Assembly: GCA_030834695.1 (NCBI GenBank)
Contig: JAUQXK010000089.1
Coordinates: forward strand, 1 to 64,000
Source of the DNA: Desulfobacterales bacterium
Lineage (GTDB): Bacteria > Desulfobacterota > Desulfobacteria > Desulfobacterales > SpSt-501
DNA: 64,000 nucleotides
Direction of reading: 5' to 3'
Every line of letters begins with the position of its first letter. Position 1 is the stretch's first letter. The position numbers and the translations under genes are program-made. The notes beneath the pieces were generated by a model that had not been told where the DNA came from, ran no database searches, and saw nothing but the letters and a program-made list of their open reading frames with translations. Of this stretch, positions 1 to 64,000 are shown piece by piece.

Positions 1-216
1 TTCAAGGAAACCGAGCCGTACAACCGTGGCAAGAAGGTGGCCCGGTATTATCTTGCTCAAACAACGGAGGACCAAGTGGTTTTCGCAGTAAACCCGCAGA
101 TCGGTGCGCCGGAGCACCACGAGTACCGGTGGCTTTCCGGCGCCGAGCTCGAGAAGCTGGCCCCGCCGCGCCTCCTGCCGGTAATTCAATGGGCGCGCGG
201 CCGGGTGGAATTATGA
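1..216 (+). CDS. Nudix hydrolase, C-terminal fragment (cut by window start)
   Basis: The reading frame is open from base 1 to a TGA at 214-216, so only the last 71 residues are present and the Nudix box lies outside the window. The visible part has the strand pattern of diadenosine-tetraphosphate-type Nudix proteins: a YYLAQTT strand, then EHHEYRWLSGAEL, which matches the usual substrate-side strand and the 'W-x-x-x-x-E-L' helix start of that family. The stop overlaps the start of the following mutT gene (ATGA), so the two Nudix genes are translationally coupled. The exact substrate cannot be judged from the fragment. Confidence 0.6.
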   Translation, partial: FKETEPYNRGKKVARYYLAQTTEDQVVFAVNPQIGAPEHHEYRWLSGAELEKLAPPRLLPVIQWARGRVEL

Positions 217-596
217 TCGACGTCACGGCGGCCGTTTTGATCGAAAACGGCAACGTGCTGATCGCCCGCCGCAGGCCCGGAGCCTCGCAGGCCGGCCTGT
301 GGGAGTTCCCCGGCGGCAAGGTCCGGCCCGGGGAATCGCCCGCGCATTGCTTGAAGCGCGAGATCCGGGAAGAGCTGGGCATCGAGATCGCGGTGGGAAA
401 GTTTTTCGGCGAGAGCGTCTACGCTTACGAGAATCTAACCATCCGGCTGCTGGCCTACCGAGTCCGGGTAGAGAGCGGAGAATTGTCGGCCAACGATCAT
501 GCCGAGCTGGCCTGGGTGGCCTTGGCCGACCTCGGCCAGTATCGGTTTTGCCCGGCCGACGTTCCTTTCACCGAGAAACTGCAGAAAATGCAATGA
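213..596 (+). CDS. mutT: MutT-type (8-oxo-dGTP diphosphatase) Nudix protein
   Basis: A 127-residue protein, the usual MutT length. A complete Nudix box (G-x5-E-x7-REU-x-EE-x-GU) spans residues 35-57, with G35, E41, R49, E50, E53, E54 and G56 all present. The family hydrolyses oxidised or canonical nucleoside triphosphates to the monophosphate and pyrophosphate, cleaning the dNTP pool. The in-frame ATG at 129 is rejected because it lies deep inside the preceding Nudix gene. ATG 213 overlaps that gene's stop and begins directly with the first beta-strand (MIDVTAAVLI). The stop overlaps the next gene by ATGA. PolX and an endonuclease IV-like gene lie close by, so this is a small repair neighbourhood. 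Substrate preference is inferred from the family. Confidence 0.85.
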   Translation: MIDVTAAVLIENGNVLIARRRPGASQAGLWEFPGGKVRPGESPAHCLKREIREELGIEIAVGKFFGESVYAYENLTIRLLAYRVRVESGELSANDHAELAWVALADLGQYRFCPADVPFTEKLQKMQ

Positions 597-1081
597 TCTG
601 CTTCCGAAGCCAGAGGTTCTTCCGGCTCGCCGCCCTGACCTTGATTCTGGCGGTACTGGCGGCCCCCGATGCCGGCGGGCAGGCTCCCAAGCCGGCGGCA
701 CCTGCCACCCAACCCGAGCTCGCGCGCCAGAGGGAGCTCGAACGCGATGCCGCCGTCAACCTGTCGCTGGCCAAAAAATCCATCCAGGAAGATGCTTTTT
801 ACAACGCCAAGGTTGCGCTGAATGTCTGGAGGCTCAGCGCGCTGGATGCCGGCAATTTCGACCGCAAGCTTTACGAAGACCTGCGCAAGCAGCTGTACGA
901 AAAATCCATCCGCGAAAACCTGCGCTGCATCGACGTCGCCGTGACCCAGCGCGACGCCCCGGAGGCCAACCTCTGCCTGCGGATCTACCGCCTGCACGCC
1001 CAGGAGATCAACGCTTTCGATCCCAAGCGCTATGAGGACCTGAAGACGCGCGTCAGTGGCATACGCAAGAAAGAAAGATAA
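593..1081 (+). CDS. Secreted hypothetical protein
   Basis: A 162-residue protein with an N-terminal signal sequence: basic residues at 5-11, a hydrophobic core at about 12-24, and an Ala-rich cleavage region near residues 23-31. The mature part is helical and charged. It carries two similar segments, each ending in a FDxKxYEDL-type stretch (around residues 84-94 and 144-151), which suggests an internal duplication. I do not recognise the family. It starts in an ATGA overlap with mutT and ends 10 bases before the next gene, so it belongs to the same transcript. A longer frame starting upstream is antisense-like within mutT and was rejected. Export is inferred; function is unknown. Confidence 0.6.
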   Translation: MICFRSQRFFRLAALTLILAVLAAPDAGGQAPKPAAPATQPELARQRELERDAAVNLSLAKKSIQEDAFYNAKVALNVWRLSALDAGNFDRKLYEDLRKQLYEKSIRENLRCIDVAVTQRDAPEANLCLRIYRLHAQEINAFDPKRYEDLKTRVSGIRKKER

Positions 1082-1091
1082 GGAGGTAAAT

Positions 1092-1793
1092 ATGAAAATT
1101 CTGGGAATCGTCGGGAGCACGCGTAAAAGCGAGACATCGGGGGTCCACACCTTGGTCCGGACCGTTCTCGATCACACCCGTTACGAGTATGACCTGGTGG
1201 CGCTCCGGGGCAAGACCATCTCCGGATGCATTGCCTGTCTGGGCTGCGTCAAGGACAACATCTGCAAGGTCAAGGACGACCTGGCGGAGCTTCGGGAAAA
1301 GATCGTTGAAGCGGATGCCTATGTCATCGGGGCGCCCAACTATTACTCCACGTTGAACGCCGTCACGCACGCCTTCGTCGAACGCTGGTTTCAATTCCGG
1401 CATCAGGAGGGCAACCTGCTCTGGGGAAAGCTGGCCGTGGCGGTCGGGGTCGGGGGCACGTCCGGGACGTATCCGGCCAATGAGCTGGAAAAGTTCTTCC
1501 TTTACAATTTCATCGAAACCGTCGCCAAAGTGGCCGGACAAGGGGCGGCTTCCTGCTACTCCTGCGGGTACGGGGAAACGTGCAAAGTCGGCATCCCGAC
1601 CCTGCTCCACGGTCCCGGGGTCAAGATCACCGAGGACATGATTCCGGATGTCGCCAAGCAGCCGCAAACGATGCAAGCCGCGGCCGAGGCGGGCCGGCTG
1701 TTGGGAAAACGACTGCGGGAAGGGCACGACCGGATGAGCGTGACCCAGGCCATGCAGCAGAAGCTCATGTCGATGTTCGAGCACTCCGCCTGA
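1092..1793 (+). CDS. Iron-sulfur flavoprotein-like NAD(P)H-dependent FMN reductase
   Basis: A 233-residue flavodoxin-fold protein. It opens with a beta-strand and FMN-phosphate loop (KILGIVGSTRKSETSG). Cysteines 46, 49, 52 and 58 follow in a compact CX2CX2CX5C pattern. That arrangement is the [4Fe-4S] signature of archaeal/anaerobe iron-sulfur flavoproteins (Isf family), which move electrons from ferredoxin to FMN and have been linked to oxidant detoxification. GAPNYYSTLN near residue 90 fits the second FMN loop. A further Cys cluster (CYSCGYGETC) occurs near residues 155-164. ATG 1092 is chosen over an upstream in-frame ATG because AGGAGG sits 5 bases before it. Its 3' end overlaps the convergent endonuclease IV-like gene by 29 bases. 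Confidence 0.7.
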   Translation: MKILGIVGSTRKSETSGVHTLVRTVLDHTRYEYDLVALRGKTISGCIACLGCVKDNICKVKDDLAELREKIVEADAYVIGAPNYYSTLNAVTHAFVERWFQFRHQEGNLLWGKLAVAVGVGGTSGTYPANELEKFFLYNFIETVAKVAGQGAASCYSCGYGETCKVGIPTLLHGPGVKITEDMIPDVAKQPQTMQAAAEAGRLLGKRLREGHDRMSVTQAMQQKLMSMFEHSA

Positions 1794-2586
1794 TCGGCGG
1801 CCCGGCTTCCAGTTTTCCGATCAGCCGCTTCATCATCGCGGCATCCTGGTAAGGCCTGGGGGACTCACTGATAAGGGTCATGTCGATGCACCGGCCGACG
1901 AGGGCCTCGGCCAGCGGCCGGAAGAACTTCGGAGTGGTCTTGAGATGTTTGCGCTCACCCTTCGGACCATACTCAATCCCCGAGAAATGGGCGTGAACGT
2001 GCCGGGGTAGCCGGTCCAGGACCTTGCCGTAATCGATGTTTCCGGCCGCCCGCGCCAGCAGATGGGAAAAATCGATCGTGAACCCGCAACCGGTTTCCCG
2101 TGCCAGTTGGAGGCATTCATCCAGAGAACCGAACTGCGCCGGTTTGCCGGTGGTCTCGGGGCACAGCACGACGGCCCAGCGGTTTTTCTGCACGGCCGTA
2201 AGTAGATTCTCGATCGCCCGGGCGATCCGCGCGAAGGTTTTAGCGGCCGAGCGCTCCTGATAGAAGCCGGCGTGAAACACGACGTTGCGGGCGCCCATCA
2301 CCGCCGCCATCCGGCAGGATGAGAGGATGCGCTCCTTGCTCGCGGCAAGCTTCGTGGGATCGTCCGCCGCGAGGTTGATGTAATACGGGGCGTGCACGGA
2401 GAGCGTGATGTCCTTCTCCCTGGCAAGCCGCCCCACCGCCTCGGCCTCCTCCGGCTTCATCCGGACGCCATAGGTGAAGGCCACCTCCACGCAGCCGAGC
2501 CCCATGCGCGCCGCCTTCGTTATGGCCTTCAAGTATCCCAGCCCGTCGGACCCGGCTGCGCCGATTCGTATTTTCCTATCGAGCAT
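1765..2586 (-). CDS. Endonuclease IV-like AP endonuclease / TIM-barrel protein
   Basis: A 273-residue TIM-barrel protein of the AP-endonuclease 2 (Nfo/xylose isomerase-like) superfamily. Metal-site motifs appear in the expected order: SVHAPYYIN, FHAGFYQ, a Glu in CPETTGKPAQFGS, DFSHLLAR, HAHFSG and a late ISESPRP. The ETTGKP and DFSH motifs resemble the shorter archaeal/anaerobe endonuclease IV group, which cuts 5' of abasic sites. It lies 22 bases downstream of polX on the same strand, consistent with a base-excision-repair operon. The last about 10 codons overlap the end of the convergent flavoprotein gene. A sugar-phosphate isomerase role cannot be excluded. Confidence 0.75.
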   Translation of the reverse strand: MLDRKIRIGAAGSDGLGYLKAITKAARMGLGCVEVAFTYGVRMKPEEAEAVGRLAREKDITLSVHAPYYINLAADDPTKLAASKERILSSCRMAAVMGARNVVFHAGFYQERSAAKTFARIARAIENLLTAVQKNRWAVVLCPETTGKPAQFGSLDECLQLARETGCGFTIDFSHLLARAAGNIDYGKVLDRLPRHVHAHFSGIEYGPKGERKHLKTTPKFFRPLAEALVGRCIDMTLISESPRPYQDAAMMKRLIGKLEAGPPIRRSARTST

Positions 2587-2608
2587 CCCGTATCCAGTAT
2601 CTTTTCAG

Positions 2609-4339
2609 CTATCCCCTCATCGTCCGCTTCAACAGCCGGGCCAGCTCCTTGAGCGGCCGGGCGTTCAGCACATCCTTTTCCTCCAGCCATCCCCGCCGTG
2701 CCTGCCCCACGCCGTAAATAAGCTGGCCGAAATCGGCCACGCTGTGCGCATCCGTGTTGATGGCGACGAGAACCCCGGCCGCCTTGGCCATCTGGCAGTA
2801 GGTGTCGGTGAGGTCGAGCCGCTGGGGGTTGGCGTTCAGTTCGAGAAAACACCCGCGTTCTTTGGCCTTTCGGATCACGGCTGCCATGTCGACCGCGTAG
2901 GGCTCGCGCTCGTTGATCAGGCGGCCGCTCGGGTGGCCCAAAATCGAAAAAAAATGCTGGTCCATGGCCCGCAGGATGCGTTCGGTTTGCTGCTGAATCG
3001 GCAGCCGAAAATGGCTGTGGATGGAGCCGATCACGAGGTCGAGCTGCTGCAAGATACGGTCGGGAAGGTCCAGGCGGCCATCCTCGAGAATCTCCACTTC
3101 GATGCCTTTCAACAGTCGAAAACCTTTGAGCTTCGCATTCAGTCGGTCGATGTCCTCGATCTGTGCCAGCAGGCGTCGCTCGTTGAGGCCGCCCACCATC
3201 TTGAGGTACTGAGAATGATCGGTCACGGCCAGGTATTTCAGCCCGCAGCGTTTGGCTCCCAGGGCCATCTCCTCCAGGCTATTGCGCCCGTCGGTCGCGG
3301 TGGTGTGGGAATGCAGCTCGCCCTGGATGCCGGCTGACGCAACCAGCTCCGGCAGTCGGCCCTCGCGGGCAGCCTCGATTTCACCGCGGTCCTCGCGCAG
3401 CTCGGGCGGAATCCAGGCAAGACCCAGCGCGCGGTAGACCGATTCCTCGGTGCCCCCGGCGATCCTTTTTTCGCCGTCGAATACCCCGTACTCGTTGATC
3501 TTGAGTCCACGCAGGCGCCCGAGGCTCCGCACCGCGATGTTGTGGGCCTGGCTCCCGGTGAAATACTGCAGGGCCGCGCCGAAGCTCTCCGGCGCCACCC
3601 GCCGCAAGTCCACCTGCAGACCGGAGCGCAGAACCAGGCTCGATTTCGTCTCTCCACGGGCCAGCACCTGCTGCACATCCTCGAAATCCGTGAAACGCTC
3701 CATGACCGGGCTTTCCGCGCCGGCCGTTACCAGGATGTCGATGTCGCCCACGGTCTCCCGGCAGCGCCGGAAGCTGCCGGCGACAGCCACCGCAACCACC
3801 CCGGGGACCTGCTCAAGATAGCCCACCAGGCGTTCCACCTGCGGCCCGGCCGTGGCAACGCTCACCCGTGCCGGCCGCTCTGCAAGCGCGGCCAGCGCTT
3901 CCCGGATGTGCTGTTCGGTTTTGGCCCCGAAACCGGGCAGCGCTCGAACACGACCGGTCTCGGCCGCGTCCTTCAATGCGGACAGGCTTTCAATCTTAAG
4001 CTCGTGGTAGAGCGCACTCACCCGTTTGGGCCCGAGATTGGGAATCTTGAGCATCTCGATAACGCCCGCGGGAACTTTCTGCTTCAGTTTCTCGAGGGCC
4101 GGGGCCGTGCCGGTCTCCAGGATCTCGACGATCTTCGCGGCCAGCTCCTTGCCGATGCCGGGAAGCTCGGTCAGCTCCTTACCCGACCCCAGCAGGTCCC
4201 TGAGCTCCGGCCCCAGCCCCCGAATCGTGCGGCTGGCATTGCGGTAGGCCCGGATCTTGAAAGGGTTTTCGCCCTCGATTTCGAGATAATCAGCGATCCG
4301 GTCAAATACGTCGGCGATGTCGGGATTTCTAACGAACAT
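2609..4339 (-). CDS. polX: DNA polymerase/3'-5' exonuclease PolX
   Basis: A 576-residue protein, typical PolX length. Helix-hairpin-helix motifs occupy residues about 55-145 (LPGIGKELAAKI, LGPKRVSAL, LPGFGAKTEQ). The polymerase beta-type palm carries GSFRRCRETVGDIDIL with catalytic Asp199 and Asp201, and the third Asp at 244 (LQVDLR). A C-terminal PHP domain begins with GELHSHTTATDG (His343, His345, Asp350) and supplies a metal-dependent exonuclease/phosphodiesterase. The enzyme fills short gaps in base-excision repair. It heads a probable two-gene operon with the endonuclease IV-like gene. All expected catalytic residues seen are intact. Confidence 0.93.
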   Translation of the reverse strand: MFVRNPDIADVFDRIADYLEIEGENPFKIRAYRNASRTIRGLGPELRDLLGSGKELTELPGIGKELAAKIVEILETGTAPALEKLKQKVPAGVIEMLKIPNLGPKRVSALYHELKIESLSALKDAAETGRVRALPGFGAKTEQHIREALAALAERPARVSVATAGPQVERLVGYLEQVPGVVAVAVAGSFRRCRETVGDIDILVTAGAESPVMERFTDFEDVQQVLARGETKSSLVLRSGLQVDLRRVAPESFGAALQYFTGSQAHNIAVRSLGRLRGLKINEYGVFDGEKRIAGGTEESVYRALGLAWIPPELREDRGEIEAAREGRLPELVASAGIQGELHSHTTATDGRNSLEEMALGAKRCGLKYLAVTDHSQYLKMVGGLNERRLLAQIEDIDRLNAKLKGFRLLKGIEVEILEDGRLDLPDRILQQLDLVIGSIHSHFRLPIQQQTERILRAMDQHFFSILGHPSGRLINEREPYAVDMAAVIRKAKERGCFLELNANPQRLDLTDTYCQMAKAAGVLVAINTDAHSVADFGQLIYGVGQARRGWLEEKDVLNARPLKELARLLKRTMRG

Positions 4340-4361
4340 GATAATAGTTTTAAGTTTTACG

Positions 4362-4485
4362 TTTTATTACTTCGGCAATTAAATATGCCAAGATTTGTCA
4401 TTCCGGCGAAAGCCGGAATCCAGAGCGGTAATGGATGCCGGATCAAGTCCGGCATGACGGTATTTGCGTATTTCGCTGCCGGTCT
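4362..4485 (+). repeat. Dispersed repeat A, copy 1
   Basis: About 124 bases that recur in inverted orientation at 32002-32122. Shared landmarks are the start TTATTACTTCGGCAATTAAA, the short palindrome TCATTCCGGCGAAA, the block GGATGCCGGATCAAGTCCGG and the end GCGTATTTCGCTGCCGG. A fragment of the central block recurs at 46811-46840. The first 15-20 bases also resemble the termini of the 319-bp element at 39288-39606. No coding frame. Confidence 0.8.
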
Positions 4486-4487
4486 AG

Positions 4488-4613
4488 TAAGCCAGCCTTG
4501 GCGCGCGGCGCCACTTTATCGGCAAGAAAGTTTATTTGTGGGAGAGGCTTTCAGCCTCGATCGCCGCGGCTGGAAAGCCGCTCCCACAGAAAATGACCCA
4601 ACTTACTTGAAAG
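4488..4613 (+). repeat. Dispersed repeat B, copy 1
   Basis: 126 bases matched in the same orientation by 41219-41344 with only a handful of substitutions. The core is an inverted repeat: GAGGCTTTCAGCC pairs with GGCTGGAAAGCC, flanked by GTGGGAG/CTCCCAC. The architecture is REP/BIME-like. Both copies end in CCCAACTTACTTGAAAG. Confidence 0.85.
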
Positions 4614-4749
4614 TGTTAAGCAAAAGCAGGTCCTTTAAAATCCACCTGCCGGAAGAATTCGTTGCATCCGAATTCGTTGTTCATTGGCTTAACACGTAAC
4701 ACTTAAAACTTAAATCGTTTCCATGCCTTCTCAAGCATCGAAAAAAGAA

Positions 4750-4778
4750 TTGACCCCCGATTTAAATTCAGCATAGAT
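4750..4778 (+). promoter_or_regulatory. Possible sigma-70 promoter of the acyl-CoA carboxylase operon
   Basis: TTGACC (4750-4755), a 17-base spacer and ATAGAT (4773-4778) lie 25 bases before the carboxyltransferase ATG, with GAGGAGG between. Spacing is ideal but the -10 is weak. Confidence 0.35.
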
Positions 4779-4802
4779 GGTATCCAAAATAGAGGAGGCG
4801 CT

Positions 4803-6431
4803 ATGCAACCTACTCAAGCTCCCCCTGGCGGCCCCAAGCTGGCCCAGCGGCTGCAGCAGGCCGAGTGCGGTGTGTCGGCCGGAACCATCATGCAGGCCAA
4901 TCTCGCTGACCTCGAATCCATGAAAAGCGACGCGTTCCAGGCCGGAGGGGCGCGGCGCATCGAGGACCAGCACCGCCGCGGCAAATTGACCGCACGGGAG
5001 CGGATCGAACTGCTGCTAGACGAGGGGTCATTCGAGGAGTTCGACATCCTCAAAACCGGACGCGGCGGCTACACGGACCAGGAGCGCAACTATCCCGGGG
5101 ACGGCGTCATCACCGGCCACGGCACCATCGACGGCCGTGAGGTATTCGTCTTCAGCCAGGACTTCACCGTCATCGGCGGATCCCTGGGCGAGGCCCATTC
5201 CCAGAAGATCAGCAAAGTCATGGATCATGCCGTGCGCGTGGGCTCGCCGATCGTCGGGCTCAACGATTCGGGCGGAGCGCGCATCCAGGAGGGCGTCGAT
5301 GCGCTCGCGGCCTACGGCGAGATCTTCAACCGCAACGTCCAGGCCAGCGGGGTGGTGCCCCAAATCTCCTGCATCATGGGTCCGTGCGCCGGCGGCGCGG
5401 TCTACAGCCCGGCCATCACGGACTTCGTCTTCATGGTGGAGCCCACCGCCTACATGTTCGTGACCGGCCCCAACGTGGTCAAAACCGTCACGCACCAGGC
5501 GATCACCTCGGCCGATCTCGGCGGCGCGCGCATCCACGGGGAGAAGAGCGGGGTGGCGCACTTCGTTCTGCCCAACGACATCCTCTGCCTGCGGGAGGTG
5601 CGGCGCCTGATCAACTACCTGCCCTCCAACAACCAGCAGCGGCCGCCGATCCTGGATCTGCGCGATCCGCTGGAACGCACCGACCCGGCGCTCGACTACC
5701 TGATCCCGGCAAACCCCAACCACACCTACGATATGAAGGTGCTCATCCACAGCATCATGGACGGTGCCGAGTTCATGGAGATCCATCCGCATTTCGCCCG
5801 CAACGTCATCTGCGGCCTGGGTCGCCTGGGGGGGCAGACGGTAGGGCTCATCGCGAACCAGCCGGCCGTGCTCGCCGGGGTGCTCGACATCAACGCCTCG
5901 ACCAAGTCCGCGCGCTTCGTGCGCTTCTGCGACGCCTTCAACATCCCTCTGGTCTGCTTCGTGGACGTCCCTGGATTCATGCCCGGGCCCGAGCAGGAGT
6001 CCGGCGGCATTATCCGCCACGGCGCGAAGCTGCTGTATGCCTTCGTCGAGGCCAGCGTGCCGCGGATCACCGTCATCCTGCGCAAGGCCTACGGCGGAGC
6101 CTACATCGTCATGAATTCCAAACACATCGGCGGGGACATCAACTATGCCTGGCCCACGGCGGAGATCGCCGTGTTGGGTCCCAAGGGAGCGGCCGAGGTG
6201 ATCTACCGGCAGGATATCGCCGCCGCAGCCGACCCGGAAGCCCTCCTCGCCCAAAAGACCGATCACTACCGCAAGACGTTCGCCAATCCGTTCCTGGCGG
6301 CCAAGCGGGGCTATATCGATGATGTGATCTTCCCGCGCCACACCCGCCAGCGCCTGATTCGCAGCCTGCAGTTTCTGGAAAGCAAACGGGCGGGACGGCC
6401 GAATCGCAAGCATGGCAACATTCCGTTGTGA
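4803..6431 (+). CDS. Acyl-CoA carboxylase, carboxyltransferase (beta) subunit
   Basis: A 542-residue protein of the propionyl-/methylcrotonyl-CoA carboxylase beta family, slightly above the usual 510-530. Both crotonase-like halves are visible: the N-terminal half with GSLGEAHSQKI and an oxyanion-type GPCAGGAVYSPA, the C-terminal half with VDVPGFMPGPEQESGGIIRHGAKLL and RKAYGGAYIVMNSK. These segments bind acyl-CoA and carboxybiotin. A good GAGGAGG precedes the start. The biotin carboxylase/carrier gene follows 9 bases later, so the pair forms a complete holoenzyme. Substrate could be propionyl-CoA, another acyl-CoA, or glutaconyl-type; specificity cannot be read from sequence alone. Confidence 0.88.
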   Translation: MQPTQAPPGGPKLAQRLQQAECGVSAGTIMQANLADLESMKSDAFQAGGARRIEDQHRRGKLTARERIELLLDEGSFEEFDILKTGRGGYTDQERNYPGDGVITGHGTIDGREVFVFSQDFTVIGGSLGEAHSQKISKVMDHAVRVGSPIVGLNDSGGARIQEGVDALAAYGEIFNRNVQASGVVPQISCIMGPCAGGAVYSPAITDFVFMVEPTAYMFVTGPNVVKTVTHQAITSADLGGARIHGEKSGVAHFVLPNDILCLREVRRLINYLPSNNQQRPPILDLRDPLERTDPALDYLIPANPNHTYDMKVLIHSIMDGAEFMEIHPHFARNVICGLGRLGGQTVGLIANQPAVLAGVLDINASTKSARFVRFCDAFNIPLVCFVDVPGFMPGPEQESGGIIRHGAKLLYAFVEASVPRITVILRKAYGGAYIVMNSKHIGGDINYAWPTAEIAVLGPKGAAEVIYRQDIAAAADPEALLAQKTDHYRKTFANPFLAAKRGYIDDVIFPRHTRQRLIRSLQFLESKRAGRPNRKHGNIPL

Positions 6432-6440
6432 GGAGGAGCC

Positions 6441-8450
<2,010 letters not shown>

Positions 8451-8515
8451 TGGAGTCTTTCAAAATTCACGAACCGCAGGAGGCTCCCTGGGAGCTGCGC
8501 TAATGGTGATAACTT

Positions 8516-9490
8516 ATGAAAATAAACGAAAATTTTTCCAAAATTAAAGTCGCGGTTGTACAGGCTGCTCCAGTTCTTTTTAAGCGTGAAGCGAGTGTCG
8601 AAAAAGCATGTCGCTTAACTCATGAAGCCGCGGCACAGGGAGCTAAGTTAGTCCTTTTTCCAGAAGCGTTTATTCCAGCCTATCCACGAGGACTTAGCTT
8701 TGGGGCTGTTGTTGGTAATCGCAGCCCAGAAGGTAGACTTACCTGGCAAACCTATTGGTCAAACGCTGTTGATATTCCCAGCCCCGCTACTCAAGCATTA
8801 GGAGCGGCGGCTCGCCATGCAAATGTGTATTTGGCTATCGGCGTCATCGAGCGGGATGGTCAGTTCAGCGGAGGCACGCTCTATTGCACCTTGCTTTACT
8901 TCGATCCAAAAGGACAACTTATAGGCAAGCACCGCAAACTCAAGCCGACAGCCTCCGAACGAATTATTTGGGGCGAAGGAGACGGCAGCACTCTGACCGT
9001 TCTTGCCACTGAGCTTGGCAAGATAGGAGGGTTGATATGCTGGGAGAACTATATGCCATTAGCGCGAATGGCCATGTATGGCAAAGGGGTTGAAATCTAC
9101 TTGGCCCCTACGGCTGATTCCCGTGACAGCTGGCAGGCTAGTTTACAGCATATAGCATGTGAGGGTCGTTGCTTTGTTTTGGGTTGTAACCAGTATGTTA
9201 CCAAATCTATGTACCCACCGGATCTGAATGGATTGAAAGATTTGGAGCCCCAACCAGAGGAACTATGCCGCGGAGGTAGTGTCATCGTCTCGCCACTTGG
9301 CAAGGTTTTGGCAGGACCTCTATATGGTCAGGAAGGAATATTATGTGCCGATCTTGATATGGCTGAAATTGCCCGAAGCAAATATGATTTTGACGTGACG
9401 GGTCACTACTCCCGGCCGGATGTATTTCAGCTGATCATCAACGAGAAACCTTTATCGCCAGTAACCTACAGTCCAAGTAACGAGCAATAA
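8516..9490 (+). CDS. Nitrilase-family carbon-nitrogen hydrolase
   Basis: A 324-residue protein that lines up with true nitrilases (C-N hydrolase branch 1) along its length. The catalytic triad is visible: Glu50 in LVLFPEAFIPAYPRG, Lys141 in KHRKLKPTASER, and Cys175 in GGLICWENYMPLAR. The YPRG and GEGDGS stretches are typical of nitrile-hydrolysing members, which turn a nitrile into a carboxylic acid and ammonia. The codon use is clearly more AT-rich than the carboxylase genes before it, which suggests recent acquisition. It sits 65 bases after the carboxylase and may read through from it. Cyanide hydratase or amidase activity are alternatives. Confidence 0.85.
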   Translation: MKINENFSKIKVAVVQAAPVLFKREASVEKACRLTHEAAAQGAKLVLFPEAFIPAYPRGLSFGAVVGNRSPEGRLTWQTYWSNAVDIPSPATQALGAAARHANVYLAIGVIERDGQFSGGTLYCTLLYFDPKGQLIGKHRKLKPTASERIIWGEGDGSTLTVLATELGKIGGLICWENYMPLARMAMYGKGVEIYLAPTADSRDSWQASLQHIACEGRCFVLGCNQYVTKSMYPPDLNGLKDLEPQPEELCRGGSVIVSPLGKVLAGPLYGQEGILCADLDMAEIARSKYDFDVTGHYSRPDVFQLIINEKPLSPVTYSPSNEQ

Positions 9491-10050
9491 AAGGAGTCAG
9501 CGGCTTGAGGCTACAAGAGACTCGCAGACATTAGTTGGTCTAATGATCCCTGGCGTCAGGGAAACCAACCTCCCATCAATGTTGATCGAAAAAACAAGGG
9601 AGGAAAAGGGGTCAAACCTACATAATTGCCAATTTGAATTGAAATGATAAAACTCTATCATTCCACACACCACCTCACGCGGCAATGAACGCAAGGCAGT
9701 CTTCAAGAGCAAGCGGACCGTGAAAAATTTTTTTCTTACTCCCGCTGCAGCGGAAGCAAGCTGACGGGGATCGGGTTGCGGTCTATGATTGGTCGATCCG
9801 GTGTCACCCAGGCATCCCAAAGAATCGTTCTAAAGAGAAGCAAGGATAAGGATTCGAGAAAAGGCATTAACGGATAAAGTGTCAAATGTGTAAGCCTGAC
9901 CCCCATGGTTTTTCAGTCTGCCAAAAGAATGTTGGATTGCTCGTTGTAATTTTGATTTTTGTAAGTCTGGGAATTGGGTTGATAATGATTCCCTTTTTGC
10001 CGCATCATTGTACATGCCTAATGTGAGGTCATAAGTGGAAGAGCTGCGGA
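9491..10050. other. Gene-poor AT-richer stretch with mobile-element-like scraps
   Basis: 560 bases without a supportable gene. Short motifs of the form GGGGTCARRCYTACA occur at about 9608-9624 (plus) and about 9887-9907 (inverted), and a third lies at 11077-11093. In other genomes such motifs commonly flank REP-associated or IS-like transposase genes; no transposase is present here. The two minus-strand frames (about 107 and 61 codons) lack ribosome sites and look like decayed remnants. Confidence 0.5.
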
Positions 10051-10997
10051 ATGCCCGAGCAACAAATCAGTAGACATGAAATGTGGCGCATGAAGTACAG
10101 GGCGCGCCGGTATATGGAGCATCTTCCGTCTGACGACTTAGCCCAAAGAGCGGCTGATATATTCCACAATTTTTTACTATTAACACCTTGGGACAGATAT
10201 CAATGCTACCACCTGAAAAGGACGGTGGCTGTTGGATGGAGTTGTGGGCCCATATATTAGAGGAATACGCATTGCGGCACACTGGGTTACCCGGTGACCT
10301 CAATAAGAGAATTTCTATTCCTGATTTGGAATCTAATACAGCGGCTAAGGCGTGTGAGCTTGTAAGGCGGCTGAAATTGGAAGATGGGAAGTTTCTTTTC
10401 AAATATGGCGAATCAAATCACTTAGTTCCTGCATACAACACCGGTATAATCAGAATCAATCCCGCATCATCATACAGCGACCCATCTTTGAACAAGGCAA
10501 TAGGAGATAGGGAACTTGAATTTAACTTTCAATATCCACCATCAGAATTTCGCATGGAGGTTTTTGACCGCCACACAGGAAAAAGCAAGGGAACTATAGA
10601 ACCAATTGACGGCAGACTCACAAAAAGTTGGAAAAGTGACTTCTATGTCTATTGTGCCTCATACACGTTCAACCCAAGATTGTTTTTAGATTTCAATTAT
10701 GATGCTTGCCTGATAATTGATAATCCAAGGCGGTTTCTTGATGAGTTGACCGCTGAATTCGAAAAGCAAACCCCCGGGTTCGTAGGAATTGATGCTCTTG
10801 TAAAGTACTGCGACCCACTCAACACACCGATGAAAGGCGTTTCAATAGATTCTTGTAAACACTTTAGGTATGCTTATCAGAAAGAGGTTAGAATATCATG
10901 GATACCTAATGGTGGCGGGATTGAAAAGCTCAATCATGTCGAAATTGCTTTTAATCTCAAAAAGTGTAGCACCCTTGTTACTTTCGATACCATATGA
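10051..10997 (+). pseudogene. Frameshifted DUF2971-like hypothetical gene
   Basis: Two overlapping frames appear to be one broken gene. Frame 1 runs from ATG 10051 (SDDLAQRAADIFHNFLLLTPWDRYQ) and stops at 10260. The second frame is open from 10158 and carries the rest (PPEKDGGCWMELWAHILEEY onward) to 10997. The second frame has no ATG near its start, only a TTG at 10188, and no ribosome site, so a one-base loss around 10200-10215 is likely. The body has features of DUF2971-type proteins, often found in accessory or defence-related islands: FKYGESN near the start, RINPASSYSDPS, and a late HFRYAYQKEVRISW. GC is low relative to the genome. If the shift is a sequencing error, the gene is intact at about 310 residues. 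Confidence 0.55.
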
Positions 10998-11072
10998 CGT
11001 AGAGGTTAGTGTGCAACCTAAATCCTACTACATCAGTTTAAGGAATCGAAATCTCCCTGCCAGCAAGGAAAA

Positions 11073-11110
11073 CAATGGGGCCAGACCTACACATTTGATA
11101 ATTTGATTTG
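11073..11110 (+). repeat. Short terminal-type motif of the accessory island
   Basis: GGGGCCAGACCTACACATTT followed by a TGATAATTTGATTTG tail. It resembles the motif at about 9608 and marks the right edge of the AT-richer segment; GC-rich sequence resumes immediately after. Confidence 0.35.
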
Positions 11111-11249
11111 AATTCGAGAACCGGCACGTTGTTTCGTTTTTGATATATGTCTTGTAAGGGGGCCGGCCGGCGAGGCCCCGCATCAGCGCCGTTCAGGGCC
11201 GGATCGACCCAACCGCTCAGCGCCGGCCGCACCGCTGCCTCACATCTCC

Positions 11250-11675
11250 TCACATCTGCTGGGCCGCCAGGAACATGGACTGCGACAGCGCCGCGAAAAA
11301 GCGCTGATACGGTTCGGGATCCTCGATCGCCTGGATATTGTACTGGGCGTTGGCCCGGACCAGCACTTGCGACTCGCCCCGCGGCCTCACGCTGACGGTC
11401 ATCTTCAGCACGTAGCCGGACAGCTTGGTGGCGCTGACGAGGCCCAGCGAGGCGTTGGCCTTGTCGACCACGAATCCTAAGTCCTGCAGCGTCGCAATCA
11501 CCGCACGCATGGTTCTGTTCTGATCGGGCGTGTCGAAAACCCGCGACTGGATCGAGCGGAGCCTGACTTCCGACTCCTGGGTCTCCAGCACCTGGCGCGT
11601 GGACGGGGCGCAGGCGCAAATGATGAGCAGCAAGAATGCCGATCCCCACAGGGTGGCGAAGCGTATCGTTTTCAT
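11250..11675 (-). CDS. Lipoprotein, paralogue of the next gene upstream
   Basis: A 141-residue predicted lipoprotein: signal peptide residues 1-21 and a lipobox ending at Cys22 (IICAC). The mature part shares a recognisable core with the 11672-12229 product. SRVFDTPDQNRTMRAVIATLQDLGF aligns with SRQFDTDEQTLLSASAALLQDLGF, and GLVSATK with GLIFCSK; both end in an F-x-x-L-x-QS-x-FL-x-A motif. The pair is therefore an ancient tandem duplication. The start overlaps the preceding stop by 4 bases, so the genes are coupled. It is the last gene of the five-lipoprotein cluster. No biochemical function is recognised. Confidence 0.7.
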   Translation of the reverse strand: MKTIRFATLWGSAFLLLIICACAPSTRQVLETQESEVRLRSIQSRVFDTPDQNRTMRAVIATLQDLGFVVDKANASLGLVSATKLSGYVLKMTVSVRPRGESQVLVRANAQYNIQAIEDPEPYQRFFAALSQSMFLAAQQM

Positions 11676-12229
11676 AGCGCGTTTGCCTCCAGAAACAGGG
11701 ATTGAGCCAGTTTGTCGAAAAATTCACGATACATCTGTGGTTCGACCACACTTTCCCGTCGACTGGCCAGGCCCCGATCGTTGCGGACGATTCGCTGGAA
11801 CGATACTCTCACGGCCGTCCGGCATTTGGAGGGGACGACGGCATCCACCACGACCGGCTGAGTCACCACCGACACCCGGATCCATTGATCCCTGTCGACG
11901 GGAGGGATGACGCCGGTGAGCAGGGCCAGTGCGACGGCTCCGATCACCTGCTCCGTGCGGGTGGCGTCGCGATGCTTGGAGCAGAAGATCAGCCCGTAGG
12001 CCGGTTCGCTTTCCTCGATCATGAACCCCAGGTCCTGAAGCAGGGCGGCACTCGCGGAAAGCAGCGTCTGCTCGTCGGTGTCAAACTGCCGGCTTTGCAG
12101 TTGACGCTGGCTCAGGCCGTCGGGTGCAAGCTGCAGGGCGTCCCTGGGGATTTGCGGGGCGCAGTTGTTGAGCAGCAGCATCAACCCCGCCGCCAGCAAG
12201 ATGAATTGGATCATGACCTTGTACCGCAT
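11672..12229 (-). CDS. Lipoprotein, paralogue of the downstream gene
   Basis: A 185-residue predicted lipoprotein with a hydrophobic signal (residues 8-20) and Cys23 after LLNN, an acceptable but non-classical lipobox. ATG at 12229 is chosen because GGAGGT lies 5 bases upstream; an in-frame GTG four codons earlier would overlap that site. The core (SRQFDTDEQTLLSASAALLQDLGF) repeats in the downstream gene. It has an extra hydrophobic insert (QVIGAVALALLTGVIPPVD) that could be membrane-associated. It is 14 bases downstream of the SmpA-like lipoprotein gene. It probably acts at the outer membrane or periplasmic face; function unknown. Confidence 0.7.
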   Translation of the reverse strand: MRYKVMIQFILLAAGLMLLLNNCAPQIPRDALQLAPDGLSQRQLQSRQFDTDEQTLLSASAALLQDLGFMIEESEPAYGLIFCSKHRDATRTEQVIGAVALALLTGVIPPVDRDQWIRVSVVTQPVVVDAVVPSKCRTAVRVSFQRIVRNDRGLASRRESVVEPQMYREFFDKLAQSLFLEANAL

Positions 12230-12243
12230 GGGCACCTCCACGG

Positions 12244-12702
12244 TCAGAAACTGGATTGGCGGTACGCAAAATCGCGGACCCGGTGGTCTTCGGTGAATTT
12301 GATGATCACGGTCAGCGTACGCTGGCTGGTCGATGAGGCCCCTGCGCTTTTCAAGAAATTGGGCAGAACGCCCCCGCCTCCGGCGACGCTGCCGGTGAAT
12401 CCCGCCAGGATGAGGGCCGCGACCCCACCCGAACTGGCGGAGTAGGCATGCTCGGTTGCGATGCGGTCATACACCCATACCTCCCGCCGGTTTTCGTCGG
12501 TGGCGACCACGTTCGGCGAGCCCAATGCCTCCGCCACCTCGGCGCTCGTCATCCCCATGCGGATCTCGCGCTGCACCTTCCCGGCGCTCAGCCGGCCGGC
12601 ATCGTCGGCCCGGACAGCCTCCCGATGCTCGGCCGCCGTTGAGCACCCCAGCAAGGTCAGCGCGAATGCCAGGCACATGGCCCAACCTAATAACCGTTTC
12701 AT
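12244..12702 (-). CDS. SmpA/BamE-like lipoprotein
   Basis: A 152-residue protein with a classical lipobox (LLGC, Cys20). The mature N-terminal part has the BamE/OmlA/SmpA fold signature: I-RMGMT-SAEV-AEALGSPN, then a strand ending EVWVYDR. In BamE this module binds the outer-membrane assembly machine; in many stand-alone lipoproteins its role is unknown. A Gly/Ala-rich insert (about residues 85-115) separates it from a C-terminal strand (QRTLTVIIKFTEDHRVRDFAYR) that is usual for the family. AGGTGA precedes the start. It is part of the minus-strand lipoprotein run. Confidence 0.7.
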   Translation of the reverse strand: MKRLLGWAMCLAFALTLLGCSTAAEHREAVRADDAGRLSAGKVQREIRMGMTSAEVAEALGSPNVVATDENRREVWVYDRIATEHAYSASSGGVAALILAGFTGSVAGGGGVLPNFLKSAGASSTSQRTLTVIIKFTEDHRVRDFAYRQSSF

Positions 12703-12794
12703 GATTCACCTCCCAGGTTTCCGTCGTCGCCGCTTTTTATACGGATCCGACTTTATAGATTCCTGCGTGTCAGCGGTCAGAGCCCCCGGACGCA

Positions 12795-13244
12795 TCACTG
12801 GCTCTGCTCCCCGCCCTTGAAGTATTCGACGGTTTCCACGCGGTCGTTGCCGTTGTAAGTGACGAGCACCATGGTGTCCGTGCCGCTGAAAATCATTTCC
12901 GTGGGTGTACCGACCGCCTCCCAGAGTCCGAAGGTCAAGATATCGGCGGTTCCATGGAGGACGGCCCTCGAGACTCTGGCCGGCTGGGAGTAGCCCTGCT
13001 TGAATTTGTAAACCTCGGAGCGGACTCCGTCTCGATTTTCATAGCCGGACGGCAGGCCCATCTCCGCCAGGACCACCTGCCGCGGCACCCCCGGCTTGAA
13101 GACTTCGAGGTTTTTCTTGTCCGGAAGCTGGGCGGCCATGAACACCGAGCAGCCCGCGAGATTGAACAACAGGCAGGCCGCAGCCAGGAGTAATTGCATG
13201 GCACCACAGAACCCGTCTTCATTCCGTTTCATGGTAGTTTTCAT
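12795..13244 (-). CDS. Lipoprotein with BamE-like repeat
   Basis: A 149-residue predicted lipoprotein, Cys31 in NLAGC. The start at 13244 is chosen because a longer frame runs into the neighbouring gene; a second ATG lies four codons later. The mature part has a BamE-like motif (PGVPRQVVLAEMGLPSGYENRDGVRSEVYKFKQG). A segment with a conserved look follows (RAVLHGTADILTFGLWEAVGTPTE), then a strand (MVLVTYNGNDRVETVEYF). Proteins of this shape are common as uncharacterised lipoproteins in proteobacteria. The 77-base gap to the preceding gene shows no promoter I can support, so it is probably in the same operon. Confidence 0.68.
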   Translation of the reverse strand: MKTTMKRNEDGFCGAMQLLLAAACLLFNLAGCSVFMAAQLPDKKNLEVFKPGVPRQVVLAEMGLPSGYENRDGVRSEVYKFKQGYSQPARVSRAVLHGTADILTFGLWEAVGTPTEMIFSGTDTMVLVTYNGNDRVETVEYFKGGEQSQ

Positions 13245-13320
13245 TGCTTGCCCCTCGCTTTTTTTTGGATTTAGCCCACGCTTTTGAGCTGCTATCGAAA
13301 AGTCGTCCAAACGAGGTCGT

Positions 13321-14157
13321 TTACCGGTATTCCCAGAAGCGACCGCCAAGCATAATGATCGTAGTAATAATCGCTGTGTCCGCTGCGACCGCCGGAACCA
13401 TCATCAAGGTATAAGGGTTGACCCATTCGCTGCCGGGTTCAAAGGCGCCGGCGACTCCGCTTGCCTTTACCGGCTCACCGCTTCCGGCAGGCGGCAGGTA
13501 GAGCAGCAGAACATCCCTGGTATCGGATGATCCGGGCACCGGCCCATTCATTAACGAAGGCTCGGTCTTGGTCTCGTGGTCATCGGATGCAAAGCTGATT
13601 TCAATGATCCGGCCTTCGTTGCTTGCGCTGCTGGCAGAAGACGAGAGAATACCCGGCAGTCGCGATTGATCTTCGCGGCGGATTTGGAGAGCTTCGATCT
13701 TCAATTCCGAAATCGGGGAAAGGCTATCGCCGGCGGACTTGCCGCACCCCTTTTGCGCGTCCTGCAGGGGGTAGAGGTGCCAGCTCATGTCCGCTTGACC
13801 TTTTGATCCATGAGTTTGTTCAGCCCGGCTGTAGCCGACCGGCATGAAGTCTGCGAAGGTCTTGCCGATCCGGGATGCCTGCGAAAGGTTGATCGTGAAG
13901 GCCTGCGGCGCGTCGGCAGGCGAATCGCGAAACTCGACGCAGGCGAATGCGTCACTGCTGGCTACGACATAGCCGGAGCGGACGGCTGCCAGCGACCAGA
14001 AGTTGGTAGCTTCCTTCACCCGTGTCTCGCGCGCTCGTCTGAGATCGAGAACTTTATTGGTGATGCATCCGGACAGGCTTAAGAACCCGAATAATAAAAC
14101 AGCAATCATAAGGATACGCTGGATGGCCTTTCTCAACGGGCGGCTTTCAGGCTTCAT
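13321..14157 (-). CDS. Lipoprotein, first gene of the sigma-54-controlled cluster
   Basis: A 278-residue protein with a basic N-terminus, hydrophobic residues 14-28 and a lipobox LSGC (Cys31). The mature region has no domain I recognise. A hydrophobic stretch near the C-terminus (LMMVPAVAADTAIITTIIMLGG) could be a membrane anchor, giving a protein tethered at both ends. GGGAGGTGG lies just upstream of the ATG. A well-matched -24/-12 promoter (14187-14202) ends about 30 bases upstream, and two candidate activator boxes lie further up. It is the leader gene of a run of five lipoproteins extending to 11250. Confidence 0.65.
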   Translation of the reverse strand: MKPESRPLRKAIQRILMIAVLLFGFLSLSGCITNKVLDLRRARETRVKEATNFWSLAAVRSGYVVASSDAFACVEFRDSPADAPQAFTINLSQASRIGKTFADFMPVGYSRAEQTHGSKGQADMSWHLYPLQDAQKGCGKSAGDSLSPISELKIEALQIRREDQSRLPGILSSSASSASNEGRIIEISFASDDHETKTEPSLMNGPVPGSSDTRDVLLLYLPPAGSGEPVKASGVAGAFEPGSEWVNPYTLMMVPAVAADTAIITTIIMLGGRFWEYR

Positions 14158-14186
14158 ATTCCACCTCCCTTTTTAAAGAATAGTAG

Positions 14187-14202
14187 AGCAAGCCCCGTAC
14201 CA
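14187..14202 (-). promoter_or_regulatory. Sigma-54 (-24/-12) promoter of the lipoprotein cluster
   Basis: On the minus strand the site reads TGGTACGGGGCTTGCT, a full match to TGGYAYRN4TTGCW with the GG and GC pairs at the required spacing. Its -12 end lies 30 bases from the lipoprotein ATG at 14157, leaving a short leader that carries the ribosome site. An NtrC-type regulator is encoded at 19512-20936. Two similar promoters precede the large activase and the EEP gene. Confidence 0.72.
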
Positions 14203-14366
14203 TGGGCCCAGAGGAACCGCTGCCTTCAGCGGCTTTTGGAAATTCCGAGACAAGCATTCAGGCAACTATCAGAAATCGTATCGAAAACACTAAGGCCTAA
14301 AAGCCAGGCGAACCGAGAGATCGCTGCCCGACGAATGTCCTCGATCCGAGAAGCGGGGGAGAAAAG

Positions 14367-14386
14367 CTGCAACTGCGGTTGACAAC
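14367..14386. promoter_or_regulatory. Candidate activator box 1 (lipoprotein promoter)
   Basis: CTGCAACTGCGGTTGACAAC, centred about 188 bases upstream of the -12 element. It matches 25169-25188 (CTGCAACCGGAGTTGACACC) at 16 of 20 positions, and that copy lies 183 bases from its own -12 element. Confidence 0.5.
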
Positions 14387-14443
14387 TCAGAGGGGATTTG
14401 AAGTAATTGCTTTTTGTTTCAAGCGGTTGCCTGAGATAAAAGC

Positions 14444-14459
14444 GGTTGACCCGTCAACC
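14444..14459. promoter_or_regulatory. Candidate activator box 2: perfect inverted repeat
   Basis: GGTTGACCCGTCAACC, two 7-base arms around CC, centred about 263 bases upstream of the -12 element. The related GTTGACCGGTCAAC stands at the equivalent place before the activase gene. Enhancer-like spacing suits an NtrC-family activator. Confidence 0.5.
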
Positions 14460-14530
14460 CTGGCAGCATCCCTAAATCGGGGCAACCTCGGGCGGGCAAA
14501 ATTTGGTGGGCTTCAAGTGCTGAGTGAATC

Positions 14531-14609
14531 TGTCATTTCGACCACAGGGAGAAAGCAATTTCTTTACCGCGTCACAGCCGAAATGTTTCCCGCTTCGCTC
14601 GAAATGACT
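14531..14609. repeat. Dispersed palindromic repeat
   Basis: TCATTTCGA (14533-14541) and TCGAAATGA (14599-14607) form the arms, with a GGGAGAAA/TTTCCCGC-type interior. The pattern is that of a widespread non-coding extragenic palindrome. It lies between the activase operon end and the lipoprotein promoter region. Confidence 0.5.
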
Positions 14610-14634
14610 TGTTGGCGGATCACTTGCGAGTGCT

Positions 14635-15996
14635 TCAGGTGGTTGGCCATTTCCGGCCGTGGCGCTGCAAGTGCTGCCGGGCCTGGTACATGAAGGTGCG
14701 GATGGCGGTTTCGCGGTTGGGCTGGATGCTGTCGTCGTAGGGGGTGTCCAGAAAGGGGAAACCCAGTTCATGCATGATCGGCCGCACGACGGCCGATGTG
14801 GTCATGCCGGGCATGCAGGTGAATGGGTAGACATTCACTACGCCGTTATACCCGTTGCGGGCGCAGTGAAGGATACCGGGAATGCTCAGGCTGGCCTCGG
14901 TGGGGATGTCGAAAGAAAAATCGCCCGATTCTTTCAGAATCTTCTCCAGGTGTGAAATGCGGTGGTCGCCGGCAATGTCCAGGCGCCGCCTGGCACGTTT
15001 GAAGACCGCACGCTGGGTTTTCTCCTGAAAAAGCAGATTGACCCCGAAGCCAAGCATTTCCCGGATCGATTCTTTCACCTGGCGGGGGCGAAGCAGCCTC
15101 AGCCCCAGCCTCAGCTTTCTTTTCGCCTGCCGCAGCCCGTCGTAGCTCACGTAGTTCAGCCACTCCGTCATGGAGGCGTTGACCACCTCCGCCCCGTATC
15201 GTTCAAGCAATCGAATCAAGTCCTGATTGGAGCTGCGGTGCATTCGCAGGAAAATTTCCCCCACCATGCCGATGAGCGGCTTCGGGGGGATGGCCGGATC
15301 GATGACTGCCTGGCCGGCCGCGAGGATCTGTTCGAGCTCGCCGACGACCGGATCAAAGGGGTTCCCGGCGCCGGTCCGCTCGGTAACCTCCATCAGACGT
15401 TGCAGGCCCTGTTCCGCGAGGGCATCGGTCAGACCGGACGCCTTCTCATAGGGCCTGACTCTCCAGGCCAGCCGGTCCAGGACATCGGATACGACCATGG
15501 CCAGACAGGCCGTCTGCTTGAAGCGCTGAGTCTTCTGCGGGTCGATCAGGCCCTCCGGCGAGTAATTGTCCGTATTGGTGAGAGAGCTGATTTTCAAGGC
15601 CTGCAAGTCCGGCAGCGAATCCAGGACCATCCGCTGGTATTTGTTGTACATCCCGAACCGGCAGGGGCCCTCCGACTCCGGCATGAAGAAGACATAACGG
15701 GCCGCCTGAAAGGCTGCTCCCAGGCGACGGCTTTCCTCTTCGACAAAATGCAGAAGGTCTCCCAACGTGACCAGGCAGGGGTAGCACTCCTTGCCGGAAG
15801 TGAATTTCTTGCCGAGATCCAGACCCCGGCCGGTTGCCAGCACCTGGGCATCGACGGCAAAGGCCCTCAAGGCGGCCGCAAAGAGATGCGCGCTGCTGCG
15901 GTTCATCTCGGGGATCAGGACGTTGCTCTTCCCCAGTTGGAGTTTTCCGACGGTTTTGGTTGAAGCCGGCATTTGAAGTACATTCGCGCTTTCCAT
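14635..15996 (-). CDS. 2-hydroxyacyl-CoA dehydratase-like / activase C-terminal-type protein
   Basis: A 453-residue protein resembling the C-terminal third of very large (about 1400-residue) acyl-CoA dehydratase activase-related proteins. It also resembles the HgdB-like dehydratase fold. Visible landmarks are LIPEMNRSSAHLFAAALRAFAVDAQVL near the start, a conserved CYPC in SGKECYPCLVTLGDLL, EGPCRFGMYNKYQ, and late IPGILHCARNGYNGVVNVYPFTCMPG. These cysteines are candidate Fe-S ligands. AGGAGAAGG precedes the ATG. It lies 104 bases downstream of the large activase on the same strand, and the two genes together equal the usual single long protein. A substrate is not predictable. Confidence 0.7.
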   Translation of the reverse strand: MESANVLQMPASTKTVGKLQLGKSNVLIPEMNRSSAHLFAAALRAFAVDAQVLATGRGLDLGKKFTSGKECYPCLVTLGDLLHFVEEESRRLGAAFQAARYVFFMPESEGPCRFGMYNKYQRMVLDSLPDLQALKISSLTNTDNYSPEGLIDPQKTQRFKQTACLAMVVSDVLDRLAWRVRPYEKASGLTDALAEQGLQRLMEVTERTGAGNPFDPVVGELEQILAAGQAVIDPAIPPKPLIGMVGEIFLRMHRSSNQDLIRLLERYGAEVVNASMTEWLNYVSYDGLRQAKRKLRLGLRLLRPRQVKESIREMLGFGVNLLFQEKTQRAVFKRARRRLDIAGDHRISHLEKILKESGDFSFDIPTEASLSIPGILHCARNGYNGVVNVYPFTCMPGMTTSAVVRPIMHELGFPFLDTPYDDSIQPNRETAIRTFMYQARQHLQRHGRKWPTT

Positions 15997-16100
15997 GGCA
16001 AACCTTCTCCTTATTTCTTGCTCCTGAAATTATTTCGTTTCACGTTTAGCAAAAGTTAGGCGGAGGGGGTATTCGCCCTTTCGCGAATTGGCCCCTACGG

Positions 16101-19100
16101 TCAGATCCCCCGTCCGGCCACGGCCCGCGGCCGGCATTGCACTGGCGGCTGCTTCGCCAACGTGTTGTAAATCACGTTCTGGTAAGCTTCCAACCGGGTC
16201 ATGACGCCAGCCGCAGCGCTGTGCTCGTCCAATTCGAGGATGAGACAGGCCTTGGCACCCATCGTGTGCTTGTAAAAATGTTCGATGAAGGAATCCGCAC
16301 CGCAGCCGAAATTCGTCAGGTGCAGCCCGAAATAATTCGGGGTGGCGCTGATCAGCCGGGCGGTCCGCAGAATCTGGGCTCCCAGCCCCCAGTACATTGA
16401 TGCGAAATCCCCGAGGTGGATGCGGGACGCATCGATGAAATCCATGGGCAGGGCCGCCAGGCCGATTTTAGCCAAGCTCTGACCCAGCCTCAGGTTCAGG
16501 CGTTCGTCGTAAAGGTTGTAGGGTCGGCCGGTCACCACCACGAGCGGCTCGTCCGCTCCGATGCCTTTGAGGATGTGGTCACCGACGCGGTGCAGCTCTT
16601 TCACGAAGTGATCCTGGCGCTCCAGGGCATGCTTCAGCGCCTGGCGGACCCGGCTCTTGCCGACTCCGAGCCGGCGCCCCATTTGCGCGTGAAGATCCAG
16701 CGCCAGCATGTCCGCGTCCGACCGGAGGTTCAGGACCGGGCTCAGGACCGCTTCCGCCGGCATCCCCAGGGCGGCACGGATCATGTAAGTATTGCTCTGA
16801 ACCATGGGACAGAAATACCCCCGTTCGCGCTCGTGTGAGGTCGCCATATCCAGCGGGATGGGAAGGAACAGATGGCGCGTCCGGCCCATCAGCAGCCTGG
16901 CATGGCCGTGGGACACTTTTACGGGGTAACAGGTCTCGGCCGTCATGGTCTCGATGCCGCTTCTGGATATCGACTCGTTGGTGGGCGGCGAAAGCACTAG
17001 CCGGAACCCCAGCTGGTCGAAGAAATGCGCCCACAGCAGGCAGCCGTGGATTCCATAGAGCGCCCGCATCATGCCCACAGTGGGCCGGCCGTCTATCTCC
17101 AGGAGGGGAGCAGCGTCCGGCAGGGCCGCGTATACGCCCGCCATGTGATCTTCCCAGATTTTGGCCCGCAGCCGGAAATAGTTCTCCTTGTAGCTGGCGC
17201 CAGAGGAGAGGTCGTAGCGGCCGCATTCCCCGCCCCACACGCTCTTGCGGCCGTCGAAACTGTAGATTTTTAGTTTGCACTGGTTCTGGCATTTGGGGTC
17301 GGCCTGGCAGGTCTTCTCCAGAAAGAGCATCCGGTCTCCGACGGCGCGCTCGATCCCGCGGAACGTGCTGGGTCTCCGCCCCCCCTCCGCATGCATCTTT
17401 TCCTGAACGCACACGGCGGCACCGAAGGCGCCGAGGACCTCACGGTGCCGGGGGACCAGCAGCCCGCGGCCGAGCACGTTCTCGAAAGCGGCAACAACGC
17501 CTTTGTTGAGCGACGGCCCGCCCAGGAACATCACCCGCTCGCCGATCCGGCGCTTCCCGACCACCCGGTTCAGGTAGTTGTGAACCACGGCATAGCAAAG
17601 GCCGGCGATGAGATCCTGACGGGCCGCGCCTTTCTGATGAAAGGACATGAGATCGGATTCCATGAACACCGTGCAGCGCTCGGCCAGCTTCACCGGCGTT
17701 TCGGAGGCGAGCGCGATTTCCTGGAACTCGCCCACGATGTCGATGCCGAGTTTGTTGGCCAGCTCGTGCAGGAAACTTCCCGTGCCCGCAGCGCAGACCT
17801 TGTTCATGTCGAAGTCGAGGGGGTGGGTGTCGCGGATGGCGATGTACTTGGAATCCTGGCCGCCGATTTCAAAGATGGTGTCGACCGTTGGGTCGACCGC
17901 GACCGCTCCCCGCGCGTGCGCCGTGATCTCGTCGATGATGAGATCCGCCTTCAGAAAATCCCCGACGACGTTCCGTCCCGACCCCGTCGTCGCCACCCCC
18001 TGAATTTTTAGATCCGGCCCCATCTGCACCTGGATGTGCCGAAGGAGCCCTTGGGCCGTTTCGACAGGCTTTCCGCAAGTCGGCACATAGCGCTTGTCGA
18101 CGATCCGACCGGCCTCGTCGATCAGGGCGTATTTGGTGGTCGTGGATCCGATGTCGATGCCCAGGTACCCGCGCAACCCGGCGGCCGGCATCCGGCGCGG
18201 GATGTCGTTGCCTTCCGGAAAGGCGGTTTTCCGCAGCGCGAGCCTTTGACCGACAGGCACCGCCGCCGCCCGGCGGTCGCTCGGGGTGGCGAGAGCCGCC
18301 GGATCGATTTTAGCCGTGCGACCGGCAGCAAAGCCGTGAAGCGCGGCCCCCAGGGCGCCCAGGGACGTGCTGTGCGGCGGCACCGCCAGGCCCGGAAAAT
18401 AGTTCCGCAGCGCTTTGACCTGAAGCTCGTTGAGGGACAGTCCGCCGATGAACAGGATGGGATCCTGCAGGACCCGGTTCGCGACCACGGTGCTGAGATA
18501 GTTGCGGGCGTTGCCGACGTGCAGGCCATGGATGATGTCTTCGAGCCGTTCGCCTTTGTTTTGAAGGTGGATCATGTCCGATTTGGTGAAAACCGTGCAG
18601 CGGCAGGCAACAGTGGCCGGCTGCCGGCTTTTCAGGCCCACTGCGATGAAGTCGGCCAGGATCCGTTCGATCGGCGGACGGTCCCGGTCGCCGCGACGTT
18701 CATAAATGGAGGTCGCCAGGCGCTCCGCCTGCTGGTCGATGAAAGACCCCGTTCCGGAAGCGCAGGGTCCATTGGTGTTGAAATGCTCCAACTCCCAGTT
18801 CGACCCGTGGTGGGCCACCTGCATCAAGGCCGTCTCCTGTCCTCCCATGCTGATCACGGTCCGCACCTCCGGCGAGATGTGAACGGCGCCCAGCAGCTGG
18901 CTGATGATGCCGACCTCATAAGGGGCGCCACACCGTTCACTGAGGTGGCGGCCATGGCTGCCGGTGAACGCGGTGACCGTGATTCGATCGGATCCGAAGC
19001 GGGTTTCAAGATCGCCGACCAGTTCAGCGACGCTTTCCTCCACCTTGCCGAAGTGCCGGCGATAAGGACTTGCGTAGATGATCTGCTTCTGTTCATCGAT

Positions 19101-19190
19101 GACAATGCCGTTAACGCTGACGGAGCCGGCGTCGATGCCGGCATACAGCGCCTTGCCCGGCGCGCTTTGGTCTGCATTGAATGACGTCAT
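16101..19190 (-). CDS. Large acyl-CoA dehydratase activase (two BcrAD/BadFG domains + DUF2229)
   Basis: A 1029-residue protein. Residues 14 to about 300 and 341 to about 610 are two ASKHA-fold activase domains, opening with YAGIDAGSVS and YLGIDIGSTTTKYA. Both carry the two cysteines that hold the bridging [4Fe-4S] cluster in HgdC-type activases: Cys143 (GPCASGTGSF) and Cys198 (CRCTVF), then Cys466 (KVCAAGTGSF) and Cys506 (AERCTVF). The rest is a DUF2229-type region with TAETCYPVKVSHGHARLL. Such activases use ATP to push a low-potential electron into a dehydratase. ATG 19190 has AAAGGAG upstream; the longer frame was rejected. A sigma-54 promoter lies about 50 bases upstream. The true partner enzyme is unknown. 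Confidence 0.85.
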   Translation of the reverse strand: MTSFNADQSAPGKALYAGIDAGSVSVNGIVIDEQKQIIYASPYRRHFGKVEESVAELVGDLETRFGSDRITVTAFTGSHGRHLSERCGAPYEVGIISQLLGAVHISPEVRTVISMGGQETALMQVAHHGSNWELEHFNTNGPCASGTGSFIDQQAERLATSIYERRGDRDRPPIERILADFIAVGLKSRQPATVACRCTVFTKSDMIHLQNKGERLEDIIHGLHVGNARNYLSTVVANRVLQDPILFIGGLSLNELQVKALRNYFPGLAVPPHSTSLGALGAALHGFAAGRTAKIDPAALATPSDRRAAAVPVGQRLALRKTAFPEGNDIPRRMPAAGLRGYLGIDIGSTTTKYALIDEAGRIVDKRYVPTCGKPVETAQGLLRHIQVQMGPDLKIQGVATTGSGRNVVGDFLKADLIIDEITAHARGAVAVDPTVDTIFEIGGQDSKYIAIRDTHPLDFDMNKVCAAGTGSFLHELANKLGIDIVGEFQEIALASETPVKLAERCTVFMESDLMSFHQKGAARQDLIAGLCYAVVHNYLNRVVGKRRIGERVMFLGGPSLNKGVVAAFENVLGRGLLVPRHREVLGAFGAAVCVQEKMHAEGGRRPSTFRGIERAVGDRMLFLEKTCQADPKCQNQCKLKIYSFDGRKSVWGGECGRYDLSSGASYKENYFRLRAKIWEDHMAGVYAALPDAAPLLEIDGRPTVGMMRALYGIHGCLLWAHFFDQLGFRLVLSPPTNESISRSGIETMTAETCYPVKVSHGHARLLMGRTRHLFLPIPLDMATSHERERGYFCPMVQSNTYMIRAALGMPAEAVLSPVLNLRSDADMLALDLHAQMGRRLGVGKSRVRQALKHALERQDHFVKELHRVGDHILKGIGADEPLVVVTGRPYNLYDERLNLRLGQSLAKIGLAALPMDFIDASRIHLGDFASMYWGLGAQILRTARLISATPNYFGLHLTNFGCGADSFIEHFYKHTMGAKACLILELDEHSAAAGVMTRLEAYQNVIYNTLAKQPPVQCRPRAVAGRGI

Positions 19191-19238
19191 GAAATTTCTC
19201 CTTTGGCGCATGGTTGCGACTGCCTTGGACAGCGGTAG

Positions 19239-19254
19239 AGCAATCGGCATACCA
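19239..19254 (-). promoter_or_regulatory. Sigma-54 (-24/-12) promoter of the activase operon
   Basis: Minus-strand TGGTATGCCGATTGCT fits TGGYAYRN4TTGCW at every constrained position. Predicted transcription starts near 19227, about 37 bases before the ATG at 19190. The gene immediately upstream (19512-20936) encodes a sigma-54 activator. Confidence 0.72.
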
Positions 19255-19481
19255 ACCGTCCGTGGGCCGGAGGGGCGCCCGCGCTGTATAATCCTGTGGA
19301 GAGCGGCAACGGATTGGAATCATATGAGAAGCAAAAATTTTCGAAGGAGAGTCAGGAATCGGCTTGTGGTCGCTCTCGAAAGGGACCCGGCTGTGCCGAG
19401 GCTGCAACCGGAATCGCGGGGAAGGGCTGGAAAAGGCGCCGAAGATGCCGGAACGATGAGGAATCTAATTCGTGGTCGAGG

Positions 19482-19495
19482 GTTGACCGGTCAAC
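19482..19495. promoter_or_regulatory. Candidate activator site: 14-base palindrome
   Basis: GTTGACCGGTCAAC is a perfect palindrome centred about 248 bases upstream of the activase -12 element. It is closely related to the inverted repeat at 14444-14459. It could be the enhancer bound by the adjacent NtrC-type regulator. Confidence 0.5.
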
Positions 19496-19511
19496 GTGAA
19501 ATGCATCCTTC

Positions 19512-20936
19512 TCAAGACGAGACGGCTGGTTTTTTGAGGCGCTTGTTGAGCGCCTGGCGCGTGATCCCCAGCATCATGGCGGCGATGGCCTGGTTGCCGC
19601 CGGACCGCCGCAGGGCTTCGTCCACCAGCAGGCGCTCGACCTGCTTGATCGTCGGCAGAGGGTCCGGGAAGGCCGTCGCCCCGCCGGCCGCATCAAGCGG
19701 GCCGGCGGCGTCGCCGGCCAGGCCCGGCTGCGCTTTGAAGATCTCGGACTTGAAAGCATCCATGGAAAGCTTGCCCGCCGCGTGGATGCTGACCGCGTTG
19801 TACACCATGGACTCCAGCTCCCTGACGTTGCCGGGGAAATGATAGGACGCCAGCAGCTTGAGGAGCTCACCCGGTGGGGTGGGTTTTTTCTTGCCCAGGC
19901 TGTGCGCCGCTTTTTCGAGGAAGTGATCCAGCAGAACCGGTAGGTCTTCCGGTCGCTCCCGAAGCGGCGGAACCTGCAGCCGGTGCCCGCAAAGCCGGTA
20001 GTAGAGGTCCTTGCGGAATCGGCCGGAGTTGCGGGCGGCCTCCAGGTCCTGATTGGTCGCCACCACGATGCGGGCATCCGATCGCTTGGCCAGGTCGGAA
20101 CCCAAGGGCAGATACTCTCCGTCCTGCAGCAGCCGCAGGAGTTTGACCTGGGAGACGGCGCTGAGGTCGCCGATTTCGTCCAGGAAAAGCGTCCCGCCGG
20201 CGGCCTGCTCCAGCAGGCCGGGCCGGCCTTCCATGGCACCGGTAAAAGCGCCCTTTTTATGGCCGAACAGGGTGTCGGCGAACACGTGGTCGTCCAGCCC
20301 GGCGACGTTGACCGGAGTGAAGGCCCCCTTGCGGTTGCTCAAGGTGTGTACGGCCCGCGCCACCAGCTCCTTGCCCACCCCAGTCTCTCCGGTGATCAAG
20401 ACCGGCCGCGGGCTGGGTGCTACGGCCTCGATATATTGAAAGATGGATCGCATGCCGTGGCTGATGGTGACGATGTCCGCAAAGGCTTCGGGACGGCTCA
20501 GCCGGTCGGTGAGGATGCGCGCCTTGAGCAGTTGATTTTCACGGTGCAGTTCACGCAGCTCGATGCCCCGCTTCACGCTGCTGACCAGCCGGCTCTTCTC
20601 GACCGGTTTGACGATGTAGTCAAAGGCGCCTTGCTTCATGCACTTGACGGCGGTTTCCACATCGTCCGCCCCCGTGACGATGATAACGGGCACATCCGGG
20701 TAGTCGACCGTGATCTGCCGCAGCAGCTCTTCGCCGGATAGATTGGGCATCCACAAATCGAGCAGCATGATCTCGATCTCCTGGCGGGCGATGACGGACA
20801 TGACTTCGCGGCTGTCTTGACAGCAGATGAAGTTGTTCATGCTGGCGGAGCGCAGGGTCAGCTCGAAACTGGTCAAGGCCTGGGCCTCATCGTCGACCAC
20901 CATGACCGGCAGTTCAGGGTAGATTGTTTCTTTCAT
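19512..20936 (-). CDS. NtrC-family sigma-54-dependent response regulator
   Basis: A 474-residue protein with the three standard domains. The receiver spans 1 to about 125, with phospho-acceptor Asp60 (LLDLWMP), acidic pair Asp15-Asp16 and Lys110. The AAA+ domain has Walker A GETGVGKE at 183-190, the sigma-54-contacting GAFTGA at 229-234, and Walker B GTLFLDE at 249-255. The C-terminus is a Fis-type HTH (IAAMMLGITRQALNKRLKK). All motifs needed for sigma-54 activation are intact. The sensor kinase gene ends 13 bases upstream. Three sigma-54 promoters in the surrounding genes are its likely targets; that link is inference. Confidence 0.92.
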   Translation of the reverse strand: MKETIYPELPVMVVDDEAQALTSFELTLRSASMNNFICCQDSREVMSVIARQEIEIMLLDLWMPNLSGEELLRQITVDYPDVPVIIVTGADDVETAVKCMKQGAFDYIVKPVEKSRLVSSVKRGIELRELHRENQLLKARILTDRLSRPEAFADIVTISHGMRSIFQYIEAVAPSPRPVLITGETGVGKELVARAVHTLSNRKGAFTPVNVAGLDDHVFADTLFGHKKGAFTGAMEGRPGLLEQAAGGTLFLDEIGDLSAVSQVKLLRLLQDGEYLPLGSDLAKRSDARIVVATNQDLEAARNSGRFRKDLYYRLCGHRLQVPPLRERPEDLPVLLDHFLEKAAHSLGKKKPTPPGELLKLLASYHFPGNVRELESMVYNAVSIHAAGKLSMDAFKSEIFKAQPGLAGDAAGPLDAAGGATAFPDPLPTIKQVERLLVDEALRRSGGNQAIAAMMLGITRQALNKRLKKPAVSS

Positions 20937-20949
20937 GGAGAACGTCCTT

Positions 20950-23454
20950 TCAGCCGGCAGCGTCCGCGCGGCACGGCAGAGTGATTTCCACGGTTGTTCC
21001 GGCGCCGGGCTGCGACGTGAAGCGCATGGTCCCGCGGTGCTCCTCGACGATCCGCGCGGAGATCGACAACCCCAGGCCGAGGCCGCCGGATTCCTGCTTG
21101 GTGGTGAAAAACGGCTCCCGAATGCGGGCCAGGTCCTCCTCCGAGATCCCTGCGCCTTCGTCCTGAACTCGGATCACGACATGTTCACCGGTATCGGCGA
21201 GCGTGGTCGAAATGAAAATGCCTTGGGCCTTGTCCGCCAGCGCCTGGCAGGCGTTTTGAATCAGGTTGATGATCACCTGCTCAAGCCGTTGGAAGCTCCC
21301 CTTCACCGGCGGCAAGCCGGGGCCGCAGCGGACGGTGAAATTCGAGGTGGCGTTCTTGATCACGTTGGAAATCAGTGAAAGCGCCGACTGGATGACCGCG
21401 TTGACCTCCACGCACTGGGACAGGTCCGCGCCGTCCCCGCGCACATAGGTCTTGAGGTTGGCTACGATCTGCTTGATGCGGTCGGCGCCATCCGCAACGC
21501 CGGCCAGCAGCCTGGGCATGTGCTGCCGCAGATCCGAATATTTCATCCCGCCCATCAAAAACTCGCCGTTTTCTTTGTAATAGTCTTCCAAGATCGGCAG
21601 CGCGTTATCCCAGGCATCCCGCAGGATGGGAGCGTTCAGCATAATAAAATTGGTGGGGTTGTTGATTTCGTGGGCCACACCCGAAACCAGAACCCCCAGG
21701 GCGGCCATCTTGCTGGCCTGCATCAGCTGTTGCTGGTGCAGTTTAGCCTGCTCCTCGGCTTTCTTGCGGTCGGTGATATCGCGCACGACCCCGCGGAACC
21801 CGCTGGCGGTGCCTTTGCCGTCCCGGATCAGCGTCACGGAGGCCTCCACAATTTTCTTGGTCCCATCCTTGGTGATGACCTCCCAGTCAAACGCCTTGGT
21901 GGCCTCTCCGGTGTTGTACACCCGCAGAAAGGTTTCGTAGACCCGTTTGTAGGCCTCCGTCGGCATGTACCGCCGGTTATTCATCCCGATCAGCTCATCC
22001 CGGCCATAGCCGATGATTCCGCACAGGGAATCGTTGCAGAACATCATGTCGCCGTTCAGGTCGACCTCGTAGTAGCCTTCCTGGATGCTGTTCAAGATGG
22101 TCCGGTATTTTTCCTCGCTTTCGCGCAGCGCCTCCTCGACCCGGATGCGGTCGATCACCTCCTGTTTGAGGGATTCTAGAGTGTCGCGCAGTTCCGTGCG
22201 CTGGGTCTCGGCCAGGGTGAAGGCCCGCAGCAGCCGGAAGGACAGCAGAAACGCCTGGGAGAAGATGAAGAAAAGCATCCCGAAGGGTGCGAAAAATCCG
22301 GTACGGATGATCCGTTCGACGTGCAGCATGTCGTTGACCACTGCCAGACACAGCCCCAGCAGGCCGATCATCAGCACGAAGGCTTCCACCTGCCGCCGCA
22401 CCGGGTCCGACAGCAGCAGGCGGAAGGTGTAGACGAACAGCCCCAGGGTAAAGACATCGTAGGCATGCAGGGTATGGGTAAAGACTGCGGGCGGCGTGAA
22501 CAGCACAACGGCGGAGAAGCCAAACCCGATCACCAGGATCGCGCGAAGCAGTTTCCGCGGAAGCTGGGGGAACAGGGACTTCAGAAAGAATGCGAAGGCC
22601 GGAACGGCAAGATAGTAGGACAAATATTCCAGTTTGATCAGCACGCTCCAAGCGATGCTCGGCGCAAATTGCAGCAGGTGGCGCTCATCGGTGGTGAGCA
22701 GCCGGAGGGCCACCAGCAGGCAGACGATGCCGAAATACAGGGTCGGCCGAAATTTTTGGCGGACCGCAAAAAGGCTCAAGTGATAAACGGCCATGCAGAA
22801 TATGGCGCCGAGGATGAAAAAGTCGAAGCTGCGCTGCAGCTCGTTCAGCCGGCGTATTTGGCTTTCCGGCCCCAGGGTGATCAGATCCCACAGGCCGCCC
22901 CGGCGATGATGGAAGTTGGACACATGCAGGAGGATTTCGACTTGGTCGGATTCCGGCTGAAAGGCAACGATCGCCGGGAACTGGCGGGGGACGGTTGTCG
23001 CAGCGGCCACCCCGGCCAATCCGGCCGAGGCCGCCGGCTTCCGGTCGATGTAAATCGTGTAGGCGGTGGAGATCTCTTCTACTTTCAAGGCCAGGGGCGC
23101 GCCGGTCTGCTTCAAGAGGACGTTCAAACGGTAGGTGGCACAGCCGGTACCCGGCAGATGGGAGCCTTCCAGCCGGTACCCGTTCCAGAATCCGGGCACA
23201 TGGATGTACCCGGACGGAGGGGGTGGCGTTGCTTGCGAAAAATCCGCGGGCGACAAGTGACGCTGCCAGTAGAACTCCCACTCGCCGATAAGGTCTGCCG
23301 GCCCGTTTGCTTTGAAGTCCCAGGCGCTCAGATCGATCAGCCCGCGGTGCGCCTGGGGCGGCTTGGGGCCGGTCCATTTGCAGCCGCCCGGGCTGAAAAC
23401 CAGGATGATGAGAAAAATCGGCAGGAGACCTTTTTTGAGGCGTTGAGCGCTCAT
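20950..23454 (-). CDS. Membrane sensor histidine kinase (7TMR-DISM + PAS)
   Basis: An 834-residue kinase. An N-terminal hydrophobic signal is followed by an extracytoplasmic jelly-roll-like domain of the 7TMR-DISM extracellular type (DLIGEWEFYWQRHL, YIHVPGFWNG). About seven hydrophobic segments follow (residues about 205-400), then a coiled linker and a PAS domain (YRTILNSIQEGYYEVDLNGDMMFCND). The kinase core has an H-box SGVAHEINNPTNF and ATP-binding motifs NLIQNACQAL and GGLGLGLSISARIVEEHRG. Related extracellular domains are thought to bind carbohydrates or other small ligands. ATG 23454 (CCGGAG upstream) is preferred to a longer frame. It forms a pair with the NtrC-type regulator 13 bases downstream. 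Confidence 0.88.
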   Translation of the reverse strand: MSAQRLKKGLLPIFLIILVFSPGGCKWTGPKPPQAHRGLIDLSAWDFKANGPADLIGEWEFYWQRHLSPADFSQATPPPPSGYIHVPGFWNGYRLEGSHLPGTGCATYRLNVLLKQTGAPLALKVEEISTAYTIYIDRKPAASAGLAGVAAATTVPRQFPAIVAFQPESDQVEILLHVSNFHHRRGGLWDLITLGPESQIRRLNELQRSFDFFILGAIFCMAVYHLSLFAVRQKFRPTLYFGIVCLLVALRLLTTDERHLLQFAPSIAWSVLIKLEYLSYYLAVPAFAFFLKSLFPQLPRKLLRAILVIGFGFSAVVLFTPPAVFTHTLHAYDVFTLGLFVYTFRLLLSDPVRRQVEAFVLMIGLLGLCLAVVNDMLHVERIIRTGFFAPFGMLFFIFSQAFLLSFRLLRAFTLAETQRTELRDTLESLKQEVIDRIRVEEALRESEEKYRTILNSIQEGYYEVDLNGDMMFCNDSLCGIIGYGRDELIGMNNRRYMPTEAYKRVYETFLRVYNTGEATKAFDWEVITKDGTKKIVEASVTLIRDGKGTASGFRGVVRDITDRKKAEEQAKLHQQQLMQASKMAALGVLVSGVAHEINNPTNFIMLNAPILRDAWDNALPILEDYYKENGEFLMGGMKYSDLRQHMPRLLAGVADGADRIKQIVANLKTYVRGDGADLSQCVEVNAVIQSALSLISNVIKNATSNFTVRCGPGLPPVKGSFQRLEQVIINLIQNACQALADKAQGIFISTTLADTGEHVVIRVQDEGAGISEEDLARIREPFFTTKQESGGLGLGLSISARIVEEHRGTMRFTSQPGAGTTVEITLPCRADAAG

Positions 23455-23713
23455 CTCCGGCGGCCTCGATCGGATTGCATGTGTCCTCGGCGCCGATACC
23501 ACCACGCCGCTGGGTTTGGGGGCCTGAGATATCGACGTGCGGTTGAAGAATACTGCGCCCGCACGCGGGGTCCTGCGGATAGTAGTATGCTAAGGGCTGC
23601 ACCCTGTCAACCGGCCGGGCAGCGGAAACGGGCAGAGCCGATCACGGCCCTGCCCGGACCTGCGGGACGGATGCGATTCCACCCGGAGCAGGGATGCGGC
23701 TATCCAACGAGCC

Positions 23714-24898
23714 TCAGCGGCGATCGTTGCGCAACCGGATGGCGGCGAAAACACCGGCGTGATCCGACGGCCACAACCCGGATTCGGTTATGGCCTCGTC
23801 GGCATCATTGCCGGTGAGTTGCACGATGACCGGGTAGCGCAAATCCCCGGCACTGGTGCGATGATGGTGACGGACGAAAATGTAATCGATGCGTTCGGTG
23901 AGGGCCGATTTCTCGTTCAGCAGGTCTTCGTCCTGGCAGCAGGTGCTTCCTTTTTTGTGCCGGCCGTTGGTGCGCAACGCCCACAGATCGGCGAACCCGG
24001 CAGCCACGATCTCCTTATAATCCGGATCGCTAGGGTCCAGGTTGAAGTCGCCCACCAGAAGCACCGGCCGCCTTTCCGGCGCAAGCTTCTGAAGCAGCTC
24101 CGCAACCTGCGCCTGCTGGACCACAGTCCCGTCGGGCGCGGTCAAGCCCTCGTTTTCAACATGGGTGTTCACGAAGCGGTAGGTCTTGCCGCGAACGGTG
24201 GCGTCCACCGCCACGAACCCTCTTTGAAAGATCAATTGCTGGGTTTCCGAAAATGCCACACTGAAGTTCTTGCTGAAGCCAAAGGCCTCGGCATTTTGGG
24301 TGATGACGCCTTTTTTGGCCAGAATGACATCCCGGTCGAGGTAGTTCACGTAATCGAGAAGAGGGATGCCCGAAGCGTCGAATCCCTGCAGCATGGGCAG
24401 GGTGACGTCGGAATCCATGACTGTGCCGGCGACCTCGTAGTCCAATCCTGAATTTCGCAGGGCATCCAGCAGCAGGCCCAGGTAGTCGTATTGCTCGACC
24501 GGCTGCAACGGTGCCGACGGGTTGCCGGTCGGCCGCAATCGGGTAAACTGGGCCACTTCCTGGCAGCCGATGAGGTCCGGATTTTTCTCGCCGATCTCAA
24601 TGGCCAGCGCCTGGGCGCGCTCCGCAAAATCGTTTTGGACCATCATCGCGTATTTCTCAGCCACGGCGACGGGAATGAGACTGGGGTCAGCCACATTGAC
24701 GATCGCGAAAATGTCGGCTCCCAGGTAAAGGTTGCGGGTCATCACCCGGACGGGCAATTCATTTCGGGCCGAAGGGTCGGCCGCAGCCGGGAGGGATGCG
24801 ACCCACGCAAGCACCGCCACCAGCAGCACCAAAAAAATCCGCCCGCGTTGAAATCGTCCGAATTCGCTTTTGGTTTTTTCCAAGATCGTTTTCTTCAT
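23714..24898 (-). CDS. Secreted endonuclease/exonuclease/phosphatase-family protein
   Basis: A 394-residue protein with a signal peptide (basic region to residue 20, hydrophobic 21-37, cleavage near ASLPAAADP). The mature part is an EEP-fold hydrolase. It opens with RVMTRNLYLGAD, has the metal Glu in DLIGCQEVAQF, GDFNLDPSD for the Asp/Asn pair, and the terminal SDHAGVFA motif. The fold includes nucleases, sphingomyelinases and inositol phosphatases; the substrate is unclear. AAAGGAGG lies 9 bases before the ATG. A sigma-54 promoter at 24994-25009 places it in the proposed regulon of the adjacent two-component system. Export suggests an extracellular or periplasmic substrate. Confidence 0.82.
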   Translation of the reverse strand: MKKTILEKTKSEFGRFQRGRIFLVLLVAVLAWVASLPAAADPSARNELPVRVMTRNLYLGADIFAIVNVADPSLIPVAVAEKYAMMVQNDFAERAQALAIEIGEKNPDLIGCQEVAQFTRLRPTGNPSAPLQPVEQYDYLGLLLDALRNSGLDYEVAGTVMDSDVTLPMLQGFDASGIPLLDYVNYLDRDVILAKKGVITQNAEAFGFSKNFSVAFSETQQLIFQRGFVAVDATVRGKTYRFVNTHVENEGLTAPDGTVVQQAQVAELLQKLAPERRPVLLVGDFNLDPSDPDYKEIVAAGFADLWALRTNGRHKKGSTCCQDEDLLNEKSALTERIDYIFVRHHHRTSAGDLRYPVIVQLTGNDADEAITESGLWPSDHAGVFAAIRLRNDRR

Positions 24899-24993
24899 CG
24901 TGAATACCTCCTTTCCTGTCGTTTACGATTAACTATGGCTCCGGTCGCAGGTCCCACAGGCCTCAGCCCGCAAGGGCCATGACCGCAACTAAG

Positions 24994-25009
24994 AGCAACT
25001 GCTGTACCA
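24994..25009 (-). promoter_or_regulatory. Sigma-54 (-24/-12) promoter of the secreted EEP gene
   Basis: Minus-strand TGGTACAGCAGTTGCT fits TGGYAYRN4TTGCW completely. The leader to the ATG at 24898 would be about 85 bases. All three such sites in this block share TGGTAY and TTGCT. Confidence 0.7.
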
Positions 25010-25168
25010 GTCCGTACAGAATGGCGGAAGATGCCGCCGCACATTCTTTGGATGCAAGGATCATCTGTAGGTGATTTTCTTAGGAAGAATGACGAGTTAC
25101 ACAGACACGGAGAAATGCTTCCAGGCCTCCGCAACCCAAGCTTGATTCCTAATTGAGGGTTCGGAACC

Positions 25169-25188
25169 CTGCAACCGGAGTTGACACC
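25169..25188. promoter_or_regulatory. Candidate activator box 1 (EEP promoter)
   Basis: CTGCAACCGGAGTTGACACC, centred about 183 bases upstream of the -12 element and matching 14367-14386 at 16 of 20 positions. Confidence 0.5.
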
Positions 25189-25235
25189 GTTCTGCCGCAG
25201 GCCGCTCCGCTGCAACGCGGGACGCATTCGAGGCG

Positions 25236-25248
25236 GGTTGACGCAACC
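25236..25248. promoter_or_regulatory. Candidate activator box 2 (EEP promoter)
   Basis: GGTTGACGCAACC, an inverted repeat of GGTTG around ACG, centred about 247 bases upstream of the -12 element. It keeps the same left arm (GGTTGAC) and spacing as the other two promoters. Confidence 0.45.
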
Positions 25249-25437
25249 GGCTCATTTGCATCCTTGCGCCTGCGCATGCGAGCGAGGCCGGAACGAGCGG
25301 GGAGCCAATTGCCAATCGCTCGGTTTTCGATTAATTGATGAGTTCAATCCAGGCCCGATCTCGGCGATCGAAAGCTTCCGGACGGACCCGCTTGAGGGCC
25401 GGCGCATCGTAAACCCCAACGCAAAGGATTCCCCGCC

Positions 25438-26568
25438 ATGCAAAAGAACACCCAATGCGTCCACAGCGGCTCCCGTATCGATCCGGCCACCGGAGGGTTG
25501 AACACGCCGGTCTATCCGTCGTCCGCCTTCCGGTATCTGGACATGGCCGAAAACGTCTATCCCCGGTACTACAATACGCCGAATCAAAAGACCGTGGTCG
25601 AAAAACTCTGCGATCTGGAAGGGGCTGAGGGCGGGATTCTGTTCAGCTCGGGGATGGCGGCCATTAGTGCCATGATGTTGGCGTTCTTGAACAGCGGCGA
25701 TCACGCCGTCATACAGAAAGACATCTACGGCGGTACTCACCATTTCGTTTCCGCCGATTTCAAACGCTTCGGAATCGAGTTCACCTTCACGGGGAATTCG
25801 ACCCAAGAGATCGAGGCTGCCGTCCGGCCCGACACCCGATTGATTTACATTGAAACGCCATCGAACCCGCTGCTGATGATCACCGACATCCAGGCAGCCG
25901 CCGACATCGGCCGCAGACGGGGCATTGTAACCGCGATCGACAACACCTTTGCGAGCCCCATTAACCAGAACCCGCTCGGCCTCGGCATCGATGTCGTGAT
26001 TCACAGCGGCACCAAATATATCGGCGGTCACAGCGACTTGTGCTGCGGCGCGGCGCTCGGCCGCGCAAAAGAGATTACCCGGATCAAGCGCACGGCAGTC
26101 AATCTCGGGGGCAGCCTCAACGCCCTGACCTGCTATCTGCTCGAACGCAGCCTCAAAACCCTGGCGGTCCGTGTGGAGCGCCAAAATGCGAATGCCATGG
26201 CCATCGCGGAGTTTCTGGCGCGCCACCCGTTCGTACGCCGGGTCAACTATCCCGGACTCGAAAGCCATCCGGCCCATGCGATCGCGCGCCGGCAGATGTG
26301 GGGCTTCGGAGGCATGCTCTCCTTCGAGGTGGACGAGCGCCAGGTGACGTGCGACCGCTTTCTGCGCCGCTTGAAAATGGTCACGCCAGCCCTGAGCCTG
26401 GGAGGGGTGGAAACCATCATCTGCGCGCCGGCCGCCACCTCTCACGCCAAGCTGACGCCCGCCGAACGCGCGCAGCTCGGCATCAGCGAGGGCTTGTTGC
26501 GGCTGTCGGTCGGAATAGAGGACGCTGAAGACATTCTATCGGACATCGCGCAGGCGCTTTCCCGTTAG
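25438..26568 (+). CDS. Cys/Met-metabolism PLP-dependent enzyme
   Basis: A 376-residue fold-type I PLP enzyme of the cystathionine gamma-synthase / beta-lyase / methionine gamma-lyase group. The PLP lysine lies in HSGTKYIGGHSD. Phosphate-binding FSSGMAAISAM and the cofactor-contact AIDNTFASP are in place. The usual YxRxxNPT tetramer motif is changed to YPRYYNTPNQ. A late LGGVETIICAPAATSHA segment fits the substrate-binding end. It may cleave or form C-S bonds in sulfur amino-acid metabolism; the exact reaction (lyase or transferase) cannot be settled. An AAAGGA lies 9 bases upstream. It stands alone on the plus strand. Confidence 0.82.
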   Translation: MQKNTQCVHSGSRIDPATGGLNTPVYPSSAFRYLDMAENVYPRYYNTPNQKTVVEKLCDLEGAEGGILFSSGMAAISAMMLAFLNSGDHAVIQKDIYGGTHHFVSADFKRFGIEFTFTGNSTQEIEAAVRPDTRLIYIETPSNPLLMITDIQAAADIGRRRGIVTAIDNTFASPINQNPLGLGIDVVIHSGTKYIGGHSDLCCGAALGRAKEITRIKRTAVNLGGSLNALTCYLLERSLKTLAVRVERQNANAMAIAEFLARHPFVRRVNYPGLESHPAHAIARRQMWGFGGMLSFEVDERQVTCDRFLRRLKMVTPALSLGGVETIICAPAATSHAKLTPAERAQLGISEGLLRLSVGIEDAEDILSDIAQALSR

Positions 26569-26672
26569 AAACGGTTTACTATCCAGGCGATTTCCATTAT
26601 AAAATATTTGCATTTTCATCGGGCCGAAGGGCGCATGCGGTCACCTCAAACTGAGTCACGAAAGGATGAACC

Positions 26673-27221
26673 ATGGCCACCCAAACCACCTCGATGACCA
26701 CCAGTGAATTCGCCAAGGCTGCCGGGGTTCCGGCGGCCGGCATTTCCAAACTCATCCGTGATGGAAGGCTGAAAGCCAAGAAAACAGGCGGGAAATGGAT
26801 GATCCCGCAAAGCCAGCTCGGTTCCGAGGTGGTCCGTGCGCTCAAAGGGCCGGCCGCAGGTGCCCGGCGCAAAGCACCTGCTGCAAAAACAGACCTCACC
26901 CGACCGGCGCCGAAAGCGAAGGCCGTGCCGCCGCCCCAGCCTCCGGTCATGAAGACTCCCGTTTCGCCGGAACCTGAGCCGCTTCAGGCCGTTGTCGCTC
27001 CCGAGCCGGCACCGGCGGCCCCTGCCGAACTTGAAGGCCGGTCCGGAAAGAAAATGTACACGATTTCTGAATTCGCCGCGATGACCTACCTGACCGAAAA
27101 GGGTGTGGCCGAGTGGCTCAAGACCGGCAGGATCAAAGGAGTTCAAAAAGAGAACGGAGAGTGGCGGGTCCTGGATTGCAACCTTCAGGTCCCCGATATC
27201 AGCCGACTGCTGAGAAAATAG
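26673..27221 (+). CDS. Tandem excisionase/MerR-type HTH protein
   Basis: A 182-residue protein with two winged-helix excisionase-like units joined by a long Pro/Ala-rich linker (about residues 55-125). Unit 1, MTTSEFAKAAGVPAAGISKLIRDGRLKA, ends GGKWMIPQSQL. Unit 2, YTISEFAAMTYLTEKGVAEWLKTGRIKG, ends NGEWRVLDCNL. The units share the S-E-F-A spacing, the GR(L/I)K turn and the G-x-W wing, so this is an internal duplication. Two tethered DNA-binding units suggest binding to repeated or looped sites. AAAGGATG lies before the ATG. The PA2779-like gene follows 26 bases later. No target is known. Confidence 0.75.
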   Translation: MATQTTSMTTSEFAKAAGVPAAGISKLIRDGRLKAKKTGGKWMIPQSQLGSEVVRALKGPAAGARRKAPAAKTDLTRPAPKAKAVPPPQPPVMKTPVSPEPEPLQAVVAPEPAPAAPAELEGRSGKKMYTISEFAAMTYLTEKGVAEWLKTGRIKGVQKENGEWRVLDCNLQVPDISRLLRK

Positions 27222-27247
27222 GGCGGGACCCAGGAGGGAGGATTTCT

Positions 27248-27622
27248 ATGATCGTTCTACGGAAAAGAGGACGACCGGTTTTTATCCTGATGATTTCACT
27301 GGCGCTGCTTGTTTCAATTCCGTTTCACGCCGCCCTCGCCGCGTTGGTCGATACCGAAGCCGCCGTGAATTCGGTCCGCGGGAGCGACGCCCGCGCCCGG
27401 CTGCATCAATATCTGGCGCGAGGAGATGTTCAGGCGGCCCTGCGCGCACAGGGAATCGACCCCCAGGAAGCTGAAGCCCGTGTGGCCAGCCTCACGGATG
27501 CCGAAATAGACCAGCTCGCCAGCCGGCTGGATGAGCTTCCCGCCGGCGGCGTGTTGGGTTTTGTGATCCTAGTTCTGGTTATCGTTTTGCTGGTGTTTGT
27601 GATATTGAAGGTGGCCAAGTAA
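27248..27622 (+). CDS. PA2779-family membrane protein
   Basis: A 124-residue protein with an N-terminal signal/TM segment (residues 11-32), a helical periplasmic core and a C-terminal TM segment (GFVILVLVIVLLVFVILKV). The core motif RLHQYLARGDVQAALRAQGIDPQEAEARVASLTDAEIDQLA is characteristic of the PA2779 family. That family often neighbours a C39-peptidase-like PA2778 gene, which is absent here. The ATG at 27248 has AGGAGGGAGGA just upstream; the longer frame overlaps the HTH gene. Function is unknown. It lies convergent to the RRM gene, 39 bases away. Confidence 0.82.
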   Translation: MIVLRKRGRPVFILMISLALLVSIPFHAALAALVDTEAAVNSVRGSDARARLHQYLARGDVQAALRAQGIDPQEAEARVASLTDAEIDQLASRLDELPAGGVLGFVILVLVIVLLVFVILKVAK

Positions 27623-27661
27623 CGATCCGAGAGGTGGATCCGGTGAAAAGGCAGCTGGCTC

Positions 27662-28054
27662 CTAATACCGGCTGCCTCCCCGCCCGGAGCCGCCGTATGA
27701 AGACCCGGATCCGGAGCGTCCACCCCGACCAAAACCGCCGCCGCCGCCGCCCCGTCCGGGTCCACGCGAAAACCCGCCTCTGCCGGTGCCGCCGTCGCGA
27801 TCCTTCCGGGGTTCCCTCGCTTCGCTCACCGTGATGGTCTTGCCCTGAAGTTCTCCGCCGTTGAACCGCTCGATGGCCTGGCGCGCGGCATCTTCGGTCT
27901 CCATCTCCACAAAACCGAAGCCCTTGCTCTGGTTGGAGTACCTGTCCTTGATGATTACGGCTGAAACCACGTTTCCGACCGTGGAAAAATTGTGGGTCAA
28001 ATCCTGCTCGGTCACTTCGCTGGAGAGGTTTCCGATGTAAAGCCTCTTGTTCAT
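27662..28054 (-). CDS. RRM RNA-binding protein with Gly-rich tail
   Basis: A 130-residue protein with one RNA recognition motif (residues about 1-80): RNP2 LYIGNL and RNP1 KGFGFVEM are both intact, with the aromatic residues that stack on RNA. A Gly/Arg/Ser tail (RGG-like) follows. Proteins of this shape in bacteria bind single-stranded RNA and are often cold-inducible. It lies downstream of the cold-shock gene on the same strand, separated by a stem-loop, and may share its transcript. AAAGGATCGGG precedes the start. Confidence 0.9.
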   Translation of the reverse strand: MNKRLYIGNLSSEVTEQDLTHNFSTVGNVVSAVIIKDRYSNQSKGFGFVEMETEDAARQAIERFNGGELQGKTITVSEAREPRKDRDGGTGRGGFSRGPGRGGGGGGFGRGGRSGSGSSYGGSGRGGSRY

Positions 28055-28169
28055 GGCCCGATCCTTTCATGTCGTGGTGGGTGATGCGCTGCGCATGGCC
28101 CGTATGGGAGAGTGCGCCGGCTGGCGATAAAGGCACGCAAGCATCCAGGTGCCTGGTGCGAGGAGTGGG

Positions 28170-28197
28170 CACCCTCCGCCGGCTGCGGCAGAGGGTG
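28170..28197 (-). terminator. Stem-loop between cold-shock and RRM genes
   Basis: CACCCTC (28170-28176) pairs with GAGGGTG (28191-28197), with further GC pairing inside. It lies just past the cold-shock stop on the minus strand. There is no U-run, so it may be an mRNA-stabilising processing hairpin rather than a strong terminator. Confidence 0.4.
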
Positions 28198-28214
28198 TCT
28201 TCTAAGCGACCGCG

Positions 28215-28415
28215 TTAAACGGTTTGTACGTTGACGGCCGAAAGGCCCTTCGGCCCATTCTGCACGTCGAAGCTGACAGACTGGCCATCCAGAAGCGTTT
28301 TGAACCCACTGCCCTGGATCGCGCTGAAGTGGACGAACACATCAGATCCATTTTCAGCCTCAATAAAGCCGAAGCCTTTGGCCTCGTTGAACCATTTGAC
28401 TTTGCCTTGCATCAT
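28215..28415 (-). CDS. Cold-shock domain protein
   Basis: A 66-residue CspA-family protein, the normal length. RNP1 KGFGFIE and RNP2 DVFVHFSAI are intact, along with the opening [14 protein letters not shown]. It binds single-stranded RNA/DNA and melts RNA structure at low temperature. Two consecutive ATGs start the gene; AAAGGAGGAGGAAAG lies upstream of both. Its leader is about 158 bases long from the predicted promoter (28581-28609) and contains a terminator-like hairpin. It is followed by the RRM protein gene, giving a pair of RNA chaperones. Confidence 0.95.
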
Positions 28416-28467
28416 CGCTTTCCTCCTCCTTTCTCAAATTTATTCAAGGGCGGATTACGACGATGCT

Positions 28468-28500
28468 AAAAAAAACCACCACACTTTGAAGAGTGCGGTG
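28468..28500 (-). terminator. Intrinsic-terminator hairpin inside the cold-shock leader
   Basis: Read on the minus strand: CACCGCACT, loop CTTCAA, AGTGTGGTG, then GG... TTTTTTTT (8 T, plus-strand A at 28468-28475). The stem has 9 pairs including one G-U. It lies about 75-105 bases after the predicted transcription start and 52 bases before the cold-shock ATG. It could attenuate the gene or end a short RNA. Confidence 0.7.
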
Positions 28501-28580
28501 ATTAAACCTACGCTGCAAAATGTTTTCATCCAACCTTTGATGCACTCGACAGGCCTAAAGCAAGTCGAATACTTGCTCGG

Positions 28581-28609
28581 ACTATAATGCCTTTAACCGT
28601 TGCGGTCAA
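28581..28609 (-). promoter_or_regulatory. Sigma-70 promoter of the cold-shock gene
   Basis: Minus-strand TTGACC (28604-28609), a 17-base spacer and TATAGT (28581-28586). It gives a leader of about 158 bases, similar to the long leaders of known cspA genes. A 6-bp hairpin (GCAAGT/ACTTGC) lies right at the predicted RNA 5' end. Confidence 0.65.
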
Positions 28610-28895
28610 GGAAATAAGTGTGATCTGCGCCATTTCGCGCGCTCAGCGGGCTGCGGAGACGGTGCCTCACTGCATCCGAGATCGGCGCCGCCGGCGCCGA
28701 TTGCCGGAGTCATAATGCTGAGTCTTTTAAAAGCAGCGCTAAGGCCTCTGCGTTGCAAGTTCGGATAGCATGGTTAACCTGAATGAAATAGGGGTTGGGC
28801 TGAGGCAATGAAAAACCCAACGCCTTGATGTCTTTGCAGCGGCGACAGGCCGAGCAGAGCCATCCGCACTCATAAAAATCTTAGGGAGGTATCCG

Positions 28896-29501
28896 ATGTC
28901 GCATACATTGCCTAAGCTCGACTATGCATATGACGCGCTGGAACCCTATATCGACGCGCGCACCATGGAAATCCACCATACCAAGCACCACCAGACATAC
29001 ATCGACAAGCTCAACGCCGCTCTGAAAGGGCATGGCGCCATTGAAGCGATCAGCGTTGAAAAACTGATCCGGGACCTGGCCACCGTCCCTGAGGCCATCC
29101 GCACGGCCGTGCGCAACCACGGCGGCGGGCACGCCAACCACAGTTTTTTCTGGCCGACCCTGAAGAAAGGGGTCAAGGCCGGCGGCCCGACGGTGGATGC
29201 CATCGCCAAAAAGTTCGGAAGCTTCGACAAGTTCAAGGAAGGTTTTTCGAGCGCTGCCGCCCTGCTTTTCGGAAGCGGCTGGGCGTGGCTGGCGGTCAGC
29301 TCGGGCGAACTGGAGATCGTGGCTACCCCGAACCAGGACAGTCCGATCAGCCAGGGAAAAATTCCCATCCTCGGCATTGATGTCTGGGAGCACGCCTACT
29401 ACCTGAAGTACCAAAACCGTCGTCCGGAGTATATCGCGGCCTTCTTCGAGGTGATCAACTGGGAAAAGGTCAACGAGCGCTATCAGTCGGCGCGAAGCTG
29501 A
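28896..29501 (+). CDS. Superoxide dismutase (Fe/Mn family)
   Basis: A 201-residue protein of standard length. The four metal ligands are present: His27 (MEIHHTKHH), His82 ([11 protein letters not shown]), Asp162 and His166 ([18 protein letters not shown]). Gly near 77-78 and Gln147 in the second sphere favour manganese or dual-metal use over strict iron use. It converts superoxide to peroxide and oxygen in the cytoplasm, useful for an anaerobe under oxygen exposure. GGGAGGT lies 6 bases before the ATG. A terminator follows directly. It stands as a single-gene unit. Confidence 0.95.
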
Positions 29502-29525
29502 GGCAGCTTAGCAGGCAAGAAACGG

Positions 29526-29548
29526 AGGGCGGTGACATTCACCGCCCT
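29526..29548. terminator. Bidirectional terminator between SOD and DUF4392 genes
   Basis: AGGGCGGTGA (29526-29535), a three-base loop, and TCACCGCCCT (29539-29548), a perfect 10-bp stem between convergent genes. It overlaps the last codons of the minus-strand gene. T-runs are weak on both sides. Confidence 0.65.
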
Positions 29549-30441
29549 TGCCCATCCACCCCGCTCTTCTGGCGGCGTGCAGCGGACAGGCTACGCAGCC
29601 GTTCGATGATGGAAAGTCCGACGGCCAGCGGAAATCCGTCCTCCGAGCATTCTGCATATCCGGTTTTTCCGTCCACCGCGCCCCGGTCAACGAGATGCCG
29701 GACGACCTCAACGGCGTCGAATAGGCGGAGAAGGTCCTGGTGAAGCTCGCAGCTCATGGCTGCGATCATCCCGTACACGCCCCAGTTGCTCACGGTGGCA
29801 ATGACCAGCTCGTCGCAGGTCGTCACCGACGGGGTGATATTCAGTTTGGACGCCTCGGCGTAGATGTTGCCCATTCCGATTTCGTTGCCCCCGTCGCCGA
29901 CTGCGATGGTCGCGCACTCGCAACGGTTGAAAAACAGGTCGAATTTGGCCAGAGAATCGCTGATATCCTTGCCGCGCATGTTGTAGTAGCGGCCGTCCTT
30001 AGCCACCCCGGGGCGTTCGATGGAAACGATCAGCGTGGGGCGGATATCAGCCAGGGCCTTGTCCACGATTGCCTCGGTCGCCTGCCAGCTCAGAATCGGG
30101 ATTTCCAGCGTCCGGAAACCATCGCCCAAAACCTTGGATATCGGCGGCGCGCAGCCGAAAATCGGCTCATACCCCAAGCGTTCGAGAACACGGTAAAGCG
30201 CAATCGCACCGATGGGGCCGTCGGTTTCGAAGCTGCCGCCTACCGGAAACCCGGTGCCGATCAGGACGCAGCCCGGGTTTCCCAGGATCATGCGGGCGGC
30301 GCGGGAGCAATAGTCCGCCGGAAGGGCGCCTCTCACCCGGTCCATGCCGCGCGAACCATGAGACAGGATGATATCCTCGATGAAGTGGTCTCCGGAGGAT
30401 AGCGAAACAGCGTCAGGCATACGTGTCACCCATACAGTCAC
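29539..30441 (-). CDS. DUF4392 / D-glutamate cyclase-like protein
   Basis: A 300-residue protein matching the DUF4392 family, related to the C-terminal part of D-glutamate cyclase (DGLUCY). Landmarks are GTGFPVGGSFETDGPIGAIALYR, SIERPGVAKDGRYYNMRG, a Gly-rich VGDGGNEIGMGN and a late DELVIATVSNWGVYG. DGLUCY converts D-glutamate to 5-oxo-D-proline. The start may instead be the ATG at 30420, since no strong ribosome site marks either. It stands divergently from tryptophanase with 134 bases between. The enzymatic assignment is by family only. Confidence 0.72.
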   Translation of the reverse strand: MTVWVTRMPDAVSLSSGDHFIEDIILSHGSRGMDRVRGALPADYCSRAARMILGNPGCVLIGTGFPVGGSFETDGPIGAIALYRVLERLGYEPIFGCAPPISKVLGDGFRTLEIPILSWQATEAIVDKALADIRPTLIVSIERPGVAKDGRYYNMRGKDISDSLAKFDLFFNRCECATIAVGDGGNEIGMGNIYAEASKLNITPSVTTCDELVIATVSNWGVYGMIAAMSCELHQDLLRLFDAVEVVRHLVDRGAVDGKTGYAECSEDGFPLAVGLSIIERLRSLSAARRQKSGVDGQGR

Positions 30442-30575
30442 CCATATCTACGCTTGCATCGGGTCTGCGTGTCATATAGCATACCACAATTTCAGGTTGT
30501 CTGGTTATACGGACTGAGCGGAACGGCTCATGCTCCGCTCGTTCGAACAAACACCATCTAACTGCCGGATCATCC

Positions 30576-31955
30576 ATGACCATTCAAACCATCATCGAAC
30601 CGTTTAGAATTAAGACCGTCGAACCTCTGCGCATGACCACGCGCGGCGAGCGCGAGCAGATTCTGGCGAAGGCCGGCCACAACCTCTTCAACGTGCGTGC
30701 GGAGGATGTGCTCATCGATCTGTTGACCGACAGCGGCACCTCGGCCATGAGCGCCCGGCAGTGGGCGGGACTCATCGACGGCGACGAATCCTACGCCGGC
30801 GCCCGAAGCTTCTACCGCTTCGAAAAAGCGGTCAAAGACCTTACCGGCCTCAAGCACATCATCCCCACGCACCAGGGCCGGGCGGCTGAGAAAATTCTTT
30901 TCACGATCCTGGGCGGGCCGGGAAAGATCATCCCCAACAACACCCATTTCGACACGACCCGCGCCAACATCGAGGTCAGCGGAGCCGAAGCGGCGGATCT
31001 TCCGGTGAAGGAGGCGCTGATCCCCTCGCTGGTCAAGGACTTCAAGGGCAACATGGACATCGCCGGCCTGGAGCGCCTGCTCAAGCAAAAGGGCCCGGAA
31101 CAGGTGCCACTGGTGATGATGACGGTGACCAACAACTCCTGCGCCGGGCAGCCGGTGTCCATGGGATGCATCCGCCGGGTGTCCGAGCTGTGCCACTCCT
31201 ACGGGATACCGTTTTTTATCGACGCGTGTCGTTTTGCGGAAAACGCCTGGTTTGTCAAGACGCGCGAGCCGGGATGCCGGGGCCGTTCGGTCACACAGCT
31301 GGCTCAGGAGATGTTCTCCTACGCTGACGGCTGCATCATGAGCGGCAAAAAAGACGGCCTCGTCAATATCGGCGGGTTCCTGGCCGTGAACGATGACGAG
31401 CTGGCCCGCAAGGCGCGCAACATCCTCATTGTCACCGAAGGGTTCCCGACCTACGGCGGGCTTGCCGGCCGCGACCTCGAGGCCTTTGCCCAGGGGCTCG
31501 AAGAAGTGGTGGACGAGGATTACCTCAGATACCGCATCCGTTCGATTGAATACGTGGTAGAGAAACTTGATGCCGCGGGAGTGCCGGTGTTCAAACCCGC
31601 CGGCGGTCATGCGATCTACTTGGATGCAACGTCCTTCCTGCCGCATGTTCCGCCGCACGAATTCCCCGGCCACGCGCTCGCCTGCGCGCTGTACATCGAG
31701 GGCGGCATCCGCTCCTGCGAGATCGGCAGCGTCATGTTCGGCAAGAACGACCCTCGGACCGGAGCGTTCCAACCGGCCCTGCTCGAACTGGTGCGCCTGG
31801 CCATCCCGCGGCGGGTCTATACCCAGAGCCACATGGATTACGTGGTGGAGTGCGTCGGCGAGGTGTTCGCAAAACGGGATGCGATCCGGGGCGTTCGTAT
31901 CATTCAGGAGCCGCCGGTGCTGAGGCATTTCACGGCGACCTTCCAACCGCTGTGA
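30576..31955 (+). CDS. tnaA: Tryptophanase
   Basis: A 459-residue beta-eliminating lyase. The PLP lysine is the second Lys of MSGKKD (Lys259). It is called tryptophanase rather than tyrosine phenol-lyase from two positions known to separate them. Asp126 in FDTTR matches the tryptophanase Asp (Thr in tyrosine phenol-lyase). His451 in VLRHFTA matches the tryptophanase His (Phe in the other). The enzyme splits tryptophan to indole, pyruvate and ammonia. The upstream 134 bases show no obvious Trp-containing leader peptide like E. coli tnaC and no tnaB transporter follows. The ribosome site is weak. Cys-rich insertions near 188-198 are unusual. Confidence 0.88.
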   Translation: MTIQTIIEPFRIKTVEPLRMTTRGEREQILAKAGHNLFNVRAEDVLIDLLTDSGTSAMSARQWAGLIDGDESYAGARSFYRFEKAVKDLTGLKHIIPTHQGRAAEKILFTILGGPGKIIPNNTHFDTTRANIEVSGAEAADLPVKEALIPSLVKDFKGNMDIAGLERLLKQKGPEQVPLVMMTVTNNSCAGQPVSMGCIRRVSELCHSYGIPFFIDACRFAENAWFVKTREPGCRGRSVTQLAQEMFSYADGCIMSGKKDGLVNIGGFLAVNDDELARKARNILIVTEGFPTYGGLAGRDLEAFAQGLEEVVDEDYLRYRIRSIEYVVEKLDAAGVPVFKPAGGHAIYLDATSFLPHVPPHEFPGHALACALYIEGGIRSCEIGSVMFGKNDPRTGAFQPALLELVRLAIPRRVYTQSHMDYVVECVGEVFAKRDAIRGVRIIQEPPVLRHFTATFQPL

Positions 31956-32001
31956 CCTCCATTTCAACCTTTGAAGAAGAGAGTTAGCGGGATTTTACCA
32001 A

Positions 32002-32122
32002 ACCGGCAGCGAAATACGCAAAGACCGTCATGCCGGACTTGATCCGGCATCCACTCCCGTTCCGGAATTCGGTTTCGCCGGAATGACAAACCTTGGCCTA
32101 TTTAATTGCCGAAGTAATAAAA
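32002..32122 (-). repeat. Dispersed repeat A, copy 2 (inverted relative to copy 1)
   Basis: About 121 bases whose reverse complement matches 4362-4485, with the same blocks in the same order. It fills most of the gap between tryptophanase and the GalT-like gene. Confidence 0.8.
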
Positions 32123-32165
32123 TCGACTTTCTCGGATGCCCAGCCGGCACGATGTCGGGGCTCGA

Positions 32166-33200
32166 TCATTCGATGTTATCCCAGAAGGGCCGCGCCCGGA
32201 TGGCAGTTTCCTCCGGCGCGGTGAACGTGGCCATATCGCCGAGCATCACCTCGAAGCCGGTGTAGTCGCTGCGCACCCAGGCCGCGTAGTTCGACCTCAC
32301 GATCATGACCACACGCAGTTCCAGGGCCTTTGAGTCGTCCTCGATCAGCAGCAGACCGAGATTATAGCCGTTGCGGTTCAGGCTGCGGTAGAATTTCTGG
32401 GCGTTGATCAGGCCTCGCGCCAGACTGCTCCAATCGCCATCCTCTGCCTGTCGGATGGAGGTTACACCCGGCCGGATGCCCCAGATTTCGAAAAACCCCT
32501 CCGGTGCAAAGGCGGCTAGCCATTCCCAGGAGCCGGTGCGGCCGATGGTGCGGCTGCCGTCCAGCCGTTCGTGTTCCAGGTAGTCCGCAAAAAGCCGGGT
32601 GCCGGTTTCTCTGAGATATTCGACCGCACGGCCCTGCAGAAAGCGATGATGGTTGGAAGCCACCCGGTCGGCCTGTAGTTGCAGGTGAGGATGCAATAAG
32701 GACCCGCCGGCAGACGGCAGATGATTTTGAGTGATGGCCATGTAAACGCTTGCGGAGTCGTGTTCGAGGACGCGCAAAAGATAGTCGCGGCAGTTCAGAA
32801 GGCAGTCCGCATACGAATCCGCCGAAGCTGTGCCGATTTCGACGAAATGCCGGTCGTCGAACAGGCTGACGGCCGAGTGACTGCCGTAAGGAAACAGGTT
32901 GGGGAACAACACCGACCGACCCTTTTGCATGCGCCCGGCCGGGCACAGTTCGGCCGCCAGGCGCGGCGTGCGCGCGGCGAGAGCATCCTGGCAGAAAGGG
33001 CAACGGGAGCGATCACCGGCGAACGGCGGCGGGTCGGGCAGGGTGGCGGCACCGGGTTCCTGCTCCTCAACCCGGCTGAAGGTGATCCGGCAGGTGCGGC
33101 CGGTAATGGGGTTTCGCCGGACCTCGATCGGCTTCTCCACGGTCTTGCCGGCAGGCATGACCAACCGGGCACGGATGATTTCCTTTTCGAACGACAGCAT
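32166..33200 (-). CDS. GalT-like nucleotidyltransferase (HIT superfamily)
   Basis: A 344-residue protein resembling galactose-1-phosphate uridylyltransferase. It has the CPFC zinc half-site after GDRSR, an NLFPYGSHSAV strand, and the HIT-type active-site motif LLHPHLQLQAD that supplies the nucleophilic His (HPHxQ). QNHLPSAGGS just before it is typical of the family's substrate loop. It may transfer UMP or another nucleotide between sugar phosphates, but no galactose genes are nearby, so the sugar is unknown. It is the third gene of a minus-strand run (aldo/keto reductase, Cys-rich protein, this). Confidence 0.7.
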   Translation of the reverse strand: MLSFEKEIIRARLVMPAGKTVEKPIEVRRNPITGRTCRITFSRVEEQEPGAATLPDPPPFAGDRSRCPFCQDALAARTPRLAAELCPAGRMQKGRSVLFPNLFPYGSHSAVSLFDDRHFVEIGTASADSYADCLLNCRDYLLRVLEHDSASVYMAITQNHLPSAGGSLLHPHLQLQADRVASNHHRFLQGRAVEYLRETGTRLFADYLEHERLDGSRTIGRTGSWEWLAAFAPEGFFEIWGIRPGVTSIRQAEDGDWSSLARGLINAQKFYRSLNRNGYNLGLLLIEDDSKALELRVVMIVRSNYAAWVRSDYTGFEVMLGDMATFTAPEETAIRARPFWDNIE

Positions 33201-33234
33201 TCCGCCCCCTATTGGGAAACCACGCTGGGTCTCT

Positions 33235-33741
33235 CTATCCGGTTTTTGCCAACAGCGAGTGAATCAGTGGAAGCTTGTTGAAATACAAAAAGATCCCCAA
33301 TTTCCAGAAACGAATTTTGACTCGCCGTATTTCCGTTTTCAGGGTTTCATCGCCGCGGCAAAACGAGGTGATGCAAACCTCCGGGCGAACATCGGGAGGA
33401 AAAAGGCACGGCCCGACACCGCGCTGCAGAAAGGGACAGTTGGAGGTGAAGAGCGGTTCTTCGATGCGGAGGCATTCGGTTATCTCCGCTTCGAGTGAGG
33501 GCATCACCGCTAAAAGGTAGACAAAATCAGGTATTCCGAATACCGTATCAAGCTGAAGGTTGCGGCAGCAGAGCCCCCGGCAATCTTCAAGGCAGCCTTT
33601 CAAGCGAAGGGCGGCCGCGGCGTTCAGCTTCCTTTCCGCATCATTGATGTGCCGACAAAGGGCCGCGAGTGCGCCCCGGCGGTCGGTCGGAAGCTGGCGC
33701 AAGATGCCTGCCGCCCTCTTTGAGCAGTACGCGAGGCTCAT
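33235..33741 (-). CDS. Cysteine-rich hypothetical protein
   Basis: A 168-residue protein with 11 cysteines. Four lie in a tight group (GCLEDCRGLCC, residues 49-59); others occur singly at about 89, 101, 111, 123 and 128, within ECLRIEE, NCPFL, GPCLFPP, VCITSFCRGD. The spacing suggests a zinc or Fe-S site, as in YkgJ-like proteins, but I cannot assign a family. The C-terminus (RRVKIRFWKLGIFLYFNKLPLIHSLL) is basic and hydrophobic and may touch the membrane. It lies between an aldo/keto reductase gene and a GalT-like gene with short gaps, so the three are probably co-transcribed. Confidence 0.6.
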   Translation of the reverse strand: MSLAYCSKRAAGILRQLPTDRRGALAALCRHINDAERKLNAAAALRLKGCLEDCRGLCCRNLQLDTVFGIPDFVYLLAVMPSLEAEITECLRIEEPLFTSNCPFLQRGVGPCLFPPDVRPEVCITSFCRGDETLKTEIRRVKIRFWKLGIFLYFNKLPLIHSLLAKTG

Positions 33742-33792
33742 ACGGGGGCACTCATTTCATTGAAGCCCGGAAAAATCAACAGCGATCGGTTT

Positions 33793-35313
33793 TCATATGA
33801 GCTGAGCGAGCCTCTGCCAGGACGCCAGTCTGTTTGATTGTACTACCGGCTTTTTTAACTCGGCCAGCACATCCCCGACGTATTGCAGTTGCCTCATCCC
33901 CACCAGCACACACGAGACCCCCTCGGTCGAGCGCAGGGCCCTTATGGCCAGGCGGCTCAGCGCAGCGCCGCCGGCCCATTCCGGGTCGGCGGCCGCCAGC
34001 GCCGATTTGATCCCGGCCGTTTTCTGGGCGGCGGCTTGGGCATGAACGCCGCCCAAAGACTTTAGGGCGGCGTCGAGGACGCCGGCATAGGCGTCCCTCC
34101 AGGCGGACAGTTCACGGGAGCCGGCCGCATGCGCATCCAGGAATTCCATAACGCCCCGGATGCGCGGCAGCAAATATTCATCCCGGACCTGCCGCCAGTG
34201 GTCGTGGCCGGAAAAGGAGCGCCAGGCCTGCCGCAGCGCCTCGGCCGCCAGCAGTTGCGCCTGGATGCGAGCGCTCAGGCTGGAGTCAACACCGAGTTCC
34301 GGAAGAATCCGGCTGATGAAAACTTTCTCCGAATCGGCTAACGCCTGGATCCGCTCGTCAACCTCTTCCGCTGACACACCGGCATTCTCGTCCACCTCGG
34401 CCAGGCGAACCAGCCGGTTGCCTGCGAAGGCGTTGAGCGGGCGGTTGATCAGAACTCCCAGGTTCTTCTGCCGGGCAAATTCCAGCACGGTCAACCCCGA
34501 TGGTTGATTGGGGCTTAGCACAGCGCCGTTCTCGAACAGGTTCATCGGCAGTTGAACGACGCCGAAGTGATGATTCCCTGAAATGGACTGCGCAATTTCC
34601 CATACCCGTTCGACACAGGTGAATTGCGGATCGGGGGCTGCGACCGGAAACGTATTGGAGCTGATTCCGTACCAGCGGATGCGGCCGTCGGCCGCCTCCG
34701 TTTCGAGGTGGCGGAAGGCGTTTTCGATGCGCCGGTAGTATTCGGCCTGGGCATCGCCGCTCGAAACGCCCTTTTTCACCGCCCAGCCAAGGTAATATTC
34801 GGGATTGTGCAGCAGAAAGACGTCCAGCGTCTCCAACTGCAGACGCTCGAGGCTGCGGGTCAGCTGATCCTGCAGAAACTCCGGATGAATGCAGTGCTCC
34901 AGCCCCTCCCCATAGGGCACCAGGTCCGGAAAAGGCTGGCCCCGGCGCTGGCGCTCCTGGCTTTCCGCATAGTTTTGTCCTTGGAGGTAGCCCGCCTTCG
35001 AGACCACGGCCACGGCTTCGCGCCGCAGCTCTCCGGATTCGATCATATGAGCGAGGACCTGGCCGACCAGTTCCTCGGAGCCGCCGTCGCCATAGTTGGC
35101 GCTGGTGTCGATGAGGTTGATGCCGGAGGCCAGAGCATGCTGCAGCGCCCGGGCATGCAGGCTGACACCGGCCGATATGCGGTAGCAGCCGAATCCGGCG
35201 GCGCTGGTCATCAGGCGCGTACGGCCGAGCGGCGCGCACGCGAGAGGTCCGTGGAAGTCGAGCCATTCGCGAGTGCCGGCGGCGCTGGCGCATCCATGAA
35301 TCATTTCAAGCAA
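33793..35313 (-). CDS. Long aldo/keto reductase-family protein
   Basis: A 506-residue protein; the family norm is about 310-340. The AKR barrel occupies residues about 28-330: GFGCYRIS, then ASGINLIDTSANYGDGGSEELVGQVL (Asp-Tyr catalytic region), a later LDVFLLHNPEYYL, and YGISSNTF. The C-terminal 150 residues are an extra helical part (ILPELGVDSSLSARIQAQLL onward). The final AIRALRSTEGVSCVLVGMRQLQYVGDVL keeps the family's NADP-site helix. Domain growth at the C-terminus is unusual. The substrate is unknown. It heads the three-gene run with the Cys-rich and GalT-like proteins. Confidence 0.78.
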   Translation of the reverse strand: MLEMIHGCASAAGTREWLDFHGPLACAPLGRTRLMTSAAGFGCYRISAGVSLHARALQHALASGINLIDTSANYGDGGSEELVGQVLAHMIESGELRREAVAVVSKAGYLQGQNYAESQERQRRGQPFPDLVPYGEGLEHCIHPEFLQDQLTRSLERLQLETLDVFLLHNPEYYLGWAVKKGVSSGDAQAEYYRRIENAFRHLETEAADGRIRWYGISSNTFPVAAPDPQFTCVERVWEIAQSISGNHHFGVVQLPMNLFENGAVLSPNQPSGLTVLEFARQKNLGVLINRPLNAFAGNRLVRLAEVDENAGVSAEEVDERIQALADSEKVFISRILPELGVDSSLSARIQAQLLAAEALRQAWRSFSGHDHWRQVRDEYLLPRIRGVMEFLDAHAAGSRELSAWRDAYAGVLDAALKSLGGVHAQAAAQKTAGIKSALAAADPEWAGGAALSRLAIRALRSTEGVSCVLVGMRQLQYVGDVLAELKKPVVQSNRLASWQRLAQLI

Positions 35314-35345
35314 CCCTCTGCCCGTTCGATGAGGCGCTTAATATC

Positions 35346-35482
35346 GATGACTTCGTAAAGAGGCCAAGATCAAGGCGCGCGAATCTCGTGTCGCGAGGCG
35401 TACATACCGTACGCCGCAGCGGCAGCGGCAGCGGCAGCGAGATGGCGCGCAACGCAGAGATTGGGCTATTTACAAAGTCATC
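35346..35482. repeat. 137-bp palindromic extragenic element with hexamer tract
   Basis: The ends GATGACTTCGTAAA and TTTACAAAGTCATC are inverted repeats. Inner arms GGCGCGC / GCGCGC and a central GCGTACATACCGTACGC palindrome continue the fold. A GGCAGC hexamer is repeated about four times at 35416-35439, off centre, and looks like a replication-slippage expansion. It fills almost the whole gap between two genes. Confidence 0.75.
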
Positions 35483-35486
35483 AAGC

Positions 35487-37526
35487 TTAAGCAGCCACGG
35501 CCACCCGCACGCCGACCCGGCGTTTCTGAAGGTAATAGATCATGGCAAAGCCGGCCAACCCGATCAAGTCGCTGTAAATGCCGGGCTTCACCAGGCAGAA
35601 GGCGACGGCCAGCAGGATGATCCGCTCAAACCAGGTGTCGTCGTCGATGAAAAAGCCCTGCATGCCGGCTGCGAGGGCATACATGCCGATGGAGGAGGTG
35701 ATGAAGATCCAGCTCGCTTCTAGAATGCCCATGATCCCGGGGTCCAGGCCGATCAGGAGCATCTGCGGCGCGGTGATGAACATGTAGGGCAGCAGGAAGG
35801 TGCGCATGTCGAGCTTGAAGGATTCGATCCCCGTCTTGAAGGGGTCGGCGTCCGCGATCCCGGCCGCCGCATACGCCGCCAGACATACCGGCGGGGTTCC
35901 GTCCGCAAGGATGCCGAAATAGAATACGAACAGATGGGCGGCGATCAGCGGCGTGTCCGGCTTCATCGCGATCAGGGCCGGGGCCATGATGGTGGCCATG
36001 ATGACGTAGTTGGGGGTCGTGGGCACGCCCATGCCCAGGATCAGGCAGGCGACCATGGTGAGCACCATGGCGAGATAGACGTTGCCGAAAGAGAGCTCCA
36101 CCAGGATGTTGGTCATATTGAGCCCGGCGCCGGTCAAACTTACCATCCCCACCACCATCCCCGCGCAGGCGCAGGTGACGCCGATGGCCGCCATGGAGCG
36201 GCCCGCATTGAACATGGCGTCGATCATCTTGCGGCTGCTGTCTTTCAAGGGCTCCAGAGATGGCGTATGCATCGGCCGTTCGGCCTCGGTTGGCGGCTGG
36301 ATCAGGCCGGCGCTGATCATGATCGCGCGGATGAAAAAGATGATAGCGGCCACGCCGATGGTAATGGCCGCGGCCGTGAGCGGGGTCAGCCGCTGGATGA
36401 CCAGGGCGTACAGCAGAACGAAAATGGGCACCAGGAAATGAAGACCGCTCGCCAGGGTGGGGAAAAACTTGGGAAGCTGCGCCCGCGGCACGCCCTTGAA
36501 CCCGTACTTGGTGGCCAGCAGATGCACGGCGCCCAGCAGCGCCAGCTGGTCGATCACCGCTGGGAGCGCCGCGGCGACGCACACATCCAGATAGGGAATG
36601 CCTAGAAATTCGGCCATGACAAAAGCAGCCGCGCCCATGACCGGCGGCATGAGCTGGCCGTTGCCGCCCGCGGCCGTGTCGATGCCGCCGGCCAGCTCCG
36701 GTTTGAACCCGACCTTTTTCATCAGGGGAATGGTGAGCGTTCCGATGGTGGCGGTGTTGGCGACTCCGCTGCCCGAGATCGTGCCCATGAAGGCGCTCGC
36801 TACGACCGAGACCTTGGCCGGGCCGCCGCGGGTATGGCCGACCAGCGACATGGCGAGCTTCATCAGGAATTCACCGGCGCCGGTTCTTTCAAATATCGCT
36901 CCGAAGAGAACAAAGGCATACACGAAAGTGGAGGAAACCCACAGCGGAATCCCGAAGATACCCTCGCTGGTCAGATAGAGGTGGTCGACGATCCGACGGA
37001 ACGAGTACCCGCGATGGGCGAGAATCCCCGGAAAATAAGGGCCGAACAGACCGTAGATCACGAAGAGGCCGGTGATGATCACCAGGGGCCAGCCCACCGC
37101 CCGCCGCGAGGCCTCCAGGACCAGCAGGATCGCCGTAACTCCCACGGCGAGGTCCAGGCTGGTCGGATCGCCGATCCGCTTTACCAGGTCCTCGTAAAAC
37201 AGGGTGACATAGATAACGGACGCGCCCGCCACCACCGCCAGGGCGAAATCCAGGAAATGAATGCTCTTGCGCTTCGACTTCTTTGAAAACGGATAGAAAA
37301 GAAAACACAGGATGATGGCGAATGTCAGGTGGATGGAGCGCTGGAGGGTGGAGGTCAGCACGCCGAAAAAAGCGGTGTAGAGCTGGAAACAGGAAAAGGC
37401 GATGGCAAGCAGGAACGTGATCTGGTAAGGAATTCCGGAAAGGCGCCGCTCACCGAATTCCTGCTTCTCGATCATTTCTTCGGCTTTTTTCACCAAGGCT
37501 TCGTCGCGAACGATCTTCTCTTCCAT
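35487..37526 (-). CDS. TRAP transporter fused permease (DctQM type, TAXI system)
   Basis: A 679-residue integral membrane protein in which the small (4-TM) and large (12-TM) TRAP permease subunits are fused, as usual for TAXI-type systems. The fusion boundary lies near residue 170. Typical large-subunit motifs are FGAIFERTGAGEFLMKLAMSLVGHTRGGPAKVSVVASAFMGTISGSGVANTATIGT in pieces, IDTAAGGNGQLMPPVMGAAAFVMAEFLG, and a later LGMGVPTTPNYVIMATI. It imports an organic anion using an ion gradient and the periplasmic protein encoded at 38097-39068. A DUF1850 gene lies between them. The ligand is unknown. Confidence 0.92.
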   Translation of the reverse strand: MEEKIVRDEALVKKAEEMIEKQEFGERRLSGIPYQITFLLAIAFSCFQLYTAFFGVLTSTLQRSIHLTFAIILCFLFYPFSKKSKRKSIHFLDFALAVVAGASVIYVTLFYEDLVKRIGDPTSLDLAVGVTAILLVLEASRRAVGWPLVIITGLFVIYGLFGPYFPGILAHRGYSFRRIVDHLYLTSEGIFGIPLWVSSTFVYAFVLFGAIFERTGAGEFLMKLAMSLVGHTRGGPAKVSVVASAFMGTISGSGVANTATIGTLTIPLMKKVGFKPELAGGIDTAAGGNGQLMPPVMGAAAFVMAEFLGIPYLDVCVAAALPAVIDQLALLGAVHLLATKYGFKGVPRAQLPKFFPTLASGLHFLVPIFVLLYALVIQRLTPLTAAAITIGVAAIIFFIRAIMISAGLIQPPTEAERPMHTPSLEPLKDSSRKMIDAMFNAGRSMAAIGVTCACAGMVVGMVSLTGAGLNMTNILVELSFGNVYLAMVLTMVACLILGMGVPTTPNYVIMATIMAPALIAMKPDTPLIAAHLFVFYFGILADGTPPVCLAAYAAAGIADADPFKTGIESFKLDMRTFLLPYMFITAPQMLLIGLDPGIMGILEASWIFITSSIGMYALAAGMQGFFIDDDTWFERIILLAVAFCLVKPGIYSDLIGLAGFAMIYYLQKRRVGVRVAVAA

Positions 37527-37541
37527 GCTCCATCCTAAAAA

Positions 37542-38030
37542 TTAGTTGTGCCCCAAGCGCATCAGGAGAAAGGGGTATCGTCGAACGGCCACGACAACAA
37601 CGTCTCCCGAATCGATGAGGTTCGTTAGATCAAGTGTTTTAGCTTCCATACGCAAAGACGGCCGGTTGATCGGCGAAATGTAAAAGCTGAACTCAGGCAG
37701 CTTCTGCCCTCCGGGCGCCACCATCCATTTCCCGTCTTCGCTCTTGCCCGTCGCCTGGGAAGGCAGTCCCGCTCCGTAGGACGGAAACCGGGTTTCCACC
37801 ACCCGAAGCGCACCGTCCGCCTCCACGGCGAAAACTCCCTCAATGGGGATTTTCTCGATGGAATGGATGTAGGCGAACGTGAAGACGTCGCCCGGCTCTG
37901 TTTGCTCTCGAAAAATGACCCTGTCCGCCCGTCGGCTGCGCACCTCGAGCGTCTGCACGGGCAAGACCAGTAGGCAGGCCAGGGTCACCCCCGCCAACGC
38001 CCAACCGATTATGGCTTTTCGTTTTGGCAT
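37542..38030 (-). CDS. DUF1850 protein of the TAXI-TRAP operon
   Basis: A 162-residue protein with one N-terminal membrane anchor (residues 8-26). The rest has the DUF1850 pattern: TFAYIHSIEKIPIEGVFAVE, RFPSYGAGLP and a strand ending RPSLRMEAKTLDL. DUF1850 genes are typically found beside TAXI-family TRAP permeases and are thought to assist them at the membrane. It lies 15 bases before the permease gene and about 66 bases after the binding-protein gene, all minus strand. Confidence 0.85.
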   Translation of the reverse strand: MPKRKAIIGWALAGVTLACLLVLPVQTLEVRSRRADRVIFREQTEPGDVFTFAYIHSIEKIPIEGVFAVEADGALRVVETRFPSYGAGLPSQATGKSEDGKWMVAPGGQKLPEFSFYISPINRPSLRMEAKTLDLTNLIDSGDVVVVAVRRYPFLLMRLGHN

Positions 38031-38096
38031 GACACAACTGCCCCGCCGATTGCGGCCGGCGGGGCAGAATCATCTTCGTGTGGGGATGATCAAATG

Positions 38097-39068
38097 CTAC
38101 TTCATGATGCCCTTTTCCTTGTAGAATTTTTCGGCGCCCGGGTGCAGCGGGATCGACATGCCGGTCAGCGCGGTTGCGAGCGTCAGCTCTTTGCCCTTGG
38201 CATGCGCCCGCTCGATGTCCTTTAGATTGTCAAAGATGGCCTTGGTGATCTGGTAGGCCATGGCCTCTTCCATTTCGGCCCGGGCCGCCAAGATCGCCAT
38301 CACAGCCACAGTGGGAATATCGGTATCGACGCCTTTGTAGGCTCCCTTGGGAACAACGGCCTTGGTGAAGAAGGAATGCTTTTTCATTAAATCGTCGCGC
38401 TGGCTGCCGTCGACGGGCACGATGACGCAGTCGACGGTCATGGCGGTGTCGACCAGGCCGGCCGCCCCCACGCCGACGGAGTAAAAGGCCGCGTCGATGC
38501 GGCCGTCCTTGAGATAGTCCGAGGACTCGGTGGCCGTCAGACGCTCGACCTTGGCGAAATCGTCGAACTTCATGCCGTAGACCTCCAGGATCTGTACAGC
38601 GTTTAGCTCCGTACCGCTGCCCAGCGGGCCGACGCAGACGCGTTTGCCTTTAAGGTCCGCCACCGTAGCGATCTTGGAGTCCTTGCGCGCCTGGATCTGG
38701 CAGTGCTCCTGGTAGAGAGAGGTGATCCCGCGTATGTTGGCCACCTCCTTGTCGAACATGGGCTTGAGACCTTTCAAGGCGTAATAGGCGGTATCGTTTT
38801 GGAGAATGGCCATGTCAGCGTCGCCTGAGGCGATCAGTTTGGCGTTGGCGATCGAAGCGCCCGAGGATTCCACGGTGATTTTAATGTCGGGCAGGTTCTT
38901 GTGGGCGATGTTGGAGATTGCGCCTGCCAGTGGATAATAAACCCCAACCACCCAGCCCGAGGCGATGGAAACGAATTTTTTCGCCGCGAGGGCCGTCGAT
39001 GCGTTGAACGTGCACAAAAACGCCGCCACAGACAAAACCAGCATTGCAACCAACAGTTTTTTCTTCAT
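38097..39068 (-). CDS. TAXI-family TRAP solute-binding protein
   Basis: A 323-residue periplasmic protein. A signal peptide (MKKKLLVAMLVLSVAAFLC to the ALAA site) is followed by the TAXI fold opening FVSIASGWVVGVYYPLAGAI. Family landmarks include SSGASIANAKLIASGDADMAILQNDTAYYA and LKGKRVCVGPLGSGTELNAVQILEVYG. Glutamate- or tricarboxylate-like anions are typical ligands in the family, but the pocket cannot be read here. ATG 39068 has AAGGAGAG upstream; a longer frame was rejected. It is the first gene of the TAXI operon. Confidence 0.9.
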   Translation of the reverse strand: MKKKLLVAMLVLSVAAFLCTFNASTALAAKKFVSIASGWVVGVYYPLAGAISNIAHKNLPDIKITVESSGASIANAKLIASGDADMAILQNDTAYYALKGLKPMFDKEVANIRGITSLYQEHCQIQARKDSKIATVADLKGKRVCVGPLGSGTELNAVQILEVYGMKFDDFAKVERLTATESSDYLKDGRIDAAFYSVGVGAAGLVDTAMTVDCVIVPVDGSQRDDLMKKHSFFTKAVVPKGAYKGVDTDIPTVAVMAILAARAEMEEAMAYQITKAIFDNLKDIERAHAKGKELTLATALTGMSIPLHPGAEKFYKEKGIMK

Positions 39069-39642
39069 CAATTCTCTCCTTTTTGGGTGCAGGGTTCTCG
39101 GTGCCGCCGCACGGCCCAAGTATCGTCAGTTATGCAAATTGCAGTAGATTTGGGGGTGATTCAAAGGAAAGAAATCCTGATCGAAACATGGCGAGAAATA
39201 TGAAGTAACTCCGACGTGAAGTCAACACAAAATCCAGACACCCACCGGCCTCGATTCAATCGAAATCATGGCGTATCGGCGATGGACGTTATTACTCCGG
39301 CAATAAAATATGTTCAATGTGGCCCTATCACTCATCGGCGGGGCGGGTTTTCGGCCGCAGCGCACCGCAACCATCCGTTCAACGAACCAGCGTACGGCAG
39401 CAAGCCCGCATCATATGGTTCCGGACAGCCCCGGAGGACCGATGCCCACGCAGCCGACGGTCGTCTCTGCCTGTGCGCGGTTCCTCTATACGGATTGGGG
39501 GCGGGGCAGAGTCGCCTGAAGAATTGGTTGCGGCGCGCTGCGGCCGAAAACCCGCCCCGCCGAACCTCAGCTCAAGTTGAACCTGTTTACTTGCCGGAGT
39601 AATAACCCGATGGTTTTCCCGGTAATGCGCCGGACCGGTCCT
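39069..39642. other. Intergenic region holding a MITE-like element
   Basis: 574 bases between the TAXI operon start and the end of the MFS gene. 39069-39287 shows no feature beyond the likely TAXI promoter region. 39288-39606 is the inverted-repeat element described separately. No coding frame is supported. Confidence 0.6.
39288..39606. mobile_element. 319-bp MITE-like inverted-repeat element
   Basis: The outer termini are 16-base perfect inverted repeats (GTTATTACTCCGGCAA at 39288-39303 and its complement at 39591-39606). A second block of about 38 bases per side, with one mismatch, starts about 50 bases further in and reads CGGCGGGGCGGGTTTTCGGC on the left. The centre shows no transposase and no supported frame. 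The layout is that of a non-autonomous transposon derivative. No clear target-site duplication is seen. Confidence 0.7.
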
Positions 39643-41178
39643 TCAAGGCTTCTCCCGCGGCAACAGCAGGCAGCAAACCAGGCAGGCGACGGCAGCCGCA
39701 ATCGTGGCCCAGAAGACGGGCAGCACCCCTTGGGAGATGGCCTGATGGAGCTGAAAAATCATGTCCGGTGCCAGCTGGGCCTGAACATCCGGCCGGAGAA
39801 CGCTGTCGGGGCTCCGGCGGATCTGGTCGGCCAGAAATTCAGGAAGTTTCTCCATCCGGCCGCCGGATAGGGCGGATTGCATGGCCGTAGAAAACCCTTG
39901 AGTGAAAACGCCGCCGCAGACACCGACCCCGACCGTACCGCCGAGGTTGCGGGAGAACTGGTGTGAAGCGGTGGCCACTCCCAAGTCGGAAGGCTCGACG
40001 CTGTTCTGAACGACCAGGATGGTCGCCAGGGCCACAAACCCCATGCCGACCCCTACCAGAGCGAACACCCAGAAGCAGGCCGTCGTGGAAGTGGCGGTCG
40101 AAAACGTGAGCGTGAGAGCGCAGCCGGCCGAAAGAAAAACCGCGCCGGCGGCGGCGGAGCCCCGGCTTCCCCAGTAACGGATCAAACGCCCCAGAACCAC
40201 GGATCCGACCGACCATCCCAGACTGAGGGCGAGCACGGTCGAACCGACTTCCACCGGGCTTTTGCCCAATGCTCCCTGGATGAACAGCGGTGCGAATCCG
40301 AAGAAAGCGAAAATGGCGAAGCTGCTCATGAACACAGCGGCGTTGCCGATGCTGAAGCCCCGCCGCCCAAAAAAGGAGATGGGCAGGATCGGATCCTTCG
40401 CGCGCCGCTCGGAGACGTAGAACCACGCACCGAAAATGATCGTAGCGGCTCCGAGCATGAGAACCTGCGGAGAGCCCCAGGCATAGGTCTGACCGGCCAG
40501 CAGGAAAATGAAAAGCAGGCTCACGATGGCGAGTGAAAGGGTCAGGGCGCCGGCGAAATCGATGGCCGCTTTATCCCGCTTCTCACGAGTTTCGACGAGA
40601 TACAGGCTCACTCCGATCAGCGATAGCACGCCGAGCGGCACGTTGATGAAAAAAATCCAGGGCCAGGAAAAATAGGCGACAATAAAGCCGCCCATGGTCG
40701 GTCCCAATACACTCGCCAGCCCCCAGACGAAGCTTCCCAGGGAAAGGGTCTTCGCACGCTCCTCGGGGGGTGAGATGTCCGCCAGGACAATATAAACCAG
40801 GGCGAAATTACCGCCGGCGCCGATGCCCTGAAGTGCACGGCAGGCGATGAGAAAATTCATGCTTTCTGCAAAACCGGCCGCCAGAGACGCCGAGATGAAA
40901 ATCACGATCGACACCGCGTACAGGGTTTTGGTCCGATAGATGTCGGCGAGCTTGCCGAAAATGGGAAGACAAACCGTGCGCGTCAGGAGGTAGGCCGAAT
41001 ACACCCAGCTGTAAAGGTCCAGACCGCCCAGGTCCGCCACCACCGTCGGCATGGCGGCGGACATCACCAGCGCATCCAGGGCCCCCAGAAAAAGCGCCAG
41101 AAGGGACGCGGCGATGATCCATTTCCGGCTTCCGGGCGTCAGCGCTCTGGGTGAAGGCGTCGAGGCGGTTGAGTTCAA
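39643..41178 (-). CDS. MFS drug:H+ antiporter, 14-TM (DHA2/EmrB-QacA type)
   Basis: A 511-residue membrane protein with about 14 hydrophobic segments. It has the early DHA2 motif LDALVMSAAMPTVVADLGG, motif A-like GKLADIYRTKTLY, and motif C near GPTMGGFIVAYFSWPWIFFINVPLG. Such proteins export drugs, dyes or small toxic compounds using the proton gradient. No TetR/MarR regulator or membrane-fusion partner lies next to it. A long hydrophilic loop near residues 425-480 (GGRMEKLPEFLADQIRRSPDS) is usual in the family. The start region has no strong ribosome site. Confidence 0.88.
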   Translation of the reverse strand: MNSTASTPSPRALTPGSRKWIIAASLLALFLGALDALVMSAAMPTVVADLGGLDLYSWVYSAYLLTRTVCLPIFGKLADIYRTKTLYAVSIVIFISASLAAGFAESMNFLIACRALQGIGAGGNFALVYIVLADISPPEERAKTLSLGSFVWGLASVLGPTMGGFIVAYFSWPWIFFINVPLGVLSLIGVSLYLVETREKRDKAAIDFAGALTLSLAIVSLLFIFLLAGQTYAWGSPQVLMLGAATIIFGAWFYVSERRAKDPILPISFFGRRGFSIGNAAVFMSSFAIFAFFGFAPLFIQGALGKSPVEVGSTVLALSLGWSVGSVVLGRLIRYWGSRGSAAAGAVFLSAGCALTLTFSTATSTTACFWVFALVGVGMGFVALATILVVQNSVEPSDLGVATASHQFSRNLGGTVGVGVCGGVFTQGFSTAMQSALSGGRMEKLPEFLADQIRRSPDSVLRPDVQAQLAPDMIFQLHQAISQGVLPVFWATIAAAVACLVCCLLLPREKP

Positions 41179-41218
41179 TCGAATCCAAGAAGCGTTTTAA
41201 GTTTTGAGCGTTACGTGT

Positions 41219-41344
41219 TAAGCCAGCCATGGCGCGCGACGCCACTTTATCGGCAAGAAAGTTTTTTGGTGGAAGAGGCTTTCAGCCTCGATCGTCGCGG
41301 CTGGAAAGCCGCTCCCACAGAAAATGACCCAACTTACTTGAAAG
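41219..41344 (+). repeat. Dispersed repeat B, copy 2
   Basis: Direct repeat of 4488-4613 with a few substitutions. Its last bases (CTTGAAAG) merge into AAAGGA, which serves as the ribosome-binding site of the aminotransferase starting at 41354. Confidence 0.85.
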
Positions 41345-41353
41345 GAACATATC

Positions 41354-42451
41354 ATGAAAACCTATCCCATTCCCATGGTCCCGGGGCCCGTGAAGGCCCA
41401 CCCGGCCGTTCTGGAAGCCTACCGGACGGACTACGGTTCCGCCGATCTCGAAAAAGAGTATATCGAGCTTTACACTCAAACCGAGACAAACCTCAAGCGC
41501 ATCCTCCAGACCCGCAACCCCGTGGTCATCTTGCTCGGGGAAGGGATGATGGCGCTGTGGGGCGCCCTGAAAAGCTGCCTTCTGCCCGGCGACCGGGTGC
41601 TGGCGATCGGCACCGGGGTATACGGGTACGGGATCGGAGACATGGCCGCCTGCATCGGAGCGGAGGTCCGCAAGGTCGGGCTGCCCTATAACGAAACGCT
41701 GTCCGACCTTGCGGACGTCCGGAACGCCGTCTCCGAGTTCAAACCCAAAATGATCACCGTGGTGCACTGCGAGACGCCTTCCGGTACGCTCAACCCCATC
41801 GACGGGCTTGGACGCTTGAAGCAGGAGATGGGAGTCCCCCTGCTCTACGTGGATGCGGTGTCGAGCATCGGCGGCGCTCCGGTGCTGCCGGATGAATGGC
41901 ACATCGACCTCTGCCTGGGCGGCGCGCAAAAATGTCTTTCAGCGCTGCCGGACACCTGCTTTCTCTCTGTCAGTGAAAAGGCCTGGGAGGTCATCGATGA
42001 AGTGAATTACGTCGGCTATGACGCTGTCAAACCTTTTAAAACAGCCGTGGAGAAGCACTACTTTCCCTACACGCCGGGCTGGCAGGCCACGGCCGGCCTC
42101 AACGCCGGGGCCGAGGCTGTTTTGAAGGAGGGGCTGGAAAATTGTTTCAGACGTCATGAGGACGTGGCGGCCTGCTGCCGCAAGCGGCTGGTCGAGATGG
42201 GCTGCAGCTTGTATCCCGCTCCCGGCGCGGTGCCCTCGCCCACCGTCACGGCCGTCAACGTGCCCCCCGGGGTGGCCTGGAGCGAACTCGACCAACGGCT
42301 GCGCCGACACGGTCTGGTGGCGGGCGGCAGCTACGGGCCGATCGCCGGCAAGGTTTTTCGTTTAGGCCACATGGGCACCCAGGCCGACCTGGGGATGGTG
42401 ACGCAGGCGCTCGATGTCCTCGATAAGGAGTTGGTCCGCCTCAAACGGTGA
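41354..42451 (+). CDS. Class V aminotransferase (alanine-glyoxylate / serine-pyruvate type)
   Basis: A 365-residue PLP enzyme. The opening IPMVPGPVKAHPAVLEA is typical of the alanine-glyoxylate aminotransferase group, and PLP Lys193 lies in LGGAQKCLSALPD. Asp167 in LLYVDAVSS contacts the pyridine nitrogen, and FRLGHMG near the C-terminus fits the substrate carboxylate Arg. It likely moves an amino group between small 2-oxo acids (glyoxylate, pyruvate, phosphono- or sulfo-analogues). It stands alone; the receiver-SBP-CheW gene is convergent. The ribosome site is provided by the end of repeat B. Confidence 0.82.
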   Translation: MKTYPIPMVPGPVKAHPAVLEAYRTDYGSADLEKEYIELYTQTETNLKRILQTRNPVVILLGEGMMALWGALKSCLLPGDRVLAIGTGVYGYGIGDMAACIGAEVRKVGLPYNETLSDLADVRNAVSEFKPKMITVVHCETPSGTLNPIDGLGRLKQEMGVPLLYVDAVSSIGGAPVLPDEWHIDLCLGGAQKCLSALPDTCFLSVSEKAWEVIDEVNYVGYDAVKPFKTAVEKHYFPYTPGWQATAGLNAGAEAVLKEGLENCFRRHEDVAACCRKRLVEMGCSLYPAPGAVPSPTVTAVNVPPGVAWSELDQRLRRHGLVAGGSYGPIAGKVFRLGHMGTQADLGMVTQALDVLDKELVRLKR

Positions 42452-42518
42452 CCCGGTCGGCCAACCTGGCCGCAAAGGGGCGCGTGAAATTATTTTCGAC
42501 TGCCCGCAGCCCTGACGG

Positions 42519-44471
42519 TCAGGCAGGCGCCGCGGCCGTCTCGCCGGCGAGAATGTGGTCGATATTGAGCAGCAGCTTCACCCCGGTCCTGCCGGTCTTG
42601 GCCATGGCCAGGATATGGCGGGTGTCCACACCCAACCCGCAGGTCGGCGTCGGCTCGATGTCGGTGGGCTTGACCGCCATCACTTCGAAGACCGTTTCCA
42701 CCGCAAGGCCCATCAGCCTGCGGCCCTCGGCCGAGGCGGTCTCCAGGACCACAATGCAGTTGCGGCTGTTCTCTTGCAGCGCCCCCATGCCGAACCGCTC
42801 CTTGAGATCCATTACGGGGACCACCTTGCCCCGCAGGTTGATCACCCCCTGAATGTAGGCGGGCGTGTCCGGCATGGCGTGAATGCGCTGCATGCCGACG
42901 ATCTCCTTGATTTTCAGGATGTCGATCCCGAACTCCTGGCCGCCGAGGCCGAAAGCCAAGTATTTGCCCTCCAGGTTGAGCTTGCTCTTGGAATCGGTGT
43001 TGTCCGTCTCTCCGCCGCGGTTCAGGATAGCCGCGGCGGTGTGGCTGTCGGCATTCAGCCGGGAGGTGAGCGGTGCCTGGTTGCAGCTGCGGTAGGCTTT
43101 TTCCGCAAAGCGCAAATCCACAAACCGGTCCATGGCGATGGGCTTGCCGATGCCCATGCGCTCGTGCATGTAAGTGTGCATCTGCTTCAGTGCCCCGACA
43201 TCCGGGAAGAGATCGCCGGTCTTGATCCCCCTGGATTCGGTCAGCACGTTTTTAAGGATCGGAACCTTCAGACCCAGTTTTTTCTCGGGGTCGAGGAACG
43301 CCACGCCGATCTCAGCCGCGCGCTCGGGCTTCTTCTCGATGAACTTGCCCGCCTGCATCAGCATGTCGGTGAACTCGTAAACCACCTCCGGGTACGCGTC
43401 GATGAAGGCCTGTTGCATGGCCACGACACAGCAGGGGTGGTTCTCCCACAGTTCGCTCGATAGAAATTGCAGCTCGGCGGCGCCGGCGGCGATGGCCTTG
43501 GTGCCCAGAGGTTCCGCCACCATGAACCCGGCCGCATCCGGGTTGCCCTGCATGAACTCCTGCATCTTAATGGGCGCCACAATTTCGAAGACCACATCGT
43601 TGATGCCTTCGCCGGCAAGTCCGGGTTTCAGCCCGACGCTGCTGAAGAAATGATGCGCCAGCAGGTGGTGGATCGACAACTTGTGAGGAATATAAAAGGT
43701 CTTGCCTCGGAAGAAATCGCCATAGGGCGGCTGGAAGCGGCCGGTTTTGTTGCGCACGAAGATGCTGCCGTTCTTGTGGGCTAGCAGGACCAGCCGGATC
43801 GGCACCCCGTAGCCGAAGAGGTCCATGGCGATAGGCGCCAGCACGCAGGCGGCGTCGACCGCGCCGGATTCCAGGGCGGCCTGCACTGGATTCCAGCCGG
43901 CCATGCACTCGGTCTCAAGCTCGAAGGTGGCGGGCTGAAGCTCGCCTTTGGCGATGAGATGCTTGAGGACGCCGAGCACCAGGTGGTCCGTGATCTGGAT
44001 GTGGGCGGCGCGGATGCGGACCTTGCCGCTGGCGGTCTTGCGCTCGGCGGCCGTCATGGGGGCGGTCTGGTGTTCCTGCGTCTGGACCCCGAAGGCCTCG
44101 TCGATTTTGGCTTTCAGCTCCTGCTCGTTGAAGGGCTTGGCCACGAAGCTGTTGACCCCGGCGGCGAGCGCCTTCTGCTCCTGTTTCTTTTCCCCTTGGC
44201 CGGTAGCCATTAGAAAAGGCACGGTACGGGTGGCCGGATTCGCCCGCACCCATTTCACCAGCTCGTAGCCGTCCATGTTGGGCATGTTCCAGTCGCTGAT
44301 GATGAGCTCGACGGATGCGCTTTTTTCCAGAACGGCCAAAGCCGCCTGGCCGTCCGCAGCCTCGATGATGCGTTCGAAGCCGAGGCCCTTGAGCGTCTTG
44401 ACCTCGATTTTGCGCATGACCGCCGCATCTTCGACCAGCAGAACCGAAATCTTGCCGGGATCCAATGTCAT
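42519..44471 (-). CDS. Three-domain fusion: receiver + NrtA/SsuA-like binding domain + CheW
   Basis: A 650-residue protein with no signal peptide. Residues 8 to about 128 form a CheY-like receiver (LLVEDAAVMR, phospho-acceptor Asp60 in IISDWNMPNMDG, and VAKPFNEQEL). Residues about 145-460 resemble nitrate/sulfonate-type ABC substrate-binding proteins (CmpA/NrtA/SsuA group): RAAHIQITDHLVLGVL, MAGWNPVQAALESGAVDAACVLAPIA, GFMVAEPLGTKAI. Residues about 500-645 are a CheW domain (YLAFGLGGQEFGIDILKIKEI, VINLRGKVVPVMDLKERFG). It may bind a small ligand in the cytoplasm and feed it to a chemoreceptor-kinase array. The start at 44471 is chosen because longer codons read antisense through the MBL gene. 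Confidence 0.85.
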   Translation of the reverse strand: MTLDPGKISVLLVEDAAVMRKIEVKTLKGLGFERIIEAADGQAALAVLEKSASVELIISDWNMPNMDGYELVKWVRANPATRTVPFLMATGQGEKKQEQKALAAGVNSFVAKPFNEQELKAKIDEAFGVQTQEHQTAPMTAAERKTASGKVRIRAAHIQITDHLVLGVLKHLIAKGELQPATFELETECMAGWNPVQAALESGAVDAACVLAPIAMDLFGYGVPIRLVLLAHKNGSIFVRNKTGRFQPPYGDFFRGKTFYIPHKLSIHHLLAHHFFSSVGLKPGLAGEGINDVVFEIVAPIKMQEFMQGNPDAAGFMVAEPLGTKAIAAGAAELQFLSSELWENHPCCVVAMQQAFIDAYPEVVYEFTDMLMQAGKFIEKKPERAAEIGVAFLDPEKKLGLKVPILKNVLTESRGIKTGDLFPDVGALKQMHTYMHERMGIGKPIAMDRFVDLRFAEKAYRSCNQAPLTSRLNADSHTAAAILNRGGETDNTDSKSKLNLEGKYLAFGLGGQEFGIDILKIKEIVGMQRIHAMPDTPAYIQGVINLRGKVVPVMDLKERFGMGALQENSRNCIVVLETASAEGRRLMGLAVETVFEVMAVKPTDIEPTPTCGLGVDTRHILAMAKTGRTGVKLLLNIDHILAGETAAAPA

Positions 44472-44635
44472 GATGTGCCCTCTCGCTGAAACCGATGGAA
44501 TTACCCGCCCCGCTGAGCGCCAAGGGCGCAACCGTTCAAAAAAACAGGCCGCCTGATGGCCGGCGCTTGAACCCTTGCTTCCAAAGTTATCGGCCGCTCG
44601 AACGAAAGCTTGAATCCCGGCCCTCCGGCTGGACC

Positions 44636-45589
44636 TCAGGCTGCGAACACCATCTTCGTCCCCGACATGTTCAGCAGGAACTTTTCCGGCATTTCGCGCT
44701 CGATGTGCACGGAAGCCTTGCGGCCGGTGCAGTGGGTGGGCACGATGTAACGTGGATTGAACGCTTTGAGGGCCTCCGTGGTATCCCCGATGATGGGCTC
44801 GAAGTCGGCTCCCGTGAGGTGAAAACCGCCCATCACCACGAAGACCGGGTCCACCCCCGTGACCTCCCGGGCATAGGCGACCGTGTTGACGATCCCGGAG
44901 TGGGCGCATCCGGATAGAACGACGAGACCCTGCCCTTTGACATGGGCCACGACGGCGGAATCATCCTCGATGGGGTCGAACTTTTCCGCGCCTCCTTCCT
45001 CATAGCGCGCCTTCAGCATGCCCTTCTCAAAATCGGTTCGCCTGGGAATTTCCCCCAGGAACAGCAGGGCACCGTTCAGCAAGGGGTGAGGGGCTGCTGA
45101 CGGCACGACCCGAACGCCCGCCTTTTCGAGCCGATCGCGGTCAGGTGCAGGCAGGCGCAGCCTGCGCTCCTCCGAAAGCTTGATGTAACGCGAGCCCCGG
45201 AATGCGGCCGGGTGCAGCACCAGCTCGATTCTTTTGCCGCCGAGGCTTTCCACGAAGGCCGAAAGCCCGCCGTGGTGGTCCATGTGCCCATGGGAGAGGA
45301 CCATAGCTTCGATCTCCGCCAGGTCCGCACCCAGGGTGCGTGCGTTCTGAAGGGCCCCTTTTTCGGAAAACCCGAAATCGAAAAGCGCCTTTCGGGTCTG
45401 GCCCTCCGCCGTCAGACTGACCACGGCCGAGAACCCGTGTTCGGCCAGTACGCTCACGCGGTTGCCGGAGGCATCCACCGAGGCCGGCCGCTGCACGATG
45501 GCCGTACCGTCATGAGCGGCGATGTCGATGAAATTGTCCTGCAGGGTGAGGATTTCCACTTTGTCGACAGGTTTGAGCAGAATGGCCAC
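44636..45589 (-). CDS. MBL-fold metallo-hydrolase (DHPS-like group)
   Basis: A 317-residue metallo-beta-lactamase-fold protein. The metal motif is LSHGHMDHHGG. A second ligand lies in SGCAHSGIVNTV and a third in GGFHLTGADF, with a late VPTHCTG. This layout matches the group including the archaeal 7,8-dihydropterin-6-methyl-aminobenzene phosphate synthase-like proteins (MJ0301 type). Many members are broadly annotated and the substrate is unsure. It lies 164 bases upstream of the receiver-SBP-CheW gene and 54 bases downstream of the alpha/beta-hydrolase gene, same strand. AAAGGAGGAAA precedes the ATG. Confidence 0.8.
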   Translation of the reverse strand: MAILLKPVDKVEILTLQDNFIDIAAHDGTAIVQRPASVDASGNRVSVLAEHGFSAVVSLTAEGQTRKALFDFGFSEKGALQNARTLGADLAEIEAMVLSHGHMDHHGGLSAFVESLGGKRIELVLHPAAFRGSRYIKLSEERRLRLPAPDRDRLEKAGVRVVPSAAPHPLLNGALLFLGEIPRRTDFEKGMLKARYEEGGAEKFDPIEDDSAVVAHVKGQGLVVLSGCAHSGIVNTVAYAREVTGVDPVFVVMGGFHLTGADFEPIIGDTTEALKAFNPRYIVPTHCTGRKASVHIEREMPEKFLLNMSGTKMVFAA

Positions 45590-45643
45590 GATTTTCCTCC
45601 TTAAAATTCCTCCGCCTCCTTTGATGCGGGGCGTTGGACAGAC

Positions 45644-46330
45644 TCACACGGTTTGATGCAGCCAGGATACGGTCCTTTGCAGGATTCTTGCGTACACGTC
45701 CTCCGCGGAGGCCTTGAACGCCTTCGGCAGGTCAAAGGAGTGGTCGCCGCCCTCGATGGTTTCGAGCTCCTGCGGCGCGTTCAGGCGTCTCAGCACCTTC
45801 CGGAGAAGATCGTTGTCGCAAAGCCTATCGCGGGTGCCGGCAAAAAACAGCATGGGGACGGCGATGCGGTAGAGGTGGGCATCGCGCAGCTGCCCGGTCT
45901 TGCCGGGCGGATGCAGGGGGTAACCGAGGAAGACCAGCGCTTTGGCCGCCAGCAGTCCGTCGGCCGCCATCTGGGAGGCCACCCGGCCGCCCATGGACTT
46001 GCCGGCGACAACGATACGCGGCGCGCCGAATTCGGGATGGTTCTTGACGAATTCGAAAGCGGCCTGCCACGTACGGACCAGTTTCGGCTGGGGGTCCGGC
46101 GCTCTCTGGCCTTTTTCCTTGTAGGGAAAGTTGAAGCGCAGGCTGAGATAACCCGCCCGGCAGAGGCCCTCGCCGAAATGGACCAGGAGCGGGTTGTTCA
46201 TGTCGTTGCCGGCCCCGTGGGCCACAATTACGGCCGCGCTGCGGCCGGCCGCAAACCCCTGCGGCAGCCCCAGCACGCCGGAAACGCTTTCATCCGCCGA
46301 CACGGGGATGGTGACATCGACAATTCTCAT
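45644..46330 (-). CDS. Alpha/beta-hydrolase (KANL3/TEX30-like, dienelactone-hydrolase group)
   Basis: A 228-residue alpha/beta-hydrolase. The nucleophile elbow is AGKSMGG, the oxyanion region AVIVAHGAGNDMNNP, the acid in LFFAGTRDRLCD and the catalytic His in GGDHSFDLPKAF. The short length and the HGAGNDM motif match the KANL3/TEX30-like branch. It probably hydrolyses an ester or thioester, but the substrate is unknown. Neighbours: MBL-fold protein downstream, small hypothetical upstream on the same strand, 74 bases apart. Confidence 0.8.
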   Translation of the reverse strand: MRIVDVTIPVSADESVSGVLGLPQGFAAGRSAAVIVAHGAGNDMNNPLLVHFGEGLCRAGYLSLRFNFPYKEKGQRAPDPQPKLVRTWQAAFEFVKNHPEFGAPRIVVAGKSMGGRVASQMAADGLLAAKALVFLGYPLHPPGKTGQLRDAHLYRIAVPMLFFAGTRDRLCDNDLLRKVLRRLNAPQELETIEGGDHSFDLPKAFKASAEDVYARILQRTVSWLHQTV

Positions 46331-46404
46331 GCGCAGGCCCCCTTGAACCCAGCAACGGGGCTGACGCCGACCTTGGAGAAATCAACCCGATGCCAGCCGG
46401 CAAC

Positions 46405-46800
46405 TCAAGCTTCGGTCGGCATCCGCTCCTGCAGAAACTTGAATAGCTTTTTGCAGGTTGCGTCATACGCCCGCATTTGCTCTTCCGAATCCAGATGCCG
46501 GCAATAAGGCCCGCCGGTCTCATCGACATTGGCCAGGAGCAGATCCATCGGGACTTTTTCCCGGAGCTTCGGATTCATATTGATCTCCCGGATCAGCTCC
46601 CCTCCCAGCAGCCACAAATTGTCCAGGTGTCTCTTAACCGTGTTCAGACTGAGCCGTGACAGCAATCCCTCCACGAACGGCTTATAGATCGCGATGATCC
46701 CCTCTCCGCAGGGGACATCCTCGGAGATCCCAGCCCACCTTTCAGGCCACTCATAGAAATCGGCCCACAACTTATCAATCCGGCTCTTCATATTAATCAT
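46405..46800 (-). CDS. Small hypothetical protein
   Basis: A 131-residue, mostly helical, acidic protein with four Cys (one in SEDVPCGEG, one in GPYCRHLDSEE, one in YDATCKKLF). The segment LLSRLSLNTVKRHLDNLWLLGGELIREINMNPKLR is well-formed helix-turn-helix-like sequence but does not match a DNA-binding family I know. The start could be ATG 46800 or 46791 (MKSRIDKLW). It stands between repeat-rich intergenic DNA and the alpha/beta-hydrolase gene. Function unknown. Confidence 0.5.
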   Translation of the reverse strand: MINMKSRIDKLWADFYEWPERWAGISEDVPCGEGIIAIYKPFVEGLLSRLSLNTVKRHLDNLWLLGGELIREINMNPKLREKVPMDLLLANVDETGGPYCRHLDSEEQMRAYDATCKKLFKFLQERMPTEA

Positions 46801-47250
46801 CCCGAAATGGTACCGTCATGCCGGACTTGATCCGACATCCAGAAAGCATTTGGATTCCAGCGCCTGCCCCGGAGATCATTGATCCTGGGCCTGTCCTGGA
46901 CCTGATCCAGGGCTCGCCGGAAAGACACATAACAGCATCTTTATGCGTTCAAGGAAATCGATCTCAAAATCCCCCTGGCCCCCTTTGCCAAAGGGGGAAA
47001 CTGAAGGAATAAAGCCGATAGATTTCGTTTTCCTAAATTCCTCAAATGCATCAGGCATTCGTCCTGTAATATGGCGACGGCACCGTGGGGTAGGCCCAGT
47101 AGACTTGACGGACCACGCTTTCGAACTTGATCCCCACCACCTCCGCGCATCACAGATCCGGGTCGGAGACCGGAAAAAGGGTTTCCTTGGGGGTCTTTTG
47201 CTCATTCACAACCGGTTTTGGCCTGGGTCCCTATTCTCCGGGCTATGGGA
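46801..47250. other. Repeat-derived intergenic region, no supported gene
   Basis: 450 bases. 46811-46840 is a fragment of repeat A (CGTCATGCCGGACTTGATCC). 46966-46999 contains a palindrome (CCCCCTGGC... TTTGCCAAAGGGGG). 47030-47150, read on the minus strand, has a coding-like run (a frame giving KFESVVRQVYWAYPTVPSPY and a stop) without start or ribosome site, possibly the tail of a decayed mobile gene. Confidence 0.45.
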
Positions 47251-47580
47251 TCAGGACCTCAGCCAGTCCTCACGCACCGGCGAAAACATTTCGAGGACCT
47301 CGACCGGCCCTTCGACGCACAGGCCGGAGTGGGTGGCGTTGGACGGGATGTGGTAGGCGCCGCCGGGGGCGACGATGCGTTTTTCCCCTGCAATCATAAG
47401 CTGCAGCTTGCCCTTCAAAACCATGCCGATCTGCTCGTGCGGATGGGCGTGCTCGGGAATGCCGGAACCCTGCGCTATCGTGAAAAAAGCAAGCGTCATG
47501 CGCTCGCCGTGAATGGCGCGCATCTCGACGCCTTCGGCGGGCTTCTTGGGCTGAATCTCCTGAATGTCGTAATAGGTCAT
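47251..47580 (-). CDS. Small cupin-domain protein
   Basis: A 109-residue single cupin. Motif 1 (GIPEHAHPHEQIGMVLKG) has the metal-binding His pair and Glu/Gln; motif 2 (APGGAYHIPSNATHSG) has the third His. Such proteins bind a divalent metal and act as small dioxygenases, isomerases or ligand sensors. It lies 58 bases upstream of livF on the same strand and could be co-transcribed with the ABC importer. The role in transport, if any, is unknown. Confidence 0.82.
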   Translation of the reverse strand: MTYYDIQEIQPKKPAEGVEMRAIHGERMTLAFFTIAQGSGIPEHAHPHEQIGMVLKGKLQLMIAGEKRIVAPGGAYHIPSNATHSGLCVEGPVEVLEMFSPVREDWLRS

Positions 47581-47638
47581 TGCAGCTTCCTCATTTTAAT
47601 CCCGCAAACCGCCTGCCGGGACGGGCTGGCCGGGTGGT

Positions 47639-48334
47639 TTATATTCCGCAGATCCGGCGGACCTCTTCGTTGTCCACCAGCTCGGCAACCGGCCCCTCGC
47701 AGCGGATGCGGCCGTTGTCGATGATATAGCCGTAGTCGCTCAGTCCGAGCGTGAACTTCAGATTCTGCTCGGCGAGGAGCACCGTCAGGCCGAGTTCCTT
47801 CAGCCGGCGGATGCGCTCCTCGAAGATCTTGACCATGATCGGAGCCAGACCCTCGGTGGGTTCATCCAAGAGCAGCAATTGCGGGTTCGTCATCAGCGCA
47901 CGGGCGATGGCGAGCAGCTTCTGCTCGCCGCCGCTGAGCAAACCGCCCCGGCGCGAGTCCATGGGTTTGAGCGGCGGGAACAGCTCGTACACGCGCTCCT
48001 TCGTCCAGCCTTCGGACCCCGGCACCGGCCGGGCGGCGATCTCGAGGTTCTCGCCCACGGTCAAGTCCGCGAAAATCCGCCGATCGTCGGGCACGTAGCC
48101 GATGCCCTTACGGGCCAGCCGGTACGGCTCGACGCCGTTGACGTCCTCACCGTTCAGCCGCACTCGGCCGCGCTGCGGCGGCACCAATCCCATGATGCTT
48201 TTGAGGGTGGTTGTCTTGCCGGCGCCGTTGCGGCCCAGCAGGCAGACCACCTGCCCCCTTTGAACTTTCAAGGAGACGTTGAACAGGATGTGGCTCAACC
48301 CGTAATAGGTGTGAATGCCCTGGACCTCGAGCAT
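47639..48334 (-). CDS. livF: Branched-chain amino-acid-type ABC importer, ATPase 2
   Basis: A 231-residue LivF-type ATPase. Walker A GRNGAGKTT, signature LLSGGEQKLLAIARAL, Walker B LLLLDEPTEGLAP, and the switch His replaced by a typical AEQN (LivF-type). It dimerises with LivG to drive the importer. It starts 3 bases after the livG stop region and is last in the gene order livK-H-M-G-F. Urea or amide ligands are also served by this family, so the substrate is not fixed. Confidence 0.92.
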   Translation of the reverse strand: MLEVQGIHTYYGLSHILFNVSLKVQRGQVVCLLGRNGAGKTTTLKSIMGLVPPQRGRVRLNGEDVNGVEPYRLARKGIGYVPDDRRIFADLTVGENLEIAARPVPGSEGWTKERVYELFPPLKPMDSRRGGLLSGGEQKLLAIARALMTNPQLLLLDEPTEGLAPIMVKIFEERIRRLKELGLTVLLAEQNLKFTLGLSDYGYIIDNGRIRCEGPVAELVDNEEVRRICGI

Positions 48335-48337
48335 GGG

Positions 48338-49072
48338 TCAGACACCTCCCAAATAGGCTTCCTGGACCGTGATGTTCTGCCGGACTTCCTGCGGCTTGCC
48401 CTGGATAATGGTCTGGCCGTGCTGCATGACCATGATGCTCGTGGCCACGTTGAATACCACATCCATGTCATGCTCGCAGAAGAGGATGGTGAGCCCCTGC
48501 TCCATGGCGAGCCGCTTCACCAGTTCCATTGTGGTGGTGGTTTCATCCGGAGACATCCCGGCCGTGGGCTCATCCAGGATCAGCAGCTCCGGCTCGTTTC
48601 CCAACGCGATCGCGATTTCCAGGACGCGTTTGTCGCCATGGGAGAGCGAGCCGGCGATATCCATCTTCTTGGCGCTGAGCCCCACGCTGTCGAGGATGTG
48701 GTTGGTTTCCTCCACCACCAGCGTCTGGGCCGGACGAAAGAGGGTGTGGCTCAGTTTCTTTTGGGAGAGCACCGAAACCTGGACATTGCGAAAGACCGAA
48801 AGCCGGGGAAAGATGTTAGCGATCTGAAAAGACCGGGCAATGCCCTTGCGGCAGATCTCATGGGCCGCCAACCCCGTGATGTCCCCGCCCTTGAAAAGGA
48901 TCCGGCCTCGATCGGGGGCGAGGTGCCCGGTGACCAGGTTGAACAAGGTGGTCTTGCCGGCGCCGTTCGGGCCGATCACCGCCACGAGATCGCCCTGCTG
49001 GACCGTGAGGTTGGCGCCGGCGACCGCCTTGAAGTCCGCAAACGATTTCTGGAGATTTTCGACCTGCAGCAT
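48338..49072 (-). CDS. livG: Branched-chain amino-acid-type ABC importer, ATPase 1
   Basis: A 244-residue LivG-type ATPase. Walker A GPNGAGKTTLFNLVTGHL, signature region LSHGDKRVLEIAIAL (LSHG instead of LSYG/LSGG, usual in LivG), Walker B LLILDEPTAGMSPDE, switch His in CEHDMDVVF. ATG 49072 is chosen because the longer frame overlaps the livM end; the ribosome site is weak (GGGACC). It lies 14 bases after livM. Confidence 0.92.
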   Translation of the reverse strand: MLQVENLQKSFADFKAVAGANLTVQQGDLVAVIGPNGAGKTTLFNLVTGHLAPDRGRILFKGGDITGLAAHEICRKGIARSFQIANIFPRLSVFRNVQVSVLSQKKLSHTLFRPAQTLVVEETNHILDSVGLSAKKMDIAGSLSHGDKRVLEIAIALGNEPELLILDEPTAGMSPDETTTTMELVKRLAMEQGLTILFCEHDMDVVFNVATSIMVMQHGQTIIQGKPQEVRQNITVQEAYLGGV

Positions 49073-49086
49073 GGGGTCCCGCCTGC

Positions 49087-50052
49087 CTAACGGACAACGT
49101 CCGTCGAGCGTCGCCGCTCTCGGTTGCGCAGCCACGTTCTAAAATTGATCCCCATGATTCCATCCGGCAGGAAAAAAATGAGCAGGATGAGAACCACCCC
49201 GAGAATCAAGGTCCAATATTCCGTGTAGCTCCCGACAAAGGTGCGCAGCGCCACCATGATGGCCGCTCCCAGCATCGGGCCGAAAAAAGTGAACCAGCCG
49301 CCCAGCAGGCACATGATGAAAATCTCGAGCGACAGCACCCAGAAGAGCATGTCCGGAAAGACCGACCCCTCCAGGACGACGAACAGCACGCCGGCGACGC
49401 CGGCAAAGAACGTCGCGATGACGATGCCCAGCAACTGATGGCGCCGCACGTTGATCCCGACCGCCTGACAGCGCTGGGGATTGTCGCGCACGGCGCGCAG
49501 CGTCGCCCCGAAAGGTGATTTCAGGATCAAGTACATCAAGGCGAGGCAAACGCTCACGACGATGAGAATGAAGTAATAGGCGGGAACCGAGCCGGATAGC
49601 AGATCCGGCATCGGGATCCCGTGGATTCCGTCGTCGCCGTTGGTGAGGCTGTACCAGCGCAAGGCCAGAATCCAGATCAGCGAGCCCAGGGAAATCTGCA
49701 GCATCCCGAAGTACAGCTTGTTCAAACGCACGCAAAAGGCGCCGACCACCAGGCCGGTGAAAGCCGCCGCCACCGGTCCGGCGCAAAGCCCGATCCACGC
49801 CGGCAACGCGGTTTTGGTGATGATCAGTCCGGCGGTATAGGCGCCGACCCCGTAAAAGGCGCCGTGATGGAACTGGTAGGCGCCGCCATGCCCCACCAGC
49901 AGGTTCAGGCTCATGGCCAGCAGCCCCCAAACGAAGATGACGGCCAGGATGTAAACATAGAACCGGCCGGCAATAAACGGCACCAGCAGCAGCACCAGCA
50001 ACACGGCCGCCGTCCATAAAAACGATGGGGTGCGGAGGATGTTTTTAACCAT
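49087..50052 (-). CDS. livM: Branched-chain amino-acid-type ABC importer, permease 2
   Basis: A 321-residue LivM-like permease with about 8-9 TM segments. Family motifs: SLNLLVGHGGAYQFHHGAFYGVGAYTAGL (a His-rich variant of the usual GQ-SLGHAAF) and the EAA-like loop VRDNPQRCQAVGINVRRHQLLG. The start at 50052 replaces a much longer frame that runs antisense-like through livH. It lies 11 bases downstream of livH. Confidence 0.9.
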   Translation of the reverse strand: MVKNILRTPSFLWTAAVLLVLLLVPFIAGRFYVYILAVIFVWGLLAMSLNLLVGHGGAYQFHHGAFYGVGAYTAGLIITKTALPAWIGLCAGPVAAAFTGLVVGAFCVRLNKLYFGMLQISLGSLIWILALRWYSLTNGDDGIHGIPMPDLLSGSVPAYYFILIVVSVCLALMYLILKSPFGATLRAVRDNPQRCQAVGINVRRHQLLGIVIATFFAGVAGVLFVVLEGSVFPDMLFWVLSLEIFIMCLLGGWFTFFGPMLGAAIMVALRTFVGSYTEYWTLILGVVLILLIFFLPDGIMGINFRTWLRNRERRRSTDVVR

Positions 50053-50063
50053 GCCGTGCCTTC

Positions 50064-50954
50064 TCACCAGACCGATTTCAAAAGGCCCGTGGGCTTCAGG
50101 GTCAGAATGACGACCACCGCCAGATAGGGAAAGACGATGGCAAACTGCGGCAGGACCAGAACGCCCACCGATTGAGTGATTCCGAAGATCAGCGAACCCA
50201 CCATGGCGCCCCAGATGTTCCCCAGGCCGCCGATGGTAACGATGAGAAAGGCTTCGATGATGATGGAGTGATCCATGCCGAGCGTGATGCTGATGGTCGG
50301 AGACACCAACGCGCCTCCCAGGCCGGCCAGCAGGCAGCCCAGTACGAAGGCGAAGGCGAACACCCAGCTCACGTTGATGCCGATGGCGCCCACCATTTCC
50401 CGGTCCACCGCGGCGGCCCGGGCGATCTTGCCGAACTTGGTCTTGGTCGAAAGCAGCCACAAGCCGATCGCCACCAGCGGTCCGACCATGAGCAGAAAAA
50501 GATTGTACCGCGGAAAGGCCGTGCCGAGCACGGGAACGGACCCCTGGAGGAGGGGCGGCGCCACGATGGACCGGTAGTCCGCGCCCCAGGTCATCTTGGT
50601 GAGGTCTCCCAGAATCAGCATCAGGGCGAAGGTAAACAGCAGCAGCATGAGGTGCTCGCGCTCGTAGAGATGGCAGAACAGGAGCCGCTCGGCGACCAGG
50701 CTGATCACCGCCACCACCAGGGGAGCGCAAAGCATGGCGAGCCAGAATCCCGCCGCACTGCCCTCGAAGGCGACGGCAATGGTATGCGCGGCGAAAGCGC
50801 CGATCATGTAAAGCGAGCCGTGCGCGACGTTGGGCACACGCAGGACGCCAAGAATAAAGCTCAGCCCGGAGGAGACGATGAAAAGAATCATGGCCCGGCT
50901 CAGCCCCACCAGCAGTTGACTGGCGAGACCGGCCAGGGTGAAGCTGGTTTCCAT
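50064..50954 (-). CDS. livH: Branched-chain amino-acid-type ABC importer, permease 1
   Basis: A 296-residue LivH-like permease with about 8 TM segments. Typical motifs: SSGLSFILGVLRVPNVAHGSLYMIGAFAA, ARAAAVDREMVGAIGINVSWVFAFAF (EAA loop) and GMDHSIIIEAFLIVTIGGLGNIWGAMVGSL. It forms the membrane channel with LivM. It lies 77 bases downstream of the binding-protein gene. Confidence 0.92.
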   Translation of the reverse strand: METSFTLAGLASQLLVGLSRAMILFIVSSGLSFILGVLRVPNVAHGSLYMIGAFAAHTIAVAFEGSAAGFWLAMLCAPLVVAVISLVAERLLFCHLYEREHLMLLLFTFALMLILGDLTKMTWGADYRSIVAPPLLQGSVPVLGTAFPRYNLFLLMVGPLVAIGLWLLSTKTKFGKIARAAAVDREMVGAIGINVSWVFAFAFVLGCLLAGLGGALVSPTISITLGMDHSIIIEAFLIVTIGGLGNIWGAMVGSLIFGITQSVGVLVLPQFAIVFPYLAVVVILTLKPTGLLKSVW

Positions 50955-51031
50955 GAGGAGTATCGCCCTTAAACGATCTGCCCGCCCTTCACCGCAGCGG
51001 GTGGGGCGGGCAAAGATGATTCATACTCAAA

Positions 51032-52258
51032 TTACTTGCGCGCGGCTTGGATCTCTTCGCAGGACGGCATGACCTCCGCCCCCCGCAGGGTCATGATGTC
51101 GGTGGCGACCGCTGCTCCGTATTCCTTGGATATCTTGGTCGTTCCGAAAAGAATGGGATAAACCGCCTGGTGATCGCAAGCCCGCATTTCAACCTTGCCG
51201 ACGGGCGTGTCAACCTTGAGCCCCTCGATGGCGTCGATGAATTTCTCCCGGTCAATCTTGCCGGCCTGGCGGAACGCTTCGGCAATAAGATACGCCGTGG
51301 TGTATGCATGAAAAGCCGGAAAACCCGGAGGCGCTTTGTACAACGCCTGATATTCTTTCACGAATTTTTGGTTGCTGCTCAACTCCGGGTAATAGAACAA
51401 ATAATCCATGGTGCCCATCACGCCTTCCGGGGCTTCGGTTCCGAGCGGCTTGAGCACGGCGTAGTCGATGGCGGTGTGGATGTAAATGGGTATTTTCTGG
51501 TTGATGCCCGTGGTTTTGATGGTCTTCAGCACGTTGGCCATGCTGGCGCCGCCGGTGCAGAAATGAATGAGGTCGGGTTTGGCCGCTTGAATGCTGGTAA
51601 AATAAGGCACCAGATCCGGTTCACCGACCTTCCACCAGGTCTTGCCGATAAACTCCACATCCGGTTTCAGCTGTTTCATGTAGCGCGAGAAACTTTCATC
51701 CAGGGCATGGCCGTACTCGTAGTCGTCGCCTGCGACCCAGATCTTCTTGATGGGTTTCTTGGCCAGTACGGTGGCCGCTGCCTTGCCGGCCATGGCGGTG
51801 TTCTCGGTCGTCGAGAAAACGTAGCGGTGACCCGCTTTCCCGGTGATGTTCTCGCTCTTGCCCATCCAGGTGAAAAAGGGAATTTTCTCCTTCTTGGCCA
51901 CGGCATCGGAAACGGCCATCGCCAGCCCGCTGTTGACCGTTCCGACGATGAGATCCACGTTTTCCTTCAGCACGAGCTCCTTGGCCATGTTGAGGCCGAT
52001 GTCCACCTTGAACTTGTCGTCCCGGGTGACAAACTCGATCTTGTTGCCCAGGACCCCCTGCTTGTTGATCTCGTTGACGGCCATCTTGAATCCGTTGAGG
52101 GCGTCGTTCCCGAAAACGGCCGGCGGCCCGCTGTAAGTGTCCACGATTCCAATCTTGATATTGCGCGCCGCAGCCGGCGCCGGCAACAGCAGTGCCGAGA
52201 TGATCCAACATCCCGCCATCAGGATCAGACTTGCCTTTAAAGCGTGTTGCCTTTTCAT
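51032..52258 (-). CDS. Branched-chain amino-acid-type ABC importer, binding protein
   Basis: A 408-residue type I periplasmic-binding protein with a signal peptide (MKRQHALKASLILMAGCWIISALLLPAPAAA in pieces, cleavage after AAA). The family opening IKIGIVDTYSGPPAVFGNDALNGFKMAVNEIN and the second-lobe DLIVGTVNSGLAMAVSDAV are clear. It captures the solute for LivHMGF. ATG 52258 has GGGAGGACCTC upstream. The ligand may be a branched-chain or other amino acid, an amide, or an aromatic compound. It is the first gene of the operon. Confidence 0.9.
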   Translation of the reverse strand: MKRQHALKASLILMAGCWIISALLLPAPAAARNIKIGIVDTYSGPPAVFGNDALNGFKMAVNEINKQGVLGNKIEFVTRDDKFKVDIGLNMAKELVLKENVDLIVGTVNSGLAMAVSDAVAKKEKIPFFTWMGKSENITGKAGHRYVFSTTENTAMAGKAAATVLAKKPIKKIWVAGDDYEYGHALDESFSRYMKQLKPDVEFIGKTWWKVGEPDLVPYFTSIQAAKPDLIHFCTGGASMANVLKTIKTTGINQKIPIYIHTAIDYAVLKPLGTEAPEGVMGTMDYLFYYPELSSNQKFVKEYQALYKAPPGFPAFHAYTTAYLIAEAFRQAGKIDREKFIDAIEGLKVDTPVGKVEMRACDHQAVYPILFGTTKISKEYGAAVATDIMTLRGAEVMPSCEEIQAARK

Positions 52259-52617
52259 CGAGGTCCTCCCTTCGTCAACGAAGTTGAAAGATCTGTCCTT
52301 GGGCAATCCGGTTTGACAGGGTCCGAAGTGGTATGGTCCTTGAAATAACTTGTTTTTCCTAATAAGGATGCTAACCGAAGTCAAGCAATAACTTTTGAGT
52401 TTTCAAGGAAGGTTGCCGGGTTAGGGGCGGTAGTGGACATCATCCATATGCATTTTTTGACATTGAAAGAAATCGCCGATATAAGCTCCCAGCCGATAAC
52501 GGCCTCCGCTATCATTTATCATTCCGGTGCCGGCCGGCAACCGATCCGCGGGCATGGATAAACTTATCCGCCGAAGCTTTTTGCTCGGTGGAACTCATAT
52601 TGTCTAAGGAGAACATC
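52259..52617. other. Divergent promoter region between liv operon and dapL
   Basis: 359 bases. It contains a near-consensus sigma-70 promoter for dapL (52457-52485). For the liv operon only a weak TTGACT-centred site around 52380 is visible. No RNA motif recognised. Confidence 0.55.
52457..52485 (+). promoter_or_regulatory. Sigma-70 promoter of dapL
   Basis: TTGACA (52457-52462), a 17-base spacer and TATAAG (52480-52485). This is the best sigma-70 match seen in the window; it leaves a leader of about 125 bases before the ATG. Confidence 0.72.
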
Positions 52618-53847
52618 ATGATCCGGATCAACGAACACTACCTGAAGCTCCAGGCCTCTTACCTGTTTGCGGACATTGCCAAGCGTGTGGCGGCGTTTCA
52701 GAAGGACCACCCGGGCAAGGACGTCATCAAGCTCGGCATCGGCGACGTCACCCGGCCGCTGCCGGCGGCCTGCATCAAGGCCTTCCACAAGGCCGTCGAC
52801 GAAATGGCGGAGGCGGCTACCTTCCGCGGCTACGGCCCCGAGCAGGGCTATGACTTTCTCAGGGAGAAAATCGCGCGGGAGGATTTCCAGGCCCGCGGCG
52901 CCGACATCTCCGCCGATGAAATTTTTATCAGCGACGGTGCCAAGTGCGACAACGGCAATCTTCAGGAGATCTTCGCAACCGACATTACGGTGGCCATTCC
53001 CGACCCGGTCTATCCGGTCTATCTCGACACCAACGTCATGGCGGGCCGCACCGGCAACTTCACGGACGGCCGCTATCAGGGCGTGGTCTACATGGACTGC
53101 ACCCGACGGACGGGCTTCATTCCAACCATTCCGAAAGAAAAAGCCGATCTTATTTACCTTTGTTTCCCCAACAACCCCACGGGCGGTACCATCACCAAGG
53201 CCCAGCTGGCACAATGGGTGGACTATGCCCGCACGAATAAAGCCATCCTGCTCTTCGATGCGGCTTACGAAACCTTCATCCGCGACGACCGCCTGCCGCA
53301 TTCGATTTTTGAGGTCGATGGCGCCCGGGACGTCGCGATCGAATTCCGCAGCTTTTCCAAGACGGCCGGGTTCACCGGCACGCGCTGCGCCTACACGGTC
53401 GTGCCGAAATCGTGCATGGCCTACACGGCCGCAGGCGAACCCCGGCCGGTGCACCCCCTTTGGAACCGGCGCCACACCACCAAATTCAATGGAGTGTCCT
53501 ACCCGGTGCAGCGCGCGGCCGAGGCGGTTTACAGCCCGGAGGGCCGTACCCAGTGCCGGCAGCTCATTGACGACTACCTGCGCAATGCGGCCCTGATCCG
53601 AAAAGAGATGACGGCCCTGGGGTATGAGTGCATCGGCGGGGACAATTCCCCCTACATCTGGGTGGACGGGAAGACGGACTCGTGGAAGTTTTTCGATTTT
53701 TTGCTGGAGAAGGCCAACGTGGTGTGCACGCCCGGGGTGGGCTTCGGCCGCTGCGGTGCCGGTTTTGTGCGCATCAGCGCCTTCAATGACTATGAAAACG
53801 TACAGAAAGCGATGGAGCGCATCCGCAAAGCCATCACAGCGGCATAG
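52618..53847 (+). CDS. dapL: LL-diaminopimelate aminotransferase
   Basis: A 409-residue aminotransferase of the exact DapL length. It opens [24 protein letters not shown], a DapL hallmark, and has [26 protein letters not shown] and the PLP lysine in [21 protein letters not shown]-terminal [30 protein letters not shown] also fits. It converts tetrahydrodipicolinate directly to LL-diaminopimelate, the short lysine/peptidoglycan route used by many anaerobes. AAGGAGAACATC precedes ATG 52618. It is monocistronic: own promoter and a strong terminator follow. Confidence 0.95.
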
Positions 53848-53894
53848 GGCAGCGGTTTGCGCTCTCAGGTGGTATGGTGAGGCGGCTTTGTAAA

Positions 53895-53926
53895 AAGGGC
53901 GGTTGCCGAAACGGCCAACCGCCCTT
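53895..53926. terminator. Bidirectional intrinsic terminator, dapL/HU
   Basis: AAGGGCGGTTG (53895-53905) pairs with CAACCGCCCTT (53916-53926) with further pairing in the loop. Minus-strand T5 follows for the HU gene; a weaker T-rich tail (AATCTTT) follows for dapL. Confidence 0.85.
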
Positions 53927-53950
53927 AATCTTTCATCGTATTCGGATGGA

Positions 53951-54223
53951 TCAGACCGAAGCCTTGAGCTTCTTGCCGGCCTTGAACTTGACGACCGTGC
54001 TGGCTTTGATCTTGATTTCGGCGCCGGTCTGCGGATTTCTTCCCTTGCGGGCCTTGCGGCGACCCTTGGAGAAGGTGCCGAAGCCGACCAGAGTGATCTT
54101 GCCGTCTTTCTTTTTAAGGGTTTTGACGATTCCGTCGACAAACGAATCCAAAGCGGCGCCTGCGGCGACCTTGGTGATGCCGGCATCTTTGGCCATGGCC
54201 TCGATCAAATCTGCTTTCGTCAT
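53951..54223 (-). CDS. HU-family DNA-binding protein
   Basis: A 90-residue HU-type protein, the normal length. It opens MTKADLIEAMAKDAGITKVAAG, has VGFGTFSKGRRKARKGRNPQTGAEIKI (the DNA-clasping arm with the RNPQTG tip) and a basic C-terminus. It bends and coats DNA as a dimer. ATG 54223 is chosen for the AAGGAGGTCAG just upstream; a longer frame is not credible. A possible promoter on the minus strand (TTGACT at 54336-54341, TATTGC at 54313-54318, 17-base spacer) would overlap the start of the divergent MlaC gene. Confidence 0.95.
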   Translation of the reverse strand: MTKADLIEAMAKDAGITKVAAGAALDSFVDGIVKTLKKKDGKITLVGFGTFSKGRRKARKGRNPQTGAEIKIKASTVVKFKAGKKLKASV

Positions 54224-54328
54224 TCTGACCTCCTTGATAAGATGGTGAGTGGATACGTGAATGGTTTTGAAGGATGACTGCGCCATCAATCATCCCGATT
54301 TCAGCCAATAGCGCAATATAGATATCAT

Positions 54329-54991
54329 ATGCGAAAGTCAATAAGAATGTTGCGCCAGGCCCCCAAAAATCAGGCTTTGCCGATGACTCTTCTTTCGAAG
54401 AGCGGTGGATACACGCTTTTGGGCATCTGCCTGGTGCTGGTCGTAGCGCCGGCGGCCGCTGGCGACCAGCCGCGCGAGGCCCTGATGCAGAGCATCGAGG
54501 ATGGCCGCCGCATCCTGATGGATCCAACCTACCAGCCGGCCGACCGCAAGCCCCTGCAGCAGGAGAAGCTGCGCGACGTGCTGTATCGCGACTTCGACTT
54601 CATGGAGTTTTCTCGGCGGGTGTTGGCAAACAAGTGGGCTTTGTTTTCTCCGATTGAGCGGCAGGAGTTCGTCCAGGTATTCTCACGCTTCCTGGCGGAT
54701 TTTTATCTTTCCCGCCTCCAGCATCGCTACACGGATGAAACCGTGGCCGTGCGGGAACAGGCGATCATTGCTCCGGGAAGGGCCCGGGTGCGGGCCTTGG
54801 TGGTCTGGCAGGCCCGTGAATTTCCGGTTGAAATCTACCTGCATGACCGAGGGGACGGCTGGAAGATTTATGACCTGAGCGCGCTGGGAATCAGCGCCGT
54901 GCAGATCTACCGGGCGCAGTTTCAAGAGATCCTGCGCACAAAGTCGCCGGCGGAGGTGATCGAGTTGATCAAGGCCAGGCTCGAAGAATAA
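54329..54991 (+). CDS. MlaC/Ttg2D-like phospholipid-binding protein
   Basis: A 220-residue periplasmic protein. The signal peptide is clear (GGYTLLGICLVLVVAPAAAG), but ATGs at 54329, 54347 or 54383 could all start it; the last gives the most standard signal length. The mature part has the MlaC/toluene-tolerance pattern: DVLYRDFDFMEFSRRVL, then FSRFLADFYLSRLQ and a strand EIYLHDRGDGWKIYDLSALGISAVQIYR. It shuttles phospholipids between membranes with MlaFEDB, whose genes are not here. It is isolated, convergent with the gene at 55020. Confidence 0.85.
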   Translation: MRKSIRMLRQAPKNQALPMTLLSKSGGYTLLGICLVLVVAPAAAGDQPREALMQSIEDGRRILMDPTYQPADRKPLQQEKLRDVLYRDFDFMEFSRRVLANKWALFSPIERQEFVQVFSRFLADFYLSRLQHRYTDETVAVREQAIIAPGRARVRALVVWQAREFPVEIYLHDRGDGWKIYDLSALGISAVQIYRAQFQEILRTKSPAEVIELIKARLEE

Positions 54992-55019
54992 TGAAGTCCG
55001 CGGCGCGCTGCGGACCGAT

Positions 55020-55556
55020 TCATTCACCCAACTGCTTCTTAAAGGCCTCGATGGCGTCGCGCAGCATCCGCCGGATAAAGACCTCCTGGTCGCCGCGCGT
55101 CAGCTGGCGGTAGGCTCCGTAGTCCGGGTGCGAGTCGTTTAGCTCCGGTGGGTGAAGCTTGGACTGCTGCTTCATGGCTTCGAATCGCTGGATCATCTCG
55201 ATCAGACTGATGTCCTGGCAGGGCAGGATAGCCAGCCAGCCCAGGCGTCTCATCATTTCAAATCGGACATGGTCGGCCAGCATCAAATGGATGTCGACCA
55301 CCCGCATCTGTTCGTCATTGTCAAGATAGTAGAATTTGGCGGCCGGACCGAGATCGAGCGCTCCCATGATAATCTCATAAAAGGCCGTAGAGCTGTTCTC
55401 TCCAGGCTGCGCCAGGCTGAAAAGGGTCTTGTCGGAAAGATCGGACAGGCGCGTATGCGTGCCGTAGGATTCACCGAAGCGTTTCTGCCAGGGCGTGAAA
55501 CTCCGCTGTTCCAGCGCTTTTTCACGGAACGCCTGCAGATCGACGATTTTGTTCAT
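55020..55556 (-). CDS. Conserved hypothetical protein
   Basis: A 178-residue soluble protein. The segment DKTLFSLAQPGENSSTAFYEIIMGALDLG and a later DNDEQMRVVDIHLMLADHVRFEMMRRLGWL look ordered, and DYGAYRQLTRGDQEVFIRRMLRDAIEAFK ends it. No catalytic motif is evident and I do not know the family. The start at 55556 (MNKIVDLQAFREKALEQ) is preferred to a Pro/Arg-rich extension. A weak stem-loop (54996-55015) lies between it and the convergent MlaC-like gene. Confidence 0.65.
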   Translation of the reverse strand: MNKIVDLQAFREKALEQRSFTPWQKRFGESYGTHTRLSDLSDKTLFSLAQPGENSSTAFYEIIMGALDLGPAAKFYYLDNDEQMRVVDIHLMLADHVRFEMMRRLGWLAILPCQDISLIEMIQRFEAMKQQSKLHPPELNDSHPDYGAYRQLTRGDQEVFIRRMLRDAIEAFKKQLGE

Positions 55557-55854
55557 GCCCGTCCTCCGATGGGTTGGCCTCGGCCGTGGGTTCGACGACC
55601 GTTGCGGGAAGAAAAACGGCGCATGGAATCCGGGCACAGAATGCCACCCTTGCGGACCGGCGTCAAGCCGTCGGTCCGAAGTAAACAGTCGGGCCGGACG
55701 AGGGCCGAACCGTTATAGCGAATTCGGCGTGCCGCCTGCTCCGCTACGCCGTCCGTTCTGCGCCGAAGGGGGTGTTTTTCGCCTTGTACCGGCTGCGGGG
55801 ATGGGCTATATTTTTCAAGGACCACCCGAAGTCCACCTGCAGGAGGGCCGCGCC

Positions 55855-56523
55855 ATGGAAATCATTGACGCCATACCCATCGATCTCGATCCAAATTCGG
55901 TTAAGACCAAACTCAAGACAACGGATCTGCAATCGATCACCGAACTGACCAGACAGGCGCTTTCGCTGGCCGAACCCCGGGCGGTATTCACAGCGGCGTA
56001 TATCGAAAAAAAAGACGATGACCAGGTGGTCATCGATGGCCAGTGTTTTAAGAGCCGGGTCTTGCGCAAGAACCTGGACGATGTCGGACGGGTCTTTCCC
56101 GCCGTGGTGACGATCGGCCACCGGATCGAGAAGGCCGCGCGCCAGTCCGCGGACATGCTGACCCAATACTACCTCGACCAGATCGGCAATCTCATCCTGG
56201 CCGAAGCGCGTTCAGAGCTGATCCGGAGGCTTTGCCGGCAATTTGCCCTCGACAAACTTTCCTGGATGAGTCCGGGGTCGCTGGAGGACTGGCCCATCCA
56301 GGCGCAGGTGCAGCTGTTTGCCCTGTTCGGGGAGGCGCCTGCCGCGATCGGCGTACAGCTCACCGAAAGCCTCCTGATGCTTCCCGGGAAATCCGTATCC
56401 GGCATTTTCTTCCCTTCCGCATCCACTTTCTTCAGCTGCCGTCTTTGCCCGCGCGAGCGCTGCGAGGGGCGCAAGGCGCGCTACGACGAAACGGCCGCGC
56501 GCGAATACGGGATCCTCAAATAG
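55855..56523 (+). CDS. MetH-activation-domain-like protein
   Basis: A 222-residue protein resembling the C-terminal activation (AdoMet-binding) domain of cobalamin-dependent methionine synthase as a free-standing protein. Features: RAVFTAAYIEKKDDDQVVIDGQ, LTQYYLDQIGNLILAEARSELIRRL, WSPGS-like WMSPGSLEDWP, and a Cys tail CRLCPRERCEGRKARY. In anaerobes such separate proteins probably reductively reactivate the cobalt of corrinoid enzymes such as a core-MetH. ATG 55855 follows AGGAGGGCCGCGCC; the longer frame was rejected. TatC is convergent at the 3' end. Confidence 0.75.
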   Translation: MEIIDAIPIDLDPNSVKTKLKTTDLQSITELTRQALSLAEPRAVFTAAYIEKKDDDQVVIDGQCFKSRVLRKNLDDVGRVFPAVVTIGHRIEKAARQSADMLTQYYLDQIGNLILAEARSELIRRLCRQFALDKLSWMSPGSLEDWPIQAQVQLFALFGEAPAAIGVQLTESLLMLPGKSVSGIFFPSASTFFSCRLCPRERCEGRKARYDETAAREYGILK

Positions 56524-56541
56524 ACCCGCCCCCCACTCCGA

Positions 56542-57285
56542 TCAGTGCGCGTCCCTGGCCGTCTTTCCCAGGCGCATCCCGATCAGGCCGATTTCAAACA
56601 ATAGATAGAGCGGGACGGCCATCATGGCGAGGTTGAAGGCATCCGGCGTCGGCGTCAGGATGGCCGAGATGATGGTGATGGCGAGAATGGCATAGCGCCG
56701 GTTCCTTGCCAGGGCATGGTGCGTCAAAACGCCGATCCGTCCCAACAGAACCATCGCCAACGGCATTTCAAAGATGATCCCGAAGCCGAAGAGAAACAGC
56801 AGACAGAACGCCGCAAACTTTCGCACGGAGATGATGGCCTCCAGGTGCGGGCCTTCGAACTCGAGCAGGAACTGAACCCCATACGGCAGCGAGATATTCA
56901 GGCAGAAAAGAACCCCGGCATAGAACAGGACCACGGAAGCCAGCCAGAAGCCGATCACCATCCGGCGCGTAAAGGTCGGAAACATGGGCTGAACGCCGGA
57001 GAGCAGAGCATAGAGCAGATACGGCATGCCCGCAAAGACCCCGCAGGCCAGCGCGATGTTCAAGAACGTAAACAGCGTCTCCGGAACGCCGTAGGCCGCC
57101 AGCTTCACCCCCGTCACCTGTTGCAGATAGCGGAGGATCGGCTCGGCCAGGTAATACCCGGCGATCGAACAGACTAGCACCACCATGCCGATGCGGATGA
57201 ACGATCGCCGCAGGGTCTTGAGCGTGTGATAAACCCGATCGCTGTTTTTGGCGCCGGTTTGTTCGGTAGCTGGGTTTGAGTGCAT
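56542..57285 (-). CDS. tatC: Sec-independent translocase subunit TatC
   Basis: A 247-residue membrane protein with the six TM segments of TatC. Typical elements: an N-terminal KTLRRSFIRIGMVVLVCSIAGYYLAEPILRYL, FTFLNIALACGVFAGMPYLLY, and FEMPLAMVLLGRIGVL with the membrane-embedded Glu. It recognises twin-arginine signal peptides. A gene for a candidate Tat substrate (flavodoxin with an RRYFLK motif) lies about 0.9 kb away. No tatA/B in the window. Confidence 0.93.
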   Translation of the reverse strand: MHSNPATEQTGAKNSDRVYHTLKTLRRSFIRIGMVVLVCSIAGYYLAEPILRYLQQVTGVKLAAYGVPETLFTFLNIALACGVFAGMPYLLYALLSGVQPMFPTFTRRMVIGFWLASVVLFYAGVLFCLNISLPYGVQFLLEFEGPHLEAIISVRKFAAFCLLFLFGFGIIFEMPLAMVLLGRIGVLTHHALARNRRYAILAITIISAILTPTPDAFNLAMMAVPLYLLFEIGLIGMRLGKTARDAH

Positions 57286-57409
57286 TTCCCGCCGATTTCC
57301 TCGTCATTAAACAGTCGGAACACAGGCCCCGACAGCGGTTCCTTTTGGCACGAGGGCTTGGAGTCTGTCAAGGCGGCCTTTGAATCCGTCCGCTTCCTTC
57401 GCTACAAAT

Positions 57410-57425
57410 TGTTACCAGTTGTTAC
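57410..57425. promoter_or_regulatory. Direct repeat, candidate OmpR-type operator
   Basis: TGTTACCAGTTGTTAC: two TGTTAC units 10 bases apart, one helical turn, about 125 bases before the Spy-like gene. This spacing is usual for OmpR/PhoB-type regulators; one is encoded at 58986-59681. Confidence 0.4.
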
Positions 57426-57549
57426 TCCCTGGAAAAGCATTGCGCCTCGGCCGGTGATATCTTGGACCCAAAATGAAGAGAGGCGGGCCGCACGTGCGGG
57501 CCCGGCCGGTAGACAGCTATAGTACCCAACAAAACGGAAGGAGGAAGTC

Positions 57550-57999
57550 ATGAAGAACACACTGTTGGTATTGACCGCCCTCACGCTGGTTTTCGCTGCG
57601 GGCATGATCAATGGCTGCCGTCATGAGCGCCATCCCGGGGCCGAGTTTGTGGTCGATTACCTCGCCGAATCGCTGGACGCAAATGATGCCCAGCGCCGGC
57701 AGATGGAGCAGATCAAGTCCGAGCTGCTGGCGAAAGGCAAGGCGATGAGGGCGGCGCATCTTGCGGTCGCGAACGAATTCAAGACCCTGCTTGCCGCCGA
57801 CGAACTGGACCAGGAACGCCTCAAGCAGATCGTGGCCGAGCACCGCAGCCGCATGGATGAACTGGCGGATCTCGCCATCGGCCGGCTGGCGGAATTCCAC
57901 CGCACGCTTTCTCCCGAGCAGAAAGCGAAGCTGATCGATAAAATGGAAAAATTCCGCAAAATGCACCGCAGCCGCTGGATTCCCGATTCCGAAGGCTGA
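57550..57999 (+). CDS. Spy/CpxP-like periplasmic protein
   Basis: A 149-residue exported protein: hydrophobic signal (residues 4-21), a Cys26 that could be lipidated (MINGC, non-classical), then a mostly helical body. The C-terminal FHRTLSPEQKAKLIDKMEKFR segment is the LTxxQ-type motif of Spy/CpxP chaperones, which bind unfolded proteins in the periplasm under metal or envelope stress. AAGGAGGAAGT lies before the ATG. It is the first gene of a probable stress operon with the two-component system at 58986-61142, as in CpxP-CpxRA-type layouts. Confidence 0.75.
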   Translation: MKNTLLVLTALTLVFAAGMINGCRHERHPGAEFVVDYLAESLDANDAQRRQMEQIKSELLAKGKAMRAAHLAVANEFKTLLAADELDQERLKQIVAEHRSRMDELADLAIGRLAEFHRTLSPEQKAKLIDKMEKFRKMHRSRWIPDSEG

Positions 58000-58028
58000 C
58001 GGCTGAGCAAACCCCGTTCGGTTATCAG

Positions 58029-58154
58029 CCGGGTCTTCATTATCGATTATGACGAACGCTTGACCCGGCTGATCAATCGCTTCCTGGGGGACTTTGGTTT
58101 CGCGACCCTCACCGGGGCCCACCCCGGGAAGGGCTCAAGCTCCTGCGCCGGAAG
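58029..58154 (+). pseudogene. Decayed N-terminal copy of the OmpR-type regulator
   Basis: This stretch is a clear duplicate of codons about 4-43 of the regulator gene at 58986: IIDYDERLTRLINRFLGDFGFATLT matches IIDDDERLNLLLKRFLRDFGFATIA, and the DNA stays similar through AAGGGCTCAAGCTCCTGCGC. A one-base loss near CACCCCGGGAAG breaks the frame. There is no ribosome site or start. The flavodoxin gene begins 9 bases after the similarity ends. Weak similarity to the end of the receiver domain (around KPFEPRELVARI) may resume at about 58880-58945. Confidence 0.7.
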
Positions 58155-58162
58155 GAGGCTCC

Positions 58163-58840
58163 ATGTTGCCGCTCACGAGAAGATATTTTTTAAAATCAAG
58201 CACCTTGCTGACAACCAACCTGGCCCTTACAGGTGTGCACGGTCTCATCCCCAAACCAGCATGGGGAGCCAAAAACGAATTTTTACAAGCCAGTTGCGGG
58301 ATTGAAAAGCAGGCAGTGAAGAAGGTACTCATCGCCTATGCCAGCATGCACGGCTCAACTGGAGAAGTCGCCGATGTCCTTGCCAAAGATTTATGTGCCG
58401 CTGGTGCATCCGTAGATATTCGATTGGTGGGAAACGTCAAGGATTTAAGTCCGTATCAGGCAGTGGTGGTGGGCAGCGCCATTCGAAGCGACAGATGGCT
58501 CCCGGAGGCAAACGAATTCGTCGCCGCCCACCGATCTATTTTAAGCAACATACCGACCGCCTATTTTTTAACCTGCCTGACGCTCGCCAAACCCTCCGCT
58601 GAAATCCAGTCGAGAGTCCAATCCTTTTTAAATCCGGTCAGGGAAGAAGTCCCGGAGATCAAGCCAGTCAGTGCGGGCCTGTTTGCCGGCGTGCTGGACT
58701 ACAACAGCTATGGCACAACGATCAAAGCCGTGATGAAATATAAGATGTGGACTAAGGGAATCGAGGCGGGCGACTACCGTGACTGGGGGGCGATCCATGC
58801 CTGGGCTGACCAGCTGAAATCGGCCTTCTTATCCGCATAA
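58163..58840 (+). CDS. Flavodoxin-domain protein with Tat-type signal
   Basis: A 225-residue protein. It starts MLPLTRRYFLKSSTLLTTN, a twin-arginine signal (RRYFLK). The body is a flavodoxin of the HemG/menaquinone-dependent protoporphyrinogen oxidase type: VLIAYASMHGSTGEVADVLA (FMN phosphate loop), AVVVGSAIRSDRWLPEANEFV, and a C-terminal KYKMWTKGIEAGDYRDWGAIHAWAD. An exported flavodoxin with cofactor would need Tat, and tatC is nearby. GGAGGCT lies 3 bases before ATG 58163; the earlier in-frame ATG lies inside the remnant. GC is lower than in its neighbours, which suggests insertion. Confidence 0.8.
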   Translation: MLPLTRRYFLKSSTLLTTNLALTGVHGLIPKPAWGAKNEFLQASCGIEKQAVKKVLIAYASMHGSTGEVADVLAKDLCAAGASVDIRLVGNVKDLSPYQAVVVGSAIRSDRWLPEANEFVAAHRSILSNIPTAYFLTCLTLAKPSAEIQSRVQSFLNPVREEVPEIKPVSAGLFAGVLDYNSYGTTIKAVMKYKMWTKGIEAGDYRDWGAIHAWADQLKSAFLSA

Positions 58841-58985
58841 GGAGAAAAGCGTGCCGTTGACCTGCCTGGGTCAGAAAGCTGGAAAAGGCCTTCGAGCCGG
58901 AGTATAGTCGCCGACGGAACAGAGTTCCGCCGGCCCGCTCTGACCGGCGGACCCGTCCTTCCTTTACGAACGCGCAACAAGATCG

Positions 58986-59681
58986 ATGCCGACGCAGCCC
59001 ATTATCCTTATCATTGATGATGACGAACGCTTGAACCTGCTGCTCAAGCGCTTCCTGAGGGACTTCGGCTTCGCGACGATAGCCGCGGCCCACCCCCGGG
59101 AAGGGCTCAAGCTCCTGCGCCGGAAGTCGCCCGATCTTGTGATTCTGGATGTCATGTTGCCGGAGATGGACGGCTTTTCGGTCTGCAAGGCCATCCGGGC
59201 GGAGACAGCGGTGCCCATCATCATGCTCACCGCACGCGGGGAAGTCGCTGACAAAGTAATCGGGCTCGAACTGGGAGCGGACGACTACCTGGCCAAGCCG
59301 TTCGAGCCGCGGGAGCTCGTCGCCCGCATCCACGCGGTGCTGCGGCGGCGGGCTCCTTCGCCGGGTGCCTCGAAGGCGGTCTTCGGGGAGCTAGAGATCG
59401 ATTTCGAACGGCGCCAGGCCAGGCTCCAGGGGCGTCCCATCGAGCTTACCACCAACGAGTTTGCCGCCCTGGCCCTCCTTGTGCGGCACGCCGGCAAGGT
59501 GCTCTCGCGCGATCAGATCTTGCAGGAGCTTCGCGGAATCGACTGCGACGCTTTTAATCGTTCGGTGGACATCACCGTGAGCCGGATTCGTCAGAAGCTG
59601 GGCGACGATCCCCAGTCGCCGGCCTACATCAAGACGGTGTGGGGCACGGGGTATCTTTTCATCGGCAAAAAGGCAGCGTGA
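58986..59681 (+). CDS. OmpR/PhoB-family response regulator
   Basis: A 231-residue regulator. The receiver has Asp11-Asp13, phospho-acceptor Asp55 (VILDVMLPE) and Lys104 (DYLAKPFEPREL). The C-terminal winged helix has ELTTNEFAALALLVRHAGKVLSRDQIL and RSVDITVSRIRQKLGDDP with KTVWGTGYLF. It forms a pair with the kinase starting 90 bases downstream and probably responds to envelope stress, given the Spy-like gene upstream. A decayed copy of its 5' end lies at 58029-58154. Confidence 0.93.
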   Translation: MPTQPIILIIDDDERLNLLLKRFLRDFGFATIAAAHPREGLKLLRRKSPDLVILDVMLPEMDGFSVCKAIRAETAVPIIMLTARGEVADKVIGLELGADDYLAKPFEPRELVARIHAVLRRRAPSPGASKAVFGELEIDFERRQARLQGRPIELTTNEFAALALLVRHAGKVLSRDQILQELRGIDCDAFNRSVDITVSRIRQKLGDDPQSPAYIKTVWGTGYLFIGKKAA

Positions 59682-59771
59682 CCAGAACGAAAACGAATGT
59701 CAACGGCCGTCCGCATAGCGGCGGCTTGGACTTTCGGCCGTAGGCCGAAAAGACAACAGCACGCGGTTTGT

Positions 59772-61142
59772 ATGGCCAGAATCACCCATCGCCTCTTTGG
59801 TTCGGTCTTCACGAAGCTGCTGGCCGTGATCCTGCTGACGGGACTCGGCATTCAAATGGCTGTCGGGGCCTTTTTCTGGTACTTCCGCAGCGAAGCCGGC
59901 CGCGAATACAGCCAGACTCTCGCCCACTATCTGACCCTGGTCGTCTCTGAAATCGGCAATCCCCCTGACTTCGATAAGGCCTCCGCTTTGGCCGAGGCCG
60001 GGGCGTTTCATCTGCGCTATACCGACCCGGAGCGGAGCTGGAGCACAGCCGAGAATGTGCCGCTGGTCCTGCCGGAACGGAGGCGGGCGGCCTGGCGGCC
60101 TCAGCCCGGCGTGGCCGCCGTTTTTTTACGCGGCCGCGTCCTGGTCGAATTCCAACAGGCCCCCGGGAAGTTCATATTCGAGATCGGCCCGGGCTGGGCC
60201 GATCTCGAGCTCGCCCGACCGGTCATCCTGCTGCTGGTCCTGGTGAGCTTCATTCTGGCTGGGGCATATTTCAGCTTGCGGCGGATTCTCAAACCCATCG
60301 CCTGGCTGAAGCAAGGGATCCTGGAAGTAGGGCACGGCAATCTCGACCACCGCGTTCCCCTGCGACGCCCAGACCCCGCGCAGGGCGAGCGGCTGGAAGA
60401 CGCTATCCGCGGCAAGCATTTACGGCGATCGGATGAGCTCCGGGAGCTGGCCTTGGCTTTCAACGAAATGACGGATCGCATCCGGGAGATGCTCCATGCC
60501 CGGGAGCGGCTCATGCTCGACCTGAGCCACGAGCTGCGCTCCCCGCTCACCCGCCTCAAGGTCGCCATCGAGTTTCTGCCCGATGATCCGGCCCGGGACA
60601 GCATTCGCCAAGACGTCGCCGAAATGGAGGCCTTGACAGCCGCGATCCTTGAGAACGCGCGCATCCGGTATCAGCAGGGAGAACTCCAGCGGGAGCCGAT
60701 GGAGCTTGGACCGCTGGTGCAGGACGCGCTTAGGGAATTCGAGAATCAGCCACCGGGCGTGAGAACCGTTGCCATGCCGTCCGGCATCGTCTGCCGCATC
60801 CACCCGGAGTTGATTCGAACGGTTATGCGAAACCTGCTGGCCAATGCCGTCCGGCACTCGCCCGCCGGCAGCCGGCCGATCGAGCTCCACCTGGAGAAGC
60901 GGCCGCCGTTTGCCGTCGTCCGGATCACCGATCACGGTGTCGGGATAGCCCTCGAAGACCGGCCGCGCATCTTCGATCCCTTCTTCCGCGCCGACCCCTC
61001 CCGCTCGCGCTTGAGCGGCGGCTACGGACTGGGCCTGAGCCTATGCCAAACTATCGCCGAGGCCCATGAAGGGAAAATCGAGGTGCGGTCCGAACCGGGG
61101 TGCGGCAGCGCCTTTTCGCTTTTCCTGCCTCTGGCCACGTGA
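59772..61142 (+). CDS. HAMP-containing sensor histidine kinase
   Basis: A 456-residue kinase. A first TM segment (LLAVILLTGLGIQMAVGAFFW) is followed by a short periplasmic sensor region and a second TM segment (PVILLLVLVSFILAGAYFSL). HAMP, then the H-box LMLDLSHELRSPLTRLKVA, N-box NLLANAVRHSP, and G-boxes DHGVGIALED and GGYGLGLSLC follow. The start is uncertain: ATG 59772 begins a normal N-terminus, while ATG 59697 would add 25 unrelated residues; neither has a strong ribosome site. Gene order Spy-like, regulator, kinase resembles CpxP/CpxR/CpxA. Confidence 0.9.
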   Translation: MARITHRLFGSVFTKLLAVILLTGLGIQMAVGAFFWYFRSEAGREYSQTLAHYLTLVVSEIGNPPDFDKASALAEAGAFHLRYTDPERSWSTAENVPLVLPERRRAAWRPQPGVAAVFLRGRVLVEFQQAPGKFIFEIGPGWADLELARPVILLLVLVSFILAGAYFSLRRILKPIAWLKQGILEVGHGNLDHRVPLRRPDPAQGERLEDAIRGKHLRRSDELRELALAFNEMTDRIREMLHARERLMLDLSHELRSPLTRLKVAIEFLPDDPARDSIRQDVAEMEALTAAILENARIRYQQGELQREPMELGPLVQDALREFENQPPGVRTVAMPSGIVCRIHPELIRTVMRNLLANAVRHSPAGSRPIELHLEKRPPFAVVRITDHGVGIALEDRPRIFDPFFRADPSRSRLSGGYGLGLSLCQTIAEAHEGKIEVRSEPGCGSAFSLFLPLAT

Positions 61143-61237
61143 TTCATAAACCCTTTTTCTTCACTGGACGGGAGATAAATTGACAAAGAACAGCCTGAAA
61201 GATAGGCTGGCGGCATAAACGCTCTCTGGATGGGCTG

Positions 61238-61786
61238 ATGAATTTTAAGGTCGTATTGCAGAATCTGCTCCGCCGGTTTTCGGAAGCTGGGGTCGAAGCT
61301 GCGTTGTCTGGAGGACTGGCGCTGAGCACGATGGGTGTTTTCCGCTTCACGAAGGACATCGACTTCGTGGTGTTGGAGGAGTCGGCCGGGGCGGCGGAAA
61401 AGATCATGGCCGGGCTCGGCTATGAAAAGCAGGATTTCAGCAGCGCCGACATCCTGTCTTTCATCTCACCGCTCAAGGCGCTGGGCCAGGTGGATTTTCT
61501 CGTTGCCAGGCGGAAATACAGTCGCGCCATGGTGAAGCGGGCCCGCGCAATGCCCGTGATGAACGGCGAGCTGACGGTGAAGGTCCTGCAGGTCGAAGAC
61601 GTGATCGGCCTTAAGCTTCAGGCGCTGGCCAACGACCCCAAAAACCGCTATGCGGTGGACACCCCGGATATCCAGCGGCTGCTGAAGCTCCACAAGAGCC
61701 GCCTGGATATGGATCTGGTACGGGAGTATTTTCGGGTATTCGAAAAAGAGGACCTGCTGGATGAATGGCTGCGCGAGGCTGACTGA
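61238..61786 (+). CDS. Nucleotidyltransferase-fold protein (AbiEii/DUF6036-like)
   Basis: A 182-residue protein with the minimal nucleotidyltransferase active site: GGLALSTMGVFRFTKDIDFVVLEE, where the GG and the D-x-D pair are the substrate and metal positions. A third carboxylate may be in LGQVDFLV. This shape is common among MNT and AbiEii-type toxins and uncharacterised partners. Its last 26 bases overlap the start of a small gene, so translation is coupled. The ribosome site is weak. I infer a toxin-antitoxin-like or regulatory module; no HEPN partner is present. Confidence 0.7.
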   Translation: MNFKVVLQNLLRRFSEAGVEAALSGGLALSTMGVFRFTKDIDFVVLEESAGAAEKIMAGLGYEKQDFSSADILSFISPLKALGQVDFLVARRKYSRAMVKRARAMPVMNGELTVKVLQVEDVIGLKLQALANDPKNRYAVDTPDIQRLLKLHKSRLDMDLVREYFRVFEKEDLLDEWLREAD

Positions 61787-61970
61787 GGAAGAAAAGCGCG
61801 AAATGCTGCTGGACGCCCGCGACCCGGCTCGCAGGGAGGCCTTCGCCGCCGCCCAACGGGCCAGCCACGCCGGCACCCTGGACGATTATATCGAATTCCT
61901 GTCCGCGAACATGAGTGTGGCCGCCGCGTCGGCGCCCCGAATCACGGTAACGGACGACTTTAGGCTTTAG
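61761..61970 (+). CDS. Small protein coupled to the nucleotidyltransferase
   Basis: A 69-residue protein overlapping the nucleotidyltransferase end by 26 bases in another frame. The helical, Ala-rich sequence (EEKREMLLDARDPARREAFAAAQ, then TLDDYIEFLSANMSV) has no motif I know. The reading frame is well kept and ends in ITVTDDFRL before a stop, which supports it being real. It could be an antitoxin or a chaperone for the partner. It is followed 49 bases later by lysE. Confidence 0.6.
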   Translation: MNGCARLTEEEKREMLLDARDPARREAFAAAQRASHAGTLDDYIEFLSANMSVAAASAPRITVTDDFRL

Positions 61971-62019
61971 GCCCTGTGTTCCGTGATAAGAAATCGATGC
62001 CTTCTGACAGGAGCACCCA

Positions 62020-62640
62020 ATGCCCATCGAACTCTGGCTCGCCTTTGTCGCCGCCTCGGGAGTGCTGCTGGTGATCCCCGGGCCGACGATCCTGACCGTC
62101 ATCAGCTACTCGGTCGCCCACGGGCGGCGGTCGAACGCGCCTTTGGTGGCGGCCGTCGCGTTGGGTGATTCGACCGCGTTGGTCTTGTCCCTTCTCGGCC
62201 TCGGTGCGCTGCTGCAGGCCTCCGCCGTCTGGTTTACCCTGGTCAAGTGGGCTGGCGGCCTGTACCTGCTTTGCCTTGGAATCAGAATGCTCCGTGCCGG
62301 GGCGTCGCCCGCCGTCCTGTTGACCCCGGCCGCGGAGGCATCGCGCTGGAAGCTCTTCGCGAACACGTATCTCGTCACCGCTCTCAATCCCAAGGGCATC
62401 GTGTTCTTCGTGGCGTTCCTCCCCCAATTCGTGAGCCCCGGCGCCAGCGCTGCGCACCAGCTCTGGATCCTGGCCATTACGTTTGTGGCGCTGGCCATCC
62501 TGAACGCGAGCCTTTATGCCGTATTTGCGGCCTCCGCCCGCAAGCTCATGTCCTCACCCCACGCCAGCCGCCGCTTCAATCTCGCCGGCGGAACGCTCCT
62601 ATCCGCCGCAGGCATATGGGCCTTGATGGCCAAACGGTAG
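62020..62640 (+). CDS. LysE/RhtB-family exporter
   Basis: A 206-residue membrane protein with about six TM segments and the RhtB-type start LWLAFVAASGVLLVIPGPTILTVISYSVAHGRR, which includes the conserved PGP. LNPKGIVFFVAFLPQFV in the middle is the second family motif. It exports amino acids or their derivatives by proton exchange. No regulator is adjacent, so the substrate cannot be stated. The ATG follows GGAGCACCCA. Confidence 0.88.
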   Translation: MPIELWLAFVAASGVLLVIPGPTILTVISYSVAHGRRSNAPLVAAVALGDSTALVLSLLGLGALLQASAVWFTLVKWAGGLYLLCLGIRMLRAGASPAVLLTPAAEASRWKLFANTYLVTALNPKGIVFFVAFLPQFVSPGASAAHQLWILAITFVALAILNASLYAVFAASARKLMSSPHASRRFNLAGGTLLSAAGIWALMAKR

Positions 62641-62663
62641 GTATGAAAAATTAGATTTATCAG

Positions 62664-63416
62664 TCAGAACCGCTGATGATGGACAGCAACGGCCAGAGTC
62701 GGCCCAATCTCGGCGTTCATCACCAGGTCCGCAAGGGAATCGAGCGGGGTGGGGTCGCGATTGAGGATGACGAGGCGGGCGCCGTTGCGTCGGGCAAGCT
62801 CTGGGAAGCCGGCGGCGGGGTAGACCACCAGCGAGGAGCCGACGGCCAGGAACAGGTCGCAGGCCAGGGTGGCTTCCTCGGCCCGGCGCATGGCCTCCGG
62901 AGGCATGGCCTGGCCGAAGGAGATGGTGGCGGTCTTGACGATCCCGGCGCAGCGGTCGCAGACCGGCAGGCTCTCGTCCCGTTCGAAGGCCGCGCGAATC
63001 GGCGCCAACTCGAAACGCGTGCCGCAGTCCAGGCAGGCGGCATAGGTGGTGTTGCCGTGAAGCTCGATCACCTGCTCCTCGGGGATGCCGGATGCCTGGT
63101 GCAGACCGTCCACGTTTTGAGTGATCACGAGCGCGGCCTTGCCGGATCGAACGAGCTTTGCAACTGCCAGATGTCCGTCGTTCGGTTTGGCCTCCCGGAT
63201 GTCCCGGTCCACCACAAACTTCAGGCGCCAGTATTCGCGGCGCTTGGCCTGGCTCGCCAGGAAGTCTTCGAAGTAGATCGGCTTATGACGGCTCCAGATG
63301 CCTCCGGGGCTGCGGAAGTCCGGGATCCCGGACTCCGTGCTGATACCGGCCCCGGTGAAGACCACCACCCGGCGGCTGGAGTCGATCAGGTCGCGCAGCC
63401 GGTCGGCGCCCTTCAT
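62664..63416 (-). CDS. NAD-dependent protein deacylase (sirtuin)
   Basis: A 250-residue sirtuin, class U/III-like length. NAD-binding [27 protein letters not shown], the catalytic His in VIELHGNT, four zinc cysteines (CLDC and CDRC), and [16 protein letters not shown] are in place. It removes acetyl or other acyl groups from lysine while splitting NAD. It starts in a 4-base overlap with the comM-like gene upstream, so the two are co-transcribed. Confidence 0.93.
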
Positions 63417-64000
63417 GCCGACAGCCGCGTGCCCCGATCCAGGTTGCGGTACTGGATCGCCTCGGAGATGTGGGAAGCGCCGACGTCGGGAACGCCTTCC
63501 AGATCGGCGATGGTGCGGGCGATCTTGAGCACCCGGTTGAAGGCCCGGGCGGAGAGGCCGAACTTGTCGATCGCGGCCTCCAGCAGACGGCGGGACGAAT
63601 CATCGATCCGGCAATGGGCGCGGATGTGACGGCTGCTCATCTGGGCGTTGCAGAAGATGCGGCTGCGGCTGAAGCGCTCGGACTGGACGTCCCGGGCGCG
63701 CGTCACGCGCTGTCGGATCTCGACCGAAGGCTCTCCCTGGGCGTCCTGCAAGAGGTCCGCATAGGGCACCGCCGGCACCTCAACGTGGATATCGATGCGG
63801 TCGAGCAGCGGCCCCGAGATCTTCGCACGGTAGCGGTGGATTTGAGGGTAGCTGCAGCGGCAGGCGTGCTTGCGGTCGCCGAAATAGCCGCACGGGCAGG
63901 GATTCATGGCCGCCACCAGCATGAAGCTCGACGGATAGGTCAAGGCCGAGGCGGCGCGGGAGATGGTCACTTTCATGTCTTCCAGCGGCTGGCGCAGAAC
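63413..64000 (-). CDS. ComM/YifB-type Mg-chelatase-like AAA ATPase (cut by window end)
   Basis: The last 195 residues of a ComM-family protein; the 5' part lies beyond the window. The frame is open from base 64000 and contains the typical [10 protein letters not shown] (Cys pair) and [28 protein letters not shown], followed by a C-terminal helical Mg-chelatase segment with [12 protein letters not shown]. ComM helps branch migration during recombination of incoming DNA. The stop overlaps the sirtuin start. Confidence 0.92.

Follow-up and report, generated by a model that had tools for sequence, protein, structure and literature searches.

This locus raises the question of whether three -24/-12 elements around a gene for an NtrC-type regulator belong to one local sigma-54 regulon, and what such a regulon would do for the cell. 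The window, meaning the whole 64-kb stretch of DNA that was analysed, comes from an uncultured relative of sulfate-reducing bacteria.

The pattern TGGYAYRN4TTGCW had three exact matches in the window, and these were the three minus-strand sites of the preliminary description, at the coordinates and on the strand that it gave. Shuffled windows held 0.09 matches on average, and none reached three. The earlier estimate that the pattern carries about 20 bits was correct. The genome scan that had also been proposed was run with the exact pattern and found 31 matches in 5.65 Mb, compared to 4 for the reversed pattern used as a control, so the majority of the genome matches are real sigma-54 elements. 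The same genome carries one rpoN gene with a Sigma54_DBD domain. Each site faces a gene start, as had been claimed, at approximately 96 nt (EEP, start codon at 24898), 48 nt (activase, 19190), and 29 nt (LP1, 14157) ahead of a start codon that is preceded by a ribosome-binding site. The activase start was set at 19190 because the longest open reading frame (start at 19250) extends into the promoter. When sites were placed at random, three of 31 fell within 10.8 kb in 4.5% of the simulated runs (P ~0.045), and the clustering of the three sites was rejected as proof because it is weak.

All genes of the locus lie on the minus strand in the order EEP, histidine kinase, response regulator, ACT, DCOMP, and five lipoproteins (11250–14157; Table 1). 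Pfam domains and the GAFTGA motif confirmed that an activator and a 7TMR-DISM kinase lie between the sites. The 7TMR-DISM_7TM domain of the kinase (PF07695) was matched with E = 4.8e-23, and 23454, not 23505, is its probable start. A lipobox-like Cys before the ectodomain was conserved in the orthologues (alignment of 13), and a lipid anchor on the sensor is therefore possible. The predicted model of the ectodomain was a beta-sandwich with weak matches to the sugar-binding domains of GH2 enzymes. A search for known RNA elements between positions 9000 and 27000 found none.

Table 1. Predicted features of the locus, with positions in the 64-kb window.
Feature	Position	Strand	Characteristics	Sequence
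EEP distal enhancer element	25236..25248	-		GGTTGCGTCAACC
EEP proximal enhancer element	25170..25185	-	176 bp before -24; one of two exact GTCAACN4GTTGCA in 5.65 Mb	GTCAACTCCGGTTGCA
EEP sigma-54 -24/-12 promoter	24994..25009	-	exact pattern match	TGGTACAGCAGTTGCT
EEP-fold phosphodiesterase	23714..24898	-	394 aa; Pfam PF03372; signal peptide predicted by inspection	
Histidine kinase	20950..23505	-	Pfam 7TMR-DISM, PAS, HisKA, HATPase; lipobox-like Cys near N-terminus	
NtrC-type response regulator	19512..20936	-	474 aa; Pfam receiver, AAA+ (GAFTGA at residue 229), Fis HTH	
ACT distal enhancer element	19482..19495	-	241 bp before -24; one of two exact GTTGACN2GTCAAC in genome	GTTGACCGGTCAAC
ACT proximal enhancer half-site	19403..19408	-	conserved in G005 and G002	GTTGCA
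Activase operon sigma-54 -24/-12 promoter	19239..19254	-	exact match; conserved in G005, G002, and other families	TGGTATGCCGATTGCT
ACT, PlsA/Ger-like	16101..19190	-	1029 aa; Pfam two BcrAD_BadFG ATPase and DUF2229; TIGR00241	
DCOMP, dehydratase-like partner, PlsR-like	14635..15996	-	453 aa; matches C-terminal part of fused paralogues	
LP1 distal enhancer element	14445..14458	-	256 bp before -24; one of two exact in genome; identical site in G005	GTTGACGGGTCAAC
LP1 proximal enhancer element	14368..14383	-	181 bp before -24; one of two exact in genome	GTCAACCGCAGTTGCA
Lipoprotein operon sigma-54 -24/-12 promoter	14187..14202	-	exact match; same spacing in G005	TGGTACGGGGCTTGCT
LP1 lipoprotein	13321..14157	-	278 aa; lipobox LSGC; G005 and G174 relatives each preceded by a sigma-54 site	
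LP2 lipoprotein	12795..13244	-	149 aa; lipobox LAGC	
LP3 lipoprotein, BamE-like	12244..12702	-	152 aa; just below Pfam cut-off; in 17/291 genomes	
LP4 lipoprotein-like	11672..12241	-	189 aa; homologues adjoin LP3 in L074, L216, L218, L248, L253	
LP5 lipoprotein	11250..11675	-	141 aa; LP4 paralogue (37% identity); 60-65% homologues in L248, L250, L251, L253	

Half-sites of the forms GTTGAC, GTCAAC, and GTTGCA were found 150–260 bp upstream of all three promoters. This shared upstream enhancer had been overlooked in the preliminary description. Two copies of the exact palindrome GTTGACN2GTCAAC exist in the 5.65-Mb genome, before the -24 elements of ACT and LP1. The exact GTCAACN4GTTGCA also occurs twice, before those of EEP and LP1, and the ACT promoter of the window is without a strict proximal element. 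The paired GTTG/CAAC arrangement was absent within 350 bp of all 27 further exact sigma-54 sites that were examined in the genome. The exact enhancer words are private to these promoters, which argues for a single activator that acts at all three and has few other targets, and this is the strongest evidence for the regulon. Elsewhere in the genome, enhancer matches with one mismatch had no good sigma-54 site downstream; the regulon thus looks local, and further members elsewhere in the genome were rejected.

The promoters were compared in close relatives. G005 is a genome of the same genus with an approximately 90% identical ACT-DCOMP, and in it the promoters of ACT and LP1 and the enhancers of both are largely unchanged in sequence and have the same spacing. 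The EEP gene is a remnant there, the EEP -24/-12 element is gone, and enhancer fragments persist; by its sequence, this sister genome has lost the EEP gene and, with it, the core promoter in front. G002 (same genus, 70%) retained the ACT promoter and the palindrome. The preliminary description had considered that the sites might lack conservation in relatives keeping the genes. The outcome was the opposite, with sites kept in G005, G002, and other families.

Upstream DNA was visible for 73 ACT loci of the order, of which 10 were linked to the kinase-regulator pair and 63 were unlinked. A sigma-54 site was found before ACT in nine of the 10 linked loci, and the tenth (L074) had it ahead of LP3, which opens the same gene run. 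One of the 63 unlinked loci had an exact site (L106), and its genome, which we infer to be G174, carries a 70% orthologue of the regulator elsewhere. Two further unlinked loci had one-mismatch sites with poor -12 elements. Many unlinked ACT-DCOMP pairs adjoin ribonuclease G and polA genes, named from the sequence by eye. In the DCOMP tree, all 12 sigma-54-marked rows grouped in a single clade of 16 members (support 94); the remaining four lie on contigs without upstream DNA of ACT.

Regulator orthologues of at least 62% identity were present in approximately 23 genomes of the order. In the order-wide enhancer, the distal element, TGCAAN5TTTTGCNNTGTAAAC, lies at -280 to -297, and the proximal one, GTCAAN6TTGCACCCTT, lies at -175 to -211, approximately 86 bp away. 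The proximal element was present in 23 of 31 linked promoters, whereas none of the 27 sigma-54 promoters used as controls had it and random positions matched at a rate of 0.7%. The linked promoters are related by descent, so Fisher values overstate their independence. The enhancer was present with regulators of at least 62% identity and absent with the 57–60% relatives in L221–L223. Because the enhancer tracks the presence and identity of the regulator across loci, the regulator was read as the activator, and the three promoters of the window are very probably regulated by it. The shared enhancer, the conservation, and the linkage to the regulator strongly support the local sigma-54 regulon proposed around this NtrC-type gene. 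The predicted regulon is real, is broader than had been claimed, and recurs across the order.

The targets of the switch vary among loci, being ACT-DCOMP, a fused paralogue, LP3-LP4-type lipoproteins, or a DUF3419/UbiA cluster. The fused paralogue has approximately 1,525 aa and is orthologous (65–68%) to the copy on contig C5 of the window genome. The LP3-LP4-type lipoproteins are targets in L074 and L218 and lie downstream of the fused gene in L216, and the cluster in L212 and L215 encodes PPDK_N, class-III aminotransferase, UbiA, and DUF3419 proteins. Some lipoprotein operons unlinked to the regulator have the enhancer as well, in trans; in G259, LP3-LP4-LP5 genes on a contig other than that of the regulator had both enhancer elements and a sigma-54 site. 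Among the genomes with LP3, the enhancer-sigma-54 arrangement was upstream in six of 11 with the regulator and in none of six without it. The lipoprotein operons of G129 and G223, with sigma-54 sites and a different upstream motif, were first counted as support and then excluded for that motif. In some loci (L217, L205), no ACT or LP genes were found near the regulator orthologue. We tentatively suggest that a dedicated two-component/sigma-54 membrane-remodelling response may be widespread in the order, in which families plug different lipid enzymes into one conserved paired enhancer.

ACT-DCOMP is a member of the activase/dehydratase superfamily. The Pfam matches of ACT were PF01869 in two stretches and PF09989, and the solved relatives of its activase domain were activators of 2-hydroxyacyl-CoA dehydratases and a benzoyl-CoA reductase. 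For DCOMP, searches found neither a Pfam match, HGD-D included, nor a solved structural relative; its Cys71, Cys74, Cys112, and Cys394 were invariant in a 10-sequence alignment. DCOMP matched the C-terminal part only of the fused paralogues (26%), where counterparts of Cys71, Cys74, and Cys112 are present, and ACT-DCOMP shares only 28–30% identity with these paralogues. In the PlsA/PlsR-Ger superfamily, an ATP-driven activase is part of a lipid-modifying enzyme that converts ester lipids to ether or vinyl ether lipids (PMC13274423, PMC11150832, PMC12838417). Expression of plsA-plsR in E. coli gave plasmalogens (PMC12838417), and Ger of Desulfatibacillum and Thermotoga, which has two activase domains, converts ester to alkyl ether bonds (PMC13274423, PMC11150832). 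According to the authors, Ger and PlsA are not separable by sequence (PMC13274423).

DUF2229 was found in four of 14 control genomes, among them those of Thermotoga maritima and Lactococcus lactis. Ether-lipid synthesis has been demonstrated for PlsA/Ger-family enzymes from these two species or close relatives. In the window genome, the fused paralogue on contig C5 directly follows a CDP-alcohol phosphatidyltransferase gene, and LPG_synthase_TM lies downstream of DCOMP in four loci. A lipid role for ACT-DCOMP is suggested because its domain plan (two activase domains, DUF2229, and a dehydratase-like partner) is that of Ger/PlsA, because the switch elsewhere drives the fused paralogue, the DUF3419/UbiA cluster, or LPG_synthase_TM operons, and because of the phosphatidyltransferase gene before the C5 copy. 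Likening the pair to known enzymes by domain plan, we lean towards a two-gene enzyme of the PlsA/PlsR-Ger type with a lipid ester-to-ether output. The earlier reading as an ATP-driven low-potential electron donor was right about the activase but incomplete, and the domain plan fits such a two-gene enzyme better.

The preliminary description had also listed a five-lipoprotein cluster. The envelope lipoproteins are real, but the fifth had been misassigned to the longer reading frame at 11038–11751, which was rejected in favour of the LP4 paralogue, LP5. The secreted EEP hydrolase was identified as a protein of the EEP fold for which an export signal is predicted. Foldseek returned the EEP fold with TDP2-like matches for a query that was a low-confidence model (pLDDT 57), and the TIGR03395 sphingomyelinase model gave 19 bits against a cut-off of 248. 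A true sphingomyelinase was rejected, since this score is far below the cut-off and TDP2-like folds were matched with the poor model.

In the proposed mechanism, envelope or lipid stress would be the signal to the kinase, and one surface signal would control the whole gene set. The kinase, with a periplasmic beta-sandwich, a seven-helix membrane part, and a PAS domain, would phosphorylate the adjacent NtrC-type regulator. The regulator would bind the paired GTTGAC/GTCAAC/GTTGCA elements approximately 175–210 and 240–300 bp before the -24 element, and its ATP hydrolysis would open RNA polymerase-sigma-54 at the three promoters. The outputs would be the ACT-DCOMP Fe-S enzyme, which probably reduces the ester-linked acyl chain of a phospholipid to an ether or vinyl ether, five envelope lipoproteins, one of them BamE-like, and the exported EEP phosphodiesterase. 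Possible read-through from EEP into the kinase and regulator genes would give positive feedback. These gene sets probably rebuild membrane lipids and the outer envelope, and the whole reading as a two-component sigma-54 regulon for envelope and membrane-lipid remodelling is, on balance, probable.

Other explanations were weighed against this reading. It is highly improbable that the -24/-12 sites are chance matches and not functional promoters: simulated placement did reproduce their clustering in some runs, but the private shared enhancers, the fixed distances, and the conservation across families of the order speak for real promoters. Sigma-54-dependent promoters could also be activated by another enhancer-binding protein, with the adjacent regulator as a bystander, and deltaproteobacterial genomes encode many such activators (PMC12316311). 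The different upstream motif in the G129 and G223 operons would fit this explanation, which is nevertheless improbable, since the enhancer follows the identity of the regulator down to its absence in L221–L223, and the unlinked ACT of G174 retains its site in a genome that has the regulator.

A more serious alternative accepts the regulon and takes ACT-DCOMP as an enzyme outside lipid metabolism, either a stand-alone ATP-driven electron donor or a small-substrate reductase or dehydratase of the double-cubane or 2-hydroxyacyl-CoA dehydratase type. The solved relatives of the activase domain and the TIGR00241 match, a model of acyl-CoA dehydratase activases, agree with this view, as does a DCOMP without a Pfam match or solved relative. 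DUF2229 was restricted, however, to just four control genomes, including two species in which, or in close relatives of which, the family makes ether lipids, and the switch drives lipid or envelope genes elsewhere. The double activase with DUF2229 and a dehydratase-like partner is also the PlsA/Ger plan (PMC13274423). We consider this alternative unlikely, though not negligible.

If the membrane-lipid reading is true, ether-lipid or plasmalogen synthesis in bacteria would for the first time have a known two-component system dedicated to its control. The ether lipids that sulfate reducers make serve as environmental biomarkers, and the literature searched gave no account of how bacteria commit to producing ether lipids. 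A regulator, a scannable enhancer, and a target set would make the timing and cause of the ester-to-ether switch directly testable. Function leads would also be gained for DUF2229 proteins and several unnamed lipoprotein families.

The regulatory mechanism itself is of a known kind, the NtrC-type two-component sigma-54 system. In the literature searched, we found no description of the regulon content, of the conserved paired enhancer, or of a regulator of the module, in line with the earlier remark that no described system has this make-up. In Enterococcus, a TetR/AcrR-like gene adjoining pls is the regulator known to date (PMC9702350). No equivalog model matched the two-component system above its cut-off. 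Like NtrBC, AtoSC, and ZraSR, it combines an adjacent kinase and a receiver-AAA+(GAFTGA)-Fis regulator with -24/-12 promoters and upstream inverted-repeat enhancers. Unlike in those systems, the enhancer is paired, its elements are separated by approximately 86 bp and lie unusually far upstream (to -300), and the target genes encode a PlsA/Ger-like enzyme, lipoproteins, and an EEP hydrolase. ACT-DCOMP resembles PlsA-PlsR of Clostridium perfringens in its activase, its dehydratase-like partner, and its two-gene layout, and ACT resembles Ger of Desulfatibacillum and Thermotoga in its two activase domains (PMC13274423); it differs from both in its predicted sigma-54 and two-component control. The sigma-54 regulome of Desulfovibrio vulgaris Hildenborough likewise has many activators with local target operons and prominent cell-exterior functions; a term search of that report turned up no activase, lipoprotein, or 7TM target, and a lipid A biosynthesis operon was the sole lipid target mentioned (PMC4641369). 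With the 7TMR-DISM histidine kinases, the window kinase shares the PF07695 seven-helix domain and a sugar-binding-like periplasmic domain, whereas the lipobox-like Cys before its ectodomain, kept in its orthologues, sets it apart from them.

The fused, single-gene paralogue of ACT-DCOMP (the activase and its dehydratase-like partner) directly followed a CDP-alcohol phosphatidyltransferase gene on contig C5 of the window's own genome, and its orthologue was found under the same sigma-54 switch in other families. G174 carried two ACT-DCOMP copies (L106 and L208). A separate LP1 relative, preceded by a sigma-54 site and both enhancer elements, stood between the kinase-regulator pair and one of these copies. 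Two tiny genes, one for a 69-aa protein in L071 and one for a hydrophobic 34-aa peptide in L206, also had a sigma-54 site and enhancer elements upstream.

In G005, of the same genus, the EEP phosphodiesterase gene was a decayed remnant; its -24/-12 element was deleted and enhancer half-sites were still there. The LP3-LP4-LP5 lipoprotein operons of G223 and G129 had sigma-54 sites. Their upstream motif differed (TGTCCGC...GCGTACA), which suggests a different activator. In L223, the sigma-54 site of a regulator relative at 57-60% identity was accompanied by a variant half-site, GGTTGTA, which suggests that binding specificity changes along with the regulator.

The sensor kinase is possibly a lipoprotein. 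A lipobox-like cysteine closed its hydrophobic N-terminal stretch; this cysteine was judged by eye to be conserved in the 13 orthologues that were aligned, and a pattern matched it in 12 of them.

Coordinates of the features described
Feature	Locus	Position	Strand
Kinase N-terminal stretch	Window	23380-23454	-
CDP-alcohol phosphatidyltransferase, fused paralogue	L228	5948-12048	
Sigma-54 site and enhancer elements, 69-aa protein gene	L071	9094-9146	-
Sigma-54 site and enhancer elements, 34-aa peptide gene	L206	11251-11370	
EEP remnant	L069	10260-10580	
LP3-LP4-LP5 sigma-54 site, G223	L250	762-777	
LP3-LP4-LP5 sigma-54 site, G129	L251	9514-9529	
Sigma-54 site, variant half-site	L223	10650-10872

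Follow-up and report, generated by a model that had tools for sequence, protein, structure and literature searches.

Based on the comparison of one cold-shock protein (csp) leader with the csp leaders of its genome, genus and phylum, we propose that this leader works as a two-stage switch, in which a transcription attenuator is followed by a co-transcriptional translation switch; we put the probability of this reading at about 0.55. The leader lies in the window, i.e., the whole stretch of 64,000 nucleotides of contig JAUQXK010000089.1 from a Desulfobacterales bacterium that was analysed. The combination of a terminator and a hairpin that covers the Shine-Dalgarno (SD) sequence probably serves real on/off control, since the same layout, built from unrelated sequences, was found before many csp genes of the phylum Desulfobacterota, and, judged from these sequences, the presence of a terminator before csp is not due to chance. 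The parts of the window leader are as follows:

28581 to 28609, minus strand: predicted promoter, TTGACC-N17-TATAGT (sequence match)
28542 to 28572, minus strand: P0, a hairpin at the 5' end (minimum-free-energy and centroid folds)
28528 to 28537, minus strand: 5' arm of P1, AAGGUUGGAU, a mimic of the SD region (comparison and survey pairing)
28507 to 28526, minus strand: conserved core AAAACAUUUUGCAGCGUAGG, modelled as unpaired (conservation in the genus)
28468 to 28503, minus strand: P2, the predicted intrinsic terminator, with its hairpin at 28503-28474 and a run of eight U at 28475-28468 (scan, fold and covariation)
28446 to 28466, minus strand: anti-initiation segment GCAUCGUCGUAAUCCGCCCUU, the 5' arm of P3 (pairing and folds)
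28455 to 28446, minus strand: AUCCGCCCUU, the part of the anti-initiation segment that doubles as the 3' arm of P1 (pairing and folds)
28430 to 28425, minus strand: SD sequence of the csp gene, AGGAGG (sequence)
28409 to 28429, minus strand: 3' arm of P3, over most of the SD sequence and the start codon (folds)
28215 to 28415, minus strand: cold-shock protein gene, 66 amino acids, ATG at 28415 (open reading frame and Pfam CSD)
28455 to 28529, minus strand: possible leader open reading frame of 24 codons through the terminator, not conserved (reading of the frame)

The product of the gene was found to be a cold-shock-domain protein (Pfam CSD, 8.2e-29). Counted from the expected start of transcription near 28574, the leader is about 159 nt long, and the predicted terminated RNA is about 107 nt. 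The P2 hairpin has 12 pairs and a 6-nt loop (-16.0 kcal/mol at 37 °C), its U-run is located about 52 nt upstream of the ATG, and the P3 hairpin is predicted at -24.1 kcal/mol. The first-pass annotation of this DNA had named the same promoter, a leader of about 158 bases and a hairpin with a T-run about 52 bases before the ATG, all of which were recovered here; the position of the hairpin and its eight T also held, whereas the stem, which had been described as having nine pairs, proved to be longer. The two competing helices, P1 and P3, which flank the terminator and point to a control of translation as well, go beyond that annotation. The core AAAACAUUUUGCAGCGUAGG is strongly conserved in the genus and has a related UUUUGC..GUA in genus g41, and a hairpin like P0 is also visible by eye at the 5' end of other leaders. 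The gene directly downstream of the window csp (27662-28054, minus strand) encodes an RRM RNA-binding protein, and csp and RRM genes also adjoin in several other genomes of the phylum (e.g., G411, G448, G437 and G400). The divergent gene on the other side (28896-29501, plus strand) resembles, by eye, an iron/manganese superoxide dismutase.

In the 4 kb around the leader, three promoter-like sites were found compared with 1.2 expected from shuffles, and seven terminator-like sites compared with 4.7 ± 2.1 expected. As the local terminator scan was not significant by itself, the terminator was tested by comparison. The DNA of the window leader, when used as the query, had matches in seven of 58 genomes, namely its own and all six of its genus, and none in the 51 other genomes of the order. 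Seven CSD matches are present in the own genome, and three carry the homologous leader. Four of the six own csp leaders that were tested have a terminator (the seventh CSD gene, L007, was left out of this count because no start was assigned to it), and the distance from the U-run to the start in these four is 63, 63, 63 and 72 nt. The terminator of the last one (L006) is unrelated in sequence to those of the other three and occupies nearly the same position. Within the genus alone, the covariation signal was modest and most of the P1 pairs were invariant, so that the case for P1 rests on the wider survey described below. At one locus (L009/L147, G005:C130), a csp leader joins the coding region immediately past the terminator, with the SD sequence and start missing, which reflects either a deletion or an assembly error.

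More distant relatives were found using covariance models. Model R1 had matches in 11 of 291 genomes of the order, R2 in 30 of 389 genomes of the class and R3 in 39 of 395 genomes of the phylum (30 of 246 genera). A csp gene lies directly downstream in 23 of the 28 R2 loci that were read and, according to a scripted check, in 24 of 29 R3 loci; the weak matches L177, L178 and L179, which have no csp gene, were judged to be false after reading. A pattern scan of named genomes (109 stretches) returned mostly chance matches; matches of R3 were judged real at seven of the 96 loci searched, and these seven are titled Desulfobacterales, Desulfatibacillum or Deltaproteobacteria. The sequence of the terminator stem is not conserved between families. 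In genus g41, for example, the stem GCCAACAAGG..CCUUGUUGGC replaces CCACCACAC..GUGUGGUGG, while the hairpin, the U-run, the flanking arms and the spacing are kept. In an alignment of 23 leaders from several families, 96.0% of the cells of the putative terminator and SD-sequestering pairs were paired, and two-sided changes were counted in 63 cells compared with 26.0 in shuffles and at most 13 in slid controls; the structure used was the consensus of the alignment itself, and the shuffle counts are not probabilities. Accordingly, the P2 pairs stay paired through two-sided changes, and the P3 pairs covary between families.

For an independent survey, csp genes were picked by Pfam CSD in 59 genomes of the phylum, which avoided searching with our own leader model. 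Of 136 rows from outside the own genome, 15 with lower scores and one located at the edge of a contig were left out, which gave 120 survey leaders. A terminator was called where a hairpin of 6 or more pairs and -8 kcal/mol or lower was followed by an 8-nt stretch with 6 or more U, no more than 200 nt upstream. Such a terminator was found in 52 of the 120 leaders and in 11 of 120 on the antisense strand, with the remaining 68 leaders having none under these criteria, and in 42 of the 52 the distance from the U-run to the start codon is 45-80 nt. For comparison, a terminator was found for 13 of 79 other phylum genes whose upstream regions are free, and for only one of the 79 does it fall in this band; the Fisher p value for csp compared with these genes (7e-10) overstates independence because the survey genomes are related. 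The csp genes of other named bacteria have a terminator in 5 of 29 cases and in the band in 2 of 29, in a set that comprised 29 usable loci of 30, one locus per genome with the best csp only, in which the genome of L374 is possibly another member of the phylum. Outside the phylum, a possible case is the acidobacterial csp leader L362, whose strong terminator lies about 50 nt ahead of the start. RRM genes (30 loci given, of which seven with no start found and one that was too short were dropped) carry a terminator in 3 of 22 cases, and were rejected as regular carriers of a csp-type leader because only one of the 22 falls in the band.

Of the 42 band leaders, 29 have a promoter-like site ahead of the hairpin (antisense strand, 5 of 42), and its -10 element ends 33-77 nt from the hairpin; when at least 10 of 12 matches are demanded, the counts for the 42 leaders are 24 sense and one antisense. 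Because the promoter is usually upstream of the hairpin, the terminator belongs inside the csp transcription unit, which places a hairpin and U-run between the promoter and the csp start codon, as in an attenuator. The earlier suggestion of a possible attenuation is therefore well supported, since many csp genes of the phylum have the terminator within the unit and at a constant spacing from the start codon.

The second layer concerns the anti-initiation segment that follows the U-run, which is complementary both to the SD/start region (P3) and to the upstream mimic (P1). When arms swapped between families served as controls, the own P1 pairing exceeded the swapped one in 35 of 42 leaders (Wilcoxon p = 1.1e-6) and 9 of 10 families (p = 0.007), and the own P3 pairing did so in 28 of 42 leaders (p = 0.0013) and 8 of 10 families (p = 0.016). 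This pairing, which would be expected of a translational switch, is individually significant (p < 0.05) only in part of the survey leaders, 12 of 42 for P1 and 11 of 42 for P3, and a first, looser duplex test was weaker, with the own pair being the best in only 6 of 42. Examples are leader L269, with P1 formed by GUAGGUUGUAA/UUACAACUUAC and P3 by GGCUAUUACAACUUACUUC/GAGGUGAGUUGUAAUGGCC, which covers the AUG, and leader L284, with P3 formed by GCCAGAGCGAUAUCC/GGAUAUCGCUAUGGC. An antiterminator helix that sequesters the 5' arm of the terminator gave no signal in the 42 leaders: the own pairing scored 12.3 and the swapped pairing 12.1, and the own value was the higher one in 17 of the 42 (Wilcoxon p = 0.51).

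Predicted folds of 29 hand-picked leaders (30 were given, and one with no U-run was dropped) suggest the order in which the two helices would form. In RNA cut before the SD sequence, the anti-initiation segment pairs upstream in the 29 leaders, while in the full RNA at 37 °C it lies mainly on the start region in 21 of 29 and stays upstream, in P1, in 8 of 29. The equilibrium folds of these leaders differed little between 10 and 37 °C. For the window leader at full length, forcing P1 costs about 17 kcal/mol relative to P3 at 37 °C, and on refolding from 5 to 55 °C the equilibrium probability of P1 was 0.000 throughout, with no switch. An RNA thermometer that works by melting at equilibrium is thus not supported, since the balance between the open and closed forms hardly depends on temperature in these folds and P1 is unpopulated in the full-length window RNA. 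Because P3 is predicted to win in the full-length RNA of most of the leaders folded, at both 10 and 37 °C, we infer a kinetic switch instead.

According to the proposed mechanism, RNA polymerase would start near 28574 and meet the intrinsic terminator about 70 nt later, where, as the sequence and the conserved architecture suggest, some transcripts would end at 28475-28468. In the read-through RNA, the segment after the U-run would first pair with the upstream mimic, and P1 would close the terminator domain while leaving the ribosome site open; once the SD sequence and AUG have been made, the segment could re-pair with them in P3, the closed form. This order, from P1 to P3, is the one suggested by the folds of the cut-off and full-length leaders. 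Cold would slow the refolding from P1 to P3 so that fresh mRNA stays translatable, and an ample supply of the Csp chaperone would speed it up and shut the gene off. Csp may also alter the read-through of the terminator. Csp proteins in general are known to affect both termination and the folding of RNA.

Several other explanations of the same leader have to be weighed. It is rather unlikely, in our opinion, that the leader is a plain constitutive attenuator in which the terminator only sets the level of csp transcription and P1 and P3 are incidental. The terminator is indeed the most widespread part of the leader, and many terminator-bearing leaders have no P1 or P3 above the swaps, but both helices beat swapped pairing overall and in most families and the P3 pairs show covariation between families. 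The first-pass annotation had offered a free-standing small RNA of about 105 nt as the alternative, and an explanation in which the terminator yields a small RNA of about 107 nt, with the csp mRNA as its read-through product, seems improbable to us. A strong terminator near the promoter, a predicted structured 5' part and a core conserved in the genus would all suit it; however, a small RNA would need neither a fixed spacing to the csp start codon nor pairing beyond the terminator, both of which are left unaccounted for, and the stem sequence varies between families. A short terminated RNA may still arise as a by-product.

Attenuation by a leader peptide, in which translation of a frame beginning MKTFCSVG... 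across the hairpin would block its formation, is suggested by the ATG in the 5' arm of P1 that opens the 24-codon frame through the terminator. This ATG is absent in four of ten leaders of the genus group (the paralogues L002 and L003; L016 and L017), the frame of L010 stops after four codons, and an SD-preceded open reading frame that reaches the hairpin is present in only one of the 42 survey leaders. A conserved attenuator of this kind was rejected, as the frame is not conserved, and we regard the explanation as very improbable. We give hardly any credence to the idea that the hairpin terminates an upstream gene and is located outside the csp leader. Terminators are common upstream of genes, as the 13 of 79 control regions illustrate, but the promoter-like site that precedes the hairpin in 29 of 42 leaders, the narrow spacing to csp and, in the window, the divergent orientation of the far-side neighbour on the plus strand all argue against it.

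The two-stage switch can also be compared with known systems. No Rfam family had a match in the window at the gathering threshold. The cspA thermosensor (RF01766) was absent among the matches up to E = 5 for 28350-28650 and gave one weak match in 20 survey leaders (16.5 bits vs the 78 needed), and membership of this family was therefore rejected according to its covariance model. The likeness to RF01766 consists of a csp 5' leader, alternative folds that expose or hide the ribosome site and an effect of Csp on its own mRNA; to our knowledge, there is no intrinsic terminator in the RF01766 leaders. The leaders of cspA and cspB in Caulobacter and of cspB and cspC in Staphylococcus use anti-SD pairing or act as thermoswitches, and the window leader resembles them in SD sequestration and competing folds. 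We know of no terminator between the competing arms of these leaders. Mutually exclusive helices, a terminator and SD sequestration are shared with riboswitches and attenuators; unlike them, the csp leader has no recognised ligand-binding domain, combines a terminator and an SD sequestrator in one leader and has no conserved antiterminator helix.

Premature termination is shared with the cspB and cspG leaders of E. coli, whose fusions rise in a rho mutant according to PMC7815308; termination is Rho-dependent there, while a hairpin and U-run are used here. PMC9765468 describes a higher read-through of intrinsic terminators after overproduction of E. coli CspD, an effect that is consistent with overcoming the terminator of the tnaC leader, and cites CspA, CspC and CspE as acting at another terminator. 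In B. subtilis, CspB and CspD favour termination at some sites, as stated in PMC8307031, which means that the effect of Csp here could have either sign. The mRNA of E. coli CspA is itself a target of the protein and, according to PMC9947658, has one form in the cold and another at 37 °C. No description of an intrinsic terminator in the csp leaders of Desulfobacterota was found in the mostly open-access literature that was searched.

Leaders of the same kind occasionally precede other genes, namely an RRM gene in G006 (L148) and members of a small protein family in G006, G001 and G114 (L142, L143 and L149). This family has the motif M.P..EF.F.V.E.YENEKG.F.V, and the one member that was scanned had no match in Pfam. 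Another csp locus (G416:C19:24913-25863) has four tandem csp genes within one kilobase. More tentatively than for the window leader itself, we suggest that there could be a csp leader class across the phylum Desulfobacterota, in which the terminator and a kinetic anti-/anti-anti-initiation switch would together let Csp proteins set the read-through and the translation of their own genes, and which an RRM gene and the small uncharacterised protein family would have taken over. If this is true, regulated csp leaders would be extended to a large group of anaerobes, in which they seem to be undescribed in the literature searched, and the leader would offer a compact and direct way to test whether Csp regulates its own gene at the levels of transcription and translation, with many sequence-diverse natural variants being supplied for testing.
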